From positions 702,391-766,390 of the forward strand of contig PMTM01000006.1 of assembly GCA_003167365.1 (NCBI GenBank): a stretch of 64,000 bases of DNA. Reading direction: 5' to 3'. The position numbers were made by a program, and so were the translations under genes. Positions 1-64,000 of this stretch are shown here, one piece after another (position 1 is the stretch's first letter; each line of letters opens with the position of its first letter). Under the pieces are notes generated by a model. That model was not told where the DNA came from. It worked only from the letters and a program-made list of their open reading frames with translations, and ran no database searches. Source of the stretch: Spartobacteria bacterium (GTDB lineage: Bacteria > Verrucomicrobiota > Verrucomicrobiia > Chthoniobacterales > UBA10450).

Positions 1-501
1 TATCTTGGCGTTATCCGGCAGATTACCCGGAATCGGGGGCCTGGTTGGAAAGGTATCGCTACCACTGCCACCGCCGTTCGGGAAGGTCCGCAGATGAACA
101 TTATCGAGTCTCACAAGCTTAGTGACCCGAACCAATCTTGCCGAATCCATGGGAGTGGCAGGACTGACGACCGGCTGTTTGTAAGCGATTGTTCCGTCTT
201 TCGATGCCACGGTCGAGATTACGACTCGGCCCATTCCGGCCGTGGCTGGACTGTTTGAAGCTGTCGATCCGTCTTCTTCAAAGAACCCGACCCACGCGTA
301 AGTGTTATTTATCAGTGCATAATTTCGCGCCTGTTCCAGAACGCCTTTTATCGTATATGCCGCACTGGTGATGTCGGTAGCATGTTTAATGTTCGTGAAC
401 GCAGGCGCAACCAACACGGTGAGAACGACGATGATGCCGATTACGGCGACCAACTCGATTAGCGTAAAGGCCTGACGAGCCGCGCTGCGTGGGGGAAACA
501 C
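1..501 (-). CDS. Prepilin-like (type IV pilin/pseudopilin) protein, cut by the window edge
   Basis: The reverse strand reads open from a GTG at 501 to the window edge (167 codons, C-terminus missing). Near the N-terminus is the prepilin signature: a short basic leader, then FTLIELVAVIGIIVVLTVLV, the class III signal peptide and hydrophobic helix of type IV pilins and type II secretion pseudopilins. The rest resembles a pilin globular domain with Thr/Ser-rich strands. Prepilin peptidase normally cleaves before the Phe and methylates it. The PilB-type ATPase operon starts about 170 bp away in the opposite direction, which fits a shared pilus or secretion system. I could not tell pilin from pseudopilin. 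A TATAAT lies only 6 bp before the GTG, so the message may be nearly leaderless or the GTG may not be the true start. Confidence 0.7.
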   Translation of the reverse strand, partial: MFPPRSAARQAFTLIELVAVIGIIVVLTVLVAPAFTNIKHATDITSAAYTIKGVLEQARNYALINNTYAWVGFFEEDGSTASNSPATAGMGRVVISTVASKDGTIAYKQPVVSPATPMDSARLVRVTKLVRLDNVHLRTFPNGGGSGSDTFPTRPPIPGNLPDNAKI

Positions 502-671
502 GGCGCGATTATAAGGCCGAAGATCTCAAACCGGGAAGCTGAAATGAAGGAGGGATGGGGCCGGTTTGGCGCATATCGCCATGGCTAAGGGGTTGGGAAA
601 TCTGCAACTTTAACGGGAATTGGACGGTTTCGCCCCGCGTAGGGGCACGCTTCTAGCTTTTTACACTGGAC

Positions 672-1583
672 GTGCTGGAACACACCCTGTCAGACGAGGA
701 GCATAGTCAGATTCTCCAGACCATCGAGATGTTTGAGGCCATTACTCAAACACAACCCGATGATTACCAGTCTTTGGAGATACTGAAGGAAGCCTACCAA
801 AAGGTCGGGCGACACGAGGATTCGTTGAAAGCTTCGCGCAAACTGGCGGAGGCGTATTTCAACGCCGGCTCCTACACGCCGGCCATGCAGGAGTGTGAGG
901 TGATTCTGGTGAAGGAACCAAACGCGCCGGAGATCCTGGCCATGCTGGGTGAGATCGAGGCGCGGTTGCAAGCGTCCGGCGCTGCGATCGCGAGCACTGG
1001 CGGACAGGCCGGCTTGACTGCGAATCCCGCGCAAGCCAGTAAGGGCGAAGGTTCGCTTATCGACATGGCCGGCGCCCGCGGCGGCGATACGGGGAAGATC
1101 GCAAATCTAGCCGAGCGCGGCGACGATCATCTCGCGAAATTTTTGATCGTGCAGCAACTCTTTCCTGAAGAGGAGGTGTTGACTGCTCTCGAATCGACGA
1201 AGCAACTGAACAAAGATTTGAACGGGCAGGCACTCGCGGTCTCGCTCCTGGACAGTCTTTGCAAGGGTAATGTCGATCGTCTCGACCTGGTGCTCTCGGC
1301 CTTGATCGACCGGACGAAGTTCGCCTATGTGCCGCTCGAATATTACGACACCGATCGGCAGATCGCGCCGATGTTGCCGGATTATCTTACGCTCGGCCGA
1401 CTGTTTGTGCCGTTCGATCTCGTTAGCCGCACCATGATGGTGGCGTGCTGCAATCCTTTTGACGCGACCGGCCGCGAAGCCGTGCAGCAATCGCTCGATT
1501 ACACCGTGGCCTGGTATCTCGCCCGGCCTTCATCAATCGTAAAAAATTTGCAGTCGATCTACCGGCTGGAGACACGCGCTTAA
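672..1583 (+). CDS. TPR protein with C-terminal MshEN/GspE-N-like domain
   Basis: A 303-residue protein starting at GTG 672. Residues about 1-100 are helical and TPR-like (DYQSLEILKEAYQKVGRHEDSL, AGSYTPAMQECEVIL-type pairs), a protein-interaction scaffold. A Gly/Ala-rich linker follows. The last 130 residues (for example GRLFVPFDLVSRTMMVACCN) resemble the N-terminal domain of GspE/PilB ATPases, called MshEN when it binds c-di-GMP. It lies 13 bp upstream of the PilB-type ATPase gene and is probably co-transcribed. I infer an accessory protein that docks on or regulates that ATPase. Whether it binds c-di-GMP cannot be judged here. No convincing ribosome binding site precedes the GTG. Confidence 0.7.
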   Translation: MLEHTLSDEEHSQILQTIEMFEAITQTQPDDYQSLEILKEAYQKVGRHEDSLKASRKLAEAYFNAGSYTPAMQECEVILVKEPNAPEILAMLGEIEARLQASGAAIASTGGQAGLTANPAQASKGEGSLIDMAGARGGDTGKIANLAERGDDHLAKFLIVQQLFPEEEVLTALESTKQLNKDLNGQALAVSLLDSLCKGNVDRLDLVLSALIDRTKFAYVPLEYYDTDRQIAPMLPDYLTLGRLFVPFDLVSRTMMVACCNPFDATGREAVQQSLDYTVAWYLARPSSIVKNLQSIYRLETRA

Positions 1584-1596
1584 CGGCCAGATCGAC

Positions 1597-3318
1597 ATGA
1601 GCAGAAGCAAATCTTTCGGAGAACGCATCGCCGATGTCCTGATCGAGGACGGCCTCCTGCTTCCCAATCAGCTCGAAGAAGCGGTTGGCATTCAGAAAAT
1701 CGAAGGCGGCCGTTTGCTCAAAATTTTGACCGACAAACGGTTCGTCACCGAGCAGGACATGACGTTCAGCATGGGGCGCTGTCTGAACACGCCGCCGATC
1801 AATCTTTCAAAATTACGCGTCCCCGAAGACATTATGTCGATCGTGCCACGCGACATGGCCAAAGCGAACAAGCTCGTACCGATCGCGCGCCTAAACGGGA
1901 AGCTTTTCGTGGCGATGTCCGACCCGACGAATGTGCTCGCGTTAGACGATCTGAAGCGGCGCGTGCAGCTCGAGATTGTTCCAATGATCGCGACCGAACG
2001 CGCGGTGAGCGAGGCGCTTACTGGCGTGCACGGCGCCGGCAACATGAGCGAAGTGCTTCGCCAAGTTTCGGAAGAGGCGGTCCAAGCCAGTGAAGTCGAA
2101 GTGCAGGTTTCGAAGCGCGAAGAGATCGATCTCGATCGCCTCGCTTCCGACTCGGAAGACGCACCGGTCATCAAGATCGTGAACCTGATCCTGGCGCAAG
2201 CGGTGAAAGAAAAAGCGTCGGACGTTCACATCGAGCCGTTTCAAAACACGCTCAAGCTGCGTTATCGCGTCGATGGCGAATTGATTTTGGCGGAATCGCC
2301 TCCGAAAGCGCTGCAGCTCGCGATTACTTCGCGCATCAAAATTCTCGCCGGTCTCAACATCGCGGAGCGACGCGTTCCGCAGGATGGACGTTTCCGCATC
2401 AAGGTTCTCGGCAAAGAGATCGACTTGCGTATCTCGATCTTGCCCACTGCGCACGGCGAAAAAATCGTCATCCGTATTCTCGATAAAGCGCAGCTGACTG
2501 GAAGCATCGACCAAATGGGGATGGACCAGAACACGCTCAGCAAGTTCAAACACGCAATCGATGCGCCGCATGGAATGATTCTCGTGACCGGCCCGACCGG
2601 TTCAGGAAAGACGACCACGCTTTATTCGGTTCTGCAGGAATTGAACAACCCGCAGTACAACATCGTGACGGTCGAAGACCCGATCGAGTACGAGCTCTCC
2701 GGCATCAACCAGGTTGCGGTGCGTGCAGACATCGGTCTCGATTTTGCATCAGCATTGCGTTCCATCTTGCGCCAGGACCCGGACATCGTGATGGTCGGCG
2801 AAATTCGAGACAACGAAACGGCGGACATCGCCGTGAAGGCGGCGCTCACCGGTCACCAGGTCCTGAGCACGCTGCACACGAACGACGCCGCCGGTGCAAT
2901 CACGCGTCTCGATGACATGGGCATCGAGCCGTTTCTCATTTCCAGCTCGATCCTCATGGCCTGCGCGCAACGTCTCGTCCGCCGCGTTTGCACGAATTGC
3001 CGCGAAGAGTTTGTGCCGGAGTCTGAAATTCTCGAGAAGCTTGCGCTGAAGGATACGAAAGATGCCGTCTTCTATCATGGCAGCGGCTGTGACCGGTGCA
3101 AAGGCCGTGGCTATCTCGGCCGCGCGGCAATTATCGAAGCGCTGCCGATCAGTGAATCTGTTCGGCGTTTGATCATCAAACGCGCGTCGGCTGCGATCAT
3201 CAAGAACCAGGCGATGACCGAAGGAATGAAAACTTTGCGCATGGTCGGCATCGAGAAGGCGGCCGAAGGAATTACGACGCTGGAGGAAATCTGGCGTGTC
3301 ACCGCGGAGGATCGCTAA
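1597..3318 (+). CDS. pilB: PilB/GspE-family assembly ATPase
   Basis: 573 residues, the usual length for PilB/GspE, the hexameric cytoplasmic ATPase that powers pilus or pseudopilus polymerisation. The N-terminal MshEN-type domain covers residues about 1-145. Walker A is GPTGSGKTT (about 332-340), the Walker B region reads DPDIVMVGEIRD, and an Asp/His box motif follows (LSTLHTNDA). A tetracysteine zinc motif (CTNC about 466, CDRC about 500) is typical of the GspE/PilB clade and absent from PilT retraction ATPases. It sits between the TPR/MshEN gene and the roadblock/MglA genes. I prefer PilB because of the pilin-like gene and MglA context, but a type II secretion role is possible. Confidence 0.85.
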   Translation: MSRSKSFGERIADVLIEDGLLLPNQLEEAVGIQKIEGGRLLKILTDKRFVTEQDMTFSMGRCLNTPPINLSKLRVPEDIMSIVPRDMAKANKLVPIARLNGKLFVAMSDPTNVLALDDLKRRVQLEIVPMIATERAVSEALTGVHGAGNMSEVLRQVSEEAVQASEVEVQVSKREEIDLDRLASDSEDAPVIKIVNLILAQAVKEKASDVHIEPFQNTLKLRYRVDGELILAESPPKALQLAITSRIKILAGLNIAERRVPQDGRFRIKVLGKEIDLRISILPTAHGEKIVIRILDKAQLTGSIDQMGMDQNTLSKFKHAIDAPHGMILVTGPTGSGKTTTLYSVLQELNNPQYNIVTVEDPIEYELSGINQVAVRADIGLDFASALRSILRQDPDIVMVGEIRDNETADIAVKAALTGHQVLSTLHTNDAAGAITRLDDMGIEPFLISSSILMACAQRLVRRVCTNCREEFVPESEILEKLALKDTKDAVFYHGSGCDRCKGRGYLGRAAIIEALPISESVRRLIIKRASAAIIKNQAMTEGMKTLRMVGIEKAAEGITTLEEIWRVTAEDR

Positions 3319-3327
3319 GAGGGCACG

Positions 3328-5343
3328 ATGAATCCATTTGCCGATCTTGTTAACAAAGTGCGTTTGCGATTCTTTGCGTCCGAGAGCGCTCCGCCGACCA
3401 TTGCAAGAAAATCCGCGCCGCCGGTCGAAAAACCGACCAGTGAGCGTTTAGGCAAGACAGTCATGCCGCACGCGACTCGAACGATCGCGCCGCAGGATCC
3501 TTTTCGGGTCGCAGCAGGCAATCCAACGCTGCCTAATGCAATGATCGCGGGGAAGACAGCGCCGCGAATAGTCTCGTTTGGAGGCACGCAATCGGCCCTC
3601 CGGCCGCACGATTTTCCACCGGCGATCGCGCTCGCGCTTGAGCCGAAAATCGAACGCGCCATTTCGTTGCAGCTTTCCGAAATCCTCGATCAGGTTCCGT
3701 TCGGTTACATCAAATCGGAGGAGAGCTTCGATCCAACCCGGCGAATTCTGTTAAAGGCAATTGAGGTCGAGAAAGGGATGGCGACCCGCAATCCGAGTGT
3801 CTCTCTGGCGAGCATTTACGAGCAGATCCCCGAGATTTTTATGCGCAGCGTTACGTTGACCGACAACACACGGATTGCGTTGCCATTCGAGAAAGTGCTC
3901 GAACAATTTGATCGCTTGAACGTGCGGCGCGATCAAGTGCGCGATAACGCCGTTCCGCAGGTCGAAACGCCGTTTCTGATTGTCGCGTTGGAAGAGAGTG
4001 AAAAATTTGGAACGACAATCGAGCCGCTGCAAGCTTCAGCGTTTCCTCCCGTGCGCGTGGAAACGGCGACCGCCGAAGCTCACGCGGCCGCCGAACCTGA
4101 AGCAACCGAGACGTCCGCTCCGGTAAAGCTCCCAAGATCGGAAATTCTTCCCCCGGAATCTCGCGTGAGCGAAATGCCGCCGCACAGTTTCGCTCCCGCC
4201 CCGACAAGAATTCCTTTTCATCTTCCACCGAAGGGAACGGGTGCGCCCGCCTCTGAGAGAGTTCCAGCCTCAAGCGGGCCGCCCGTTCTGCCGCCTCCGA
4301 TTCTACCGCGACCGGCGCCGCCAAAGAAAGCGCAGCCCACAGGGCCGCTGCGAAATCCATATGAATCGGTTCCTTTCGATCAGCTGAAGTTTCCTTCGCC
4401 CGAGCCAGGGTCGACATCTGAACCAGCCGCGAAAACTGCGCCTCGACGGAAGCGAAAAACCAGCGAGTCGATCGATTTCGAGCCAATCACAGCGCCCCTC
4501 GTCGAGGAGCCGGAAAAAGTGGACGAGAAAATCGCGCTCTCTCTCAGGACGTTATTGCAAAATGTTCCTGTGTTTCAGCGAAAAGGGGAGCCCAATCTTG
4601 TGCCCGAGGATGTGCGGATAAACCTTCCGCTTTCGCTCATTGCGGAACAGCTCGCGACTGGACGCGTGATTGTGACGCCGAAGGTTTTCTACGAAGCAAT
4701 CCCGGCAGATTATCAATATTTGTTTGAAGTGGATCCGCACGATACGCCCGTCGTGCTGCCGTTGCAGGAAGTGATGAAAAACGTTCCGGTCACCGCTTTG
4801 GAGATGCGGAGCGATCAGGAACAAATCGTAAAGGGAGAAGTGTTCGAGACACCGTTCTCGATCCAGGCGGAAAAAGACGCCAAGCGCTTCAACGCTGGCG
4901 AAGCCTCCGATGCACAGTCGGATTTGGCGCCGGCGGCGAAGATCGACGCCAAGCCGGTGGAAAAGATCGACGCCAAGCAAGTCGTCGCTCGCGCGATCAA
5001 GCTCCCCGGTGTTGACGGCTGCTCCATCACTTTCTCGGACGGTCTGAGCCTGGCTGGAAATCTTCCGGCCGCGATTGGAGCCGATGGTTTGTGCGCCGTG
5101 GCACCGACGCTGCTTCAAAGGATCGACAAGCACATGCTCGACACCAAACTAGGTCCGCTCAATTCGATGACGCTTCGCGGCACGAACTCAACGCTTACAT
5201 TTTTCATGCTCGGCAATATTTGTCTCTCCGCGCTGCACTCCGCCGGGGAACTTGTCGCTGATACGCGCGGGCAGCTCGCGCAGATGGTCGACGAACTTTC
5301 GCGAACCTATTCACAACCGGAGGTATCTCATGTCGATCATTAA
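3328..5343 (+). CDS. Long proline-rich protein with duplicated unknown domain and C-terminal roadblock-like domain
   Basis: 671 residues, not matched to a named family over most of its length. Two related units of about 110-120 residues are visible, about 115-235 and 385-520. Each starts with a helix ending in VP (DQVPFGYI, QNVPVFQR), has an INLPL/IALPF-type strand, a second P-containing helix (YEQIPEIF, YEAIPADY), and ends in ETPF. They are joined by a Pro/Ala-rich linker (about 235-385) that is probably disordered. The last 120 residues (from VVARAIKLPGVDGCSITFSD) look like a roadblock/LC7 fold, as in MglB. The start has a GAGGG ribosome site. Its end overlaps the MglA-like gene by 14 bp, pointing to coupled translation. 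I infer a scaffold linking pilus ATPase and GTPase; function unproven. Confidence 0.65.
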   Translation: MNPFADLVNKVRLRFFASESAPPTIARKSAPPVEKPTSERLGKTVMPHATRTIAPQDPFRVAAGNPTLPNAMIAGKTAPRIVSFGGTQSALRPHDFPPAIALALEPKIERAISLQLSEILDQVPFGYIKSEESFDPTRRILLKAIEVEKGMATRNPSVSLASIYEQIPEIFMRSVTLTDNTRIALPFEKVLEQFDRLNVRRDQVRDNAVPQVETPFLIVALEESEKFGTTIEPLQASAFPPVRVETATAEAHAAAEPEATETSAPVKLPRSEILPPESRVSEMPPHSFAPAPTRIPFHLPPKGTGAPASERVPASSGPPVLPPPILPRPAPPKKAQPTGPLRNPYESVPFDQLKFPSPEPGSTSEPAAKTAPRRKRKTSESIDFEPITAPLVEEPEKVDEKIALSLRTLLQNVPVFQRKGEPNLVPEDVRINLPLSLIAEQLATGRVIVTPKVFYEAIPADYQYLFEVDPHDTPVVLPLQEVMKNVPVTALEMRSDQEQIVKGEVFETPFSIQAEKDAKRFNAGEASDAQSDLAPAAKIDAKPVEKIDAKQVVARAIKLPGVDGCSITFSDGLSLAGNLPAAIGADGLCAVAPTLLQRIDKHMLDTKLGPLNSMTLRGTNSTLTFFMLGNICLSALHSAGELVADTRGQLAQMVDELSRTYSQPEVSHVDH

Positions 5344-6001
5344 TTACGCGAGCCGCGAGATCCAGTTTAAGATTGTCTATTACGGCCCTGCGCTCTGCGG
5401 CAAGACAACCAATCTTGCTTATATTCACCAACGAATCAGTCCGCAAAATCGCGGCGACCTCGTTTCGCTTGCGACCGCGGCGGACCGGACGCTCTTTTTC
5501 GATTTCCTGCCGCTGAACGCGGTCGTGATCAAAGGTTTCGTCACCAAGTTTCAGCTTTACACCGTTCCCGGCCAGGTCATTTACAACGCGACTCGCCAGC
5601 TTGTGCTGCGCAGCGTCGACGGCATGGTTTTCGTGGCCGATTCGCAGTGGGAAAAAATGGAAGAGAACGTGGAGAGCTTCAAAAATCTTGCCGACAACCT
5701 CGCCCGGCAAAACGTTGCGATCGACGATATGCCATGCGTGCTCCAGTATAATAAGCGCGATTTGCCGAACATCGCGCCGCTCAATTATATGGAATACGTT
5801 TTGAATAATCGGCAGAAACGCCTGCAAAGTTTCGAATCGGTCTCGAGCACAGGACAGAATGTTTTCGCCACGTTAAACGCCGTGTCGCAAATCCTGCTGC
5901 ACAAGTTCAGTAAGCAAAACGACGTCCCTCCGACGACAGCGCCGACGGTGGCGATTCCTGCCGGCTCGGTTGTGCCCCAAACTGAAGTTGCTCCAGCATG
6001 A
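5330..6001 (+). CDS. mglA: MglA-like small Ras-family GTPase
   Basis: The start at 5330 has a strong GGAGG site 6 bp ahead, so upstream in-frame starts inside the previous gene are unlikely. The 223-residue protein has the MglA signature: P-loop GPALCGKTTN near residue 20, the atypical switch II TVPGQ (MglA has TVPGQ where Ras has DxxG) and the base-binding NKRDL. MglA in Myxococcus and Thermus switches cell polarity and positions type IV pili, with MglB (a roadblock protein) as its GAP. Here it lies between two roadblock-type genes and downstream of pilB. The C-terminal 25 residues are Pro/Thr/Val-rich and probably disordered, longer than in the short MglA proteins. Partner roles are inferred from context. 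Confidence 0.85.
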   Translation: MSIINYASREIQFKIVYYGPALCGKTTNLAYIHQRISPQNRGDLVSLATAADRTLFFDFLPLNAVVIKGFVTKFQLYTVPGQVIYNATRQLVLRSVDGMVFVADSQWEKMEENVESFKNLADNLARQNVAIDDMPCVLQYNKRDLPNIAPLNYMEYVLNNRQKRLQSFESVSSTGQNVFATLNAVSQILLHKFSKQNDVPPTTAPTVAIPAGSVVPQTEVAPA

Positions 6002-6474
6002 ACGCGATTCCTGTCCTAACCATCAAAGATGTCGCGACGCTCGACGGCGTGCTCTCTGATTTTTTGAAAAAAACCGAAGCCGATCTCACCGTCGTAATTG
6101 ATCGCGGTGGGAATGTCATTTCGCAGTTTGGCGATATGACCGCCATGGATGTCACGATCATCGCGGCTCTCGCGGCTGGCTCTTTCGCGGCGACACAGGA
6201 ACTTGCCCGACGCATCGGAGAAGTGGAGTTCAACGCGCTCTACCATCAAGGCAACGGCAGCCATATTTTCATGAACTCGGTCGATGACGAGACGATCATG
6301 ATCACTGTCTTTGGCCCGAGCACGACAGTTGGCCTGGTGCGATTCTATTCCGCGACGACGGGGCAAAGCGTGGCCGCCCTCTTGCAATCGTTATCGCGCG
6401 AAGGTCACGGATTTTCTTTCGAGGCCGCTGACGTTTCGAGCGGGCAAATCTTCGTCGATCCGGTAGCTCAGTGA
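5998..6474 (+). CDS. Roadblock/LC7-domain protein (MglB-like)
   Basis: 158 residues with an ATGA overlap to the MglA-like gene, so translation is probably coupled. The order is helix (TLDGVLSDFLKKTEADLTVVIDRGG), strand, long Ala-rich helix (TIIAALAAGSFAATQELARRIG) and strands (NALYHQGNGSHIFMNSVDD), the classical roadblock/LC7 arrangement. In this family such proteins dimerise and act as GTPase-activating or anchoring partners of MglA-type GTPases. The last 30 residues extend beyond the fold. Final gene of the plus-strand operon; fabF on the other strand converges 10 bp later. Confidence 0.8.
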   Translation: MNAIPVLTIKDVATLDGVLSDFLKKTEADLTVVIDRGGNVISQFGDMTAMDVTIIAALAAGSFAATQELARRIGEVEFNALYHQGNGSHIFMNSVDDETIMITVFGPSTTVGLVRFYSATTGQSVAALLQSLSREGHGFSFEAADVSSGQIFVDPVAQ

Positions 6475-6483
6475 GATCGACAA

Positions 6484-7734
6484 TTAACCGGTAAATTCTG
6501 TCGCCACGAGTGTGGCGTTGTGACCGCCGAAACCGAAGGAATTGTTCACGGCTACGCGCACTTTCTTTTCCCTGGCCACGTTTGGAGTGTAATCGAGATC
6601 GCATTCTGGATCGGGATTTTCCAAGTTGATCGTCGGCGGAATTACGCCATCGCGAATGGCCAGCGCGCACGCCGCCATTTCCACGGCGCCGGCTCCGCCA
6701 AGGCAGTGACCCGTCATCGACTTGGTCGAGCTGATCGAAACCTTGTGGGCATAATCGCCGAAGACAGTCTTGATCGCGCGTGTTTCACAGATGTCGCCGA
6801 TATCGGTGGAAGTCGCGTGCGCGTTAATATAATCGACTTTTTCTGGAGAAACCCGCGCGTGCTCCAGAGCGAGCTTTATCGCGCGCACCGCGCCTTCGCC
6901 GTTTTCCGGCGGCGCAGTTATATGGTAGGCGTCGGCCGAAAGTCCATAACCGGAAAGTTCGCAATAAATTTTCGCGCCGCGCGCCTTCGCATGTTCGAGC
7001 TCTTCGACCACGACAACGCCGGCGCCTTCGCTCATAACGAAACCATCGCGGTCGCGATCGAAAGGGCGCGATGCGCGTTCTGGCTCATCGTTGCGCCTGC
7101 TCAAAGCTTTCATTGCAGAGAAACCGGCGAGACCGATGGAAACAATGGAGGCCTCGCAACCGCCGGCCAAAAAAGCGTCGGCGTCGCCAAACTTAATCAT
7201 TCGCCAGGATTCACCGATTGCGTTGTTGGACGTCGCGCAAGCGGTGACGATACACATGTTTGGGCCGCGCAATCCAAATTCCATCGAGATCAAGCCGCTG
7301 GCCATGTTACTGATGAGCATCGGGATGGTGAAGGGCGAGACGCGCGACGGCCCCTTGTTCATCAAGATGTTGTGCTGATCTTCCAGCGTCTTCAATCCGC
7401 CGATTCCACTGCTAACCAGTACGCCGAAGCGATCGCGATTCACCCGGTCCAGTTCGAGGCCGCTGTCTTGCACCGCCATCTTCGCCGCGGCCATGGCCAG
7501 TTGCGCAAAACGGTCGGTCCGGCGGGCATCTTTGAAATTATTGAAGAAATTTTTCGGATCGAAATCGCGAACTTCACCGGCAATCTGGCAATCGTAGTCC
7601 GATGTATCGAAAGCTTGGATCTTGCGAATACCGCTCCGGCCTTCGGTCAGATTTTTCCAAAAGGTCTCTACTGTGTTGCCTACGGGTGTAACCACGCCCA
7701 AGCCTGTGATGACAACTCTGCGATCTGTGTTCAT
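6484..7734 (-). CDS. fabF: Beta-ketoacyl-ACP synthase II (FabF)
   Basis: 416 residues, standard length for KAS II, which condenses malonyl-ACP with acyl-ACP in fatty acid elongation in the cytoplasm. The catalytic Cys is about residue 166 (VTACATSNN). The two catalytic His lie in NAHATSTDIGD and SMTGHCLGGAGA, and the C-terminal glycine-rich NNSFGFGGHNA is present. It follows the GuaB3-type gene after 76 bp on the same strand and is probably the last gene of that operon. No acyl carrier protein gene is adjacent, unlike the common fabF-acpP arrangement. Confidence 0.95.
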   Translation of the reverse strand: MNTDRRVVITGLGVVTPVGNTVETFWKNLTEGRSGIRKIQAFDTSDYDCQIAGEVRDFDPKNFFNNFKDARRTDRFAQLAMAAAKMAVQDSGLELDRVNRDRFGVLVSSGIGGLKTLEDQHNILMNKGPSRVSPFTIPMLISNMASGLISMEFGLRGPNMCIVTACATSNNAIGESWRMIKFGDADAFLAGGCEASIVSIGLAGFSAMKALSRRNDEPERASRPFDRDRDGFVMSEGAGVVVVEELEHAKARGAKIYCELSGYGLSADAYHITAPPENGEGAVRAIKLALEHARVSPEKVDYINAHATSTDIGDICETRAIKTVFGDYAHKVSISSTKSMTGHCLGGAGAVEMAACALAIRDGVIPPTINLENPDPECDLDYTPNVAREKKVRVAVNNSFGFGGHNATLVATEFTG

Positions 7735-7810
7735 TTAGCGAAATAAAAGGCTCTGGCGTGACTGTATAGCGGTCAATTACTCACTCACCCGGCCGCCAAT
7801 TCGCTAAATA

Positions 7811-8989
7811 TCATTTCGTTCCCATCCCGACGCTTTGGACAGCTTGGAAAAGTTTCCCCTCTGTCTTGATCGAAGGCGCGATGATGATCTCCGTCTGCTG
7901 AAATTCCGCGAGCGTCCGCGTGCCGACGTTCCCCATGCACGTGGTTATCGCGCCGACAAGATTCTGGCTGCCGTCGTCGACTTCCGCCGGGCCGAACAGA
8001 ATTTGTTTCAATGAGCCGGTGGTTCCGACTTTGATGCGGGTTCCGCGCGGGAGATTCGCATGTGGTGTGGCCATTCCCCAGTGATAACCGTTTCCGGGAG
8101 CTTCTTCCGCTTTGGCAAATGCGCTGCCGACCATGACCGCATCGGCCCCGCAAGCCAGCGCCTTGCACACGTCGCCACCGCGGCTCATTCCGCCGTCGGT
8201 GATGATCGGCACATAACGCGCGGTCTTCTTGAAATAGGCGTCGCGTGCGGCGGCACAATCGACCGTCGCCGTCACTTGCGGCACGCCAAGTCCAAGCACT
8301 CCGCGCGAAGTGCAAGCGGCGCCGGGTCCCACGCCGACTAATACTGCGGCCGGTCCGCATTCCATGATCTCGAAAGTGACCTCGTAACCAACTGTGTTGC
8401 CGACGAGTACCGGAATGCGCATCTCGCGACAAAATTTTTCCAAATCGAGTGACTTATATTCCGAAGAAATATGGCGCACCGTCGAAACCGTGCTTTGCAC
8501 GACAAAGACGTCCGCACCGGCTTCCTGGGCAATCGCTCCGAACTCTTCGGCGCGCTGTGGAATAGAGCTAACGGCGGCGAGCGCGCCCGCGTCCTTGATT
8601 TGCCGGATGCGCCCAGCGATCAAATCCGGTTGCACCGGCTCTTGATAAATCTTCTGCAGTAGCGCGGTGATTGTCGCTTTGTCGGCTTCGACCACTTTTT
8701 GCAAAACTTCCTGCGGATTCTTATAGCGAGTCTGAACGCCTTCCAAATTAAGCACGGCGAGTCCGCCGAGTTTGCTCATGGCGATGGCGAAACGAACATC
8801 GACAACGCCATCCATCGCGCTGGCCAGGATCGGGATTTTTAATTCCAGAGGCGCGGCGTTTTTGCGCGGCAGACGAAAGATGGTGTCGACTTCATTTGGG
8901 TTGACGGTGACTCGGCCGGGGACGAGCGCGATCTCGTCGAAGCCATAAGTCACCCGTGCTTTGCGATTGCGACCGATCCACATTCCCAT
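7811..8989 (-). CDS. guaB3: GuaB3-family IMP dehydrogenase-related protein
   Basis: 392 residues, a TIM-barrel IMP dehydrogenase/GMP reductase family member without the inserted CBS pair, as in the GuaB3 subgroup of actinobacteria and cyanobacteria. Visible features are IPILASAMDGVVD near residue 55, the catalytic loop with Cys at about 226 (GPGAACTSR), and the phosphate-binding DGGMSRGGDVCKALACGADAVMVG. The expected reaction is NAD-dependent oxidation of IMP to XMP, the committed step to GMP. Some family members are described only as related proteins, so activity is not certain. It starts 2 bp after the zinc-ribbon gene, placing a purine gene inside a TonB/ExbBD operon. Confidence 0.85.
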   Translation of the reverse strand: MGMWIGRNRKARVTYGFDEIALVPGRVTVNPNEVDTIFRLPRKNAAPLELKIPILASAMDGVVDVRFAIAMSKLGGLAVLNLEGVQTRYKNPQEVLQKVVEADKATITALLQKIYQEPVQPDLIAGRIRQIKDAGALAAVSSIPQRAEEFGAIAQEAGADVFVVQSTVSTVRHISSEYKSLDLEKFCREMRIPVLVGNTVGYEVTFEIMECGPAAVLVGVGPGAACTSRGVLGLGVPQVTATVDCAAARDAYFKKTARYVPIITDGGMSRGGDVCKALACGADAVMVGSAFAKAEEAPGNGYHWGMATPHANLPRGTRIKVGTTGSLKQILFGPAEVDDGSQNLVGAITTCMGNVGTRTLAEFQQTEIIIAPSIKTEGKLFQAVQSVGMGTK

Positions 8990-8991
8990 TG

Positions 8992-9231
8992 TTAAATTCG
9001 CTCCGGTTTAAATCTTTCGTTCAGGCTGCCGCAACGCGGACAGCGTGGAAGTAACGCCGTGGTTCGATCTTCAAACTCGAACGCGCAAATCGCGCAAACC
9101 AAACGGTAGCGCAAGGCCCGGCGTTCGCGCCGGCGGCGATTCCACTCCCCAACTATCCAGAGGAGAAAAACCGCCGCAAGAAAAAGCAGCAGATAAATCG
9201 CGACCAGCGCGGTGAGCGTAACCCGGATCAC
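8992..9231 (-). CDS. Small membrane-anchored zinc-ribbon protein
   Basis: I chose the GTG at 9231 because it overlaps the stop of the TonB-like gene (GTGA), which gives 79 residues. One N-terminal transmembrane helix (LTALVAIYLLLFLAAVFLLW) is followed by an Arg-rich stretch (EWNRRRRERRALRYR) that should face the cytoplasm. A zinc ribbon follows, with CAIC and CPRC pairs about 20 residues apart. No function is known to me; the fold suggests a small adaptor or metal-sensing anchor. The tight packing with exbBD/tonB-like genes suggests it serves that complex. Confidence 0.65.
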   Translation of the reverse strand: MIRVTLTALVAIYLLLFLAAVFLLWIVGEWNRRRRERRALRYRLVCAICAFEFEDRTTALLPRCPRCGSLNERFKPERI

Positions 9232-10025
9232 GGCGTTCCCGTCGTTGTCGATGTCGCGGGAGCCGGCGCGATATCGTTGCCCCATTCAATCGCAGCAACT
9301 CCCCAGACAATGGATTCCTCGGGAGTCTTTCCCGTTGGCGGCCTCGCAGGAAATCGGCAAAGCACAAGGTAATGTCGGGCTTGCTCGTCGAGCGCTGGAT
9401 CGCCGGAAGAATTTATTGGAAAACAATAACGAACGTCACCAGCTGAGCTGACGCCAACACGAAAGCGCACTTGTTCGGGCGGTTCGCTATTCGAAGCAGC
9501 AAACCTGGTCGAAGGCACGCTCGTTGGGCCCAAGTTTTCAATCTCGCGCGAAAATGAAACCACGGTCGGCGCGACGCGGCTCACCGGGGGAATTCTGGGA
9601 TAGTTCATCGGTACCGCTCCAGGAGGCTGCGCACTTGGCATGCGAAGATCGACAATCGGCGGCGGCGGCTCCTTCAAACCAGGCTCGTACCCGGCATAAG
9701 AGGGAAGATGCTGGACCTTGGGCAATGCGTGCGCCTTTGCTTCCTGTGGCCGCAGCGTGGTCGAAGCAAGCGCGGGATCTTCTGCTTCAATCCAACGCAG
9801 AAGCGTGCGGCCTTCTTCCGAGTTGGGCGAAATCAAACTCACACGCGCGGGCGCGGGCAATAGAGCGACCGTCGGCGGATAGACAATTTGGAAGATGTAA
9901 AAGCAAACCGCATGTGCGATTGCGGAAGCCATTAGGAATCCGGCTATCGCCACTTTCCGGCGCCGTGGCGCTTCCCAATTAAACAAAAGCGGCGCGGTCG
10001 TGGGCGCTGAAACGGTTGGATTCAC
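9228..10025 (-). CDS. TonB-like periplasm-spanning protein
   Basis: 265 residues: a short cytoplasmic N-terminus, one transmembrane helix (VAIAGFLMASAIAHAVCFYIF, about 25-46), a Pro-rich periplasmic region (EPPPPIVDLRMPSAQPPG) and a C-terminal domain whose RFRVGVSSAGDVRYCFPINSSG strand resembles TonB/TolA C-terminal domains. It overlaps exbD by an ATGA and follows exbB and exbD, so I infer it carries the proton-motive force from ExbBD to an outer-membrane partner. The sequence is divergent and identification rests largely on layout. A Tol-type role is an alternative. Confidence 0.65.
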   Translation of the reverse strand: MNPTVSAPTTAPLLFNWEAPRRRKVAIAGFLMASAIAHAVCFYIFQIVYPPTVALLPAPARVSLISPNSEEGRTLLRWIEAEDPALASTTLRPQEAKAHALPKVQHLPSYAGYEPGLKEPPPPIVDLRMPSAQPPGAVPMNYPRIPPVSRVAPTVVSFSREIENLGPTSVPSTRFAASNSEPPEQVRFRVGVSSAGDVRYCFPINSSGDPALDEQARHYLVLCRFPARPPTGKTPEESIVWGVAAIEWGNDIAPAPATSTTTGTP

Positions 10026-10426
10026 CGCGGCGGAGTAGTGGCCAACGCGACCGAAGTGATGCCATGTTCCAGCGCGGCATTGGTCACAGCGACCACCAAT
10101 TCGTAGGGAGTGAAACGATCGGCCTTAATAATAACGGAGCGGCCTTCGCGTTTAGCGTCGTCCAGCAACGGTCCAAGCTGTTCCAGAGTCGTCCTTTGAT
10201 CGCGAAAATAAATCGCCGGCGCCGCGCCGCCGGTGATGCTGACGATTTGCGGATTTACCTGGGGTCCGAGCGTGAATTGCGAAAACGGAAGCGAGACGGA
10301 AACGCCCGGCTGCAAAATAAAATTCGAGCTCAACAACAAGAAGAAAATCAGAAGGAAAACAATGTCGAGCAGCGGGACTATGACCATCCAGCCGAAGTTA
10401 TATTCCTTCGTGCGGCTGAGCTTCAT
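10022..10426 (-). CDS. exbD: ExbD/TolR-family biopolymer transport protein
   Basis: 134 residues, the normal ExbD/TolR length. A short basic N-terminus precedes one transmembrane helix carrying the essential Asp (PLLDIVFLLIFFLLL). The periplasmic domain ends in the family pattern (RSVIIKADRFTPYELVVAVTNAALEHGI). ExbD works with ExbB as a proton-driven motor that energises TonB-type proteins. The gene starts 18 bp after exbB and overlaps the TonB-like gene by 4 bp. Confidence 0.85.
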   Translation of the reverse strand: MKLSRTKEYNFGWMVIVPLLDIVFLLIFFLLLSSNFILQPGVSVSLPFSQFTLGPQVNPQIVSITGGAAPAIYFRDQRTTLEQLGPLLDDAKREGRSVIIKADRFTPYELVVAVTNAALEHGITSVALATTPPR

Positions 10427-10444
10427 GTCGGCGCGGCCTGATCC

Positions 10445-11119
10445 TTAGTCGCGGCTCACGTCGCCCGCGCTCTTTCCCGCCGGTTGTTGGAAGCTGATGA
10501 TGCCGGAAAGCGGCTCGCTGTCGGTCAACATGTGCACGATCTCGATTCCGGCGCGCTCCATATCGTGCAGCATGGTATTAACCCGCGACGACAAATAGCT
10601 GTAAGCAACAAAGGTCGGCGTGGCGACGACCAAGCCGGCCGCCGTCGTTAGTAAACTTTTATAAACTCCGGCGGAAAGCTCGGTCACGGTGGCATATCCA
10701 CCGTGCGACGAAATTGTTCCGAAGGCGTCGATCATACCCGCGACTGTTCCAAGCAAACCGAGGAGCGGAGCCAGAAATGCGATCGTCGCAAGCACGCCGA
10801 GAAATCGTTCCAGCTTCGGCACTTCAAGTTGTCCGGCTTCTTGCACGATCTCGCGCAATTCCGATCGCGGCGCATCGTGCCGGATGATCGCCGTGTGAAT
10901 GACCCGCGCGACCGGACCGGGTGTTCCGGCCGATTCATGCAGCGCCTCGGCGAAATTGCGGCGCCGAACAAGATTGGAAAGTCCTTTTAAGAATTCGCCG
11001 ACGTGGATGGTGGCTCGATGTAAATAGAAAAGCCGTTCCGCGAAAACGCCGATGGCAATAATGCTGCAAGCCAGAATCGGCCACATCAGCAAACCACCCT
11101 TCTGGATGTAATCGATCAC
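10445..11119 (-). CDS. exbB: ExbB/TolQ/MotA-family proton channel protein
   Basis: I start at the GTG at 11119, giving 224 residues. It then begins VIDYIQKGGLLMWPILACS, the usual ExbB opening, and an AAAGG lies a little upstream. Longer in-frame reading would run into the transposon at 11162 and is not native. Three hydrophobic segments are visible, and the conserved region LATIAFLAPLLGLLGTVAGMIDAFG matches the ExbB/TolQ channel helices. With ExbD it forms the proton-driven inner-membrane motor. Only 42 bp of native sequence remain upstream before the inserted element, so the original promoter of this six-gene operon was probably displaced or replaced. Confidence 0.8.
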   Translation of the reverse strand: MIDYIQKGGLLMWPILACSIIAIGVFAERLFYLHRATIHVGEFLKGLSNLVRRRNFAEALHESAGTPGPVARVIHTAIIRHDAPRSELREIVQEAGQLEVPKLERFLGVLATIAFLAPLLGLLGTVAGMIDAFGTISSHGGYATVTELSAGVYKSLLTTAAGLVVATPTFVAYSYLSSRVNTMLHDMERAGIEIVHMLTDSEPLSGIISFQQPAGKSAGDVSRD

Positions 11120-11153
11120 GCCAAAAGCCTTTAGCGCCTTTCTTCGACGGTCG

Positions 11154-11161
11154 CAAATAAA
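11154..11161. repeat. Left copy of 8-bp target-site duplication
   Basis: CAAATAAA directly outside the left transposon end; an identical copy lies at 14280-14287. Eight base pairs is the usual duplication length for IS1595-family insertions. Confidence 0.85.
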
Positions 11162-11185
11162 GGTATTAACATACTTGACTGACCA
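11162..11185 (+). repeat. Left terminal inverted repeat of the transposon
   Basis: 24 bp beginning GGTATTAACATACTTGAC. It pairs with the reverse complement of 14256-14279, differing only at positions 5 and 9. Confidence 0.85.
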
Positions 11186-11261
11186 TGAGTAACGAACGAC
11201 TAGAAAAGAGCCGTGACAGGGCGCGCTTGTCTTGCTGGTCGCAAGCGGACAGGATTCCAAA

Positions 11262-12260
11262 ATGGAGCCGACCGTTCCCCGCGACTACAAATACTTCCAG
11301 CTCATTCAAGGAAAGTCGAAGATGAAGGCTCTCCTTGATGCAATAAAGGCAGTTCGATCAGAGCCTCTTAAGCCCGTTGCTATTGCATTTGGTGCAAACC
11401 TCGACCGGCTCAAAAATCTCGCCGTAACGGGCGCTGAGATCGCCCATCAATCCCGTCGCGATGCTGCGTGGTTGTTTTACGCCGAGTATTTGGTCAATGG
11501 AAAGATTGTTAAGCCTTTTTCTGGCGAGTCACCGGCAAATAACAAAGCAGTCCTAGAAAAGTTTGATGATCTTCTCAAAAGCTTCGTTACCGGTCTCGAT
11601 GATAATAAAGTCGGTCTTTTGATCGAAAGACTGGGAGTCAGCATGATTGAGACAATGCTGAAAGCAACGCCGGGAATGACAAAGAGCATGGAAGCCCTTT
11701 TGTCTTCGATGGTAATTGGTTATTGGGCAGCGTTTGAGGCACTAGCGCCCGATCTTTGGAAAGCTGCGGTCAATAATGGGCCGCCTGAATTGGCGCAGCG
11801 CGTGCAGATTGCCACCCAGGGTAAAAGCGATTCAAAAATCGCTGAGCACGTTAAAGAAAATGTCCGACTTGATCCCCGTAAAGATTGGGCGGGTTCCCTT
11901 ATTGAAGTCAGCACGGTTTCATTTCGAACTCTAGACAGAATAGCGCGCTGGTATTCGGTAACATTTGAAGGCCGTGCGCGACAAATTTTCAAGGACAACC
12001 AAGATATCTACGCGCTCGCCGCTTATAGAAACGCCCTGATTCATAGTTCCGAGAGAGTGGACAAAGATTTTATCAAACAGATTGAAGCAGTTGATGATCT
12101 TCGCGGAAAATTTACGGAAGGCGAAACGCTTGAACTCGATGGCGCGTTTGTTCAGAGACTCCGAGAAGCTGCGATGTCTACCGGTCTAAAACTAATCCAG
12201 CTTGCGGATGACATTCTGTCGCCCGCTGCACCACCTACCGATGTCGTTCCTGCTTCTTAG
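11262..12260 (+). CDS. HEPN-motif cargo protein of the transposon
   Basis: 332 residues from the ATG at 11262, which has an AGGA site 7 bp ahead; a TTG at 11232 is the alternative. It is all-helical in appearance. Near residues 256-261 it has RNALIH in the context IYALAAYRNALIHSSE, matching the R-x4-H motif of HEPN ribonuclease domains found in toxins, abortive-infection proteins and CRISPR effectors. The N-terminal 240 residues were not recognised. I infer a possible RNA-cleaving toxin or defence protein carried as cargo. Activity is unproven, because some HEPN proteins are not nucleases. It is AT-richer than the flanking genes, consistent with transfer. Confidence 0.6.
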   Translation: MEPTVPRDYKYFQLIQGKSKMKALLDAIKAVRSEPLKPVAIAFGANLDRLKNLAVTGAEIAHQSRRDAAWLFYAEYLVNGKIVKPFSGESPANNKAVLEKFDDLLKSFVTGLDDNKVGLLIERLGVSMIETMLKATPGMTKSMEALLSSMVIGYWAAFEALAPDLWKAAVNNGPPELAQRVQIATQGKSDSKIAEHVKENVRLDPRKDWAGSLIEVSTVSFRTLDRIARWYSVTFEGRARQIFKDNQDIYALAAYRNALIHSSERVDKDFIKQIEAVDDLRGKFTEGETLELDGAFVQRLREAAMSTGLKLIQLADDILSPAAPPTDVVPAS

Positions 12261-12378
12261 CCTTCCGCTCCGCTTGATACGCCGCTTCGCGCTTTAAGAT
12301 CTCTTCACGCGGGACAGCCACGATTTTCTTCGCAGCTTTGCGGAAGCTTTCAAACGCTGTCGTTTTGGACTCTGGCAC
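12235..12378 (-). CDS. Small charged helical ORF (47 aa), convergent with the HEPN gene
   Basis: A reverse-strand reading frame from GTG 12378 to TAG 12235, overlapping the 3' end of the HEPN gene by 26 bp. The product is rich in Lys/Arg/Glu (TTAFESFRKAAKKIVAVPRE) and predicted helical. It resembles, from memory only, short uncharacterised proteins near toxin genes. No clear ribosome site precedes the GTG and an in-frame TGA lies a few codons upstream. It could be a decayed fragment. It covers about half of the otherwise empty stretch between the HEPN and hicA genes. Confidence 0.35.
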   Translation of the reverse strand: MPESKTTAFESFRKAAKKIVAVPREEILKREAAYQAERKAKKQERHR

Positions 12379-12453
12379 GGTGGCAAAGTAATCCCATCAT
12401 CTAGGCGTGCAACAAATCCGCGAAACAAAGGGGACCCGACAAGGGTTAATCTA

Positions 12454-12476
12454 GTATAATTTTGAACAAATTATAC
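12454..12476 (+). promoter_or_regulatory. Palindrome overlapping a TATAAT box upstream of hicA
   Basis: Perfect 9-bp inverted repeat (GTATAATTT, 5-bp centre, AAATTATAC). The left arm contains TATAAT, a candidate -10 element. HicB-type antitoxins bind palindromes in their own promoters, so this is a candidate hicAB operator, about 75 bp ahead of hicA. No good -35 was found. A role as a hairpin is possible but no T-run follows. Confidence 0.45.
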
Positions 12477-12550
12477 GTAATGAGCGTCATATATATGGTA
12501 TTTTGTTATTGCAATGAAGCATCGAGCCTTGTTTGATCTAGCTCCCAATC

Positions 12551-12799
12551 GTGGGAAAGCATGAGAATACTCGGCAGCGGGTCATGTCTGGCTCGGCTGA
12601 TGCTAACATCAGTTTCGCCGACCTTTGCAGTCTGGTCGATTTTACCGGATTTCAGCATAAAAAAACAAAGCGCCACACCGACCAATATTATCGGCAAGGG
12701 ATCCCCGATCTAATCAATTTACAGCCAGCCAAAGATGGAAAAGCGAAACCCTATCAAGTAAGACAAGTGCGAAGACTAATTAAAAAATACAACCTCTGA
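12551..12799 (+). CDS. hicA: HicA-family mRNA interferase toxin
   Basis: 82 residues starting at GTG 12551 with MGKHENT, a common HicA opening. The family pattern ANISFADLCSLVDFTGFQ, then a basic segment with the catalytic His position (KRHTDQYYRQG), then LINLQPAKDGKAKPYQVRQV is clear; this is the dsRBD-like HicA fold that cleaves mRNA. Its stop overlaps the hicB start (TGATG), the usual toxin-first order. Carried within the transposon, it may help stabilise the element. Confidence 0.85.
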   Translation: MGKHENTRQRVMSGSADANISFADLCSLVDFTGFQHKKTKRHTDQYYRQGIPDLINLQPAKDGKAKPYQVRQVRRLIKKYNL

Positions 12800-13206
12800 T
12801 GAAGCATAAGTATTCGGTTTATATCTCGTGGAGTAAAGATGACGAAGCATTCATTGCTCAAGTGATCGAACTTCCCGGTTGCGTCGCCGATGGAGCATCT
12901 CAAGAAGAAGCTCTCAATAATGTAGATGCGACCATTGACGAGTGGATTGAGACAGCAAAGGAACTTGGTCGAGAAATACCCGAACCAATTGATCACCGTA
13001 GCTTTGAAGAAGGAGCTGAAGCGTTTAATCGGCAACTTGAACAGCATGTCCGGCGTGAGGTTGAAACCGCCGTTCAAAGAGTTCTTCAGGATTTGGCGCG
13101 TTCACAACAAGGCCCGTTGTTAATGTCGGGTCGCGTTCTAGTGGGAGCGAATGATCCATCGGAATGGTGGAAACGCGCCGAAGATCAATCAGTTAAACAC
13201 GCTTAA
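12799..13206 (+). CDS. hicB: HicB-family antitoxin
   Basis: 135 residues. The N-terminal half is the degenerate RNase H-like HicB domain: YSVYISWSKDDEAFIAQVIELPGC, then ADGASQEEALNNVDATIDEWIETAKELG. The C-terminal part is helical (VRREVETAVQRVLQDLARSQQ) and may be the DNA-binding or dimerisation portion, though no classic HTH or arc motif is obvious. It neutralises HicA and probably represses its own promoter. The 3' end overlaps the convergent transposase stop by 4 bp. Confidence 0.85.
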   Translation: MKHKYSVYISWSKDDEAFIAQVIELPGCVADGASQEEALNNVDATIDEWIETAKELGREIPEPIDHRSFEEGAEAFNRQLEQHVRREVETAVQRVLQDLARSQQGPLLMSGRVLVGANDPSEWWKRAEDQSVKHA

Positions 13207-14231
13207 TCCATCCCAAAGCCAAAATCGCTTAAAAGCGACCGCGTCGTCCACGGTGTTGGCGTTTGTGGAAGGCCATCACTCCCCTCTTTGCCGATGAGCT
13301 TCGCATATCGCAGTCCCTTGCCGATGATGCCGCTCAGGGCTTTAACGAACCGGCCAGCGTCATTGTCTTTGCGTTCGTTAAATCTGAAAGCCTGTTCGTC
13401 GAGATAACGGAAAAGGTGGAAAGGTTCAACGCTTACATACGTCCCTTTGATGCCGCGTTTCAGCAGGCTCCAAAAGTTTTCGAGTCCATTAGTATGAACG
13501 TGTCCTTTCGCATAGCACTCCGCGTGGTCGATCACCTTGTGAACGTATTCACCTTCTAAGCCGGAGTAAGAACGGAGCGCATCCGTAAAAACTTCGGTGC
13601 CTTTCACGACCTCTTGCTGAATTTCGCGGTGCAAGTTGTGGCGGCGAACATTCTTCACAACGCGCAAACGAACGCGCGAAGTTTTGTCGGGCGCGTTGCG
13701 TTCAAGTAATCCCATCACGGCAACTTTTCCGACCGTTCCTTTGCCAACACCGCCGCGCTTGCCCTTGTGCATGTTCCGCGCTTTGCCACCGATGAAAGTC
13801 TCATCTGCTTCAACACGACCGGACATCTGCTCAATCGAACCGTCCTGCATTGCCAAGCGGATTCTGTGCATCATGAACCAAGCCGTTTTCTGCATGACGC
13901 CAAGATCGCGCGCGACTTCGTAGCTGCTGATTCCATTCTTGCAGTTCACGACCAGCCAAACAGCAGGGAGCCACTTCTCCAGACCAATAGGAGAATCTTC
14001 GAAAACCGTTCCCACCTTGGCGGAAAATTTCTGGCGAGCGTGCTTCGCTTTGCATTTCCACAGTTGAGCGTTTTCAAGGAAGATCACTTCTTTGGAGCCG
14101 CAAGTAGGACAGGCAACGCCGTGAGGCCAGCGAATAGACTTCATAAAGTCCAACGCGCGCTCTTTATCAGAGAAGTATCTGACCGCCTCTAGCAGCGTTT
14201 CAGGAGCTTCGACTTCGGCTTTCTTTTTCAT
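13203..14231 (-). CDS. tnp: IS1595-family (ISXO2-like) transposase
   Basis: 342 residues, full length. An N-terminal zinc finger has Cys 41, Cys 44, Cys 60 and His 64 (CPTCGSKEV, WKCKAKH). The ISXO2-like DDE domain starts with RVEADETFIGGK (Asp about 143), has a second Asp in FTDALRSY, and ends with HTNGLENFWSLLKRGIKGTY followed by the FHLFRYLDEQAFRFN motif. No frameshift or missing catalytic segment is visible, so the element may still be active. It starts 25 bp inside the right inverted repeat. Confidence 0.92.
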   Translation of the reverse strand: MKKKAEVEAPETLLEAVRYFSDKERALDFMKSIRWPHGVACPTCGSKEVIFLENAQLWKCKAKHARQKFSAKVGTVFEDSPIGLEKWLPAVWLVVNCKNGISSYEVARDLGVMQKTAWFMMHRIRLAMQDGSIEQMSGRVEADETFIGGKARNMHKGKRGGVGKGTVGKVAVMGLLERNAPDKTSRVRLRVVKNVRRHNLHREIQQEVVKGTEVFTDALRSYSGLEGEYVHKVIDHAECYAKGHVHTNGLENFWSLLKRGIKGTYVSVEPFHLFRYLDEQAFRFNERKDNDAGRFVKALSGIIGKGLRYAKLIGKEGSDGLPQTPTPWTTRSLLSDFGFGMD

Positions 14232-14255
14232 GCCCCAAAGCTACAGGCAGAGGGC

Positions 14256-14279
14256 TGGTCAGTCAAGTATATTATTACC
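14256..14279 (-). repeat. Right terminal inverted repeat of the transposon
   Basis: 24 bp ending ATTATTACC. Its reverse complement matches 22 of 24 bases of the left end at 11162-11185. Confidence 0.85.
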
Positions 14280-14287
14280 CAAATAAA
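14280..14287. repeat. Right copy of 8-bp target-site duplication
   Basis: CAAATAAA, identical to 11154-11161, directly outside the right transposon end. Confidence 0.85.
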
Positions 14288-14300
14288 GCATTAATTTTTA

Positions 14301-14330
14301 TTGACCCCCGGCACGGAAGGTGGTTAGAAG
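14301..14330 (+). promoter_or_regulatory. Putative sigma-70 promoter of mraZ and the dcw cluster
   Basis: TTGACC at 14301-14306 and TAGAAG at 14325-14330 with an 18-bp spacer, preceded by the AT-rich tract AAATAAAGCATTAATTTTTA that includes the right target duplication. The transposon stops about 14 bp before the -35 box, so the core promoter is intact but upstream sequence was replaced. Confidence 0.45.
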
Positions 14331-14355
14331 TGGGGGAAAGTGGGCTAGAATGGAT
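14321..14355 (+). promoter_or_regulatory. Putative MraZ operator: TGGN repeats with 10-bp period
   Basis: TGGTT, TGGGG, TGGGC and TGGAT start at 14321, 14331, 14341 and 14351, exactly 10 bp apart. In E. coli, MraZ binds TGGGN direct repeats separated by 5 bp upstream of its own gene. The same spacing here, 20 bp before the mraZ start and overlapping the likely -10, suggests autoregulation of the dcw cluster. Confidence 0.65.
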
Positions 14356-14375
14356 CAACAATCCTCTTACCGCAT

Positions 14376-14828
14376 ATGGACACGACGCCTTCCTCGCAAC
14401 TCTTCGCCGGCGAGTTCCGTCACTCCATCGACGAGAAAAATCGCATCACCATACCCTCGCGCTGGCGACACGATGGTGCCGGGGAGTTCATCATTCTTCC
14501 GGAAGCGACGCATCAATTTCTCGTGGTCATGTCGCCTGAAGAGTTTTCCCGCATGAGTTCCGCGGCGGAGTCGCACTCAGCTGTCTCCGCGCGCGACCGT
14601 CGTGTTTTTCTGCGTCACTTGCATTCGCGCGCGCAACACGGCGCGGCGGATCGACAGGGCCGTCTCGTTTTGCCGGAGGAGCTTTGCAAAAACGTTGGGT
14701 TGAAAGGCGAGGTCGCGCTCGTCGGCGGTCGCGGCCGCTTTGAAATTTGGAATCTGCAACGCTGGAAGCGCGCGAACGAAGAGGAAACTGCCACTTACCA
14801 GCATGTGGCAAACGTGATCGGTTTGTAG
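14376..14828 (+). CDS. mraZ: Transcriptional regulator MraZ
   Basis: 150 residues, normal MraZ length. It contains two AbrB-like half-domains: FAGEFRHSIDEKNRITIPSRW near the N-terminus and AADRQGRLVLPEELCKNVGL in the second half, each with the DxxGR/EKNR-type loop. MraZ forms ring oligomers that bind TGGGN repeats and represses or tunes the dcw operon. First gene of the cluster. No obvious ribosome site precedes the ATG. Confidence 0.93.
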   Translation: MDTTPSSQLFAGEFRHSIDEKNRITIPSRWRHDGAGEFIILPEATHQFLVVMSPEEFSRMSSAAESHSAVSARDRRVFLRHLHSRAQHGAADRQGRLVLPEELCKNVGLKGEVALVGGRGRFEIWNLQRWKRANEEETATYQHVANVIGL

Positions 14829-14919
14829 CAGGTCGTCGAAGGAATATATGAATGCGTTATTATTTGATCGGCCGGTTTGGTTCGCCACCGGTCCGTTAAT
14901 TCTCGAGGAGGCCCACGAA

Positions 14920-15849
14920 ATGGAGGACTTCAGTTATCACCGTCCGGTGCTTGCGCAGGAAACAGTGGAGTTGCTCGCGCCGCGGCCCGGTTCTCTCGTG
15001 GTCGATGCGACCTGTGGCGGCGGCGGACACACCGAAGCGATCTTGAAGACTGGCGCCGACGTACTGGCGCTCGATCAAGATCCGGATGCGATTGAATATG
15101 CGCGGGAGCAGCTCGCGCACGTCGGAACACGCGTGACTCTGCGCCAGGCAAACTTTCGTAACACCGACAAGATTCTCGACGAACTCGGGATTCCCACGAT
15201 CGGCGGCGCGCTCATCGATCTTGGCGTGTCGTCGCGCCAACTCGAAAATGCCAAGCGCGGTTTCAGCATGATGCGCAACGGCCCGCTCGATATGCGGATG
15301 GATCCATGGAACCAGTCGACCACGGCTGCGGACATCGTTAACAATTATAGCGAGGAACAACTCACACAGTTGTTCCGCGACCTGGGCGAGGAGCCGGCTG
15401 CGCGCCGGATCGCGAGCGTAATCGTGAAGACGCGCAAGACGACGCCGTTTCGTGAAACGCTGTCGCTCGCGCGTGCGATTGAAAAAGTCGTTGGTCGGCA
15501 CGGACGTCGTCATCCGGCGACGCAGGCTTTTCAGGCGTTGCGCATGGAAGTGAACGACGAACTCGGTGCGCTTGAGCAGGGTTTGCGCGTTTTGACGTCA
15601 CGGCTCGAAACCGGCGCGCGGATCGCAGTGATCAGCTTTCATTCGCTCGAAGATCGCATCGTGAAAAATTTCTTCCGCGATCGCAGCCGCGAATGGCTCG
15701 ATCGGCCGGAGTGGCCGGAGCCGCAGCGCAATCCGGAATATTCTTTAAATCTCATCACGTCGAAACCGATCGAACCCGGCGAAGACGAGCAACGCGCGAA
15801 TCCGCGTTCTCGCAGCGCAAAACTCCGTGTCGCCGAGAAACTGGGATGA
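14920..15849 (+). CDS. rsmH: 16S rRNA (cytosine-1402-N4)-methyltransferase RsmH
   Basis: I start at ATG 14920, which has a GAGGAGG site 8-9 bp ahead and gives the typical opening FSYHRPVLAQETVELL; an upstream in-frame ATG at 14848 would add 24 atypical residues. The resulting 309 residues fit the family. The SAM-binding loop VDATCGGGGHTEAIL, the family motifs GALIDLGVSSRQL and NGPLDMRMD, and the ending region ISFHSLEDRIVKNFF are all present. It methylates N4 of C1402 in the ribosomal P site. Next gene overlaps by ATGA. Confidence 0.95.
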   Translation: MEDFSYHRPVLAQETVELLAPRPGSLVVDATCGGGGHTEAILKTGADVLALDQDPDAIEYAREQLAHVGTRVTLRQANFRNTDKILDELGIPTIGGALIDLGVSSRQLENAKRGFSMMRNGPLDMRMDPWNQSTTAADIVNNYSEEQLTQLFRDLGEEPAARRIASVIVKTRKTTPFRETLSLARAIEKVVGRHGRRHPATQAFQALRMEVNDELGALEQGLRVLTSRLETGARIAVISFHSLEDRIVKNFFRDRSREWLDRPEWPEPQRNPEYSLNLITSKPIEPGEDEQRANPRSRSAKLRVAEKLG

Positions 15850-16211
15850 ATCGATCGCGCCGGAAAAATTGGAACACAGTAAACGCTGCGTCGCTGGCGC
15901 GCTGGATCGTGCTGACCGCGTTCCTCGCGCTTACCGGGCTTAGCTACGTCTACCTGACGCTCCAGTTATATCATCTCGGCGATCGTAAGAAGGCGCTCGA
16001 GAATGAACTCGCCAGTCTCCGCACCCAGAACAACGTCGCCAACGTTCAGATCGCGGCACTGACGTCGCGCTCGGCATTACAGCGCCGGTTGAAAGAGGGT
16101 TATCTGAAAATGATGCCGATCGCGGAACACAATATTGTGCGATTGACCATTCCGGCGCGCTCCACGGAAGACGCCATTCAGCCTGTGGCTAATCAACGTG
16201 CCGGCAGATGA
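15846..16211 (+). CDS. ftsL: FtsL-like cell division protein
   Basis: 121 residues from the ATG overlapping the rsmH stop (ATGA). A basic N-terminus, a single transmembrane helix (WIVLTAFLALTGLSYVYLTL) and a following coiled coil (LGDRKKALENELASLRTQNN) match the FtsL/DivIC layout, although sequence identity in this family is always low. FtsL bridges FtsQ-FtsB and FtsW-FtsI in the divisome. Position between rsmH and ftsI is the standard ftsL position. Overlaps ftsI by ATGA. Confidence 0.75.
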   Translation: MNRSRRKNWNTVNAASLARWIVLTAFLALTGLSYVYLTLQLYHLGDRKKALENELASLRTQNNVANVQIAALTSRSALQRRLKEGYLKMMPIAEHNIVRLTIPARSTEDAIQPVANQRAGR

Positions 16212-17971
16212 AGTGGAACAGCCGAACTCGTTGCACGCTTGTTTGCCTCGGCTTCATCTTGCTCTTCAGCGGATTTTCCTTCCGCCTCATTTATTTGCAG
16301 ATGCTCAAGCACGACGAGTACGCGGGGCTCGCGGCTGAGAAGCACGTTTACAAACAGCCTATTTACGCCGAGCGCGGCGCCATATTCGACGCGAACAACG
16401 AAGTCCTCGCGCATAACGTTCCCTGCCAGACGGTCGTCGCTGATGCGACGCACCTGAACAATCTCGATGCGATTGTCGATCTCGTCGGCGTTGAATTAAG
16501 AATCCCGAAGAGCGAGTTAGCGGAAAAACTACGCGGCGATCGGCGTTACATCGTCCTCAAACGCGCGGTGCCGGAAGCACTCGCCGATTCGTTGCGCGAA
16601 AAATTGCAGGCGCAAAATCTGCATGGCGTCTACTTCGAACACGATTCGGCGCGCATCTATCCGAATGGCTCGATGCTCTGCCACGTTATCGGATTCACCG
16701 ACTTCGAGCATCACGGTATTCAAGGCGTGGAAGCTTCGATGGACCAATATCTTCGCGGCGAGGATGGTTATCGTTACATCGAGCACAATCGCGCCGGGCA
16801 GGAGATCGTTCTCTATCGCGGACAGGAACGCGCCTCGCGCAACGGTTACCAGGTTCATCTCACGGTCGATCTTAATCTGCAGAACATCGTCGAGAACGAA
16901 ATCGATGCGGCGATGCGCGAATATTCGCCGAAGAAGGCGACGATCATTCTGATGCGACCGCAAACCGGCGAGATTCTCGCCATGGCGAATCGGCCGCATT
17001 TTGATTTGAACCTGCGCGCCGACGCGAAGCCCGAGCAAATGAAGAACCGCGCCATCATCGACATGATGGAGCCGGGCTCGACTTTCAAAATCGTTCCCGC
17101 GGCGGCGGCGCTTAACGAACACAAAGTGCAGCTCGACACCACTATCTTTTGCGAGAACGGTCTCTGGAATTTTGGCGGGACCGCGTTGCACGATCACAAG
17201 CCGTTCACCGATTTGAGCGTGAAAGACATTCTCGTGAAATCGAGCAACGTCGGTGCGGCCAAACTCGCGCTCAGCGTTGGCGAACAAAAATTCTACGAAT
17301 ACATACGCCGTTTCGGTTTCGGTGAACGCACTGGCGTCGAGCTGCCTGGCGAAATACCCGGCTTGATTCGCCCGCCACAAGCGTGGAGCAAAATATCGAT
17401 TACCCGTATCCCGATGGGCCACGAAGTTGGCGTCACGCCGCTGCAGATGACGCTGGCCATGGCGGTAATTGCGAACGGCGGCAAACTCATGACTCCGAGG
17501 ATCGTGAAATCAATCACTGACGCGGACGGAAAAACGGTGAGCACACTTTCTCCAGTCGTGTTGCGACAGGTAATTTCGCCGCAGACGGCACGTCAAATTG
17601 GCGATGCGTTGCGTGGCGTGGTAAGCGATCGCGGCACCGCCGCCGCCGCTGCCGTTCCCGGATTTACGATTGCCGGCAAAACCGGTACTGCGCAGAAAGT
17701 CGATCCCAAAGGCGGCTACGATAAAGACAAGTATGTAGTTTCCTTCAGCGGCTATCTACCGGCCGATCGTCCTGAATTTGTCGGCCTCGTCGTGCTCGAT
17801 GACGCACAGACGAGCAAGCCGGAGTTGAACTATGGCGGTCTTGTGGCCGGTCCCATCTTTTCTCGAATTGCCGAAAAGGCAGCGCGTTATCTCGATCTCG
17901 AGCCGCACGAGGAAATTCGCAAAGCCCTGCCGGTGGAGCGTGTGGCCTTAACCAATGCCTCACGCCGTTGA
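16208..17971 (+). CDS. ftsI: Septal peptidoglycan transpeptidase FtsI (PBP3 class)
   Basis: 587 residues. An N-terminal membrane anchor (LVCLGFILLFSGFSFRLIYL) and a PBP dimerisation domain beginning AERGAIFDANNEVLA are followed by the penicillin-binding transpeptidase domain. That has the SxxK serine in EPGSTFKI, the SxN motif in VKSSNVGAAK and the KTGTAQ box. No C-terminal PASTA domain is seen, so it is the FtsI rather than the SpoVD/PBP2x form. It cross-links septal peptidoglycan with its partner FtsW, also in this cluster. Confidence 0.93.
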   Translation: MKWNSRTRCTLVCLGFILLFSGFSFRLIYLQMLKHDEYAGLAAEKHVYKQPIYAERGAIFDANNEVLAHNVPCQTVVADATHLNNLDAIVDLVGVELRIPKSELAEKLRGDRRYIVLKRAVPEALADSLREKLQAQNLHGVYFEHDSARIYPNGSMLCHVIGFTDFEHHGIQGVEASMDQYLRGEDGYRYIEHNRAGQEIVLYRGQERASRNGYQVHLTVDLNLQNIVENEIDAAMREYSPKKATIILMRPQTGEILAMANRPHFDLNLRADAKPEQMKNRAIIDMMEPGSTFKIVPAAAALNEHKVQLDTTIFCENGLWNFGGTALHDHKPFTDLSVKDILVKSSNVGAAKLALSVGEQKFYEYIRRFGFGERTGVELPGEIPGLIRPPQAWSKISITRIPMGHEVGVTPLQMTLAMAVIANGGKLMTPRIVKSITDADGKTVSTLSPVVLRQVISPQTARQIGDALRGVVSDRGTAAAAAVPGFTIAGKTGTAQKVDPKGGYDKDKYVVSFSGYLPADRPEFVGLVVLDDAQTSKPELNYGGLVAGPIFSRIAEKAARYLDLEPHEEIRKALPVERVALTNASRR

Positions 17972-17999
17972 GCGCTTTGCCTTCGAATGCTGAAACCTC

Positions 18000-19478
<1,479 letters not shown>

Positions 19479-20873
19479 ATGAATAAGTTATCGATCTTTC
19501 ACATTGCTGAACTTGCCGGCGCAAAAATTTCTTCCGGTGATGGAAGCGTTGTCGTCGAAAAGGTCAGCACTGATTCGCGCACGGTGAAACCAGGCGAACT
19601 GTTTGTTGCTTTGCGTGGCGACAATTTTGACGGCCACAAATTTGTCGAGGACGTGGCTAAAACAGGCGCGGCAGGAGCCATTGTCGATCTTGCGTGGAAA
19701 GGAAAAGTTCCCGACAGCTTCGCGATCGTTCGCGCCGACGATACGTTGCGTGCCTACCAAAATCTCGCCGCGAATTACCGGAAATCGCTTACGCTCAAAG
19801 TGATTGCGATCACCGGCAGCAACGGCAAGACCAGCACCAAGGATTTTGCCGCTTCTGTTTTGGCCAGGCGATTTCGCGTTACGAAAACGGAAGGCAACTT
19901 CAATAATCACGTCGGACTTCCGCGCACCATTCTGGAAGCGACTTCAGACGACGAAGTCGCGGTGTGGGAAATCGGCATGAATCATCCCGGGGAGACCGCG
20001 GCGCTCGCGAAGATTGCCGCGCCGGATGACGCCATCATTACTAATATAGGCATAGCCCACATCGAGTTCATGGGTTCGCGCGACGCGATTGCGAAAGAAA
20101 AAGGCATGCTCGCGCAGGCGATCGGACCTGAGGGAACGGTGATTCTGAACGCGGACGATTCGTTTAGCCAGCAAATCGCCGAAAGAACGCGTGCGAAGCT
20201 TGTTTTTGCCGGCGCAAATGCGGGGACGATTTGCGCGATCGACATTAGACAAAGCGCCGACGGATCCGAGTTCACGATTCTGGAAGGCGCGCACCGCTGT
20301 CGCGCGCAGTTACCTGTGCCCGGCATCCACATGGTCCAGAACGCCATGCTCGCGGTTGCAGCCGGCCGCGTTTTTGGATTGTCGATCGAAGAATGCGCGG
20401 CCGGTCTCGTCTCAGCTCCGTTGACCAAGGCGCGCCTGCAAATCAAACAATTCCACGGCGTCCAAATCATTGACGACAGTTACAACGCGAATCCCGATTC
20501 GATGAAGGCGGCATTGCGCACGCTCGTGGAGCTGGATGCCGATGGCCGCCGCATCGCCGTCCTCGGCGAAATGGGCGAGCTCGGCGAAGAGTCCGAACGC
20601 GGCCATCGCGAGGTGGGAGAAACCGCGGCGGAGCTAGGCGTCGATCAACTGATTGCGATCGGTGAGAAGGGCGCGATCATCGCGCGGGCGGCAGAGAAAA
20701 GCGGACTCAAGAAAAGCGCGGCCGTAGGATCGACCAGCGAAGCGGCCGAGATGCTGGCCGATATCGCCGCGCCTGGTGATCTAGTCCTTATCAAAGGCAG
20801 CCGGTCCGCGCGGATGGAACGCGTTCTGGAGGAATTCGGCAATCGGCAGTCGGCAATCGGAATTTCGTCATGA
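19479..20873 (+). CDS. murF: UDP-MurNAc-tripeptide-D-Ala-D-Ala ligase MurF
   Basis: 464 residues, normal length. The ATP-binding loop ITGSNGKTSTKDF, the Mur ligase signature region TEGNFNNHVGLPRT and the C-terminal IIDDSYNANPDSMKAAL motif identify MurF, which adds D-Ala-D-Ala to the UDP-MurNAc-tripeptide in the cytoplasm. ATG starts on the base after the murE stop, and the end overlaps mraY by 4 bp. Confidence 0.95.
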   Translation: MNKLSIFHIAELAGAKISSGDGSVVVEKVSTDSRTVKPGELFVALRGDNFDGHKFVEDVAKTGAAGAIVDLAWKGKVPDSFAIVRADDTLRAYQNLAANYRKSLTLKVIAITGSNGKTSTKDFAASVLARRFRVTKTEGNFNNHVGLPRTILEATSDDEVAVWEIGMNHPGETAALAKIAAPDDAIITNIGIAHIEFMGSRDAIAKEKGMLAQAIGPEGTVILNADDSFSQQIAERTRAKLVFAGANAGTICAIDIRQSADGSEFTILEGAHRCRAQLPVPGIHMVQNAMLAVAAGRVFGLSIEECAAGLVSAPLTKARLQIKQFHGVQIIDDSYNANPDSMKAALRTLVELDADGRRIAVLGEMGELGEESERGHREVGETAAELGVDQLIAIGEKGAIIARAAEKSGLKKSAAVGSTSEAAEMLADIAAPGDLVLIKGSRSARMERVLEEFGNRQSAIGISS

Positions 20874-21970
20874 TGTACTATCTGCATCGGCTGAGCGACC
20901 AGTTCATCGGCTTCAACGTTTTCTTTTACGTAACTTTCCGTGCCGTTGCTGCTGCTGTCACCGCTTTCGCGCTTTCGCTCATCTTCGGCGGCTGGGTGAT
21001 TCGCAAATTGACCGCGTTGAAAATCGGCCAACCCATTCGCGCGGCCGCCGAAGTTCATCGCCTGGCGGAATTGCATGGCGCCAAGCAAGGCACGCCGACC
21101 ATGGGGGGCGTTCTCATCATCGGCTCGGTTTTTATTTCGAGTTTGGTTTGGGCGAGACCGGATAACCGTTTTGTGTGGCTGGCATTGGTCAGCATGATTT
21201 ATCTCGGCGCGCTCGGATTCGTTGACGACTACCTGAAAGTGACGAAGCGCAAATCCGACGGCGTGCCGGGCCGCGTCAAACTTGTTTTTCAGATCATTCT
21301 CGCCGCGATCGTCACGACGGTTTTTCTCACCAGTCCTCTGATTGAGGTTCAAGCGCGCTCTCTTTATCTCCCATTCCTCAAAGTGCCGGTCATTGCGAAC
21401 ATGAGCTGGTTCACATTCATTTTTTTTGCTCTCGTCATCACCGGCACCTCCAATGCCGTTAATCTGACCGACGGCCTCGACGGCCTCGCGACCGGTTGCA
21501 CTGTCACGGTCGCTTTCGCGTATGCTTTGATTTCTTACGCCGCAGGGAATTTCCGTATCGCGGAATACTTGCAAATCCCGTTTTATCCGTTCACCGGCGA
21601 GCTCACGGTTGTATGCGCGGCGCTCATCGGTGCCGGCTTGGGATTTCTTTGGTTCAACTGCCACCCTGCGAAAGTTTTTATGGGCGACACCGGCTCGCTC
21701 GCCATCGGCGGCATGATCGGGGTGGTCGCGATCTGTTGTAAACAGGAGTTGCTCCTCGCGGTGGTGGGCGGCGTTTTCGTCATCGAAGCGGTCTCGGTCA
21801 TCCTTCAGGTGCTTAGCTTCAAACTCACTGGTCGGCGGATTTTCGCCATGTCGCCCCTTCATCACCATTTCGAATTGGTCGGGTGGAAGGAAAACACCGT
21901 TATCGTCCGGTTTTGGATTCTCTCCGCCATCTTCGCCTTGATTGGCCTGGCGACGTTGAAATTGAGATAA
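20870..21970 (+). CDS. mraY: Phospho-MurNAc-pentapeptide translocase MraY
   Basis: 366 residues with about ten transmembrane segments. Family motifs are HGAKQGTPTMGG, the catalytic Asp region GFVDDYLKV, NAVNLTDGLDGLA, FMGDTGSLA and the cytoplasmic MSPLHHHFE. It transfers phospho-MurNAc-pentapeptide to undecaprenyl phosphate to form lipid I. Start overlaps murF (ATGATG). Confidence 0.96.
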   Translation: MMYYLHRLSDQFIGFNVFFYVTFRAVAAAVTAFALSLIFGGWVIRKLTALKIGQPIRAAAEVHRLAELHGAKQGTPTMGGVLIIGSVFISSLVWARPDNRFVWLALVSMIYLGALGFVDDYLKVTKRKSDGVPGRVKLVFQIILAAIVTTVFLTSPLIEVQARSLYLPFLKVPVIANMSWFTFIFFALVITGTSNAVNLTDGLDGLATGCTVTVAFAYALISYAAGNFRIAEYLQIPFYPFTGELTVVCAALIGAGLGFLWFNCHPAKVFMGDTGSLAIGGMIGVVAICCKQELLLAVVGGVFVIEAVSVILQVLSFKLTGRRIFAMSPLHHHFELVGWKENTVIVRFWILSAIFALIGLATLKLR

Positions 21971-21974
21971 ACGC

Positions 21975-23300
21975 GTGCGCTACAAAAATCAAAATGTCGC
22001 GGTTTTGGGAGCGGGCTTGAGTGGAACGGCCGCCGCGCTTCTTCTCAAATCGGAAGGCGCGACCGTAACCGTGCTCGACAGTGCCGAGGAAAAACGCCTG
22101 CTCAAATCTACCATCGACAATCTTCGCGCGCAGGGAGTTAACGTCGTTGCCGGACCGCAAGCCGACAAGGATTCGGGCAAATACGAATTCGTTGTTCTAA
22201 GCCCCGGGATCGATCCCGACTCGCCGCTCGCGCAAAATTTTTCGTCGCGCAAGATCGACATGCTCGGCGAGCTCGAGCTGGGCTGGCGCTCGTGCGCGCT
22301 TCCGGTGATTGCGATCACCGGCACGAATGGCAAGACGACCACGACCGAGATGCTCGCGCAGATGCTGAACGCGTGCGGCCAGCGCACGATCGCTTGCGGC
22401 AACATCGGCAAACCGCTCTCCGAAGTCGCACGAGAGAAAAAGGACCTCGATGTTCTCACGGTCGAAGTCAGTTCGTTCCAGCTCGAAACGATCAAGACAT
22501 TTCGGCCATCAATCAGTCTTTGGCTAAACTTCGCGCCCGATCATCTCGATCGTTATCGCTCCGTTGCCGAGTATCACACCGCCAAGCTGCGCATCTTTGA
22601 AAGTCAAACTGCCGACGACGTCGCCGTCGTGAACGCGAATGAAAGTCTGCCGGAGATTGCGCCGCGCAAAATCACGTTCAGTGCTTACACCAATCGCTCG
22701 GATTTTCGTTTGGCGGAGGGCTCCATCGTTTACCAGAACACTTCGGTGCTGAGAATGGCCGATACGAAATTGCGCGGCTCGCACAACATCGAAAACTTGA
22801 TGGCGACATTGGCGGCTGGCCAGGCGCGCGGCTTGTCGTTTGAGGAAATGGTGCCGCCGCTCTGCGCCTACGAACCGCAGCCGCATCGGTGCGAATTTGT
22901 CCGCGAAGTTCGCGGCGTCGGTTACATCAACGACTCCAAGGCGACGAATCTCGACGCTGTCGAAAAGGCGCTGCTCGCGCAAAGCAAGCCGGTCGTCCTC
23001 ATCGCCGGCGGCAAAGACAAAGGGTTCACCTTCGATCCGCTTCGGCCGCTCGTTAAGGAAAAGGTAAGATCGACAATCTTGATCGGCGAAATGGCGGAGA
23101 GCATCGCGCGCGATTGGGGTGCAGTGGTCAAATGCGAGATCGCGAATTCGCTGGCCGACGCCGTCGAACGCGCGCACGCCATCGCCAAACCGGGCGAGGT
23201 CGTTCTCTTTTCCCCGGGCACATCTTCCTTCGACATGTTCAAAAGCTACGCTGACCGCGGCGATCAATTTCGCAGTCTTGTGCAGGCCTTGCCCAAATGA
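21975..23300 (+). CDS. murD: UDP-MurNAc-L-alanine:D-glutamate ligase MurD
   Basis: 441 residues from GTG 21975. The N-terminal Rossmann-like region VAVLGAGLSGTAAALLL, the ATP loop ITGTNGKTTTTEML, NFAPDHLDRYRS and the C-terminal YINDSKATNLDAVEKAL and LFSPGTSSFDMF motifs are those of MurD. It adds D-glutamate to UDP-MurNAc-L-Ala. It starts 4 bp after mraY and its stop overlaps the LysM gene (ATGA). Confidence 0.95.
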   Translation: MRYKNQNVAVLGAGLSGTAAALLLKSEGATVTVLDSAEEKRLLKSTIDNLRAQGVNVVAGPQADKDSGKYEFVVLSPGIDPDSPLAQNFSSRKIDMLGELELGWRSCALPVIAITGTNGKTTTTEMLAQMLNACGQRTIACGNIGKPLSEVAREKKDLDVLTVEVSSFQLETIKTFRPSISLWLNFAPDHLDRYRSVAEYHTAKLRIFESQTADDVAVVNANESLPEIAPRKITFSAYTNRSDFRLAEGSIVYQNTSVLRMADTKLRGSHNIENLMATLAAGQARGLSFEEMVPPLCAYEPQPHRCEFVREVRGVGYINDSKATNLDAVEKALLAQSKPVVLIAGGKDKGFTFDPLRPLVKEKVRSTILIGEMAESIARDWGAVVKCEIANSLADAVERAHAIAKPGEVVLFSPGTSSFDMFKSYADRGDQFRSLVQALPK

Positions 23301-23917
23301 AAATAAAAATGCCCCAACTGCCGAAGTTTCCCAAACGTAAAAAACTACGCGCTGCCACCGCGCGCCGTTCTTTCGGAGCGTCCACCGATGTGGACTACGA
23401 AGAGATGTCGGAGCCAAACATGAAGTTGTCGCGCGCGCTGCTCATCGTGCTCGTTCTTCACATCGTGGCCGTGGCCGGAATCATCGCCTTCAACGCGATC
23501 AAAACGCGGCAAGGCTCGGTTATACCGGCGCCATTGCCGCCAACGAACGCGGAAAGCTCAACTGATGGATCGACCACCAAACCTGCCACCGTTGCCGCAA
23601 AGTCCGTTACCGCGCAGAAAGCGATCGCTCCGCGAGATGAGATCAAGCCTTCACATTCGCCGGCGAAGACGATCGCGAAGGACGAACACAAATCCGAGCG
23701 CACGAAATCGTTGGAGAAAGCAAGCGGGTCGGCTGATTCAGGAAAGACCTACGTCGTAGTCAAGGGCGATAATCCGGTGACGATTGCCAAGAAACTTAAA
23801 GTCCCTTACGACGATCTGATCGCGCTCAATCACATCCAGGACCCGCGCAAATTGCAAATCGGGCAAAAACTTTTGATTCCAAACAAGACCAGCAAAGCGA
23901 AGAAGACTGGCGAGTAA
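23297..23917 (+). CDS. Membrane-anchored LysM protein in the dcw cluster
   Basis: 206 residues: a basic cytoplasmic N-terminus (about 45 residues), one transmembrane helix (LLIVLVLHIVAVAGIIAFNA), a low-complexity Ala/Lys/Thr-rich periplasmic linker and a C-terminal LysM domain (about 149-195; YVVVKGDNPVTIAKKLKVPY then IQDPRKLQIGQKLLIP). LysM binds glycan chains of peptidoglycan. No enzymatic domain is seen, so I infer a wall-binding division accessory. Translational coupling to murD (ATGA) and its place just before ftsW support a divisome or wall-synthesis role. Confidence 0.75.
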   Translation: MKIKMPQLPKFPKRKKLRAATARRSFGASTDVDYEEMSEPNMKLSRALLIVLVLHIVAVAGIIAFNAIKTRQGSVIPAPLPPTNAESSTDGSTTKPATVAAKSVTAQKAIAPRDEIKPSHSPAKTIAKDEHKSERTKSLEKASGSADSGKTYVVVKGDNPVTIAKKLKVPYDDLIALNHIQDPRKLQIGQKLLIPNKTSKAKKTGE

Positions 23918-23931
23918 TTGTCGATCTACCA

Positions 23932-25074
23932 ATGCATCGTAAGAGCGCATACTTCTTATTTCTGGCTGTGCTTTGCCTGCTCGTTATCGGCATTGTCATG
24001 CTTTTCAGCACAAGCGCGTTTGCGCGCGACAGTCATGGTGACGTTTACTTCTTCGTCAAACGCCAGGCCGCCTGGTTTGGCATCGGTCTTGCCATTTGCA
24101 TCACCGCCGCGCTGGTTGATTACCATTTTTGGCAACGCACCTGGTGGATTTGGTTCAGCGTCGCATTGGTCACGCTCGCATTTTGTTTCGTGCCGCATCT
24201 TGGCATGCGCATTAATGGATCGCGCCGCTGGGTGGGAATAGGCCCCTTTACTTTTCAACCTTCCGAGATCGCAAAGATTGCCGCCGTCTTCTTCTTGGCG
24301 TTTTGGTTTTCGCGTTACGAAAAGACAAGCAATCATCCCGTCCGCGGTTTCGCCATTCCGCTCGCAGTCATCGCCGTTTTGCTTGCTCTGATTATTACCG
24401 AAGTGGATTTGGGAACCACCGTTCTCATCGGGGCCGCATCTTTCGTGGTAATGTTTGTTGCGGGAACAAACCCGATGCTTCTTGGTTTGCTCTCACTGAC
24501 TGGCGTCGGCGGCATTTTGCTTGTCGCAACACAGATGTCGGAACGGATGGCGCGCCTAGCGGCGTTTGTCGATCCGCAACGTTTCAAGCAAGACGCTGGT
24601 TTGCAGCAGATGCAGGCGTTGATCGCGTGGGGCAGCGGAGGAATGGAAGGACTCGGTCTCGGCAATGGCCGCCAAAAAATGCTCTATCTGCCATACGCGC
24701 ACACCGATTTCATTTTCCCGATGATCGGAGAAGAACTCGGATTGCGCATAAGCTTGCTCGTCGTCTTTTTGTTCGTGGTCATCATTGTTTGCGGAATCAT
24801 GATCGCGCTGCACGCGAAAGATCGTTTCGGCTTGCTCGCCGGCTGCGGGATCGTTGCGCTGCTTGGCTTGCAAGCTGCCGTGAACATCGGCGTGACCACG
24901 TCGTTGTTGCCGAACAAAGGTCTGCCCCTGCCATTCATCAGCTATGGTGGATCAAACCTTGTCGCGTGTTTGTTTGGCGTTGGTGTGTTGCTGAACATTT
25001 ATCGACAAGCGGTTCTCGAGCCACGGAACCAAACACAAAAAACCATGCAGGCACGGATTACACCGCGGATTTGA
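23932..25074 (+). CDS. ftsW: Lipid II polymerase FtsW (SEDS family)
   Basis: 380 residues with about ten transmembrane helices. SEDS signatures are visible: GSRRWVGIGPFTFQPSEIAK, the GNGRQKMLYLPYAHTDFIF segment, and GLPLPFISYGGSN near the end. FtsW polymerises septal glycan and pairs with FtsI. The gene lies 14 bp after the LysM gene and 24 bp before murG. Confidence 0.94.
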   Translation: MHRKSAYFLFLAVLCLLVIGIVMLFSTSAFARDSHGDVYFFVKRQAAWFGIGLAICITAALVDYHFWQRTWWIWFSVALVTLAFCFVPHLGMRINGSRRWVGIGPFTFQPSEIAKIAAVFFLAFWFSRYEKTSNHPVRGFAIPLAVIAVLLALIITEVDLGTTVLIGAASFVVMFVAGTNPMLLGLLSLTGVGGILLVATQMSERMARLAAFVDPQRFKQDAGLQQMQALIAWGSGGMEGLGLGNGRQKMLYLPYAHTDFIFPMIGEELGLRISLLVVFLFVVIIVCGIMIALHAKDRFGLLAGCGIVALLGLQAAVNIGVTTSLLPNKGLPLPFISYGGSNLVACLFGVGVLLNIYRQAVLEPRNQTQKTMQARITPRI

Positions 25075-25098
25075 CCGGAAGATCGATAATTACATTCC

Positions 25099-26196
25099 AT
25101 GAACGCGGTCATTGCATGCGGAGGAACAGGCGGGCATCTCTTTCCCGGGATTGCCGTGGCCGAAGTCCTGCGTGAGCGCGGACACGAGGTGATGCTTTTC
25201 GTTTCCGAAAAAGAAGTCGATGCGCTTGCCCTTTCTGGTCATTCCGATTTTCGCTACGAAAAATTGCCGACGGTCGGATTACCTTCACCATTTTCGCCGG
25301 CGATTCTCGGTTTTCTCCGGCGATTCAACGAGAGCCTTTCGCTTTGCCGATCAAGTTACCGAAAGTTCAAACCGCAAGTCGTCCTCGGCATGGGTGGTTT
25401 CACTTCGACTGCGCCGATTCTCGCCGGCCGGATGCGTGGCGTTCCTACGTTCATTCACGAATCGAACGCCATACCGGGGAAAGCAAACCGCTGGACCGCG
25501 CGGATCGTTCGCGCTGTTTTGCTCGGATTTAAAGAATGCGCACCTTTTTTTCCGAGAGCGCGCACGGAAATCACAGGCACACCGATTCGCACCGAGCTGC
25601 AACGGATGGATCGGCGGATTGCGCGTGAGAAACTCGGGCTGCGTCCCGATTTGCCCACTGTCCTCGTGATGGGCGGAAGCCAGGGCGCGAGCGGAATCAA
25701 TCAAGCCATCATTAGGTCGCTGCCCTCATTGCGCAGCACCCCGCTTCAGGTGATTCATCTCTCCGGCGCGCGCGACGAACGCCTCGTGGCCGACAATTAC
25801 CAGCGTGAAAACATTCCGGTTTACGTCGCTCCTTTCCATCATCGCATGGAGGAAGTTTACAGTGCTGCTGATCTCGCGGTCGCCCGCTCCGGCGCGGCTA
25901 GTCTGGCCGAACTGGCGTTCTTCTCCTTGCCCGGAATTCTGATTCCGTTTCCGTATGCGGCCGACGATCATCAAACGCGCAACGCGGAAATTTTTGGTCG
26001 AGCCGGCGCCGCGATTGTCTTGAAGGAATCGGAGTTATCCGGCGATCGGCTCGCGGGCAAAATTAAGGAACTGATCACCGACCGGCCAAGAATCGGGCGA
26101 ATGTCCGGAATTGCTTCACGTCTCGCGCCGAAAAACGCGGCCGGACTGGTGGTGGCGGCGATGGAGAAATATACCAATCATGACAGCCGCTCCTGA
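25099..26196 (+). CDS. murG: Lipid II synthase MurG (N-acetylglucosaminyltransferase)
   Basis: 365 residues, GT28 family. The N-terminal GGTGGHLFPGIAVAEVL loop, HESNAIPGKANR, the MGGSQGASGIN loop and RSGAASLAELAF near the UDP-GlcNAc site are all present. It converts lipid I to lipid II on the inner face of the membrane. Its 3' end overlaps murC-murB by 17 bp. Confidence 0.95.
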   Translation: MNAVIACGGTGGHLFPGIAVAEVLRERGHEVMLFVSEKEVDALALSGHSDFRYEKLPTVGLPSPFSPAILGFLRRFNESLSLCRSSYRKFKPQVVLGMGGFTSTAPILAGRMRGVPTFIHESNAIPGKANRWTARIVRAVLLGFKECAPFFPRARTEITGTPIRTELQRMDRRIAREKLGLRPDLPTVLVMGGSQGASGINQAIIRSLPSLRSTPLQVIHLSGARDERLVADNYQRENIPVYVAPFHHRMEEVYSAADLAVARSGAASLAELAFFSLPGILIPFPYAADDHQTRNAEIFGRAGAAIVLKESELSGDRLAGKIKELITDRPRIGRMSGIASRLAPKNAAGLVVAAMEKYTNHDSRS

Positions 26197-28477
26197 GATC
26201 GATCTCGCCAAAATGCTCACGGCCGAGCGGCACAAGATCCATCTGATCGGTGTGGCGGGTAGCGGCATGAGCGGAATCGCCGCGCTTCTCCTAGAGCTTG
26301 GGCACGATGTGCGCGGCTCGGACAAAGGCAGTACGCAAGAGATCGATCGGCTGAAGCGGCTCGGTTTGTGTTTCTACCGGCAGCACCGCGCCGAGGATGC
26401 GAACGACGCGGAGCTGATTGTCTTTTCTTCGGCAATCAAGAGCGACAATCCGATCCTGGCAGCTGCCCGGAAAACAGGCAAACCAGCGGTGCGCCGAGCC
26501 GAAGCGCTCTCCGCGATCATGCGCGCGAAACGCGGCATCATCGTGGCGGGAATGCACGGCAAAACGACAACGTCTGCGATGACGGCGCATGTTCTGCGTG
26601 AAAGCGGTTTGCATCCGTCACATTATGTCGGCGCCGAGATTCCGATTCTGGGCGCGAATGCGCACTGGGATCCGCGCGGCGAATATTTTGTCGCGGAAGG
26701 CGACGAAAGCGACGGCACGATCGCCTGTTTTCATCCCGAGCACGCATTGATCCTGAATATTGAAGAAGAGCATCTCGATTTTTACGCCGATCTCTCCGCG
26801 ATCGAAAAAGTCTTTGCGCGGTTACTCGAGCAAACCAGCGGGAAGGTTTTTTATAATGCCGATGATACGAATGCGGGGCGTATGTGCCGATCCCGTCGCG
26901 AAGCGGTCTCTTACGGGTTTTCACAGGATGCGGATTATCGAGGCGCGGATATCGAGCTGCAGAATTTTGCATCAGTCTTTTGCATTTATCGAAAGGGCGA
27001 ACAACTGGGCGAAGCGGTCTTGAACGTCCCGGGCCGGCACAACGTCCAGAATGCAGTTGGCGTCATTGCGCTTGCCACGGAGCTTGGAATTCCATTCGAA
27101 AAAATCGCGGCATCTCTTCGTCGGTTCGAGCACGCACGCCGGCGTTTCGAAATCAAATACGAGAGCGATCGCTTCTTGCTGGTCGATGATTACGCGCATC
27201 ATCCTACGGAAATCCGTGCCACGCTCCAGACGGCGAAAGCGACCGGCCGCAGTCGCGTGCTGACAATGTTTCAACCGCATCGTTACTCGCGAACGAAGGC
27301 ATTGCGCAAAGAATTCGGGCAGGCTTTTGATGATTCCGATCGCGTGATTGTGACCGATGTTTATGCCGCGAGTGAGGCGCCGATTCCGGGAATCAGCGGG
27401 CAAACCATCGTCGATGAAATTACGCGACACGGTCATCGCGGGGCGACTTATCAACCGCGATTGGATCGCGTGCATTGCGATGTCGGAAACATGATTAATT
27501 CCGGCGATCTTGTTCTCAGTCTCGGCGCGGGAAACATCCACGAGCAACTGTCGATCCTCGCTGCCGATCTCGTCATCTTCGAAAGATTAAAAGCGATTGT
27601 CGGCGAAGAAGGAGACGTTCGTCTTTACGAGCCGTTATCAAAACACACCACGTTGCGCGTCGGCGGACCGGCTCAATTCTGGGTCGAGCCGCGCAATGAA
27701 GCAGCGTTTGCCGAATTGATTTGCTTTTGCCGCCAGGAAAATCTTCCACTTTTCGTCATCGGCCGGGGATCGAATTTGCTGGTGCGCGACGGCGGAATTC
27801 GCGGGGTTGTCGTTCATCCATCCGGCGGCGATTTCGACAGAATCGACATTAACGGTGAGGAAATCACAGCGGGTGTGGGCGCGAAGTTGAAAGAAGTAGC
27901 GTACGCGGGAAAATCGGCCGGTCTTGGCGGACTGGAGTGGATGGAAGGAATTCCCGGTGCCGTCGGCGGTGGTTTGCGCATGAATGCCGGCGCAATGGGC
28001 GCGCAGATTTTTGAAAACATAGTGCGGGTTCGTTACCTCGATGTGAACGGGGAAGCTCACACCAAAAATCGCGATGAACTGGAAGTGCATTACCGGCATT
28101 TCCCTTTGCTGGATAAGAACTTTGCCGTGTCCGCGGTCTTTCGCGGCAAACCTGCGGCGGCCGAAGAAATCGTTCGCAAACTCGGAGAGTCGCAGGAAAA
28201 ACGCCGCAACTCGCAACCCATTGCCAAGAGCGCCGGATGTATTTTCAAAAATCCCGATTCATGTCCGGCCGGCAGGCTTGTCGATGAGTTGGGATTAAAA
28301 AATTCGAAGGTGGGAAAAGCGCGAGTGTCGGAGGTGCACGGCAATTTTATTGTGAACGATGGCGGAGCGACCGCGGAAGAAATGCTGGAGTTGATCGACA
28401 AGATCAAAGCAACCGCACGCGAGAAGCGCGGCATCGAGCTGGAAACCGAAGTGCAAATTGTGGGAGAACCGGCATGA
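26180..28477 (+). CDS. murCB: Fused MurC-MurB: UDP-MurNAc-L-alanine ligase / UDP-MurNAc dehydrogenase
   Basis: 765 residues from ATG 26180 (upstream in-frame codons lie within murG). Residues about 1-460 are MurC: VAGSGMSGIAALLLELGHDV, ATP loop GMHGKTTTSAM, EGDESDGT, DDYAHHPTEI. Residues about 475-765 are MurB: HTTLRVGGPAQFW, the FAD-binding VIGRGSNLLVRDGGIRG, GIPGAVGGGLRMNAGA and the C-terminal catalytic Glu region. One chain thus catalyses both MurNAc formation and L-Ala addition, consecutive pathway steps. The proton-donor loop reads SAGCIFKNP, with Cys where E. coli MurB has Ser 229 (GSFFKNP). No stop or internal start suggests two separate proteins. Confidence 0.93.
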   Translation: MTAAPEIDLAKMLTAERHKIHLIGVAGSGMSGIAALLLELGHDVRGSDKGSTQEIDRLKRLGLCFYRQHRAEDANDAELIVFSSAIKSDNPILAAARKTGKPAVRRAEALSAIMRAKRGIIVAGMHGKTTTSAMTAHVLRESGLHPSHYVGAEIPILGANAHWDPRGEYFVAEGDESDGTIACFHPEHALILNIEEEHLDFYADLSAIEKVFARLLEQTSGKVFYNADDTNAGRMCRSRREAVSYGFSQDADYRGADIELQNFASVFCIYRKGEQLGEAVLNVPGRHNVQNAVGVIALATELGIPFEKIAASLRRFEHARRRFEIKYESDRFLLVDDYAHHPTEIRATLQTAKATGRSRVLTMFQPHRYSRTKALRKEFGQAFDDSDRVIVTDVYAASEAPIPGISGQTIVDEITRHGHRGATYQPRLDRVHCDVGNMINSGDLVLSLGAGNIHEQLSILAADLVIFERLKAIVGEEGDVRLYEPLSKHTTLRVGGPAQFWVEPRNEAAFAELICFCRQENLPLFVIGRGSNLLVRDGGIRGVVVHPSGGDFDRIDINGEEITAGVGAKLKEVAYAGKSAGLGGLEWMEGIPGAVGGGLRMNAGAMGAQIFENIVRVRYLDVNGEAHTKNRDELEVHYRHFPLLDKNFAVSAVFRGKPAAAEEIVRKLGESQEKRRNSQPIAKSAGCIFKNPDSCPAGRLVDELGLKNSKVGKARVSEVHGNFIVNDGGATAEEMLELIDKIKATAREKRGIELETEVQIVGEPA

Positions 28478-29409
28478 AGCACGGAGATTTGCCAAAGAAG
28501 ATCGCGGTGCTGATGGGCGGGCCAGGTTCGGAACGCGATGTGTCGCTGGCCACTGGTCGCGGCGTGGCCAAGGCGTTGCGTTCAACAGGCGTTGAAGTAG
28601 TCGATGTCGATGTCCGCGACGAGAATTTCAAGCTGCCCGACGATGTCGATCTTGCCTTCATCGCGATTCACGGCACGTTTGGCGAAGACGGGCAGGTGCA
28701 GAAAATTCTCGAGGAACGCGGGATTGCATACACCGGCGAAGATGTGCGCGGGAGCGAACTCGCTTTCGATAAAATCCGCGCGAAGGAAAAATTTCAAGAG
28801 CACGGTGTGCCCACGCCGAAGTGGGAAGTCATTACCCTTAATCAACGACCGAGTATTCGGCTTCCCGTGGTCATTAAGCCGCCGCGGCAAGGCTCAACTG
28901 TGGGCGTCTATATAATAAAGAGCGAACCTGAGCTCGATTCCGCCATGGCCGGCGTCGCGAAGTACGATCGCGAATTACTCGTCGAAGAATTCATTTCCGG
29001 TCGCGAGTTAACAATCGGAGTAATCGGGGATCAGGCCCTACCGATTCTCGAGATCATTCCCAAGGGCGGCTTCTACGATTTCACGAACAAATATCCGTTT
29101 CTCAATCCGCAAGCCGGTGGAGGCGCGGAACATGTTTGTCCGGCCAAGATCGATGACGACAAAACGAAACAGATTCAGGAACTCGCCTTGCGCGCGCATC
29201 GTGCGCTTGGGCTGCAGGTGTATTCCCGGGTGGACGTACTTCTGCCAGAGAACGAACAGCCGACTGTGCTCGAAGTGAACACGATCCCCGGAATGACCGA
29301 GGCGAGTCTTCTGCCGGAAGCGGCGGCCGCAGCCGGAATTAACTATGTCGATCTTTGCCTGCGAATCATCGAACTGTCACGCATGAGAGAGGAGCGCGCC
29401 GCGAAATGA
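28474..29409 (+). CDS. ddl: D-alanine-D-alanine ligase
   Basis: 311 residues, normal Ddl length. ATP-grasp motifs include VLMGGPGSERDVSLATG, IHGTFGEDGQVQ, PVVIKPPRQGSTVGV, the EEFISGRELTIGV segment and the metal-binding LEVNTIPGMTEASLLP. It makes the D-Ala-D-Ala used by MurF. Coupled on both sides by ATGA overlaps with murCB and ftsQ. Confidence 0.95.
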   Translation: MKHGDLPKKIAVLMGGPGSERDVSLATGRGVAKALRSTGVEVVDVDVRDENFKLPDDVDLAFIAIHGTFGEDGQVQKILEERGIAYTGEDVRGSELAFDKIRAKEKFQEHGVPTPKWEVITLNQRPSIRLPVVIKPPRQGSTVGVYIIKSEPELDSAMAGVAKYDRELLVEEFISGRELTIGVIGDQALPILEIIPKGGFYDFTNKYPFLNPQAGGGAEHVCPAKIDDDKTKQIQELALRAHRALGLQVYSRVDVLLPENEQPTVLEVNTIPGMTEASLLPEAAAAAGINYVDLCLRIIELSRMREERAAK

Positions 29410-30512
29410 GATTCGGATCAAAAAAGCAACAATCGCGTCCGCGGAACCTACGCATCTCGAATCCGCGGCAGCGACGTCAGCAACATTTGCTCGACGTGAA
29501 AGTTCGCTCTCGGCGGGCCACGCAGCATCGCACCCGGCGCGTGTTGGTAGTCATTTCAAAAATCACGCTCGTCATCGGTCTCTGTGTCGGCATTTATCTC
29601 GGTGTCCGCGAAGGCGCGAGGCGATTCTTTTTTGAGAATCCCGATTACCGCTTGAGCCAGATCGAAGTGCAGACCGACGGCACACTGCAGCGCGAGCAGA
29701 TTCTGAAGATGACCGATTTGCATGAAGGCGAGAACATTTTCCGAGTAAATCTCGCGCACGTGCGCGACGCACTGCAGCAGTTGCCGCAAGTCGATGAAGT
29801 GCAGGTCGTGCGCAAATTGCCGGCGGAAATCGACATCAGAATTACGGAGCGCAAGCCGGTGGCGTGGATCACGGGCGAGAAACAGATCGCCGATCCATTT
29901 GCATCCGACGCTGCTTTTCTAGTGGACGCGCGCGGAGTTTTGATGAAAGAAAAGAAGTTGCTGCCGGAATATCTGGGACTGCCGCTTATTACGGGATGCA
30001 CGAGCGAAGCGCTCGAGGCAGGGAAAGTCGTCGAATCGTTCGAAGCAAAAGCGGCGCTGGAACTCTTGAGCCTGAGCACGCGGAGTTTCATGCAGACGCG
30101 TTTTCAAATTCGCGAGATCGATGTTTCCAAAGGTTATTGTTTGCTCGTCACGGACAAGAACCACACGCGGGTGACGTTCGGTTTTGACAATATCGATGCG
30201 CAACTGGAGCGCCTCGAGCAATTTCTCATTTATAGCGACGACTCAAAGCAGGAGCTCGCAACTGTGAACCTGGCCGTGCAGCGAAATATTCCAGTCACGT
30301 TCACAAAAACGCCGGTGGCGGTTATTAACGAGACGATTGATCCGGAGCCGACTCCACGAATTTTGAAAGCCCTTCCGGCAAATGGTCCAACCAAATCGGC
30401 CGCGTCGCCTCCGCCGGTAAAAAAATCACATCCAAGCCCGACACCAGGGGAAATCCGCCGGGCGGTGCCGCTTGAACCTTTTAAAAAGAAGGAAAAACAA
30501 AATGGCGAGTAG
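29406..30512 (+). CDS. ftsQ: Cell division protein FtsQ
   Basis: 368 residues from the ATG overlapping the ddl stop. A long, very basic cytoplasmic tail (residues 1-45), one transmembrane helix (VLVVISKITLVIGLCVGIYL), a POTRA domain (about 80-150; RLSQIEVQTDGTLQREQILK to DEVQVVRKLPAEIDIRITERKP) and the FtsQ beta domain follow, then a Pro/Ser-rich tail of about 60 residues that is longer than usual. FtsQ links early and late divisome proteins through FtsL/FtsB. Its 3' end overlaps ftsA by 11 bp. Confidence 0.88.
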   Translation: MRFGSKKQQSRPRNLRISNPRQRRQQHLLDVKVRSRRATQHRTRRVLVVISKITLVIGLCVGIYLGVREGARRFFFENPDYRLSQIEVQTDGTLQREQILKMTDLHEGENIFRVNLAHVRDALQQLPQVDEVQVVRKLPAEIDIRITERKPVAWITGEKQIADPFASDAAFLVDARGVLMKEKKLLPEYLGLPLITGCTSEALEAGKVVESFEAKAALELLSLSTRSFMQTRFQIREIDVSKGYCLLVTDKNHTRVTFGFDNIDAQLERLEQFLIYSDDSKQELATVNLAVQRNIPVTFTKTPVAVINETIDPEPTPRILKALPANGPTKSAASPPPVKKSHPSPTPGEIRRAVPLEPFKKKEKQNGE

Positions 30513-31713
30513 CGATTTGATGGTTGGTCTCGAGATCGGGACCTCGAAAATATGCGTGGTTGTCGGCGAGAATCGCCCCGACGGCACCATCAAAATTCTC
30601 GGCGTCGGGCAGGCGCCATCGCGTGGTGTGCGCAAAGGCGAGATCGTCGATTTCGAGACGGCCATGAAATGCGTGCACGAGGCCGTGGTCGATGCCGAGC
30701 AGAAGAGCGACGTCATGATTCGCAGCGTTTATGTCGGCGTTTCCGGTTCGCACATCCAAAGTTTCAACAATCGTGGCTGCGTGCTTTTGCCGGAAGATCG
30801 CGACGAGATCGATGAGCAGGATATCGAGGATGTAAAAATCAGCGCGCGCGAAGTGAGCATTCCGGCGCAGAACGCATTCCTCCATTCCATCATTCAGCAT
30901 TACCATGTCGATGGACAGGACGGCGTGCTCAATCCTGTCGGCATGCTTGGCCAAAAACTCGAGGCTGATTTTCACATCATCCACGGCGTGCGCACTCGTA
31001 TTCAGAACACGATTCGTTGTGTCAAGGAACTGCCGCTCGAGGTCGAGGACGTCGTCTTTAACGCGCTGGCCTCGGCTCAGGTTGTGCTCACACAACATCA
31101 AAAAAGTCTCGGCGCGCTCGTCATCGACATCGGCGGCGGCACGACTGATTATATTCTTTATGTCGACGGAGCGGTGAAGGAGTGCGGCTCCCTGGCTGTC
31201 GGCGGCGATCATATTACCAACGACATCTCGATGGGGTTGCGTATTCCAATGACGCGGGCCGAGAAATTAAAGATCGAGGAAGGCGGCGTGACGCTTGGGA
31301 ATTGCCTGCCCGGCGAAACAGTCTTGTTGAAGGATGATTCGGGTTTTGCTGGAAAGGAAATCGAACGCGAGTCGCTAAACACGATCATTCATCTGCGGCT
31401 GCGCGAAACTTTCGAGCTGCTCAAGCGCAAACTCGAAGAGCAATCGTTTATCAACTACATCGGCGAGGGCATTTTCATTACCGGCGGCTGCAGTCTGCTT
31501 AACGGCATCCACCATCTGGCCGGAGATATTTTTGAGATGCCGGCGCGCGTGGCGCATGCTCAAACGATGTCGGGCCTCACATCGGCTTTTGAAAATCCGC
31601 AGTTCTCGACCGCGATTGGTTTGATCAAGTATGCGCAGGCCGTGCAAGCGGACCGGCGCCCGCGGCGCGGCATTGGACGAATTTTCGGACGGTTTTTTAC
31701 CGGGATGCGATGA
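30502..31713 (+). CDS. ftsA: Cell division protein FtsA
   Basis: 403 residues. Start at ATG 30502 is set by an AAGGA site 8-9 bp ahead. Actin-fold motifs include VGLEIGTSKICVVVGE, the ATP-binding VIDIGGGTTDYILY and FITGGCSLLNGI. The SHS2 insertion domain characteristic of FtsA lies between. The C-terminal RGIGRIFGRFFTGMR is amphipathic and should be the membrane-targeting helix. FtsA tethers FtsZ filaments to the membrane. Confidence 0.95.
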   Translation: MASSDLMVGLEIGTSKICVVVGENRPDGTIKILGVGQAPSRGVRKGEIVDFETAMKCVHEAVVDAEQKSDVMIRSVYVGVSGSHIQSFNNRGCVLLPEDRDEIDEQDIEDVKISAREVSIPAQNAFLHSIIQHYHVDGQDGVLNPVGMLGQKLEADFHIIHGVRTRIQNTIRCVKELPLEVEDVVFNALASAQVVLTQHQKSLGALVIDIGGGTTDYILYVDGAVKECGSLAVGGDHITNDISMGLRIPMTRAEKLKIEEGGVTLGNCLPGETVLLKDDSGFAGKEIERESLNTIIHLRLRETFELLKRKLEEQSFINYIGEGIFITGGCSLLNGIHHLAGDIFEMPARVAHAQTMSGLTSAFENPQFSTAIGLIKYAQAVQADRRPRRGIGRIFGRFFTGMR

Positions 31714-31790
31714 ACAAATCTACTCAACGCCAGCTGAAAAATGTGATGGGCAAGATCGGCAACCGTAAGATCGACAAGGAAACGACATGA
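31710..31790 (+). CDS. 26-codon ORF coupled between ftsA and ftsZ
   Basis: An ATG overlapping the ftsA stop (ATGA) opens a 26-codon frame whose own stop overlaps the ftsZ ATG (again ATGA). The peptide is small and basic: it begins MNKSTQRQLKNVMGK and ends NRKIDKETT. An AAGGA for ftsZ lies inside it, 6 bp before the ftsZ ATG. The two exact junctions fill the 73-bp gap perfectly, suggesting a translated leader that couples ftsA to ftsZ translation or a microprotein. It may be chance, as such overlaps arise readily around ATGA. No similarity recognised. Confidence 0.45.
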   Translation: MNKSTQRQLKNVMGKIGNRKIDKETT

Positions 31791-33214
31791 TCCAACTCAG
31801 CCATAACTACAGTCTGCCCGAACGGGAGGAAGACATCATACCAATCAAAGTGGTCGGCGTGGGTGGCGCGGGCACAAACGCGCTCGACCGCATCGTCCTC
31901 GATGGAATCGACAAAGCCGATGTCATCGCTATCAACACCGATGTGCAATCGCTGGCCAGTTCGGTTGCGACGGCGAAAGTTCAACTTGGACGTGGTGTGA
32001 CGCGCGGCCTCGGCGCGGGCGGCGATCCTGAACTTGGTTATCAGGCCGCAGTCGAATCGGCCGATGAGATCCGCCAGGCTCTAGTCGATGCGCGAATGAT
32101 TTTCATTTGCACCGGGCTCGGCGGCGGCACCGGATCGGGTGCCACGCCGCTGGTCGCGCAGCTAGCGCGCGAAGCGGGTTCTCTCGTTATCGCCTTTGCC
32201 ACATTGCCATTTTCATTCGAAGGCAAACGTCGCGCTGCTCAAGCCCAGGAAGGGCTTGCTCGTTTGAATCAAATCGCCGACGCCGTGATTTGTTTCGAGA
32301 ACGATTGCATGGGCGACATCGTTGCGCCCAAAGCTGGAATTCATCAGGCTTTCGCTGTCGCCGATATCACGATCAGCCAAAGTGTGCGCTCGATTGTAAA
32401 TTTGATTCAGCGCCCGGGACTCATCCGCATCGGTTTTGACGATCTTTTGCGGGCGCTGCGCAGCGAAAACGGCCGTTGCCTGTTCGGCTTCGGCGAATCC
32501 GATTCCGATAACCGCGCGCACGATGCGCTCGGCCAGGCATTGAAGAATCCGCTGATGAACAAGGGGAAAATGTTGGCCGACGCCGCGCACGTGCTTGTGC
32601 AAGTCGCCGGTGGACCGGGCATGACTTTGTCGGAAGTGGAAATCTTGATGCAGGAATTGGGACGTCACATTAACGATCAGACTCAGATTCTCTTCGGCAC
32701 CGCGGTTGACAGCCGAATGGGAAATCGTTTGAGCGTTACCATCATCAGTTCGCTCGGCAACGAAAGCGGCGCGGAGACGAAACAAGCTATTATGCATACG
32801 CCGGCTGCTCCGCCTGCGCCGATGCCGCCGATTTGGGAGCAACAACAGCCGATCGAAACTCCGGCAACGGTCGGCGCTTCAGATGGGATGGTCGATCTTC
32901 CACCGCCGGCCGAGGACTTGGTTCAGTTTCCTCAACCTGAGTTGGTGCAAGACGTGCAACCAACCGTCGAACCTCCGGCTGCAAAGGCCGCGCCGGAGCC
33001 GCCTTGCGTAATTATTCCAAGACTGAAGCCGGCTCCAAAAGGACCCGGAGAGCCGAAGCAACCGAAGCCGGAGAAATTCGCCCACGCAAAGCAGGAAGTT
33101 TTGCAGTTCGAACCGATAACGCGTGGGCGTTTCGAAAAAAGCGAGCCGACTATAGTGGAAGGTCAGGATCTCGATGTGCCGACCTTTCTGCGCAAAAACT
33201 TTCGCGTGAAATGA
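31787..33214 (+). CDS. ftsZ: Cell division GTPase FtsZ
   Basis: 475 residues, longer than the typical 380-400 because of an extended linker. GTPase features are VVGVGGAGTNALDRI, the tubulin signature GLGGGTGSGATPL and the T7 loop region VADITISQSVRSIVN. The globular domain ends near residue 325. A Pro/Glu/Gln-rich linker of about 135 residues follows, and the conserved C-terminal peptide DVPTFLRKNFRVK, which binds FtsA and other partners, is present. FtsZ forms the division ring. Last gene of the dcw cluster. Confidence 0.96.
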   Translation: MIQLSHNYSLPEREEDIIPIKVVGVGGAGTNALDRIVLDGIDKADVIAINTDVQSLASSVATAKVQLGRGVTRGLGAGGDPELGYQAAVESADEIRQALVDARMIFICTGLGGGTGSGATPLVAQLAREAGSLVIAFATLPFSFEGKRRAAQAQEGLARLNQIADAVICFENDCMGDIVAPKAGIHQAFAVADITISQSVRSIVNLIQRPGLIRIGFDDLLRALRSENGRCLFGFGESDSDNRAHDALGQALKNPLMNKGKMLADAAHVLVQVAGGPGMTLSEVEILMQELGRHINDQTQILFGTAVDSRMGNRLSVTIISSLGNESGAETKQAIMHTPAAPPAPMPPIWEQQQPIETPATVGASDGMVDLPPPAEDLVQFPQPELVQDVQPTVEPPAAKAAPEPPCVIIPRLKPAPKGPGEPKQPKPEKFAHAKQEVLQFEPITRGRFEKSEPTIVEGQDLDVPTFLRKNFRVK

Positions 33215-33219
33215 GAACC

Positions 33220-33280
33220 GGTGTAGAGGCGGCTGTCTCAGCCGCAAGCTTTCTGCGCGTGAGGACACGCGCCCTACATC
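33220..33280. repeat. Dispersed twin-hairpin repeat, copy A
   Basis: Two perfect hairpins: GCGGCTG-TCT-CAGCCGC at 33229-33245 and GCGCGTG-AGGA-CACGCGC at 33255-33272. The unit is bounded by GTGTAGAG and CCTACATC. An inverted copy lies at 44388-44454 and a half copy at 48648-48680. It fills the gap between the convergent ftsZ and amidohydrolase genes, where it could end transcription from both sides. I infer a REP- or MITE-like dispersed repeat. Confidence 0.75.
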
Positions 33281-33281
33281 G

Positions 33282-34625
33282 CTATTTCTTCATCAATTCG
33301 AGCACCGCAGTGGTCATACCGATTATACCCAGGCGAATTGTCGGCTCGGGCACCGGCGCGAACTTGCTCGAATGCAAACTCGGCAGCGGCACGCCAGTCT
33401 TTTTGCTCTCGGCCACCTTTGCCGGATCGACCGCGCCGATATGGAAATCGCAAGCCGGAATGGAATGATCCGGCAAGCTGTATTCGGAAAAATCCTCACC
33501 GCCCATGGTCGGATCGGTCGCTTCAACATTGTCTGCGCCCAGTGATTTCTTCCAAACGGCGACAAGACGTTTCGTTAGTTCCGGATTGTTATAAGTCGCG
33601 GGCGTAAACTCGTCTTTCAGTACATTGACAATAGGCGCGCGGTCAGCGGGAATTCCGGCGGCGGCAGCGCAACCTTGGGCAATCCGGTCGATCGCCGCCA
33701 GCACATGATCGCGCACATCGGCTTTGTAAGTGCGGACGGTGAGCTGCATCTTCACTTCATCGGGAATGATGTTGTGTTTCGTCCCGCCGTGAATCGATCC
33801 GACCGTGATCACGATCGGATCAATCGGGTTGTTCTCCCGGCTGGCAATGGTTTGCCAGGCGTTGATCATTTCCGCCGAGAGCACGATCGGGTCTTTCGTC
33901 TTATGCGGATACGCGCCATGGCCACCCACGCCGCGCACGGTCACGTCCACTGAATCGACATTCGCATAGGTGTAACCTTCGGTGACCCCGATGTGACCGG
34001 TTTGCATTTGTGCGTTGTCGTGAAATCCAAGCGCGAAATCCGGTTTAGGAAATCTTGTGTAAAGGCCATCGTTCAAGAGGGCACGGGCGCCGCCCAAGGC
34101 CTCTTCCGCCGGCTGACCGACAAAAACGATCGTGCCGCGCCATTGATCTTTCAGCTTCGCGAGCGAGCGCACCACGCCGACGAAGATCGACATGTGTGCG
34201 TCATGGCCACAGGCGTGCATGACGTGAACCTCGTCGCCCTTGTCATTTTTTGTCGTCACCGCGCTCGCGTAAGGTAAACCGGTTTGTTCTTCAACTGGCA
34301 GTGCATCCATGTCTGTGCGCACCAGTACCGTCGGTCCGGCGCCGTTTTTCATGAGACCGACAACACCGTAGCCCTTGAATTCCGGCCTCGGATACTTGCC
34401 GAGGTGATCCGTTACCTCACAACCGGCTGCACGTAATTCCTTCGCCACAATCGCCGAGGTGCGTTCTTCGTGTCCGGAAAGTTCAGGGTGACTGTGAATG
34501 TCCTTATAAATCGTGAGCAGCGACGGCAACTCGGCGTCCGCGAGCGACTGCGGCGTTTGCTGCGCGAAAGTGAAACCCGAAGTTAAGATCGACAATAGCA
34601 GAATTAACAACGAACGAATCTTCAT
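33282..34625 (-). CDS. Secreted M20D-type amidohydrolase (hippurate/aminoacylase-like)
   Basis: 447 residues from ATG 34625, which gives a clean signal peptide (IRSLLILLLSILTSGFTFAQ). Zinc-hydrolase motifs of the M20D group are intact: DIHSHPELSGHE, VRTDMDALPVEEQTGLPYAS, HVMHACGHDAHMS and VGQPAEEALGG, with a lid/dimerisation domain in the middle. Such enzymes cleave N-acyl amino acids or amide conjugates; here it is exported, probably to the periplasm. The substrate cannot be told. Single gene between two repeats. Confidence 0.87.
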   Translation of the reverse strand: MKIRSLLILLLSILTSGFTFAQQTPQSLADAELPSLLTIYKDIHSHPELSGHEERTSAIVAKELRAAGCEVTDHLGKYPRPEFKGYGVVGLMKNGAGPTVLVRTDMDALPVEEQTGLPYASAVTTKNDKGDEVHVMHACGHDAHMSIFVGVVRSLAKLKDQWRGTIVFVGQPAEEALGGARALLNDGLYTRFPKPDFALGFHDNAQMQTGHIGVTEGYTYANVDSVDVTVRGVGGHGAYPHKTKDPIVLSAEMINAWQTIASRENNPIDPIVITVGSIHGGTKHNIIPDEVKMQLTVRTYKADVRDHVLAAIDRIAQGCAAAAGIPADRAPIVNVLKDEFTPATYNNPELTKRLVAVWKKSLGADNVEATDPTMGGEDFSEYSLPDHSIPACDFHIGAVDPAKVAESKKTGVPLPSLHSSKFAPVPEPTIRLGIIGMTTAVLELMKK

Positions 34626-34677
34626 CCCGTCTTTATAGACTGTCATCCCGAGCGAAGTCGAGGGACCTCTCAATTGG

Positions 34678-34764
34678 TCCACAGATTACGCAGGTTTCCG
34701 CAGATTATTTCCAGGTGCCAAGATTCCGGGTTTTGAATCTGCGAAAATCTGCGCAATCTGTGGA
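34678..34764. repeat. Inverted-repeat (MITE-like) element upstream of polB
   Basis: Two 29-bp arms, 34678-34706 and 34736-34764, match as inverted repeats at 26 of 29 positions. Each is built from iterated CAGATT/GCAG motifs around a 29-bp centre. It ends 6 bp before the polymerase ATG, so its right arm occupies the ribosome-binding region. Related elements lie at 44339-44494 and 54923-54988. The segment 34640-34670 (GTCATCCCGAGCGAAGTCGA) also resembles a dispersed repeat I know from other genomes. Confidence 0.65.
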
Positions 34765-34770
34765 TGACTC

Positions 34771-37008
34771 ATGCCCTTCGAGGAAAACAAATTGCTCTTC
34801 GGCGCCGATTCGACGCCGCGGATCGTTGCGATTGAGCTTGGCGAGACCGGCACAATGCGCGTTTACCGTCGCGAAAACGATGGATCGACCGTCGCCGAGG
34901 TCGAGTCGTTTCACCCTTTCGTCTGGGTCGACAGCGACGTTGTCGATCTCGGCATTGAAGCCGAGAAGCTCGAAGGCGATCTCAAATACGGCTGGCGTAT
35001 CACCGGTGATAGCTGGAAGGAACTGATCGCGCTGCGCAATGGCTTGAAAAGCGCGGGACGCGATTATTTCGCGTTTACCGATCCGGTTCAGCATTATCTC
35101 ACTGCGACGGGACGGACGCTGTTCAAAGAATTGCCGTTCGAAGAATTGAAGCGCATGCAAGTGGAAGTGCTTTCATTCGCGAGCGGCGATGAACCCGTGG
35201 CGGGGGATGGCGTCCCCGGCGCCGCCGTCAGCGACCGCGGCCACAGCGATCATATCATGAGCATCGCCCTCTCCGATAATACCGGTTGGGAAGAGTTAAT
35301 CGTTGTCGATCCAAAGGACGTTGAGGAATCGGAACGCGGCGCGCTCAAGCGACTGACTGCTTTGATCAAAGAGCGCGACCCGGATGTGATCGAAGGTCAC
35401 AATCTATTCCGTTTCGATCTGCCGTATCTGGTCGCGCGAGCGAAGAAGGCGAAAACCAAACTCGACTGGGGACGGAGCGGTGGTTTTCTCCGATCGCGTC
35501 CGTCGCGGTTGCAGATCGCGGAGAAGACGATCGATTACCCAAAGTTTGCCATCGATGGCCGCCATTTCGTCGACACGTTTTTGCTCGCGCAATTTTACGA
35601 CGTCGGCATGCGGACGCTCCCGGGCTTTGAGCGCGTTGACGTAGCGCGGCATTTTGGATTTTGCGACGGCGAAGAACTATCGGCGCTCACTGGAAGAGAA
35701 TTGCAACGCGCTTACGTCGATGATTCCGAAACGTTTCGCCAGCGCGCGCTTTGCGCCGTGCGCGAAACCCGCGCGGTCGCCGAGCTGCTCAGTCCAAGCT
35801 ATTTCATCCAGGCGCAGATTTTTCCCTACAACTACCAGGACGTGATCGTGCGCGGCAACGCCACTCGCATCAACGCGCTTTTCCTGCGGGAATACTTCCG
35901 GCAGCGCCATTCCATTCCCGAGATGCCGATGGTGCGCGGTTTCGAAGGCGGCTACACCGATATTTTTTTCACCGGTGTCGCGCGCAACGTTTGGCATTGC
36001 GATGTCGCTTCGCTTTATCCATCGATCATGCTCCAGTTCGATTGCTTTCCAGTAACCGACCGGCTCCAGATCTTCCGGCATTTGCTCACCGATCTGCGCA
36101 CTTTCCGGCTCGAAGCGAAGGCGCAAATGCGCGTGGCGGAGAAAGAAAACAACCGCGCGCAGCACCGCCATTTTCACGCATTGCAAAACACGTTCAAGAT
36201 TCTCATCAACAGCTTTTACGGTTATCTCGGGTTCGCGCAGGGAAGCTTCGCCGATTTCGAAGCCGCCGCTCGCGTCACGCAGATCGGGCGCGATCTGTTG
36301 AAGAAAATGATCGACTGGCTCAACGCACAAGGCGCGCAAGTCATCGAGGTCGATACCGATGGCATCTATTTCGTGCCGCCGGCCAAGATCGACATCGACA
36401 AATTGCGCAGCGGCCTAGCCAAGGAATTGCCGCCTGGCATCGAAGTCGAATTCGATGAGCAGTTCGACGCCATGTTCAGTTACAAGGCCAAGAACTACGC
36501 GCTCCTCACCCACGACGGCGAGGTCGTTATCAAGGGTGGCGCACTCAAGTCGCGCGGACTGGAAAAATTCCAGCGCGTTTTCCTCGAGGAAATGATCCGG
36601 CTCCTCATGCAGGGAAAACCGGAGGCGATCGCAGATGTTCGAGAGAGATTCGAAAAGAAAATCCGCAACCGCGAATGGAACATCGACATGTTAATGAAGA
36701 CCGACACGCTCCAGGATTCGTTGGAGAAATATCGGCAAAAGATCGTCGGTTCCGCGCGCAACCGCGCCGCGGCTTACGAACTCGCGCTCGCCAGCGGCCG
36801 TAGTTACCGGCCGGGCGACCAGATTAGTTACTACATCACTGGCGCAGGCAAGAAAGTCGCCGCCTACGAAAGTGCCAAGCTCGCTTCAAACTTCGATCCG
36901 AAAAACCGCGACGAAAACGTCGATTACTACATCGCAAAGCTCGATGACCTGGTGAAGAAGTTCGCCATAATGATTCCAGCCCCCGAGCAGGAGACGCTAA
37001 AACTGTAG
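34771..37008 (+). CDS. polB: Family B DNA polymerase (Pol II-like) with degraded proofreading motifs
   Basis: 745 residues, about the Pol II length. Polymerase motifs are intact: motif A DVASLYPSIM (Asp about 411), motif B KILINSFYGYLGF, and motif C as VDTDGIYF, with DTD kept but Gly after it instead of Ser. The N-terminal exonuclease domain keeps Exo II (GHNLFRFDLPYL). Exo I reads MQVEVLSF where DIE is expected (about 129-136), and Exo III reads RALCAV where YxxxD is expected (about 326-330). Proofreading is therefore probably lost. Such a polymerase could act in repair or translesion synthesis. A hairpin repeat sits at its start codon. No polymerase-associated gene is adjacent. Confidence 0.85.
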   Translation: MPFEENKLLFGADSTPRIVAIELGETGTMRVYRRENDGSTVAEVESFHPFVWVDSDVVDLGIEAEKLEGDLKYGWRITGDSWKELIALRNGLKSAGRDYFAFTDPVQHYLTATGRTLFKELPFEELKRMQVEVLSFASGDEPVAGDGVPGAAVSDRGHSDHIMSIALSDNTGWEELIVVDPKDVEESERGALKRLTALIKERDPDVIEGHNLFRFDLPYLVARAKKAKTKLDWGRSGGFLRSRPSRLQIAEKTIDYPKFAIDGRHFVDTFLLAQFYDVGMRTLPGFERVDVARHFGFCDGEELSALTGRELQRAYVDDSETFRQRALCAVRETRAVAELLSPSYFIQAQIFPYNYQDVIVRGNATRINALFLREYFRQRHSIPEMPMVRGFEGGYTDIFFTGVARNVWHCDVASLYPSIMLQFDCFPVTDRLQIFRHLLTDLRTFRLEAKAQMRVAEKENNRAQHRHFHALQNTFKILINSFYGYLGFAQGSFADFEAAARVTQIGRDLLKKMIDWLNAQGAQVIEVDTDGIYFVPPAKIDIDKLRSGLAKELPPGIEVEFDEQFDAMFSYKAKNYALLTHDGEVVIKGGALKSRGLEKFQRVFLEEMIRLLMQGKPEAIADVRERFEKKIRNREWNIDMLMKTDTLQDSLEKYRQKIVGSARNRAAAYELALASGRSYRPGDQISYYITGAGKKVAAYESAKLASNFDPKNRDENVDYYIAKLDDLVKKFAIMIPAPEQETLKL

Positions 37009-37058
37009 CGGCAACCATGTCGGTCGACGACACGGATTCTCCTACAGCCGCTGGGGAG

Positions 37059-37373
37059 CTAAATCATTATTCCGATCAATTGATGGATCATCAGCGTGAT
37101 CGGCCAGGCCGCAATTGCGGTGATCAGAGCAAAGAATACGAATTCGGCCACAGAGTCGCGGTTCATCTCAGTGCCGAAAAATTCATTGCTGATTTTGCGG
37201 AACGTGCGCAGTTCGGAAACTCCCTTTTCGGAAATCGCGGAAGCCCGAGCAACGGTTTCGTCGGTCGATTGAAAGGAGTGGTCCGTTAGCGGAAAACTCC
37301 TGCAATCGCATAGCGCGCGGCTATCGTCGCGCGAATGGCGCGGAGCTGAATTGAAATGAGGTATTGGTTTCAT
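37059..37373 (-). CDS. Small single-helix membrane protein (start uncertain)
   Basis: Up to 104 residues. Only the last 50 look protein-like: SELRTFRKISNEFFGTEMNR followed by a membrane helix (VAEFVFFALITAIAAWPITLM). The true start may be internal; an ATG at 37166 gives 35 residues, and a GGGAG lies just before a CTG that would give about 51. The upstream part lacks any clear pattern. It faces polB in a convergent arrangement. Function unknown. Confidence 0.35.
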   Translation of the reverse strand: MKPIPHFNSAPRHSRDDSRALCDCRSFPLTDHSFQSTDETVARASAISEKGVSELRTFRKISNEFFGTEMNRDSVAEFVFFALITAIAAWPITLMIHQLIGIMI

Positions 37374-37384
37374 AAATATTTTTG

Positions 37385-37553
37385 GAGTTAAGTGTTTCGA
37401 TGCGGAAGACCTGGGCGCAAAGCGTCCACAGATTCGACCACTGGGGTGCCGCGGAATGCGGGCTCCAACTTGGCGTGATCCAAACGCGCGCGCTTAGGCG
37501 GCCTGCCGGAATCCGGCACCGCGAAGTGGCGCGTTGATCTTTTTCATCTGCAT
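37385..37553 (+). ncRNA. Candidate structured transcript ending in a terminator-like hairpin
   Basis: An intergenic segment with no coding pattern but several hairpins: GGGCGCAAAGCGTCC at 37412-37426 and TGCCGGAATCCGGCA near 37504-37518. An outer AACGCGC/GCGCGTT pair (near 37483 and 37528) is followed by GATCTTTTT, as in an intrinsic terminator. It is about 480 bp from the end of polB, so it may terminate a separate short RNA. No RNA family (6S, SRP, tmRNA, RNase P) was recognised. The rest of the 37374-37640 gap shows nothing else. Confidence 0.25.
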
Positions 37554-37639
37554 TCTATTTACAGCGGATTCCGTGCCTGTCCAATCTGTCGAAGGAATCT
37601 ATATTGTAAGTGCCTCTCGAACTGATATTAATGACTTTA

Positions 37640-37668
37640 TTGTCTTTTGACGACTGAAAGTCCATAAT
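37640..37668 (+). promoter_or_regulatory. Putative sigma-70 promoter of the first CHAP-like gene
   Basis: TTGTCT at 37640-37645, a 17-bp spacer and CATAAT at 37663-37668. Transcription would begin near 37675, which argues for translation starting at the downstream ATGs. Confidence 0.45.
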
Positions 37669-37728
37669 TTCCGTTTGTTCAAGAAAGTAGTTGCAGAGGC
37701 AATAGATCTGCTCGATATCGCGCTCTTC

Positions 37729-38280
37729 ATGTCGATGTTTGTCCCTCGTTTACTTGGCCTCGCTTGTTCCTTTGTCCTCGCCGCGACTGCCGCCCGCGTT
37801 GACGGTTCGCCGTCGAAATCGCAGTTTGCTTTCAAAGACGCGCGCGGAAAAACGCAATCGGCGGCCGTTGTTTCCAATTACTATCCGAAGAAGCTCGTTT
37901 ATCCATTGGCAAAGATAGATCGACGTCTCGATCCGAAGTTGATGCGCGCGGCCACGATCGCTCAGGAACGCTCGCATGCGCACTCGCGCTCGCGTTGCTG
38001 GCAATACGTGAAAGAGGCCCTGCTCGCCTCAGGCGCGGTCGGTTCTTACCCGAAAACCGCTTACGCAAAAGACGCCGGACAAGAGTTGGTCAGCACTTTT
38101 GGATTCAAGAAACTCGCAGTGCGCGACCCGTTCAAGGCACCGGTCGGTGCGGTGCTCGTTTACGGCGCTAGTCGCGCGGCGGGCCATGTAGAGATTCGCA
38201 CCAAGGACGGTTTCGTAAGCGATTTCCGCTCGAAGATTCCGTCGCCGCGTCCGCTGATCGGCGTTTACGCGAAGTTGTAG
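37729..38280 (+). CDS. Secreted CHAP/NlpC-like protein, copy 1
   Basis: 183 residues from ATG 37729 (ATG 37735 also possible); the start choice follows from the promoter and from a signal peptide (FVPRLLGLACSFVLAATAA). The mature part has a Cys in SRCWQYVKEALL and a His in GHVEIRTKDG separated by about 80 residues, preceded by APVGAVLVYG. This is the Cys/His arrangement of CHAP and NlpC/P60 amidases, which cut peptidoglycan peptides. I infer a cell-wall hydrolase fold but the match is weak. A close paralogue lies at 42957-43514. YPKTAYAKDAGQELV is shared almost exactly. Confidence 0.6.
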   Translation: MSMFVPRLLGLACSFVLAATAARVDGSPSKSQFAFKDARGKTQSAAVVSNYYPKKLVYPLAKIDRRLDPKLMRAATIAQERSHAHSRSRCWQYVKEALLASGAVGSYPKTAYAKDAGQELVSTFGFKKLAVRDPFKAPVGAVLVYGASRAAGHVEIRTKDGFVSDFRSKIPSPRPLIGVYAKL

Positions 38281-38322
38281 GCTGTCGATCTTGCGCGTTG
38301 TAGCTGCAGTCAGCGAAAGTGG

Positions 38323-38748
38323 CTACAGAAGTTTGGCGTTGAGATTGATTTGAGTGCCGGCCAGCGCGACGGAAACCGGGCAGGTCTTTTTGGTCAGCTC
38401 GGCTTGCTCGCGAAATTTTGCGTCGTCGATTCCGGGAACATCGGCTTCTGTTTTCAAATCGATGGAAGTAATTTTAAATCCGCCCCCGGCGGGTTCGAGT
38501 TTTACGCTCGCCGTCGTGCTGATGCGTTTGGCGGGATGCCCCGCTTTCTCGAGGTTGAGCGAAAGCGCCATGGAAAAACAGCCAGCCTCAGCCGCGCCGA
38601 TCAATTCCTCGGGATTCGTTCCCGCGCCGTTCTCGAAACGCGACGAGAACGAGTAAGAACCTTCGAAAGCGCCGCTCCCGAGTTTCACCGTACCCTTGCC
38701 CGCTTTCAATGTGCCTTCCCAAACAGCCGATCCAGTTCGTGTTGCCAT
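38323..38748 (-). CDS. osmC: OsmC-family peroxiredoxin-like protein, copy 1
   Basis: 141 residues, standard OsmC length. The two redox Cys sit in EAGCFSMALSLNLEKAG and KKTCPVSVALAG, and the FSSRFENGAGTNPEELIGAA segment with the catalytic-site Arg/Glu is intact. OsmC/Ohr proteins reduce organic hydroperoxides; the spacing here fits OsmC rather than Ohr. A second family member lies at 46511-46960. Located between the CHAP-like and 3D-domain genes. Confidence 0.88.
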   Translation of the reverse strand: MATRTGSAVWEGTLKAGKGTVKLGSGAFEGSYSFSSRFENGAGTNPEELIGAAEAGCFSMALSLNLEKAGHPAKRISTTASVKLEPAGGGFKITSIDLKTEADVPGIDDAKFREQAELTKKTCPVSVALAGTQINLNAKLL

Positions 38749-38830
38749 GATCGTTCAAGTTGCTGCTGATGATTCAAGTGCGCAACCAAATGGGATGGAG
38801 CGCGCTGCGCCGCTCAGCAATCGAGCGGGT

Positions 38831-39388
38831 TTACGGGACTCTGTAACCTGGCTTTAGGAGTGAAAGCGGTGCCTTGTCGAAGCGTGACCGATTGTTTGCC
38901 GGTAGCGCGCTGTTTCCGATCATCTGCGATTGCTGGCTCAGGCGCGTTGGTTGGGGTTGTGGGCGATAATTGGGCGGAATAACGCGCACGGTCATGAAGC
39001 TCGGATTCTGCCGTGCCCAGGAAAGCGCCTGCCGCTTGGTTTCAAAAAATCGATCGACCACGATGGCGCCTTTTTCGTAAGCGGTGCGGCCGCCTCGACG
39101 CGCCGCCTTGCGACTGACCACGGCTGAACCGGTATCGACAGCTACGAGACTCGTGCGGTCGGGGAAAATTACCTGACTCCCATACGGAATTTTTCGTGGA
39201 TCGACCGCGCAATGACCGGACCGTAATCGTGTTCCAGTGGCACACTTGTGTTGTCGCGTGTAATGATCGGAACCGCCGCCGCCGCTAGCCCAATAGACGG
39301 TGACGCGAGCTAACAGAGATTGCTCACGCGCCGATGCGGTGCACATCAGCAATAAGACAAGCCCTAGCGTTGTAATGAACCGTTTCAT
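38831..39388 (-). CDS. Secreted 3D-domain protein, copy 1
   Basis: 185 residues with a signal peptide (FITTLGLVLLLMCTASA). The mature protein opens RVTVYWASGGGGSD and has GHCAVDPRKIPYGSQVIFPD, LVAVDTGSAVVSRKAA and AIVVDRFFETKRQAL, the Asp-rich pattern of the 3D double-psi beta-barrel found in MltA-like lytic transglycosylases and Rpf-like proteins. Here the third Asp is in IVVDRFF. The C-terminal 50 residues are Pro/Gln/Ser-rich. Probably a wall-acting protein. Its paralogue is at 42126-42743. Confidence 0.75.
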   Translation of the reverse strand: MKRFITTLGLVLLLMCTASAREQSLLARVTVYWASGGGGSDHYTRQHKCATGTRLRSGHCAVDPRKIPYGSQVIFPDRTSLVAVDTGSAVVSRKAARRGGRTAYEKGAIVVDRFFETKRQALSWARQNPSFMTVRVIPPNYRPQPQPTRLSQQSQMIGNSALPANNRSRFDKAPLSLLKPGYRVP

Positions 39389-39546
39389 GTTTGTCTTCTT
39401 TTGTTCCCGCAGGGCGGAAATCTATTGCCATATAAAGCAAGATTCGGGGGAGCCAGGCCCAAGAAGTGATCTTAAAAGTACATTCGGAACTGGCCGGCAA
39501 GGCGGTCGCCTGTAAGGGGTTATTACGCCTTCACGCGCCAAATAGG

Positions 39547-40827
39547 CTATGAGGCCAGAGATTCCCGCTCTCGCGCGAGCGCGACTTGCCTGCGCCCGAG
39601 CCACAAGCTGAGCGCCAGCCAAATCCCCGCCAGCGGCGCTGCCACGAAAGAGATTCCAGTCAGACCCAGACCGACCCATGTGAGCAATTTGTAAGACCAC
39701 GCCCCGGTTTGATCGCCGGCGCGGTATACAAACGTGTCCATGAAACTCTTGGCCTTGTACTTATCCTCGCGTCGCAAAACGGTGAACAGAACTTCGCGCG
39801 CCGGGCGCGAAACGGCATAGTTGCCCGCGCGCCGCAACGTCTGGAAAACGACCAGCAGCGACAGAACCGGCGTGAACCCCATCCAAAGAAATCCGATTAG
39901 GCTGATCATCGGCAAGAGCGCGAGCGTGATTCCGACGCCGAACCATTTTAGTAAGCGGCCGGTCAAAAAGATCTGGATTCCAATCGTGAGGACATTCACC
40001 GCCACATCGACCCAGGCGAAGAAGGCCGTGCGCGCGCCGCGATCGTGGAATTGATGTAGCGTAATATCGGCCTGCTGAAAATAGACGAGGGTGGCGGTAA
40101 TCGCGTGTAAGAGCATGAACGCGCAAATGCCGAGCAAATAGGGCGAACGAAAGACGTGCGAGATGCCCGCCCATATACTGCCGCCGATTGGCTTTTCCGC
40201 TCCGGCGGGTTCTAGATCTTGTCGATGTTGAACTTCGGCTGGAAAAAATCGCACGCATTGCGCAGCGATCTCGAGCATCACGGCGGAGATGAGCAGCAAA
40301 TTCACCGTGCCGATCTTTTTCACCAGCACTCCCGTCATGGCCGCGCCCACGATTGCACCGAGGGTTCCGCCGACGCTGATGAATCCGAACAGCCGTTTTC
40401 CCTGATCGCTGTTGAACAAGTCGGTCATGAACGCCCAAAAAACCGTGACCACGAAAAGATTGAAAACGCTTACCCAAATGAAGAAGGCGCGCCCGAGCCA
40501 TACATTTTGCGCGGGAGGGAGCGTACGCATGAGGACAAAAAAGATGATGAGGTTTGCGATGAAGAAGCGGTAGGCCATCGGGATAAATCTCCGGCGCGGC
40601 ATGCGCGCGACGATGGTGGAAAAAAGCGCGTTCGCGATCAACATCGTGACCAACACAGCGGTGAACATCCACGACAGATTTTCGAGACCTTCCGCGCCGA
40701 TATTATCGCGAATCGGTCGAAGCACGTAGTAGCTGCCGAGGACGAGAAAGTTGAAAAGAAAACCGAGCCAGAGGGCCCGGATTTCTTCCGGACGAGCGTC
40801 GACCAGCTTTTGGAATATTTTCTTCAT
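39547..40827 (-). CDS. Multi-pass transporter of the NTT/MFS type (nucleotide transporter-like)
   Basis: 426 residues with about 11-12 membrane helices. The N-terminus (FLFNFLVLGSYYVLRPIRDN) resembles the ATP/ADP antiporter (NTT) family also present in free-living bacteria, and SDQGKRLFGFISVGGTLGAI resembles the loop between helices 4 and 5. The substrate is unknown; the family includes non-nucleotide carriers, so an MFS label is equally safe. It starts 58 bp after the convergently oriented... no partner gene; the neighbour at 40885 lies upstream on the same strand and may be co-transcribed. Confidence 0.7.
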   Translation of the reverse strand: MKKIFQKLVDARPEEIRALWLGFLFNFLVLGSYYVLRPIRDNIGAEGLENLSWMFTAVLVTMLIANALFSTIVARMPRRRFIPMAYRFFIANLIIFFVLMRTLPPAQNVWLGRAFFIWVSVFNLFVVTVFWAFMTDLFNSDQGKRLFGFISVGGTLGAIVGAAMTGVLVKKIGTVNLLLISAVMLEIAAQCVRFFPAEVQHRQDLEPAGAEKPIGGSIWAGISHVFRSPYLLGICAFMLLHAITATLVYFQQADITLHQFHDRGARTAFFAWVDVAVNVLTIGIQIFLTGRLLKWFGVGITLALLPMISLIGFLWMGFTPVLSLLVVFQTLRRAGNYAVSRPAREVLFTVLRREDKYKAKSFMDTFVYRAGDQTGAWSYKLLTWVGLGLTGISFVAAPLAGIWLALSLWLGRRQVALARERESLAS

Positions 40828-40884
40828 CTTGTTGTCACGGCGCTCCGTCGCCGTGTCGATGCGCCCCGAGTGAGCGCGGGACGG

Positions 40885-42015
40885 CTAGATCTTCTTGTGC
40901 CACGCCGCCAGGACTTCGGCTTCGCGTTCCGGTGTCAGCCCGGCCTTCAGTTTAGATTGTCGATCCTGCGGCTGCGATTTGAACCAGGCCACCGTGTCGC
41001 GAGTGGTGTCGGCTAGAGCGCGAAATGTCATACCTTTCCCGATCGCGCGTTTGTTGCTGATTTGATTGCCGCCTGCTTCTTCGCCGCGCGGCGGAATCCA
41101 GACCGGCATGTCCGACCACGGTTCGACTTTTTGTGCGGCGAGAAAATCGGCATTCACCCACGTGAACTTTGCCTTCGAACTGAGTGCGCTCTTCATTGTC
41201 TCGAGCATGTTGCCAATGCCGAGTTGCTGCGCTGGGCCGGTTGCGTTGTAAATCCCGGTCTCGCCATTCTCGACCATGCGGATCGTCCATTCGGCCAGAT
41301 CGCGTCCATCGATGAATTGCACGGGATCGCTCGGAGCGCCGGGCGCGAGCACTTCGCCGCCGCGATCGACCCGCATCGGCCAGTAGCTGAAGCGATCGGT
41401 TTCGTCGCGTGGTCCGACAATCAGTCCCGGCCGGATGATCAACGTCTTTTTCGGAAACCACTTTTCCGCCTCCTGCTCGGAGAGCGCTTTGAGCGGACCG
41501 TAGAGCGCGTATTTTGATGCGATGATAGTTTCACGCGATTCCTTCATCGCATCTGGCCCGGTGTATTTCGCGAGCGGCGCGCTTTCGTCCGTGCCCGGTT
41601 TGCTCGTATCGGAGTAAACCGAAATGGTGGAGATGAAAACGTAACGGTCGACGTTGCCTTTGAGAATCTGCGCTGCATCGCGCACCCACACCGGCGCTGA
41701 TGTCGGGTTATCGATCACGACGTCCCATTGCCGATTCTTCAAGGCGTCGAGCTGTCCGTTGCGATCGCCGATCAATTGCTCTACTCCTTCCGGCGTTTCT
41801 CCCGGGTGAGTCTTGCCCCGATTAAAGGTCGTGATCTTGTGTCCGCGCTTGAGCGCATACTGAATTTGAAATGGCCCGGTGAACCCGGTTCCGCCCAGAA
41901 TGAGAATGCGCAAGGACTTAGCAGATTTCTCCGCGAACAAGGGACCAACGCTGAGCGCAGTGCCGGCGGCGGCGGAAAGTTTGATGAAGAGGCGGCGAGT
42001 CGTCGATGTATTCAT
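40885..42015 (-). CDS. Tat-exported NAD-dependent epimerase/dehydratase-like protein
   Basis: 376 residues. The N-terminus has a twin-arginine motif (TTRRLFIKLSAAAGTALSVG), pointing to export of a folded, cofactor-bearing protein. A Rossmann NAD(P) loop follows (ILILGGTGFTGPFQIQYAL). The short-chain Tyr-x3-Lys is not clear; SKYALYGPLK occurs near the expected place. It resembles extended/atypical SDR proteins of the CSP41/isoflavone-reductase side. Substrate unknown. The transporter at 39547 follows on the same strand 57 bp later. Confidence 0.75.
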   Translation of the reverse strand: MNTSTTRRLFIKLSAAAGTALSVGPLFAEKSAKSLRILILGGTGFTGPFQIQYALKRGHKITTFNRGKTHPGETPEGVEQLIGDRNGQLDALKNRQWDVVIDNPTSAPVWVRDAAQILKGNVDRYVFISTISVYSDTSKPGTDESAPLAKYTGPDAMKESRETIIASKYALYGPLKALSEQEAEKWFPKKTLIIRPGLIVGPRDETDRFSYWPMRVDRGGEVLAPGAPSDPVQFIDGRDLAEWTIRMVENGETGIYNATGPAQQLGIGNMLETMKSALSSKAKFTWVNADFLAAQKVEPWSDMPVWIPPRGEEAGGNQISNKRAIGKGMTFRALADTTRDTVAWFKSQPQDRQSKLKAGLTPEREAEVLAAWHKKI

Positions 42016-42125
42016 GCTCGCGCTAAAGACATGCAGAGTTGTCTTTTATGCAACGTGAATAGCAACAATTGCGACGAACAATCTGCGAAGGTTCGTTAAC
42101 GAATGGCGGATTTTATTTCTCGTCT

Positions 42126-42743
42126 CTAAGCGAAACGGAGCGGTAGTCCTAGTCGTACGATTCGGCGCCGCACGGCCCACCATAACGGAATTAATGGCAG
42201 CAGCGCCAAGGCGGAAGCGTCCAATGTTTGCAAACCGGGCGACGCTTGAACTGCCGCGATCGTCTCGGCCGTCGTGTTCGAGGTCGCTTTTATTTGGGCC
42301 AGCATTGTGCCGTGTTCCGGCAATGGCCGTTTCTTCGAGCCCGGGGTCACCACTTGGAGCGTCATGAAGTGGGGGTGCGTGTCAGCCCAGGCCAGCGCTT
42401 CTTCTTTAGTTTCAAAATATCGATCAACCACAATTGCATCCCGTTGCGCGACATTCCGGCCACTGAGCCGCGCCGCTTGGCGACTGACTACCGCCGGGCC
42501 GGTATCGATAGCTTTGCATTCGGCTCCATCGGAGAAGATAACTTTGCTGCCGTACGGAATTCGATCTGGATCGACCGCGCAATGCCCCGGGCGTAATCGC
42601 GCGCCGTTGTAGGCTGCCCGTTGCTGCTGTGAATCGCGGGACGCCCAATAAACCGTGACGCGAGCGAGCACGGTTTGCTCCCGTGCGAAAACGGCGGGTA
42701 TGAATAACAAGGTAAGTGTTATGGCGGTAATAAATTGCTTCAT
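42126..42743 (-). CDS. Secreted 3D-domain protein, copy 2
   Basis: 205 residues from ATG 42743, chosen because it gives the signal peptide QFITAITLTLLFIPAVFA, parallel to copy 1. The same 3D motifs are present: RVTVYWASRDS, GHCAVDPDRIPYGSKVIFSD, AIDTGPAVVSRQAA, AIVVDRYFETKEEAL. Unlike copy 1 it ends with a Thr/Ala-rich tail and a hydrophobic segment (DASALALLPLIPLWWAVRRR) that could anchor it in a membrane. Divergent from the second CHAP-like gene, 213 bp away. Confidence 0.72.
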   Translation of the reverse strand: MKQFITAITLTLLFIPAVFAREQTVLARVTVYWASRDSQQQRAAYNGARLRPGHCAVDPDRIPYGSKVIFSDGAECKAIDTGPAVVSRQAARLSGRNVAQRDAIVVDRYFETKEEALAWADTHPHFMTLQVVTPGSKKRPLPEHGTMLAQIKATSNTTAETIAAVQASPGLQTLDASALALLPLIPLWWAVRRRIVRLGLPLRFA

Positions 42744-42956
42744 GATTTTTTTAGAATCGGTCCCGAAATTCGTTAAAGGCTGCGAACGAAACGAAGTCGT
42801 TCGGTCAAATCTCAGGGAACAGTAGCTACACTTTAGATTCGAAATTCCTCGGCGGGACGGCCGTAGGCTACCAACAGAATCCTTAGATGAATTCCGCCGG
42901 GATTTATTCACAAAAGACTTGTTCACCTGGCATGTGCCCTGCGATAACACGGCTCC

Positions 42957-43514
42957 GTGCGACGAACTGTTTTCTTGTTTTCCTTCGCGATTTGCGGTTT
43001 GGCTTTTTGTCTGGCCGAAAGTCGAGCTGATGGTTTGGCGGCGTCGCAGTCGCGGTTTTACTACAAAGACTCCGGAGGGAACGTTGGCTCAGCCCGAATT
43101 GTTCGGCGCTATTACTGGAAACCAATTGTTCATCCGTTCGCGACTATCGATTCGCGTATCGATCCAACGCTCAGACGCGCCGCGACGATTGCGGAAGAGC
43201 GCGCTCACGCCCACTCAAACGCGCGTTGCTGGCATTATGTGAAGGAAGCTTTGGTCGCCGCTCACGCGATCAATTCCTATCCAAAAACTGCATATGCCGC
43301 CGAAGCTGGCGACGAACTGGTTCGCGACTACGGCTTCAAGCGATTGTCGGTCCGCGATCCTTACAAAGCTCCGCTCGGCGCGGTTTTGGTTTACGGCAAC
43401 AAGGCGAGGGGCCACGTCGAAATTCGAACGAGGGACGGGTTCGTCAGCGATTATCACTCCAAGAATCGCTGCTTCTATCCGCTGCGCGCGGTCTACGCGA
43501 AATTCTCCTCGTAA
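42957..43514 (+). CDS. Secreted CHAP/NlpC-like protein, copy 2
   Basis: 185 residues from GTG 42957, with a signal peptide (VFLFSFAICGLAFCLAESRA). It shares with copy 1 a Cys in ARCWHYVKEALVAA, NSYPKTAYAAEAGDELV and APLGAVLVYGNKARGHVEIR. The Cys and His pattern suggests a peptidoglycan amidase fold. The divergent partner at 42126 is a 3D protein, so each CHAP-like copy is accompanied by a 3D-domain gene. No good ribosome site precedes the GTG. Confidence 0.6.
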   Translation: MRRTVFLFSFAICGLAFCLAESRADGLAASQSRFYYKDSGGNVGSARIVRRYYWKPIVHPFATIDSRIDPTLRRAATIAEERAHAHSNARCWHYVKEALVAAHAINSYPKTAYAAEAGDELVRDYGFKRLSVRDPYKAPLGAVLVYGNKARGHVEIRTRDGFVSDYHSKNRCFYPLRAVYAKFSS

Positions 43515-43609
43515 CCGGCTGACTTCTGTAAGGTCGCTTATCAATTCCTAGTGCGGTTGAGCGGAATTAGAAACTCGCAAAACTCGCTTCACCTCTTGAT
43601 TCTTACGGG

Positions 43610-44335
43610 ATGGCGCTCCGTATCGCGATGTGGTCGGGACCGCGCAACATTTCTACCGCGATGATGCGGTCGTGGGGGAATCGAGCCGACACTGTCGTGG
43701 TCGATGAGCCGTTTTACGCGTACTATTTAAGAGCGACCGGCAAGAAGCATCCCGGCGCAGACGAAGTGATCGCGAACGGCGAGACCGATTGGCGGAAAGT
43801 GGTCGAGCAATTAACGGGTCCGATGCCGAGTGGAAAGAACATCTTTTTCCAAAAACAAATGACGCACCATCAATTGCCTGAAGTAGATCGACGTTGGCTT
43901 GGCGCGCTCACGAACTGTTTCCTCATTCGCGACCCGGCCGAAGTGATCACCTCATATATAAAGAAGAACGACGATCCGACGGTGGAAGATCTAGGTTTTG
44001 TGCAGCAAGCCGAGATCTTCGATTGGGTTAATCAAAATACGGACCAGCGCCCTCCGGTTATCGACGCCAAGGATGTTCTGCAGAATCCGGAGCGAATGTT
44101 ACGACTTGTCTGCGAAACGGTCGGCATCGAATTCGACGACGCGATGCTTTCGTGGCCGCCGGGTTTGCGGGAAACCGACGGAGTCTGGGCCAAATACTGG
44201 TACCCCGAAGTGGCAAGATCGACATCGTTCCAGGCGTACCGGTCGAAGAACGAACCGGTGCCGGAACGGTTGCGCGAAATTCACGAACGCTGCCGAGAAT
44301 GTTATGACCGGCTCTATGAATACCGGCTGCACTAA
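43610..44335 (+). CDS. Sulfotransferase-like P-loop protein
   Basis: 241 residues. The N-terminal MWSGPRNISTAMMRSWGNR has the form of the 5'-phosphosulfate loop of sulfotransferases, and NCFLIRDPAEVITSYIKKND matches the 3'-phosphate-binding RDP region. The family is often annotated as sulfotransferase-like and is found next to class IV aminotransferases, as here (163 bp to the aminotransferase-like gene). The substrate is unknown. An inverted-repeat element begins 3 bp after its stop. Confidence 0.75.
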   Translation: MALRIAMWSGPRNISTAMMRSWGNRADTVVVDEPFYAYYLRATGKKHPGADEVIANGETDWRKVVEQLTGPMPSGKNIFFQKQMTHHQLPEVDRRWLGALTNCFLIRDPAEVITSYIKKNDDPTVEDLGFVQQAEIFDWVNQNTDQRPPVIDAKDVLQNPERMLRLVCETVGIEFDDAMLSWPPGLRETDGVWAKYWYPEVARSTSFQAYRSKNEPVPERLREIHERCRECYDRLYEYRLH

Positions 44336-44338
44336 GAA

Positions 44339-44494
44339 TTTAACCGCGGATTACGCTGATTTCGCTAATAGTTGCAGCCGTGGCCACGGTGTAGAGGCGC
44401 GTGTCCTCACGCGCAGATTTAATCAATTGCGGCTGAGACAGCCGCCACTGCACCAACTTGAATTCTTAGATAATCTGTGTCATCCGCGGTTAAA
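44339..44494. repeat. Inverted-repeat element between the sulfotransferase and aminotransferase genes
   Basis: Arms at 44339-44368 and 44466-44494 start with the same TTTAACCGCGGAT and diverge inward. They resemble the arms of the elements at 34678 and 54923. The 97-bp centre contains twin-hairpin copy B. The element fills nearly the whole intergenic space, beginning 3 bp after one stop codon and ending 3 bp before the next start. Confidence 0.6.
44388..44454. repeat. Dispersed twin-hairpin repeat, copy B (inverted)
   Basis: GCGCGTG-TCCT-CACGCGC at 44397-44414 and GCGGCTG-AGA-CAGCCGC at 44429-44445, i.e. copy A reversed, with GTGTAGAG at the left edge and CACTGCACC at the right. Nested inside the inverted-repeat element 44339-44494. 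Confidence 0.75.
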
Positions 44495-44497
44495 AAA

Positions 44498-45403
44498 ATG
44501 CTGCAAAAATTTAACGAGAAAAACCGCGACCTGATCGTCAACATCAACGGTCGGCTTGTCCATCGCGATGAGGCCGGGATCAGTCCGTTCGATTCCGCGG
44601 TGCAAGGCGGGGACGCGGTCTGGGAAGGATTGCGGCTTTACCACGGCCGCATCTTCAAGCTGCACGAGCATCTCGATCGGCTGCAGCGTTCCGCGACCGC
44701 GCTTTCATTCGCCGAAATTCCATCTCGCGAAAAGATCATCGACGAGATCAAGCGCACGCTCGCCGCCAACAAGATGCGCGACGGTGTGCATGTCCGTCTC
44801 ACGCTCACGCGCGGAGTGAAGATCACTTCCGGGATGGACCCGCGCCTGAATAAATCAGGGCCGACCTTGATCGTGCTCGCCGAACACAAGGCTCCGGTGT
44901 ATGCAAAAACAGGCCTAACGTTAATAGTAAGCGGCATTCGCCGCCCGCCGCCGGAGATTCTCGATCCGCAAATCCATCACGCCAATCTGCTAAACTCAAT
45001 CCTGGCCAAGATCGAAGCGAACAACGCCGGTGCGGATGACGCGCTCATGCTCGATGTGAACGGAAACGTCGCCGAGACCAACGCGACGCACCTCTTCATC
45101 GTGCGCAAAGGCGAGCTGGCCACAAGCCGCGTCGTCGCGTGTCCTGAAGGAATCACGCGTGCGACCGTGCTCGAGATTTGCGTCGCCGAAAAAATCCCGT
45201 GTGTCGAAGCGGATTTGAAACTCGACGACGCTTATCGCGCCGACGAGGTTTTTTGCACGGGAACGATGGGCGAACTCGCCGGCGTCACCAAGATCGATGA
45301 TAAAATCATCGGCGACGGCGAAGTCGGTCCGATGACGAAACGCTTAAGCGATCTCTACGCGCAACGCACCGCAACCGAAGGCGTCCAGTTTGTCGAGTTG
45401 TAG
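44498..45403 (+). CDS. Class IV aminotransferase-like protein lacking the PLP lysine
   Basis: 301 residues from ATG 44498; the GTG seven codons upstream lies in the repeat. The fold class IV pattern is clear (FDSAVQGGDAVWEGLRLYHG, HVRLTLTRGVK, NVAETNATHLFIV, CPEGITRATVLEI, EVFCTGTMGEL). At the site where D-amino-acid transaminases (IKSLNLLGN), PabC (LKHLNRLE) and IlvE (KAGGNYL) have the Schiff-base Lys, this protein reads IHHANLLN, with His at residue 160. It may therefore not be a normal transaminase. From memory, HHN-type sequences recur in this subfamily, so it is probably not a sequencing error. Confidence 0.8.
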   Translation: MLQKFNEKNRDLIVNINGRLVHRDEAGISPFDSAVQGGDAVWEGLRLYHGRIFKLHEHLDRLQRSATALSFAEIPSREKIIDEIKRTLAANKMRDGVHVRLTLTRGVKITSGMDPRLNKSGPTLIVLAEHKAPVYAKTGLTLIVSGIRRPPPEILDPQIHHANLLNSILAKIEANNAGADDALMLDVNGNVAETNATHLFIVRKGELATSRVVACPEGITRATVLEICVAEKIPCVEADLKLDDAYRADEVFCTGTMGELAGVTKIDDKIIGDGEVGPMTKRLSDLYAQRTATEGVQFVEL

Positions 45404-45407
45404 CGCT

Positions 45408-46301
45408 TCAGCGCATGCTGCGGCCGAGCTCACTCACGATCTCCACGTAGGCTTTCAGCGCAGTTGATGGGTTCCCCGGTTTCCATGCGATACACGATTC
45501 CGTCTCTACGGCGGGCTTCAACGGCCGGAAGACAACGCTCTCGTGAGGGAGTTTTTTCACCTGTTCGGGTAAGAGGGCGACCCCGAGGCCGGCGGCGACC
45601 GATTGAATCACCGTCCGTTCGATATCTGCGTCCTGAAGAACCCTGGGGCTAAAGCCGACGCGTTGGCACGTCCCAGTCAGCCAGTCACGGTAACCCGGGT
45701 AGCTGGATTCCGACATCCCGATGAAAAACATTGGTTCAAGCTCTTTCAGTTTGACCATCGGTTTGCTCGCCACCGGGTGATTTTTTGGCAAAGCCGCGAC
45801 TACGTTGTAGGATGCGATCGAGCGAAACTCCAAGCCGCGTTGCTCGATGGCTTCCCGTAATCCGACGAAACCCAGGTCGATCCTACCATCCTCGATGGCG
45901 TGAAATTGATCGCCACATGTCATATCGAAAAGGTTGATCGAAACGGTGGGGTAGGAACGTTGGAACGAGGCGAGGGTAACCGGAAGCAAGTCGTAAAAAA
46001 GATTAGCCACGTAGCCGATGTTGAGGGCGGTGATTTCACGCCGGCTCAAATGCTGCACGGACTCGACAATCTCCTCGGCCAGACTGAGCACACGTTTCGC
46101 GTCCAAGAGGAACGCGCGGCCCTCGTCGGTTAAGCTCACCTTTTGTTTCGTTCGATCGAGCAGGCGGACGCCGATCTCATCCTCTAAGTCTCTTATTTGC
46201 CGGGTGAGCGAAGGTTGCGCGAGATGAAGCTTCTCGGCGCCTTTCGTAAAACTAAGCGCCTCTGCGACTGCGACGAAATATCGCAAATGTCGAAGGTCCA
46301 T
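45408..46301 (-). CDS. LysR-family transcriptional regulator
   Basis: 297 residues. The N-terminal winged HTH is canonical (HLRYFVAVAEALSFTKGAEKLHLAQPSLTRQIRDLE) and the C-terminal effector domain of periplasmic-binding-protein type follows. The sequence is close to the CatR/CbnR/BenM side of the family. It is divergent from the OsmC/sensor-kinase genes, so it may control them, perhaps in response to an aromatic compound or oxidant; the inducer cannot be inferred. Confidence 0.9.
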   Translation of the reverse strand: MDLRHLRYFVAVAEALSFTKGAEKLHLAQPSLTRQIRDLEDEIGVRLLDRTKQKVSLTDEGRAFLLDAKRVLSLAEEIVESVQHLSRREITALNIGYVANLFYDLLPVTLASFQRSYPTVSINLFDMTCGDQFHAIEDGRIDLGFVGLREAIEQRGLEFRSIASYNVVAALPKNHPVASKPMVKLKELEPMFFIGMSESSYPGYRDWLTGTCQRVGFSPRVLQDADIERTVIQSVAAGLGVALLPEQVKKLPHESVVFRPLKPAVETESCIAWKPGNPSTALKAYVEIVSELGRSMR

Positions 46302-46393
46302 GGCGGGGATGAGATGGTTAATTCTAACCGGCTCTCGCCGGGGAACCCAACAAAAATAGGCAGCTTCGTCAGGCCTGCAATCACTTTTTTTAC

Positions 46394-46472
46394 CAAGGTA
46401 TGAAGGCGACTTAAACCGTCTCGGGGCTGCGTTTTATGCCTTTTCGCTATCACCGTCGAAGGAACAAGGTAT
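46394..46472. promoter_or_regulatory. Repeated CAAGGTAT motifs in the LysR/OsmC intergenic region
   Basis: CAAGGTAT occurs at 46394-46401 (within the short palindromic setting TACCAAGGTA) and again at 46465-46472, 71 bp apart, about seven helical turns. Candidate regulator-binding sites for the divergent genes; weak evidence because the motif is short. Confidence 0.2.
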
Positions 46473-46510
46473 TGGCCGCCGGACGAGAGCGCCGTAATAA
46501 TAGTCACGCC

Positions 46511-46960
46511 ATGGCCATTCGCTCGTCGTCAAAGATGAATCGAAGTGCTTCAGTTATCTGGGAAGGAAACCTCCGGGAAGGATGCGGTAAGCTCAGTACC
46601 GAGAGCGGGGTGTTGTTCAATACCCAATACTCGTTTCGGACCCGCTTCGACGAAGGAATCGGAACCAACCCAGACGAGCTCATCGCCGCCTCGCTCGGTG
46701 GCTGTTTTTCTATGGCGCTCTCGAAAGAGCTGGCGCTTTCCGGACTCCATGCCGAGCGCATCGATACCACGGCGACCGCCACCCTGGAAGAACTCGCGGC
46801 CGGTTGGACGCTCACGCGCATTCAACTCGACGTTCGGGCAAAGGTGCCGCACGCGACGCAGGATCATTTCATCGATGCCGCTTTGGCGGCGAAGACAAAG
46901 TGTCCCATGGCGCGGTTGCTCAACACGAACATTTCCATGACCGCCCACCTCGATACATGA
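46511..46960 (+). CDS. OsmC-family peroxiredoxin-like protein, copy 2
   Basis: 149 residues from ATG 46511, chosen so that the family start (RSASVIWEGNLREG) is near the N-terminus. The redox Cys are in LGGCFSMALSKELALSG and AKTKCPMARLLNTN; the Arg and Glu of the active site are in RTRFDEGIGTNPDELIAAS. It is about half identical to copy 1 at 38323 in the conserved blocks. The stop overlaps the histidine kinase start by ATGA, so a thiol peroxidase and a sensor kinase are translated together. Confidence 0.85.
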   Translation: MAIRSSSKMNRSASVIWEGNLREGCGKLSTESGVLFNTQYSFRTRFDEGIGTNPDELIAASLGGCFSMALSKELALSGLHAERIDTTATATLEELAAGWTLTRIQLDVRAKVPHATQDHFIDAALAAKTKCPMARLLNTNISMTAHLDT

Positions 46961-48576
46961 AAAACGGCAACGCCAAATTGGGCAGCCGAGCCTCCAAGAA
47001 TGGGCACGCAAAGCCAAGGGACCTTGCTTTGCGTACTTCCGAACTGCGCTATCGCCGATTATTCGAATCGGCGCAGGATGGAATCCTGATTCTGGATGGC
47101 GAGACCGGCGAGATCATCGATGTGAACCCATTTCTTCTCGATCTCTTGAATTACCATTTTCGAGACATGGTAGGCCTCAAGCTCTGGGAGATCGGCCAAT
47201 TTAGGGACGTCGCCGCAAACCGCGAGGCCTTCGAAAAACTACAGAAAACCCAATACATCCGGTATGAAGACCTTCCCTTGGTTACGAAGGACGGAAAGAA
47301 GATCCAGGTCGAGTTCGTGAGCAACGTTTACCTGGTCGATGGCCAGAAGATCATTCAATGCAATATCCGCGATATCAGTGACCGCGCGAAAGTGCAGGAG
47401 GTGTCGCAGACGCACCTGACCGCGCTGTTGGTTGAGAACAAAACAAAAGACGAATTCCTGGCCGCTCTTTCGCACGAACTGCGAACTCCGCTCAGCGCCA
47501 TCTCGTCGATGCTCGACGTATTGGAATTGCAACAGAACCTGGCGAACATGTCGCAGGTCGAGACCCCGCCGGAATTGGATAGGTCGGGCCTGGCGCTCAT
47601 TCGTCGCAACGTCCACATCCTGGTCAGTCTCATTAACGAATTGCTCGATCTGACCCACATCTCGCGCGGCGATGTTCATCTCGAGCTGGCCACCATCGAC
47701 GCGCATCATGCGGTCGGGGATGCGCTTCGCGATTTGTCGGTCCAGATCAAAGCCAAAAGAATTGATCTGCGCGTCAACCTCCGGGCGGAGTTTCGCCACA
47801 TCAAAGTAGATGGCGCAAAATTTCACCGGATCATTACCAATTTAATGGGCAACGCGATCAAGTTCACACCGGTCGATGGGAAAATTCGGGTGACGACGAC
47901 AAACGCACCCAACGAGGATCTCGTCATCGAAATCTCCGATAGCGGAATGGGAATTGATTCAGAATCGCTTTCCCGCATTTTTTCCCCCTTTGAGCAGGGT
48001 GATATTTCCACCCGCCGGCGCTTCGGCGGTTTGGGTTTGGGACTCTCGATCTCAAAGAGCCTGGCTGAAGCTCATGGCGCCACGCTCGAAGCTGAAAGTG
48101 AAGGACAAGACAACGGCTCGACCTTCAGGCTGCGGTTCAAAACCGAGCAGATTTTTCCGGGTGAACTCGTCCTAATGTCTCAGCCCATTTTGGTAGCGTC
48201 GATGCGCGTCCTTCTGGTTGAGGATCACGCCGATACTCGCGAGTGCTTGCATCGCCTCCTGGAATCGGGTGGCCATACGGTCCGCTCAGTAGAGGATGTG
48301 CGGAGCGCGATCAAATGGAGCGAGCGCGAGAAATATGACCTCCTCATTGCCGATGTCGGTCTGCCCGACCGGAGCGGTTTGGAACTCTTGCGGGAACTTC
48401 GCCAGCGCGACCCGCAGTTGCTGGCCATTGCCTTGAGCGGCTACGGAATGCCACAAGATTTCGTCAATAGTAAAGAAGCCGGGTTTGTCCAGCATTTCGT
48501 CAAACCGGTGGATGTGCACAAATTGCATGCGGTCATCAATTCGTTGGCCACGGGCAAAGCATTCGCGAGTAGTTGA
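46957..48576 (+). CDS. Hybrid histidine kinase (PAS-HisKA-HATPase-REC), cytoplasmic
   Basis: 539 residues from the ATG overlapping the osmC stop. No membrane helix is visible. A PAS domain lies at about 27-140 (RRLFESAQDGILILDGETGE). HisKA has the phospho-acceptor His at about 173 (FLAALSHELRTPLSAI), and the ATPase domain has N-box HRIITNLMGNAIKF, DSGMGID and FGGLGLGLSIS. The C-terminal receiver (from MRVLLVEDHADTRE, about 415) has its Asp in LLIADVGLPDRSG. There is no Hpt or DNA-binding output, so phosphate must go to an outside partner. Coupling to OsmC suggests redox or peroxide signalling. Confidence 0.9.
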   Translation: MKNGNAKLGSRASKNGHAKPRDLALRTSELRYRRLFESAQDGILILDGETGEIIDVNPFLLDLLNYHFRDMVGLKLWEIGQFRDVAANREAFEKLQKTQYIRYEDLPLVTKDGKKIQVEFVSNVYLVDGQKIIQCNIRDISDRAKVQEVSQTHLTALLVENKTKDEFLAALSHELRTPLSAISSMLDVLELQQNLANMSQVETPPELDRSGLALIRRNVHILVSLINELLDLTHISRGDVHLELATIDAHHAVGDALRDLSVQIKAKRIDLRVNLRAEFRHIKVDGAKFHRIITNLMGNAIKFTPVDGKIRVTTTNAPNEDLVIEISDSGMGIDSESLSRIFSPFEQGDISTRRRFGGLGLGLSISKSLAEAHGATLEAESEGQDNGSTFRLRFKTEQIFPGELVLMSQPILVASMRVLLVEDHADTRECLHRLLESGGHTVRSVEDVRSAIKWSEREKYDLLIADVGLPDRSGLELLRELRQRDPQLLAIALSGYGMPQDFVNSKEAGFVQHFVKPVDVHKLHAVINSLATGKAFASS

Positions 48577-48647
48577 GTGAGACTTCGGCGACTGGATCAG
48601 GAAACTGCATAACGCACGGCGACAAACGGTGATCGAGTTGCCGAGTA

Positions 48648-48680
48648 ATGTAGTGGCGGCTGTCTCAGCCGCAAAAATTG
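48648..48680. repeat. Dispersed hairpin repeat, half copy C
   Basis: Contains only the first hairpin of copy A (GCGGCTG-TCT-CAGCCGC, 48656-48672) preceded by TGTAGTG, in the same orientation. The permease remnant at 48665-48766 breaks off at this repeat. Confidence 0.6.
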
Positions 48681-48766
48681 TGCAGCGTCAGCGTGATCAG
48701 CGCCAGCAAAATGAAACCGGGCGACTTAAGCAATTGGCGAAACGCAAAACGAAGATCGCTCATCAT
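48665..48766 (-). pseudogene. N-terminal remnant of an MacB/ADOP-type ABC permease
   Basis: From ATG 48766 the reverse strand reads MSDLRFAFRQLLKSPGFILL and a few more residues before diverging at about 48683 and stopping at 48665. That is the characteristic opening of the large permeases of the MacB-like (ADOP) group found in Acidobacteria and Verrucomicrobia, which normally continue for 800 residues. Only about 28 codons remain, ending where repeat copy C begins. I read it as the broken 5' end of a deleted gene. The rest of 48577-48878 holds the repeat and the terminator. Confidence 0.55.
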
Positions 48767-48822
48767 AGGCGTAATGGTCCTTATCTATAAAGATGCGCCT
48801 ACCGGCGCAATCGGATTCAATT

Positions 48823-48857
48823 AAAGAGACGCCGCTGTCGGGCGTTATTGTCTCTTT
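48823..48857 (-). terminator. Terminator-like hairpin downstream of the autotransporter gene
   Basis: Arms AAAGAGAC (48823-48830) and GTCTCTTT (48850-48857) enclose a second GCC/GGC pair. On the reverse strand the structure ends in TCTCTTTAATT, a short T-rich tract, 20 bp after the autotransporter stop. Confidence 0.5.
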
Positions 48858-48878
48858 GATTAGTGGAAGCTGGCGAGA

Positions 48879-51800
48879 CTAGAACCCGATGCGAAGTCCG
48901 CCGCTGACGGCGTTATTGTCGTAGTTGTTACGACCGAGCACGCCGTCGTAGTAAACGTAAGTCGAAAAGCGGTTGTTCCACTGCATGTTCATGCCCGTGC
49001 CGACCAGCGCGGAGTCGCGGCCGATGTCGGGTCCGCGCACCCGGAAAACACCGCCCGCTCCGGAGGCAAGCTGCGAATCAACCTGGTAAGCGCTGTCGCA
49101 GTATTCGTGTTGATAGCCCGCCCGCACTTCCGGCCGGAAGATGAAGTGACCCGCTTTGATATCGTAGGAAGCGTGCAGTCCAGTCGTGGTCCGGAACGAG
49201 TTCTCGTCCTGGTCCTGAATTATCAAAGGCGCGAGCGAACCGGTTTCAGTGAACTGGTCGATACTGACATTGGTGTACTGCACGCTTGACCAGGTCCCGA
49301 TGGTCAAACAGCCAAAGGTCCAATCGGAGCCGTAGGAGATCATGGCGTTGAACTCGCTCCCGTCAGTGCTGCCGCGAACCAACTCATCTTGCAGTCCGGT
49401 GCGGCGCGTATCGTAACTGTTGAAGCCGCCGCCCACTGCGCCATCAACATAGAATTTGCTGCCGAAAAGTCCTTTGCCAAAAACCGTGGCGTAAGCGCCG
49501 ACCTTCCCGCCATCGACATCCACTCGGCCGTCATCGACTAGATCGGCGGTGCTCCTGGAATAACCGGCATCAATGCCAATGGCGAAGTTGTTACACAACC
49601 GGTAATCGGCGCCAACGGTAACGTCACCCGTAGTGATGTCGTAGCCGGGAGCATTGGAATCGTCGTTACCCACGTTGACGAAATCGCCCGTGCCGGTGAC
49701 GAACACGCCCCAGCGATTGTCGGGCGCGGGGGTATAGACATCGCGCGTGCTTTTGTCGGGGAGTGATCCTTTGCCGTCGGAGTCCTTGCTATAATCTTTC
49801 CCGCTCACTTGCGGCACGAACCCGTTGGCGCAAAAACCATTGGAGCCGGCGCGGATGTCGTCCATGCGCCGCTGCAAGTTGTCGTTTTGCACGACGGCCT
49901 GGGAGAATCCGATCTCATATATAGATGCGAGTTCTTCCGGTGCGATCAAATCGTAGTCGTGCGGTAGATTGCCCATCGGCTCATTGCCTAGAAAACCAAT
50001 CAACGCCGCCGCCGCCGGATCGTTGACGGCGCTGTCTATATTGTGAGCAACGGATTTTTGATTGGGCGTAAGGGCCTGGGAAGAGAACGAATTCAGCAGC
50101 GCAAACACCACCCGCACATCGCTGGTATCGTAGAAAACCTGCGGCCGAATCAGGCCCGGGAAGTTGTCAGTCACAGGAAAGAATTGTCCACTGTTATTGA
50201 TGGCACTGTGGGTCATGATGATGACCTGATCGCCGTTCACTGGAGTGAAATTGTTTAACCGCACCAATTGCAACGTGCCGGCCAAGGTCACAGAACTATC
50301 GACCGCGAGCAGATCGTGCTGGGCCGGAGCGAGGCCACCGATGTCGATACGAAGCGTCGCTGAGTTTGTCTGGTCGTAGGTGCCGACAATGGTCAGCGTT
50401 CCGGGTCCCGCCCCGGGACTGCCGGGACTGATGATTCCGTTGTTAGAAGCACTCGCGTTGATTAGTCCACTTCCTGCGAGAGTGCCACCCGGATCGACCG
50501 TCGTAGAACTGACAATAGAGCCGTCAATCTGCAACACGCCGCCATCGATATGCGTGACGCCAGTATAGGTGTTGCCGCCACTCATAATCAACGTGCCGGT
50601 GCCCACTTTGGTTAACGAGCCGCCCGTCCCGCCGTTTTCGCCGCCATCCTGGATCACCCCCGAAAATATTGTGCTGAGATTGTTACTGCCCACGCTCAGG
50701 TTGTGGGATCCGAGGAACACATTCCCGGTTCCTTCGATGGAGCCCACGGTCACGTTCGGAGTGGCCAGAGCGCGGTCGCTGATGTCGAGAAAACCGTTGC
50801 CGAAAACCTCGACTCGGGAAGTATCGCCGGTCGAACTAACGAAGAAAAAAATCCCGCCGCCCTGGCCGGGACCGCCGTTGGCGATGAGTGTTGCGCTGTT
50901 TGCGGCCGAAGTGTCCCAGAAAGCGGTGAAACCACCGAATGCGCCGATAACCGTGCCGGCGTTTGCAGTCAGAGTGGCGTTGTTTGCGGTTGAGCTGTTG
51001 AAAAATTCCGTTTGCCCACCGGCGGCATTAAGCCCCGAGCCGCCATTCGTCGTAAACGTGCCATGGTCAGCGCTCGAGCTGTTGTGGAAGTCCGTAACTC
51101 CGGGAATGGCGCCGTTAACCGTGCCGCCGTTAGTAATAAACATTCCATGGCTCGCAGTCGAGCTATCAAAGAAGTCGATGCGGCCGCCGCCTGCGCCGCT
51201 GACCGTGCCGGCGTTGGTCATGAAAGTGCCATTGCCCGCGATCGAGGTGTCGTGGAAGATCGTGGAGCCGCCGCCTGCGCCGTTGACCGTGCCGCCGTTG
51301 TTGGTGATCGCCGCACTGCCCGCGGTCGAGGTGTTGTTGAATTCTGTTAAGCCGGCGCCTTCGCCGCTGACCGTGCCGGCGTTGTTGGTGATCGTGGCAC
51401 TGCCCGCGGTCGAACTATTATCGAAATAGGTTATGCCGCCCGCTGCGCCGTTGGCCGTTCCGGCGTTGTTACTGATGGTCGCGCTGCCCGCCGTCGCGCT
51501 CTCGTCAAAGAGCGTAACGCCCGGTCCATTGCCACCGAACGTGTCGCCGTTGTTGTTAATGGTGGCGTTAGCTGCGGTGGCGGCACCCTCGAAATACGTT
51601 TCGCCGCCCTGTGCATTGCTGACTGCGGCACCATTGTTATTGATGGTGGCGCTGCCCGCACTCGCGTTGGTCTGAAAATCTGTTTGGCCGCCGCCTGCGC
51701 CGCTGACCGTTCCGGCGTTGTTATTGATAGTGGCGCCGCCTGCACTCGAGCTGCCCTCAAAAAACAGGTTGGCGCCCTCTCGTCCACTGAGCACGGCGCC

Positions 51801-52241
51801 ATCGTTCGTTATGGTAGTAAAGTTTCCCGCCGTGGCGCTGTTCTCAAAGGCGATCGCTCCTAAACTGCCGGCCCCGTCAACAGCCACGACAAAATTCTGT
51901 GTCAAAGCGGAATTGTTGGTGATGCCCACGCCGCTGATGGTCAATTCGAAAGTGGGGCTGGCGGTAATGGTGTAGGCGCTGGCCGTGGGGTTAAAAATGA
52001 TGCCGTTGACTTCGGTGTTAGCTGAAAGAGAAACACTTGTGGTACCGGACAAATCGAAGGTCGCCGTGTCCGCTGGGCCGTTAGGCACCGTAGCGGGTGT
52101 CCAGTTAGTGGCGGTATTCCAGTCGCCGGTGCCGAAAATATCCCACTGAGCGCTGCCGGCGAAAAGCGAGCCAGCAAAAATGACGGTGAAAACGAGCGCC
52201 AACAGGCAGCGAAAAGTAAAATCGAATCGGTTCTTCATCAT
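48879..52241 (-). CDS. Autotransporter with repeat-rich passenger (type Va)
   Basis: 1120 residues. A signal peptide (FDFTFRCLLALVFTVIFAGS, cut near SLFA) is followed by a beta-helical passenger. From about residue 132 to 465 it is made of twelve tandem 28-residue repeats of the form F-x2-S-S-T-A-G-S-A-T-I-T-N-N-A-G-T-V-x-G-A-G-G. A PATR-type segment follows (GTGTLIMSGGNTYTGVTHID). The last 290 residues are an autotransporter beta-barrel with alternating strands, ending in the typical aromatic (GGLRIGF). It should expose the passenger on the cell surface, perhaps for adhesion. No passenger protease motif seen. Confidence 0.88.
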   Translation of the reverse strand: MMKNRFDFTFRCLLALVFTVIFAGSLFAGSAQWDIFGTGDWNTATNWTPATVPNGPADTATFDLSGTTSVSLSANTEVNGIIFNPTASAYTITASPTFELTISGVGITNNSALTQNFVVAVDGAGSLGAIAFENSATAGNFTTITNDGAVLSGREGANLFFEGSSSAGGATINNNAGTVSGAGGGQTDFQTNASAGSATINNNGAAVSNAQGGETYFEGAATAANATINNNGDTFGGNGPGVTLFDESATAGSATISNNAGTANGAAGGITYFDNSSTAGSATITNNAGTVSGEGAGLTEFNNTSTAGSAAITNNGGTVNGAGGGSTIFHDTSIAGNGTFMTNAGTVSGAGGGRIDFFDSSTASHGMFITNGGTVNGAIPGVTDFHNSSSADHGTFTTNGGSGLNAAGGQTEFFNSSTANNATLTANAGTVIGAFGGFTAFWDTSAANSATLIANGGPGQGGGIFFFVSSTGDTSRVEVFGNGFLDISDRALATPNVTVGSIEGTGNVFLGSHNLSVGSNNLSTIFSGVIQDGGENGGTGGSLTKVGTGTLIMSGGNTYTGVTHIDGGVLQIDGSIVSSTTVDPGGTLAGSGLINASASNNGIISPGSPGAGPGTLTIVGTYDQTNSATLRIDIGGLAPAQHDLLAVDSSVTLAGTLQLVRLNNFTPVNGDQVIIMTHSAINNSGQFFPVTDNFPGLIRPQVFYDTSDVRVVFALLNSFSSQALTPNQKSVAHNIDSAVNDPAAAALIGFLGNEPMGNLPHDYDLIAPEELASIYEIGFSQAVVQNDNLQRRMDDIRAGSNGFCANGFVPQVSGKDYSKDSDGKGSLPDKSTRDVYTPAPDNRWGVFVTGTGDFVNVGNDDSNAPGYDITTGDVTVGADYRLCNNFAIGIDAGYSRSTADLVDDGRVDVDGGKVGAYATVFGKGLFGSKFYVDGAVGGGFNSYDTRRTGLQDELVRGSTDGSEFNAMISYGSDWTFGCLTIGTWSSVQYTNVSIDQFTETGSLAPLIIQDQDENSFRTTTGLHASYDIKAGHFIFRPEVRAGYQHEYCDSAYQVDSQLASGAGGVFRVRGPDIGRDSALVGTGMNMQWNNRFSTYVYYDGVLGRNNYDNNAVSGGLRIGF
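50841..51848 (-). repeat. Tandem repeats coding for twelve 28-residue units
   Basis: About 84-bp units inside the autotransporter gene (passenger residues about 132-467). They are recognisable by the repeated antisense of GCGGGCAGTGCG and NNAGTVSGAGGG-type codons. Units vary most at their start and least in the AGSATI-NNAGTV core, as expected for an expanding and diverging beta-helix. Confidence 0.75.
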
Positions 52242-52413
52242 AAAACAAAGCCAACCGGATGCCGGCGCCTCGGATTTGAATAAGGACGGGCTGGAATGTC
52301 GAGTGAAAACGGAAGAAGTCTGAGTGCGGGCCGCCTTGACGGCCGTATCGCGACCGCGCTGTGCTCGAGAAACTAGTGCAGCGCCTTATCGGAGCCGGTG
52401 TTCCGGAGCGTCG

Positions 52414-53739
52414 TTAAAGCTTTGGAAGAGACGCCTCCATGACTTTTTCAGCAAGTCGATACACTTTCCATTTGGACTGAATCTTTGGCTTGATCTTCTG
52501 CCAGCCTTCTTGGGTTCGGACGATTGAAGGCACTTCATTTCCATTGGCGACCAAGTCGTCCATTATTTCAACGTACCATTCCAAAGCTATTGTCGCGTAC
52601 TTAAGTAGCCGCTTAACCGTCGCTTTGCTCGCTGCAACGTCGCCTTTGAGTTTGTTAAGAAATGTCTGACCATTCCGCTCATGTAGCAAGACACCCATCA
52701 GCGCCAGCAGAAAGAATGGAGCACCACGCTTCAAGATTGCGACGCGCGATTCATTATCCTGTTCAATCGCCTCTTCCAATTCTTTTTTCACGAGATCCTT
52801 AGCAACTCGACCGGCCTGCCAAACAAGTACGAGCTCTTCCGCTCGAACTTGCGGAGGAAAGACCTCGTCGCGGTGAGTTGTGAATACCTTGCCTTTGTCT
52901 TTGTAGCCAATTGCAGGCAGGCCGCGGAACGCTGCTATGAATTGCGCGTTCAAATCATGACGGATTTGCTGGTATCTACCATCTCTCTTGAATTTTGATT
53001 TTTCAACCTCACTAAGTTTTTGAAATTCGCCTTTGCGAAGTGCGTAGAAAAAAGGGGTCGGCAACGCCGCCAATTCCTTTTTCAATTTCTTTTGAAGTTT
53101 GTTTTGGGAATTTAAATCCCATCGCCTGATCGGGTTTTGTGAATTGTTGTAAGTGATCACAGAGTCGATAACGCTTTCGGCCGCTCGGATAAAGCGCACT
53201 GGAACCCTCACATCCTCCAAAGCCACCAAAGTTGCATTCGATAGCGCCACTGTTGTCTGGCAGCCGTTAACGATACTGAAGTTTGTTAGCTGCATTCTCT
53301 TTTTCACGGGTGTCGTGAAATCGTCGCAGATGAACGTCAGTCCATTGTTGTAAGCCCAGAAATTCTTTCGCTCAGTCGTTGACGCGAGAGTATCCTGAAT
53401 ACCGGCATTCACGCTGCCTTTGCGAGCACCAAGAAAAAGGCGAACATTTCTGTCAAAGAGTCGGTCGCCGTGGTCTTCATAAAGCTTCCGAAGTTGCTTC
53501 CCTTCCAGCGTGGTAACTATGGCTTCACCATAGTTTCCCGTCTCTCGGAAGAAATCTGAAATGCGAATCTCACACGATTCCACTCGGGTTGCTTGATCAA
53601 TGCTTTCCTCGTGAATCGTTTTGAGCGTTTCAAGGGGCATCAACTTGCAGAAGCGAGCCGGTAAAATTACCTGCTTCGCTAACGTTAAATTGTCTAGCAG
53701 CATCAGAGACTTCTTTCTTCTCCGGGCCACAAAACGCAT
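52414..53739 (-). pseudogene. AIPR-family phage-resistance protein, C-terminal part after frameshift
   Basis: 441 codons. The AIPR core is clear: DRLFDRNVRLFLGARKGSVN, FWAYNNGLTFICDDF, FSIVNGCQTTVALSNA, then a long helical C-terminus. The first 34 codons are an out-of-frame reading of the end of the upstream gene; homologous sequence begins at about LMPLETLKTIHEESIDQATR. AIPR proteins are abortive-infection phage-resistance factors, usually one chain of about 600 residues with an N-terminal nuclease-like domain. Here the two halves are in different frames (see 53630-54145). It could still be made separately, but I see no ribosome site at a sensible start. Confidence 0.75.
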
Positions 53740-54145
53740 AAACGAATTCTACGGGGTAACCGTTAGCAATAGCCGAGTTGTATTCGGTTGCCGCTAGTTC
53801 TAATTCTTTGTTTCCCTCTCGCTTGACTGCTTCCAAATCCTTCAGCCAATCAGTTGTATGTATGAGACCCAAGAGCTCGTTCTTCTTTGCCTTGTAGTGG
53901 CCTTTGCCGTTGAACTTTAACTGACCGATTATGATTCGCTCGGTCTCTTCATCTACAAAAAATAAATCGACATCCTTATCGTTGCCACCGTCAACGGAGA
54001 CCGCTTCGAACGCGTCCGTTGCTTCGAGCTCGAGGTATTCGGTCGCCAACCACATTCCGAACGCTTTCCCCTCGGAAAGCTTGTACTTTTTCCGGTACGA
54101 TTCGACCTGTTTGTTGAGATATTTGAGAAAGGCAGCTTCGGTCAT
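53630..54145 (-). pseudogene. AIPR-family protein, N-terminal nuclease-like part before frameshift
   Basis: 171 codons. Residues about 50-80 (DGGNDKDVDLFFVDEE, then IIIGQLKFNGKG) have the D...(E/Q)xK layout of a PD-(D/E)xK nuclease fold, with Gln in the middle. The frame ends early, 18 residues after DAARQFNVSEAGN. Deleting one T from the TTTT run at 53663-53666 (minus strand) joins the frames to read SEAGNLPARFCKLMPLETLK, continuous with the AIPR part. That makes a +1 frameshift the simplest explanation, real or an assembly error. Confidence 0.75.
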
Positions 54146-54608
54146 GGGGGTTGCGAATCATACGGTCTCGATTGTCCGCGGTGCAAGTGAACTATTCAGC
54201 AAGACAAGCACATCGATTCTTTTGAGAAGAGTTTACTTGTCGATTTGACTCGCATTCTGCCCAACTGCTCGCCTTCTCGGGTTGCCGATCTATATCGCGG
54301 CTCCCCAGTTCGCTCCATTGAGCGAAGCGTTGGTCGCCAAGGCGGCAAATGCCGTCTAATTGATTGACTCGAATTTCCAATTCTCGGGCTTTGGCCAATA
54401 CTTTTATTGTCTATGTCGCACTGCTCCCGCAGGCTCCATTCGCTCATGCCATTCACTCACCCTCCGGGCTTTGACTCTTTCACTCCCGTTCACTCGGCCT
54501 CTCGGCTCGCCCATCTACGTCGCTCGCGTCCCCACGGCTCCGTTCCGTCTATGTCACGGCTGGCTAGTCCGTTCCATTCTTGTTAAGACGTAGAAAACAG
54601 AAAGGATA
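54146..54608. other. Intergenic region without a gene; diverged direct repeat
   Basis: No coding pattern. Two stretches, 54267-54319 and 54492-54546, align at roughly 75-80 percent by eye (both contain CTCGG, GCCxATCTA, TCCCCA and GCTCC). Between them the sequence is rich in TCACTC and CTCC tracts. It may be an old duplicated fragment. Possible promoters were not resolved. Confidence 0.3.
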
Positions 54609-54614
54609 ATGACC

Positions 54615-54887
54615 ATGGATTACAATGTGATTCGAGCATTCTTCAAGTGGTGCACCATCATCAATGGAGGGTTGCTGATTTTGGCATCCATTTTGATACG
54701 ATTTGCTGGCGATTGGGTTTTCGGAATGCACAACAAATGGATCCCCATTACCGAAGACGCCTTCCATGTTGCGATCTACATGCTCCTGGGCTTCTTCAAG
54801 ATCATCGTGATTGTGTTTAACCTTGTCCCATACGTTGCGATCGTGATTATCGGAAAGCAGCGTTCTGAAACCAGAAAACCTAACTAG
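54615..54887 (+). CDS. Small two-helix membrane protein
   Basis: 90 residues from ATG 54615; the AAGGA 8-9 bp ahead favours it over the ATG at 54609. Two strongly hydrophobic helices (CTIINGGLLILASILIRFAG and FKIIVIVFNLVPYVAIVIIG) are separated by a loop HNKWIPITEDAFHVAIYML. It resembles small uncharacterised membrane proteins with WCTxIN and FNLVPYxA motifs (I recall a DUF of this type, number uncertain). Function unknown. Confidence 0.6.
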   Translation: MDYNVIRAFFKWCTIINGGLLILASILIRFAGDWVFGMHNKWIPITEDAFHVAIYMLLGFFKIIVIVFNLVPYVAIVIIGKQRSETRKPN

Positions 54888-54922
54888 GCGATGCAGTGAA
54901 CGATAAGTGAGAAGAGTTTTCT

Positions 54923-54988
54923 AACCACGGATGGCACGGATAAGAGAGGCATTTGTCTGATCCGTGTAAATCCGTGCAATCTGTGGTT
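54923..54988. repeat. Inverted-repeat (MITE-like) element
   Basis: Arms at 54923-54941 and 54970-54988 are inverted repeats (17 of 19). Each is built of CCACxGAT and GCACGGAT motifs. The element belongs with those at 34678 and 44339. It lies between two small genes and could act as a bidirectional terminator. Confidence 0.6.
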
Positions 54989-55115
54989 CTCCTAAATTCC
55001 TAGTTCGGCGAAGACGTGACAGCGGTTTTCCCGGTGATGTCGCACAAATGCGTAGATCGCGGAGCGGGAAGATTTTTCTTTTATCGGCCGTCTCGGTTGT
55101 GCTACTACATCTATT

Positions 55116-55589
55116 ATGAATCCCTCCACCGTTCCTTCCGTCGTCGTAGCCTTGGATCGCGCGAAGAAGATCATAGCAGCGATCGTTTTCCTCGGCCTGG
55201 CTGCCCATGCGGTGGCGCAAGACTATGTTTCCAGCGAAGATACATCTCGATTCCGGGAACAGCCGTACGCGGCAGCGGAGCCGGGAATGCTTCCGCCTTC
55301 CGCCTATATCGAAATGGCCAAGAAAGCTATCCATGAGAAGTCTAAAGTGACTTTCCTCCATTTTTCGGACGGGATCGTGACCCGCCGTTTCTATCGTAAC
55401 GCGCCGCCAGCGGACCGGGACATAATTTGCGTGCAGTTTGTGTATCAAGGTTCGCTCAGTGGCGGAGGCTTAATCGGCCCCGGGTTCGTTTACTCGAGAG
55501 CCGACCAACCCACTCCGGTGATTCAGGCATTAATCCGCAAGGATCGCAGTAAGATTTATCTGAAGACGATTCACTATAAACACCGGTAG
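55116..55589 (+). CDS. Secreted protein of unknown function
   Basis: 157 residues with an N-terminal hydrophobic segment (KKIIAAIVFLGLAAHAVAQ) that looks like a signal peptide, cleaved near VAQD. The remainder has one Cys (IICVQFVYQG) and no recognisable domain. It includes HFSDGIVTRRFYRN and LIGPGFVYSRADQ. Monocistronic, with a repeat element about 125 bp upstream. Confidence 0.5.
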   Translation: MNPSTVPSVVVALDRAKKIIAAIVFLGLAAHAVAQDYVSSEDTSRFREQPYAAAEPGMLPPSAYIEMAKKAIHEKSKVTFLHFSDGIVTRRFYRNAPPADRDIICVQFVYQGSLSGGGLIGPGFVYSRADQPTPVIQALIRKDRSKIYLKTIHYKHR

Positions 55590-55759
55590 CTCACTGATTC
55601 TGACAACATCGCGTTTGTGTTCTCGAGACGCATGATGCGGACGGTTCAAATTCGCCTTTTGGTCAGCTAATAATCTAAGCAACCGATCTTGCTGAAAGAT
55701 TTCAGCAGTTGGCCGCTGATCGATGGCGGACAGCTTTTCCCGGTGATACCGTGCGCGAA

Positions 55760-56767
55760 ATGGAAGCTGCCGATTGGGCGTCACTGAGCGACGAGGATCT
55801 TCTCGAACGCCGCATTTCCACGCTCGGTTTGCGGCTCGATGGCGCAGCGGTCGAACCACTTATCTGGCGGCTTTACGACGAGCTTTCGGCCAAACAGCTC
55901 GCGTTTCTTCCGCCGTGTCACGTCGGCGATGAATGGTTCGTGCCGATCGGGATCCCGGCGATCTTCGTTCCGTTCTTCCTTGTGCACGACCGGCTGCGCG
56001 CGCTGGAGCGGACGATGATGCTCGAAGTCGAGGGCGAGACGGCGGAGTGGTTCATGAAATTGATCCGGCATGAAACGGCGCATGCTTACAGTTACGCGTA
56101 TCAGCTGCAGCGGAAGAAGAAGTGGCAGAAGTTTTTTGGGAAGACGTCGCGCGAATCGACTCCGAGTTTTTACCGGCCGCGTCCGTTCAGCCATAATTAC
56201 GTGGTGCATCTGGACGATTGGTACGCGCAGGCGCATCCGGATGAAGATTTCGCGGAGACATTCGCGATCTGGCTCACACCTGAGTTGAATTGGCGCGAGC
56301 GTTACACCGGTTGGCGGGCATTGCGCAAACTGGAATATATCGAGGAGCTGATGAAATCGCTGGCGGGGAAACCGCCGACACACGCTCCGAAGTACCGCGT
56401 GGCCGATTACAATTGCCTGAACATCAAGCTCAAGAGTTATTACGCGCGCAAACGGAAGCTTTATGAAGATACGTATCCGGATTTCTACGACGCCGATCTG
56501 CGGCAGCTCTTCGCCGCCCAGGCGGGGATCAAAGCGAGCTCGTATCTGCGCCGCACACGGCGCCGATTGTTGAACTCGGTCTGCCAATGGACGAACGAGA
56601 AAAAGTTCCGGGTGAACAAACTCCTGGCGCGGCTGATCGATCGTTGCGACAAGCTCAATCTCCACGTGTTGAACGACGATCCGCAGCAGGATTTTCGCGT
56701 CTCCTCGTTCATCACCACGCTGGTGATGAATTATCTTTTCACCGGGAAGTTTAAGCGGACGAAATAG
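55760..56767 (+). CDS. Putative zinc metallopeptidase (HETAH type), partner of an ATP-grasp protein
   Basis: 335 residues from ATG 55760; a GTG at 55751 and a TTG at 55709 are alternatives. The zinc motif RHETAHAYSYAY (His 104, Glu 105, His 108) is followed about 50 residues later by HPDEDFAETFAIWL, giving the third ligand. The first half has the conserved DEWFVPIGIPAIFVPFFLVH. From memory such proteins occur next to a D-Ala-D-Ala ligase-like ATP-grasp gene, exactly as here (1-bp gap). No signal peptide is visible. The peptide substrate is unknown; processing of a product made by the ligase is an inference. Confidence 0.7.
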   Translation: MEAADWASLSDEDLLERRISTLGLRLDGAAVEPLIWRLYDELSAKQLAFLPPCHVGDEWFVPIGIPAIFVPFFLVHDRLRALERTMMLEVEGETAEWFMKLIRHETAHAYSYAYQLQRKKKWQKFFGKTSRESTPSFYRPRPFSHNYVVHLDDWYAQAHPDEDFAETFAIWLTPELNWRERYTGWRALRKLEYIEELMKSLAGKPPTHAPKYRVADYNCLNIKLKSYYARKRKLYEDTYPDFYDADLRQLFAAQAGIKASSYLRRTRRRLLNSVCQWTNEKKFRVNKLLARLIDRCDKLNLHVLNDDPQQDFRVSSFITTLVMNYLFTGKFKRTK

Positions 56768-56768
56768 C

Positions 56769-57788
56769 GTGAAGAAGAAACTCAAAGTCCTCGTGCTTTT
56801 TGACGGCAGTGGTCCGACCACGATCGATCAGGACTTCAGCAAGGAGATGAAGACGGAGGATTGGAAGACGGAAGCGAACGTCATGGCCGCGCTCGGCACG
56901 CTCGGCCATACCGCGGAGCATCTCGGCATCTATGACGATCTCGATTTGCTCCGGCAAAAACTGGAAACCTTCGCGCCCGATATTCTTTTCAACCTGGCCG
57001 ATCATTTCAAAAACAATCCCGGGTTCGATCAGAACATCGTTTCCCTTTTGGAAATGCAAGGCGTGGCTTTTACCGGTTGCGGCGCGACCGGGCTCACGCT
57101 TTGCAAGCACAAGGGCATTTCGAAAAATATTCTCGGCTATCATCACATCCACGTGCCGCACTTCGTGGTCGTCCCGCGGGGCCAACGCACCGCCCGGCTC
57201 AAACGGCCGAAATTTCCCATGGTGGTGAAGCCGGTGAAAGAAGAAGCGTCCTACGGAATTTCGCGGGCCTCCTTCGTCGAGACCGACGAGCAATTTCGTG
57301 AACGCGTGACTTTTATTCATGAGAAACACGACTGCGACGTGATCGCGGAGGAATACATCGACGGTCGCGAACTCTATGTGAGCTTGATGGGTAACACGCG
57401 GCTAACCGTCTTTCCGATCCGCGAGCTGGTCTTCCGCGAAGTGCCGCCGGACGAACCGAAGATGGCGACCTACACCGCGAAGTGGGATGAAGAATATCGC
57501 AAACGCTGGGGCTTGGCGTATCAGTTCGCCGAGAATCTCGACCCGGTGCTCGTCGCCTCCATCGAGCAGACGTGTAAACGCATTTATCGTTTGCTCACGA
57601 TCGACGGATACGCGCGCCTCGATCTGCGGCTTACGGCGGACAACAAACTCTATTTCATCGAGGCGAACCCGAATCCTCATCTGGCGGAGGACGAAGACTT
57701 CGCGCTCTCGGCGGGCAAGGCCGGGTTGCCGTATCCGCAATTGATTGACCGGATCATCCGGCACGGGATTCAGACGGTTCGGGGTTAA
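56769..57788 (+). CDS. ATP-grasp ligase (D-Ala-D-Ala ligase-like)
   Basis: 339 residues from GTG 56769, one base after the metallopeptidase stop. ATP-grasp features are FPMVVKPVKEEASYGISRAS, EEYIDGRELYVSLMG, LDLRLTADNKLYFIEANPNP and LAEDEDFALSAGKAG. The Ddl signature in the N-terminal part (EGS-type loops) is absent, and the true Ddl lies in the dcw cluster. I infer a carboxylate-amine ligase making or modifying a small peptide rather than D-Ala-D-Ala. Confidence 0.8.
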   Translation: MKKKLKVLVLFDGSGPTTIDQDFSKEMKTEDWKTEANVMAALGTLGHTAEHLGIYDDLDLLRQKLETFAPDILFNLADHFKNNPGFDQNIVSLLEMQGVAFTGCGATGLTLCKHKGISKNILGYHHIHVPHFVVVPRGQRTARLKRPKFPMVVKPVKEEASYGISRASFVETDEQFRERVTFIHEKHDCDVIAEEYIDGRELYVSLMGNTRLTVFPIRELVFREVPPDEPKMATYTAKWDEEYRKRWGLAYQFAENLDPVLVASIEQTCKRIYRLLTIDGYARLDLRLTADNKLYFIEANPNPHLAEDEDFALSAGKAGLPYPQLIDRIIRHGIQTVRG

Positions 57789-57846
57789 GAAAAGCAAGAT
57801 GTAAGATTTCTTAGGATTGACGTGATGCGTCCAAGAAAGCGCCCAC

Positions 57847-58128
57847 ATGCGAACAATTTATACTATGAAAACGAAATTGACGATTCTTACGATGAGTCTT
57901 CTGTCTGTTTGTCTGCTCATCCAACCAAGCGCAAAGGCTATTGGTTTGAATATCGAGGTGGGCGACCGGGGGTTTTATACGGATGGACCACGCTATTGGG
58001 ACAGTGGCTACGAGTGGGTATGGGTACCCGGCAGTTGGGGCGATCATCATAAATGGTTGCATGGGCGTTATGAACGCCGTGGCGAGTTCCGTCGCGAACA
58101 TGCCGGCGAGCATCATCATCCTCACTAA
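57847..58128 (+). CDS. Small secreted Trp/His-rich protein
   Basis: 93 residues. The N-terminus has a signal peptide (LTILTMSLLSVCLLIQPSAKA); an ATG at 57865 is an alternative start. The mature part is rich in Trp, Tyr, Gly and His (YEWVWVPGSWGDHHKWLHGR) and ends EHHHPH, which could bind metal. It resembles, from memory, short WVPG/W-repeat secreted proteins of unknown role. The 256 bp that follow hold only a hairpin. Confidence 0.6.
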   Translation: MRTIYTMKTKLTILTMSLLSVCLLIQPSAKAIGLNIEVGDRGFYTDGPRYWDSGYEWVWVPGSWGDHHKWLHGRYERRGEFRREHAGEHHHPH

Positions 58129-58199
58129 TAAAACGAGGCCATAGCCTCTGTTAAGCTTGCTTTTGGAGCGATAGCCGATTCCGGAGGTTTGTTTGATCA

Positions 58200-58241
58200 G
58201 GCACGCTGGTTGAGTCGACTGCAAGCGACTCTCAGCGTGCC
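58200..58241. terminator. Strong hairpin after the small secreted protein gene
   Basis: GGCACGCTG (58200-58208) pairs with CAGCGTGCC (58233-58241) and GAGTCG (58212-58217) with CGACTC (58226-58231), with an 8-base loop. No T-run follows, so it may be a dispersed repeat rather than an intrinsic terminator. Confidence 0.35.
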
Positions 58242-58384
58242 CTCCCCGGAATTATTCTGGAAAATTCCATTCCGGTCGTCGGAACGAAGCCGAGATCTCC
58301 GTCCTTCGCCGGAGGCGTGAAGAACGAGGCGCGTTCTGCCAGTTTCAAATTGCCAGCCGTAAATCGAACAGGCATTAAAGAAGC

Positions 58385-59887
58385 ATGAATTGGCGAAACT
58401 TATTCACAGCGGCAATCGCAGCAGCGTTAGTTCTCGGTTGGAATCAGCAAGCGTGGACGGCGGAGGGCGATTTTCCTGAGATCAAGGCGGAGATCGCGAA
58501 GCGGCACGATGAATCGATCAAGCGGCTGCAGGATTGGATTCATCAGGTATCGATCGCGGCGGAGGACCGCGGCTATCCCGAAGGTGCGGATTATATGATG
58601 CAATTGCTGCGCGACGCCGGGTTCGGACAGGTGACGCAAATGCCGACTGATGGGAAACCGGGAGTTTTTGCCACGCTCGATGCGGGCGCGAAGAAGACGA
58701 TCGGACTTTATTTCATGTACGACGTGAAGCAGTTCGATCCGGCGGAATGGTCGTCGCCGCCGACGGAAGCTGCGATCGTCGATAAGCCTGGACTCGGAAA
58801 ATCGGTGGTCGGTCGCGGCGCGGTAAATCAGAAAGGTCCGGAAGCGGCGTTCCTGGCGGCATTGCACGCCATTCGCGGCGCGGGCAAGAAATTGCCGGTG
58901 AACCTCGTCTTCGTGGCGGAAGGCGAAGAGGAGATAGGGTCGCCGCATTTTCCGCAGATCGTGCATAAGCCGGAGGTGCAAGCGGCGTTGTCAAAGTGTG
59001 CGGGAATTTTCATGCCCTCGGCTACGCAAGGACTCGACGGCGCGGTGACGCTGACGTTGGGCGCGAAAGGCGTGATCGAATGCGAGCTGACTTCCAGCGG
59101 CGAGAAGTGGGGGCGCGGTCCGCAAAAGGACATTCATTCTTCGAACAAGGCGCGCGTGGACAGTCCGGCGTGGCATTTGGTGCAGGCGTTGAACACGCTG
59201 GTCTCGGCGGACGGCAACGATCCGGCGATCGATGGTTTCGCGGACAAGGCGCGTCCGATTAGCGCGGAGGAAAAAGCGATGGTGGCGGAAGCGGCCAAAC
59301 GTCTCGACGAAGCGCAAGCGAAGAAACTTCTCGGGGTCCAGCACTGGGTACGAGACGCGAATTGGAACAAAGCGCTGGAGCTTTTGGTTTCGCGGCCAAC
59401 GGTGAACATCGAAGGATTGCTCGGCGGTTACACCGGCCCGGGTGGCAAAACAATTTTGCCGCACAAGGCAATCGCGAAGCTTGATCTTCGTCTTGTCCCC
59501 GACATGAAAGCGGCGGACGCGCTCGCCGCGTTGAAAGCACACCTGGCGAAGCGCGGTTACGGCGATATCGAAGTGAACATGACCGGCGGCTACGATCCGA
59601 ACAGTACGTCAGCGGATGCGGCTTTGATCAAAGCGCAAAAGGCCGTTTACAAAAACTCCGGCATCGACCCGATCATGTTGCCGCGCAACGCCGGTTCATG
59701 GCCGGGTTATGTATTCACCGGTGAACCGCTCAAGCTCGCGGCCGGACATTTCGGTCTCGGCCACGGCAGCGGCGCGCACGCACCGGATGAATATTACGTG
59801 ATCGAATCGATGAACCCGAAAATTCAGGGAATGGACGGTGCCGTGCTTTCGTTCGTCCAGTATTTGTACGAGTTGGCGAAGGAATGA
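58385..59887 (+). CDS. Secreted M20-family hydrolase with altered metal ligands
   Basis: 500 residues with a signal peptide (LFTAAIAAALVLGWNQQAWTA). The M20 fold is clear (EGEEEIGSPHFP, GLGHGSGAHAPDEYYVIES, VNIEGLLGGYTGPGGK). The HxD motif reads FMYDVKQ, with Met in place of the metal-binding His. The bridging-Asp motif reads GRGAVNQKGPE, with Asn in place of Asp. From memory this variant recurs in a secreted subfamily, so it may be functional with altered metal use or inactive. Monocistronic. Confidence 0.8.
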   Translation: MNWRNLFTAAIAAALVLGWNQQAWTAEGDFPEIKAEIAKRHDESIKRLQDWIHQVSIAAEDRGYPEGADYMMQLLRDAGFGQVTQMPTDGKPGVFATLDAGAKKTIGLYFMYDVKQFDPAEWSSPPTEAAIVDKPGLGKSVVGRGAVNQKGPEAAFLAALHAIRGAGKKLPVNLVFVAEGEEEIGSPHFPQIVHKPEVQAALSKCAGIFMPSATQGLDGAVTLTLGAKGVIECELTSSGEKWGRGPQKDIHSSNKARVDSPAWHLVQALNTLVSADGNDPAIDGFADKARPISAEEKAMVAEAAKRLDEAQAKKLLGVQHWVRDANWNKALELLVSRPTVNIEGLLGGYTGPGGKTILPHKAIAKLDLRLVPDMKAADALAALKAHLAKRGYGDIEVNMTGGYDPNSTSADAALIKAQKAVYKNSGIDPIMLPRNAGSWPGYVFTGEPLKLAAGHFGLGHGSGAHAPDEYYVIESMNPKIQGMDGAVLSFVQYLYELAKE

Positions 59888-59936
59888 GAGTTGATGGTTG
59901 AGAATTGAGAGGAAACGAAATCTGGAAGGTGAACGG

Positions 59937-60212
59937 CTAAAGGCCTTTCAATAATTTACGGATGGCGTTGTGATCGCCGGCGGCGAAGAACTTAAGGCAT
60001 CCTTTTTCTGCACGAAAGACAAGCCGAAGGTCTATGCCGGCACGGCACTCGAAATAATTTTCACGGAGGCGACGGATACCCAGGCCTGAGTGAAAATGCG
60101 GTTTCCCAAATCCGTCGCGGACTGCATCGATTGCGCGCGCCACTTCGCGCCTGCGCGATTTCGGAAGTTTCCGAACCCCGCGCCGAAAAGATTCTAAAAG
60201 ATCAATCTGCAA
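59937..60212 (-). CDS. RelE/ParE-family toxin
   Basis: 91 residues. The compact basic sequence with a helical N-terminus (FRRGVRKLPKSRRREVARAI) and beta-strand C-terminus (ECRAGIDLRLVFRAEKGCLKFFAAGDHN) is typical of RelE/ParE-superfamily toxins that cleave ribosome-bound mRNA or inhibit gyrase. Which one cannot be told. The start lies 11 bp inside the upstream antitoxin gene. Confidence 0.75.
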   Translation of the reverse strand: MQIDLLESFRRGVRKLPKSRRREVARAIDAVRDGFGKPHFHSGLGIRRLRENYFECRAGIDLRLVFRAEKGCLKFFAAGDHNAIRKLLKGL

Positions 60213-60480
60213 GATCGGCCTCGAGATTGCCGCTGTAATTCTTGATCTTGCCCGCTTTCCGTTCGCGATTGATTTGTTGATCCGCGCGTTTTACGAAACG
60301 TTCCAGCTCCTCTTCGGTCACACCGTACTCGCGAAGGGCGTAATCATCGGCATGAATGCTAACTGGACGAAGAGCAATGACTTTATCCCCGTGCAGGATT
60401 CCGATGTCTTCCCCATTGGCCGCCCGTTTCAAAAGCGAGGAAAGGTTGACTCGGGCCTGCGTAGGAGAAAGCGTGGTCAT
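60202..60480 (-). CDS. Phd/YefM-family antitoxin
   Basis: 92 residues. The N-terminal Phd DNA-binding fold is recognisable (LSPTQARVNLSSLLKRAANGEDIGILHGDKVIALRPV) and the charged C-terminal half should wrap the toxin. Its reading frame overlaps the toxin by 11 bp. Just upstream, CGTCG-ATATTA-CGACG (60482-60497) is a palindrome overlapping a TAATAT box, a plausible autoregulatory operator. Confidence 0.75.
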   Translation of the reverse strand: MTTLSPTQARVNLSSLLKRAANGEDIGILHGDKVIALRPVSIHADDYALREYGVTEEELERFVKRADQQINRERKAGKIKNYSGNLEADLAD

Positions 60481-60850
60481 GCGTCGATATTACGACGATA
60501 TGGCGAGCAACTCAAGTGCCGGGAGGAGGTTGAAAAATTGATGAGTTGAGAGCGGAAAACGCCCAACATCCAATGTCGAATAAGAAGATCCGGCAACGCT
60601 CTACCGCAAATCCAAGAAACTTTAGGCCGGGGGCTCGCGTTTTCGCGTCGGGCAAAATACGATTCGCAGGCCGCTCCAATCGTGCACGACGCACGACGCG
60701 AATTGGGCCAAGGAAGTGGCAGAAAATTGCAAGTAGCTCTCTTGCAGGTTGTAATGGGTTAAGAAAAAACATGGCACGCCGTCCGCTAAGGGAGACGAGC
60801 ATGAAGATAATTCGCCAGCCGCGACGGGCTCCCTCTCCTGCGCGAGTAGA
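60481..60850. other. Gene-free stretch upstream of a toxin-antitoxin pair
   Basis: Contains the probable toxin-antitoxin promoter/operator (60482-60497) at its left end. The remainder has open but unconvincing frames with no family pattern. Nothing else is recognised. Confidence 0.4.
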
Positions 60851-61129
60851 ATGCGACGTCGAACCATATTGAAGAAATCAGCATATTTAAGACTGGGCAT
60901 CGGTTTAATGTGCACGGCGCTATTTGTCTTGAGCTTAGTGCGTTTTCAGCAAAATGGTTGGCGCGAAAATATTGTCGCTTTCTTGATTGGATTGCTTTCG
61001 GGTTACTACTACACGTCGGCTTGGTACGTGGGGCGGACCCGGGAAAGTGGGGGTGCTGAGAGGTGTCATCACCCCAATAACTACGACTCATCTGGTATCC
61101 AGAAGTTTTTGGGCCGCCCACACATTTAA
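60851..61129 (+). CDS. Small hypothetical membrane protein
   Basis: 92 residues. A basic N-terminus and two hydrophobic stretches (LGIGLMCTALFVLSLVRF, IVAFLIGLLSGYYYTSAW) suggest two membrane helices; the C-terminal third looks unstructured. No family recognised and the ribosome site is weak, so it may not be translated. Confidence 0.4.
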   Translation: MRRRTILKKSAYLRLGIGLMCTALFVLSLVRFQQNGWRENIVAFLIGLLSGYYYTSAWYVGRTRESGGAERCHHPNNYDSSGIQKFLGRPHI

Positions 61130-61182
61130 TAGGTGATGTAGCGATGGGTGAGCAGGAGATCGCAGCGTAGCCGCTGCTAGTC

Positions 61183-61212
61183 TTGACGATTTCGTTTTGA
61201 AGAGACCATACT
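61183..61212 (+). promoter_or_regulatory. Putative sigma-70 promoter of amt
   Basis: TTGACG at 61183-61188, 18-bp spacer, CATACT at 61207-61212. A GGAGG ribosome site precedes the ATG at 61235. I did not find a -24/-12 sigma-54 promoter in the 100 bp upstream, although an NtrC-family gene follows. Confidence 0.4.
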
Positions 61213-61234
61213 CGCGGCCTACCGGAGGACGATC

Positions 61235-62482
61235 ATGCTACATCTCGATACTGGAAATACGGCCTTCATGCTCCTGTGCGCGAGCCTGGTGATGTTGATG
61301 ACGCCGGGGCTGGCATTTTTTTACGGCGGGCTCGTTGGACGAAAGAACGTACTCGCTATCATGATGCAGAGTTTCGTCTCGATGGGCTGGACCACGGTGT
61401 TGTGGTGGGCCTTCGGATTCTCGCTTTGTTTTTCCGGCGATCAGAAAACCGGCACGGATTTCTTTGGCATTGTAGGCAACCTGAACTGGGCAGGTCTCCG
61501 CGGCATCACGCTCGCTACGCCATCGCCTAACGACACGATCCCGATGGTCGTCTTCTGCGCTTACCAGATGATGTTCGCCATCATCACTCCAGCGCTGATC
61601 ACTGGCGCATTCACGAACCGGATAACCTTCAAGGCTTACATGCTGTTTCTGACAGCGTGGCTGATTCTCGTTTACTTCCCGTTCGTCCACATGGTGTGGG
61701 GCGGCGGCATCCTGGCGCAGTGGGGAGTGAAGGATTTTGCCGGCGGAATTGTCGTGCACAACATCGCAGGAATCGCCGCCCTCGCCTCCGTTCTTTACGT
61801 CGGCAAACGCAAAGTCGCGGACCGCGGTCCACACAGCATTCCGCTTGTTGCGCTCGGCACTGGCTTGCTCTGGTTCGGTTGGTACGGTTTCAATGCCGGC
61901 TCCGAGTTTCGCGTCGATTCGACCACGGCGGTGGCGTTCATCAACACCGACATCGCCGCTTCGTTCGCGGCCATCGCATGGTTGCTGGTGGATTGGCGAG
62001 TTTCTAAGAAACCGAAATTCCTCGGCTTGTTGACTGGCGCCGTGGCCGGTCTTGCCACAATTACTCCCGCGGCGGGCTACGTGTCGCCGGCAACCGCTGT
62101 CATTATCGGCTCCGTGGCGGGTGTGGTCTGCTATTACGCTTGCGCGCTGAAGAACCGGCTGGGATGGGACGACGCTCTCGATGTGTGGGGCGTGCACGGC
62201 GTGGGCGGCTTTCTCGGCATCGTTCTGCTTGGCGTCTTCGCCTCGACGGCGTGGAATCCAGCGGCCAACGGCGGCGTGGACGGATTACTCGCCGGTGACT
62301 CGAGCTTCTTTTTAAAGCAGCTGGCCGCGGCGCTGTTCTCGTCTGTCTGGGCGTTCGTCTTCACGCTGGGAATGCTCTGGCTCATCAACCGCATGACGGC
62401 GGTGCGTGTCGAAGATGCGCACGAAGAACTCGGTCTAGACGAGGCGATCCACGGCGAGACCGCCTACATCGAAGGGCTGTAG
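61235..62482 (+). CDS. amt: Ammonium transporter Amt
   Basis: 415 residues with eleven membrane helices. Family motifs are GLAFFYGGLVGRKNVL, the PHMVWGGG segment with the first gating/twin His environment, GGIVVHNIAG, the second His in DVWGVHGVGGFLG, and a short cytoplasmic C-terminal helix. It conducts ammonium across the inner membrane. No adjacent GlnK/P-II gene, unlike the common amtB-glnK pair; the next gene is an NtrC-family regulator. Confidence 0.95.
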   Translation: MLHLDTGNTAFMLLCASLVMLMTPGLAFFYGGLVGRKNVLAIMMQSFVSMGWTTVLWWAFGFSLCFSGDQKTGTDFFGIVGNLNWAGLRGITLATPSPNDTIPMVVFCAYQMMFAIITPALITGAFTNRITFKAYMLFLTAWLILVYFPFVHMVWGGGILAQWGVKDFAGGIVVHNIAGIAALASVLYVGKRKVADRGPHSIPLVALGTGLLWFGWYGFNAGSEFRVDSTTAVAFINTDIAASFAAIAWLLVDWRVSKKPKFLGLLTGAVAGLATITPAAGYVSPATAVIIGSVAGVVCYYACALKNRLGWDDALDVWGVHGVGGFLGIVLLGVFASTAWNPAANGGVDGLLAGDSSFFLKQLAAALFSSVWAFVFTLGMLWLINRMTAVRVEDAHEELGLDEAIHGETAYIEGL

Positions 62483-62548
62483 CCAGCTGCCACAATCTGG
62501 ATTTCCGGACGAGTCGCATCTCAGACCAGTTCGAGTAATCTGAGAACG

Positions 62549-63871
62549 ATGCGAGCGCTGGTTGTTGATGACGAACAGAATATTCGGCGCACTTTGACTG
62601 TGGCGCTCGAGTCAATGGGCTATGAAGTAGCAAGTTCGGCGAACGGATCCGGCGCGTTGAACGAGATTAAGGCACGCCGGTTCGATGTCATGTTACTCGA
62701 TCTCAAATTGAGCCAGGAGAGCGGGCTTGATGTGCTGGAAGAAGCGATTCGAATTTCGCCAGCTCTGGCGGTGGTGATCATGACGGCGTTCGCATCGATT
62801 GAGACCGCCGTGGAAGCAATGCGTCGTGGAGCTTTCGATTATCTCCCGAAGCCGTGCACACCGGAGCAGCTTCGACAGGTTCTCACCCGCATCCAAAAAA
62901 CACGAAAACTGGAACGGCGCGTGGCGGAGTTGGAATCCCGCTTGAGCGCGGACTCGCCTCAGGTCGATCTCACCACGCATTCGCCCGCGATGGAAAAGGC
63001 ATTCGACGTCGCATTGAAAGCGGCTGGCACGGATGCGACGGTTTTGCTCTTAGGTGAAAGCGGCACCGGCAAAAGCGTACTCGCGCGCGCGATACATCAG
63101 CGCAGCTCGCGCAACAGCGGAGCGTTTGTCACCGTCAGTTGTCCGAGCCTCACGCGCGAACTTTTGGCCAGCGAGTTGTTCGGTCATGTAAAAGGAGCGT
63201 TTACTGGAGCGCTCGCCGAAACATGGGGCAAGGTAACCGCCGCGGAAGGCGGCACACTCTTCCTGGACGAGATTGGGGACTTGCCGCCTGAGATTCAGGC
63301 AAAGCTGCTGCGATTACTCCAGGAGCGCGAATACGAACGAATCGGCGAAACCAAACCGCGTTACGCGGACGTGCGAATCATCGCGGCCAGCAATCACGAC
63401 CTGGCGAAGACCGTGAAGGCGGGAACTTTTCGCGAAGATCTTTATTACAGACTCAATGTCATCTCGATTACGCTGCCGCCGCTGCGCGACCGTGTGGATG
63501 ATGTCGAACGGCTCGCGATGGCCCATCTTCGTTCCGTGGCGAATCAATGCGACAAGCAAGTCGAGAGCATTTCAGCCGAGGCGCTCGATTTGATGAAACG
63601 CTACAACTGGCCAGGCAATATTCGCGAATTGCGCAACGTGATTGAACGGGCAGTCATTCTTAGTAGCAGCGATAAGATCGAGGCCAGCGATCTCACCGAG
63701 ATGATTGAGCCGGATTCAGAAGTTCGGGTTGGAGGCAGGGTAAGTTTGGAAGAACTCGAAACCGCGCATATCAAAAAGGTGATCGCGAATTCCAAAACAC
63801 TGGAGGAAGCGGCCGAGATGCTGGGCATCGATGCAGCGACACTTTATCGGAAACGGAAGAAGCTCTCCTAG
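62549..63871 (+). CDS. Sigma-54-dependent response regulator (NtrC family)
   Basis: 440 residues. The receiver domain has its phospho-acceptor Asp at residue 51 (VMLLDLKLSQESG). The AAA+ domain has Walker A GESGTGKS (about 163-170), the sigma-54-contacting GAFTGA (about 215) and Walker B FLDEIGDLPPE. The C-terminal Fis-type HTH is EEAAEMLGIDAATLYRKRKKL. It activates sigma-54 promoters by ATP-driven remodelling. The sensor partner is not in the window. Its place after amt suggests nitrogen control, but AlgB-like regulators of envelope genes are similar. Confidence 0.92.
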   Translation: MRALVVDDEQNIRRTLTVALESMGYEVASSANGSGALNEIKARRFDVMLLDLKLSQESGLDVLEEAIRISPALAVVIMTAFASIETAVEAMRRGAFDYLPKPCTPEQLRQVLTRIQKTRKLERRVAELESRLSADSPQVDLTTHSPAMEKAFDVALKAAGTDATVLLLGESGTGKSVLARAIHQRSSRNSGAFVTVSCPSLTRELLASELFGHVKGAFTGALAETWGKVTAAEGGTLFLDEIGDLPPEIQAKLLRLLQEREYERIGETKPRYADVRIIAASNHDLAKTVKAGTFREDLYYRLNVISITLPPLRDRVDDVERLAMAHLRSVANQCDKQVESISAEALDLMKRYNWPGNIRELRNVIERAVILSSSDKIEASDLTEMIEPDSEVRVGGRVSLEELETAHIKKVIANSKTLEEAAEMLGIDAATLYRKRKKLS

Positions 63872-64000
63872 ATTGCAGATCGCGGTCTCGCGGCCGCGCA
63901 ATTCGTGCAAAATGCGACGCGCGGGAGCTGCCAATCTAATGGGCGATTTGCGTAAGATCCTTTCCGTGACGACGTAACACGGCATCACGCGTCTATGGCA

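Follow-up and report, generated by a model that had tools for sequence, protein, structure and literature searches.

Among the bacterial family B DNA polymerases (PolBs), G3 is the second largest group and is experimentally uncharacterised. A survey based on complete genomes, in its accessible text, attributes to G3 members a beta-clamp motif and conservation of both the exonuclease and the polymerase site (PMC12926913, Timinskas 2026). According to the available part of another study, a conserved motif C glutamate (ExDTDG) characterises the EpsilonN/G3 clade, Salinibacter phage PolBs are named as G3, and the Pol II-like clade has GWN at Exo II (PMC7544198, Kazlauskas 2020). Sulfolobus Dpo2, as described in the available part of its report, is without exonuclease activity, has robust polymerase activity and high fidelity on undamaged DNA, and is an efficient mismatch extender (PMC8764526). 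Our literature search, with supplementary files outside its scope, found no report of exonuclease loss in G3, including in the accessible text of PMC12926913 and PMC7544198.

Group assignment and domain architecture

We analysed the polB gene in a 64,000-nucleotide stretch of a Spartobacteria bacterium genome (contig PMTM01000006.1; hereafter the window), the features of which are collected in table 1. The encoded protein was the host genome's sole PF00136 match (G000, 3.13 Mb, 24 contigs), and its nearest named relatives belonged to Chthoniobacterales, in the 'Candidatus Udaeobacter' MAG lineage, with 80-86% identity.

Table 1. Positions of polB and its parts in the window
Feature	Position	Strand	Remark
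polB gene, 745 aa, predicted G3-type (Pol-epsilon-N-like) family B DNA polymerase, exonuclease site putatively inactivated	34771..37008	+	
N-terminal domain, residues ~15-120	34813..35130	+	AlphaFold2 model; kept in 59 family rows
3'-5' exonuclease-like (DEDDy) domain, residues ~121-345	35131..35805	+	Partial PF03104, model and fold match, omega 0.072
Exo I position, residues 132-134, E-V-L versus D-I-E	35164..35172	+	
Exo II position, residues 211-216 (N211, D216)	35401..35418	+	Retained in window PolB
Exo III position, residues 325-329, R-A-L-C-A versus Y-x-x-x-D	35743..35757	+	
Polymerase motif A, HCDVASLYPS	35998..36027	+	Catalytic D411
Polymerase motif B, KILINSFYG	36196..36222	+	K476/N480/Y483
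Polymerase motif C, VIEVDTDGIY	36343..36372	+	E526 (G3/EpsilonN group), D528, D530
C-terminal QETLKL, putative clamp-binding-like peptide, residues 740-745	36988..37005	+	

Pfam matched PF00136 at 2.3e-27 and PF03104 only over residues 185-273, so that Exo I and Exo III lay outside the Pfam match. Pfam, an AlphaFold2 model and full-length fold matches together indicated that the N-terminal, DnaQ-like exonuclease and polymerase domains are all present. The model matched Pyrobaculum PolB (5mdn; Z 32.0, rmsd 4.0 over 648), the Pol epsilon 1-528 fragment (6s1c; Z 27.9, rmsd 3.0 over 320) and E. coli Pol II (3maq; Z 27.4, rmsd 5.1 over 608); the model built as a control for the intact relative L093 was of too low quality to be compared (pLDDT 70.4, pTM 0.44).

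The protein had been described as Pol II-like in a sequence-only reading of the window, a label that we had to abandon: the NCBIfam Pol II models scored 91.4 bits against a 570-bit cut-off, and the EGHN at Exo II and EVDTDG at motif C of the window PolB replace GWN and the YGDTDS of E. coli Pol II, which excluded a Pol II (G1) identity. E526, the motif C glutamate of EpsilonN/G3, was found in 161/161 rows of the alignment, as were both D528 and D530, and PolB2/G2 identity was thus excluded as well. The best named relative was a Salinibacter phage PolB (36.5% over 96% of the query, E 2e-132). Motif C and similarity to named members place the window PolB, as a predicted member, in the G3 group; since its exonuclease site departs from the conserved one ascribed to G3, we treat it as a variant within the G3 lineage.

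Two further segments were compared among relatives. Of the 49 family rows that are full-length, 47 have a variable tail ending in a QExLxL-like peptide (QxxLx[L/F/M] type), which is consistent with clamp binding. Several family genomes also contained separate stretches of ~50 codons matching the C-terminal tail of PolB, apart from the full gene (66-83% identity, residues near 690-745; G004:C4:7700-7855, G025:C39:4031-4204, G021:C14:55280-55432 and G001:C67:30125-30277). For Tgo-Pol, the available part of the report states that lesion bypass required exonuclease inactivation plus a longer fingers loop (PMC4150786). The fingers segment comprised 42 residues in the window PolB and 43 in the intact relative L111, so that loop length separates no lost from intact rows; a longer, Pol zeta-like loop was rejected as a mark of exonuclease loss.

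The exonuclease site in the family and across Verrucomicrobiota

An alignment anchored on orthologues with intact DIE, NxxxxD and YxxxD motifs placed LKRMQVEVLSF on LRRMQxDIETF, so that VEVLS faces [LIV]DIET, and RALCAVRET on YALxDVRET. The replacements are D to E132 and E to L134 in Exo I, and Y to R325 and D to A329 in Exo III; three of the four catalytic exonuclease carboxylates are gone, together with the Exo III tyrosine, while N211 and D216 of Exo II are present. Both motif losses had been noticed and correctly placed by the sequence-only reading, and its statement that Exo II and the polymerase motifs are retained also held, with motifs A, B and C and the KNY residues intact. In the model the usual DEDD order is seen, with strand 128-136 containing Exo I, helix 212-226 carrying Exo II at its start and helix 320-350 containing Exo III; the positions of the lost residues fall within the exonuclease domain, the predicted fold of which appears to be kept without its catalytic site. 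E132 is the sole acid in strand 128-136, and a phmmer pairwise alignment to Pyrococcus Pol, shifted by the loss, set RET under MED and T333 at the catalytic Asp, with the Tyr absent; thus, we found no alternative alignment that restores the site.

Rows that were at least 99.5% identical were collapsed for residue counts and omega (161 of 198 retained), and L133, L134 and L152, whose ORFs are broken or partial, were left out of the orthologue alignment, as was L029; the genomes are mostly MAGs, and the relatives a partial sample. By protein search, 74 of the 83 genomes in the family have the gene, as do 30/30 of the near-complete ones (at least 90% complete, at most 5% contaminated). E132, R325 and C328 each occurred in 59/59 non-redundant family rows; these rows were chosen by E132 and R325, so that the fixation of those two is row selection, and every full-length family row of the alignments with orthologues carried both. 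Residue 134 was L (57) or I (2), and residue 329 was A (31) or G (28). In Exo II, D216 was present in 46 rows and lost in 13; at residue 211, N occurred in 36 rows, D in 22 and H in one. R288 of the family replaces a Leu that is invariant across the 86 intact G3 rows. Since the changes are shared by 59/59 family rows while all four catalytic carboxylates are present in 86/102 other G3 rows, chance or sequencing error behind them is ruled out. The nine polymerase-site residues (D411, K476, N480, Y483, E526, D528, D530, K574 and Y576) were invariant in 161/161 rows.

The median omega of 25 disjoint exonuclease-lost pairs was 0.065 for the N domain, 0.072 for Exo and 0.079 for Pol, and that of four intact pairs was 0.119, 0.086 and 0.068, respectively; these NG86 values are approximate, since many dS were near or above 1. 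The Exo value in the lost pairs indicated that constraint on the exonuclease domain has persisted beyond the loss of its catalytic residues, and we suggest that it may have a structural, DNA-holding or partition role.

The loss was observed beyond this family. Among 129 G3 rows, from which five non-G3 rows (L208-L211 and L217) had been excluded, 86 had all four carboxylates and 43 did not, namely the window PolB, 28 family rows and 14 others with differing replacements (for example GIQ, IHVET, LALLR, DLSVY, LAVEM and LSIKT). We counted seven exonuclease state changes on a polymerase-domain tree of 112 rows, and six on a 36-row tree of the order plus L101 (bootstrap range 5-6), where the starred branches alone force three. 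In the AU test on the 36-row tree, all lost rows as one clade were rejected (p 3e-57); sub-tests were weaker, with p 6e-5 for the lost rows without L101 and L115, 0.002 for f7 with L132 and genus g41, and 0.03 for L115 joined to the clade of the window PolB. A single shared origin of the loss within the order is thus rejected. The window family and L114 stand on one starred branch (95/91), with differing residues, and the loss in these two may therefore be shared. The direction from intact to lost rests on the intact state of most G3 rows, of the named G3 phage polymerase L223 and of E. coli Pol II. Both trees comprised Verrucomicrobiota rows only, G3-like rows outside the phylum being one phage and two plasmid examples, and the 79 distinct phylum loci were taken from 196 PolB-positive genomes, so that the loss count is a lower bound. 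On the tree, the exonuclease state changed at least seven times within Verrucomicrobiota, with different residues, and the apparent occurrence of several separate losses among relatives suggests a specialised repair or damage-bypass enzyme. Taken together, orthologue alignment, family fixation, repeated losses in the phylum and the predicted fold give good support to the earlier proposal of a putatively non-proofreading family B polymerase.

Two other groups of PolBs were observed in the phylum. In a separate genus-level group (L163, L171 and L213; family f29, genus g107), the exonuclease region of the G3 PolBs is shortened and degraded; the listed ORFs of this group are mostly ~650-690 aa, and three of them were read. 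In other families, L208-L210 (G568, G440 and G418) are a different PolB type with a YGDTDS motif C, the exonuclease motifs of which also fail to align to DIE/YxxxD, in a region where the alignment is unreliable.

Gene neighbourhood, regulation and other polymerases of the host

Upstream of polB lie an M20-type hydrolase gene on the opposite strand and ftsZ, both named from reading of the ORFs, which recur at 32 and 30 of 142 loci. No conserved downstream operon partner was found at these loci, where no downstream ORF family occurred in more than 18. A LexA-like box was found upstream of polB in 0/164 regions, and a relaxed pattern fitted 12/164; in the host's own genome, GTTCN4GAAC boxes lie just ahead of lexA and in the lexA-imuA interval (L221), and twice elsewhere in the same 10-kb stretch. 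SOS control of polB was rejected on these grounds, and its expression appears, by sequence, to lie outside the LexA regulon. With neither a LexA-like box nor a conserved operon partner, polB has no direct link to damage tolerance.

The polB promoter region is filled by a 29-bp imperfect inverted repeat (window 34678-34706 and 34736-34764; arms TCCACAGATT..CGCAGATT / AATCTGCG..ATCTGTGGA), the core of which gave 10 genome matches at up to 2 mismatches and the reversed control 0. A dispersed repeat, GTCATCCCGAGCGAAGTCGAGGGA (window 34642-34665; 6 genome matches at up to 2 mismatches, control 0), encodes the N-terminus RGPSTSLGMT of the M20-type ORF 33282-34682, the true start of which is probably the later MKIRSLL.

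The host genome contains a LexA (216-aa frame) with imuA-like and imuB-like ORFs next to it, as well as a DinB-type match and two DnaE frames of 1186 and 1060 aa; we take the ORFs beside lexA to be imuA and imuB and the second DnaE to be DnaE2-sized. Since two IMS-domain matches and two DnaE are present, polB appears to be no simple replacement, and its role as a stand-in for a missing Y-family or DnaE2 polymerase was rejected. The imuB-like ORF (L221 5608-6192, minus strand) is only 194 aa long, in a host that also has the 1060-aa second DnaE; the usual ImuB is far longer.

Possible function and comparison with known polymerases

We infer, with modest confidence, that the window PolB is an active, probably clamp-bound G3 polymerase with a dead but structurally kept exonuclease, most likely serving as an extender or gap filler. 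Its C-terminal peptide would probably tether it to the sliding clamp. With a dead exonuclease, it would be unable to excise a mispaired or lesion-opposed primer end, and, neither excising nor idling, it would most likely extend such ends or fill gaps past them, like Dpo2. Against this reading we counted E132 and D216, two acids still near the old metal site, a fingers loop no longer than in intact orthologues, the lack of a LexA-like box and of a conserved operon partner, and the DinB, lexA-imuA-imuB and second DnaE of the host. A broader proposal is offered only tentatively: Verrucomicrobiota G3 PolBs might be a Pol-epsilon-related bacterial counterpart to Pol zeta, acting as extenders that are clamp-bound and independent of LexA, with proofreading switched off independently at least seven times; in the Udaeobacter lineage, the old metal site would have been rebuilt as a conserved, inert primer-end holder (E132, L134, R288, R325 and C328, perhaps with an E132-R325 salt bridge).

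The near-universal occurrence of the gene, its apparent independence of LexA and the strong conservation of the polymerase domain would also fit an exonuclease-dead PolB that fills gaps or performs repair synthesis accurately on undamaged DNA, with proofreading in trans by another nuclease, as would the disrupted DnaQ-like domains described for many bacterial Pol I orthologues in the accessible text of PMC12926913; however, such a role leaves the repeated loss of the exonuclease alone unexplained, and we regard it as possible but rather doubtful. The sequence-only reading went on from the loss of intrinsic proofreading to an error-prone enzyme, but a true mutator that raises the spontaneous or stress-induced mutation rate is unlikely for a gene that evolves slowly and is both fixed and near-universal in its family, in a host with other candidate mutasome genes, and Dpo2, in the part of its report available, provides a precedent for exonuclease loss without low base-selection fidelity (PMC8764526).

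A residual or rebuilt exonuclease, with metal binding and cleavage by E132, D216 and the residues around them, is quite improbable. The change to E132 is conservative and found in 59/59 rows, and D216 in 46/59, but the Exo I Glu and the Exo III Asp and Tyr are all gone, R325 and, by sequence, R288 add positive charge, and E132 stays in the 13/59 rows without D216, so that its conservation is no tracker of a working metal site. An inactive protein or decaying gene is hardly credible: copies broken by one in-frame stop occur in some assemblies (G069, G032 and G107), but omega was ~0.07 in all domains, the full polymerase site was kept in 161/161 rows and the gene in 30/30 near-complete family genomes, and the pseudogene reading was ruled out by omega and conservation.

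In all, polB is a near-universal gene of a soil-bacterial family that, with several separate relatives, breaks the conserved-exonuclease rule of G3 while keeping the polymerase site. The natural, closely related intact and lost pairs provide a way to ask what purpose proofreading has for an accessory polymerase, and also bear on how an extender can arise from a replicase-type fold; the strong selection on the exonuclease fold after catalysis was lost raises the question of the domain's remaining role.

With bacterial G3 PolBs, the window PolB has in common the motif C Glu, the canonical N-Exo-Pol architecture and, probably, a clamp-like C-terminus, but the exonuclease site, conserved in G3 in the accessible description (PMC12926913), is lost. 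With E. coli Pol II it shares the status of a bacterial accessory PolB, the overall fold and a C-terminal clamp-type peptide (QLGLF in E. coli); in contrast, Pol II has DIE, GWN and YxxxD, proofreads and carries YGDTDS at motif C, and no LexA-like box precedes the window polB. Archaeal PolB2/Dpo2 and bacterial G2 likewise have Exo I and Exo III not conserved, and may be analogues as extenders; however, PolB2 lacks the first motif C Asp, which is present here, and sits with arCOG07300/RadA-like genes; among the 142 polB loci, no downstream ORF family is common to more than 18. Eukaryotic Pol zeta and Pol alpha are also B-family enzymes with an inactivated exonuclease domain kept in fold, as stated in the available text of PMC7544198, but differ by clade, multi-subunit make-up and metal-binding C-terminal domains.
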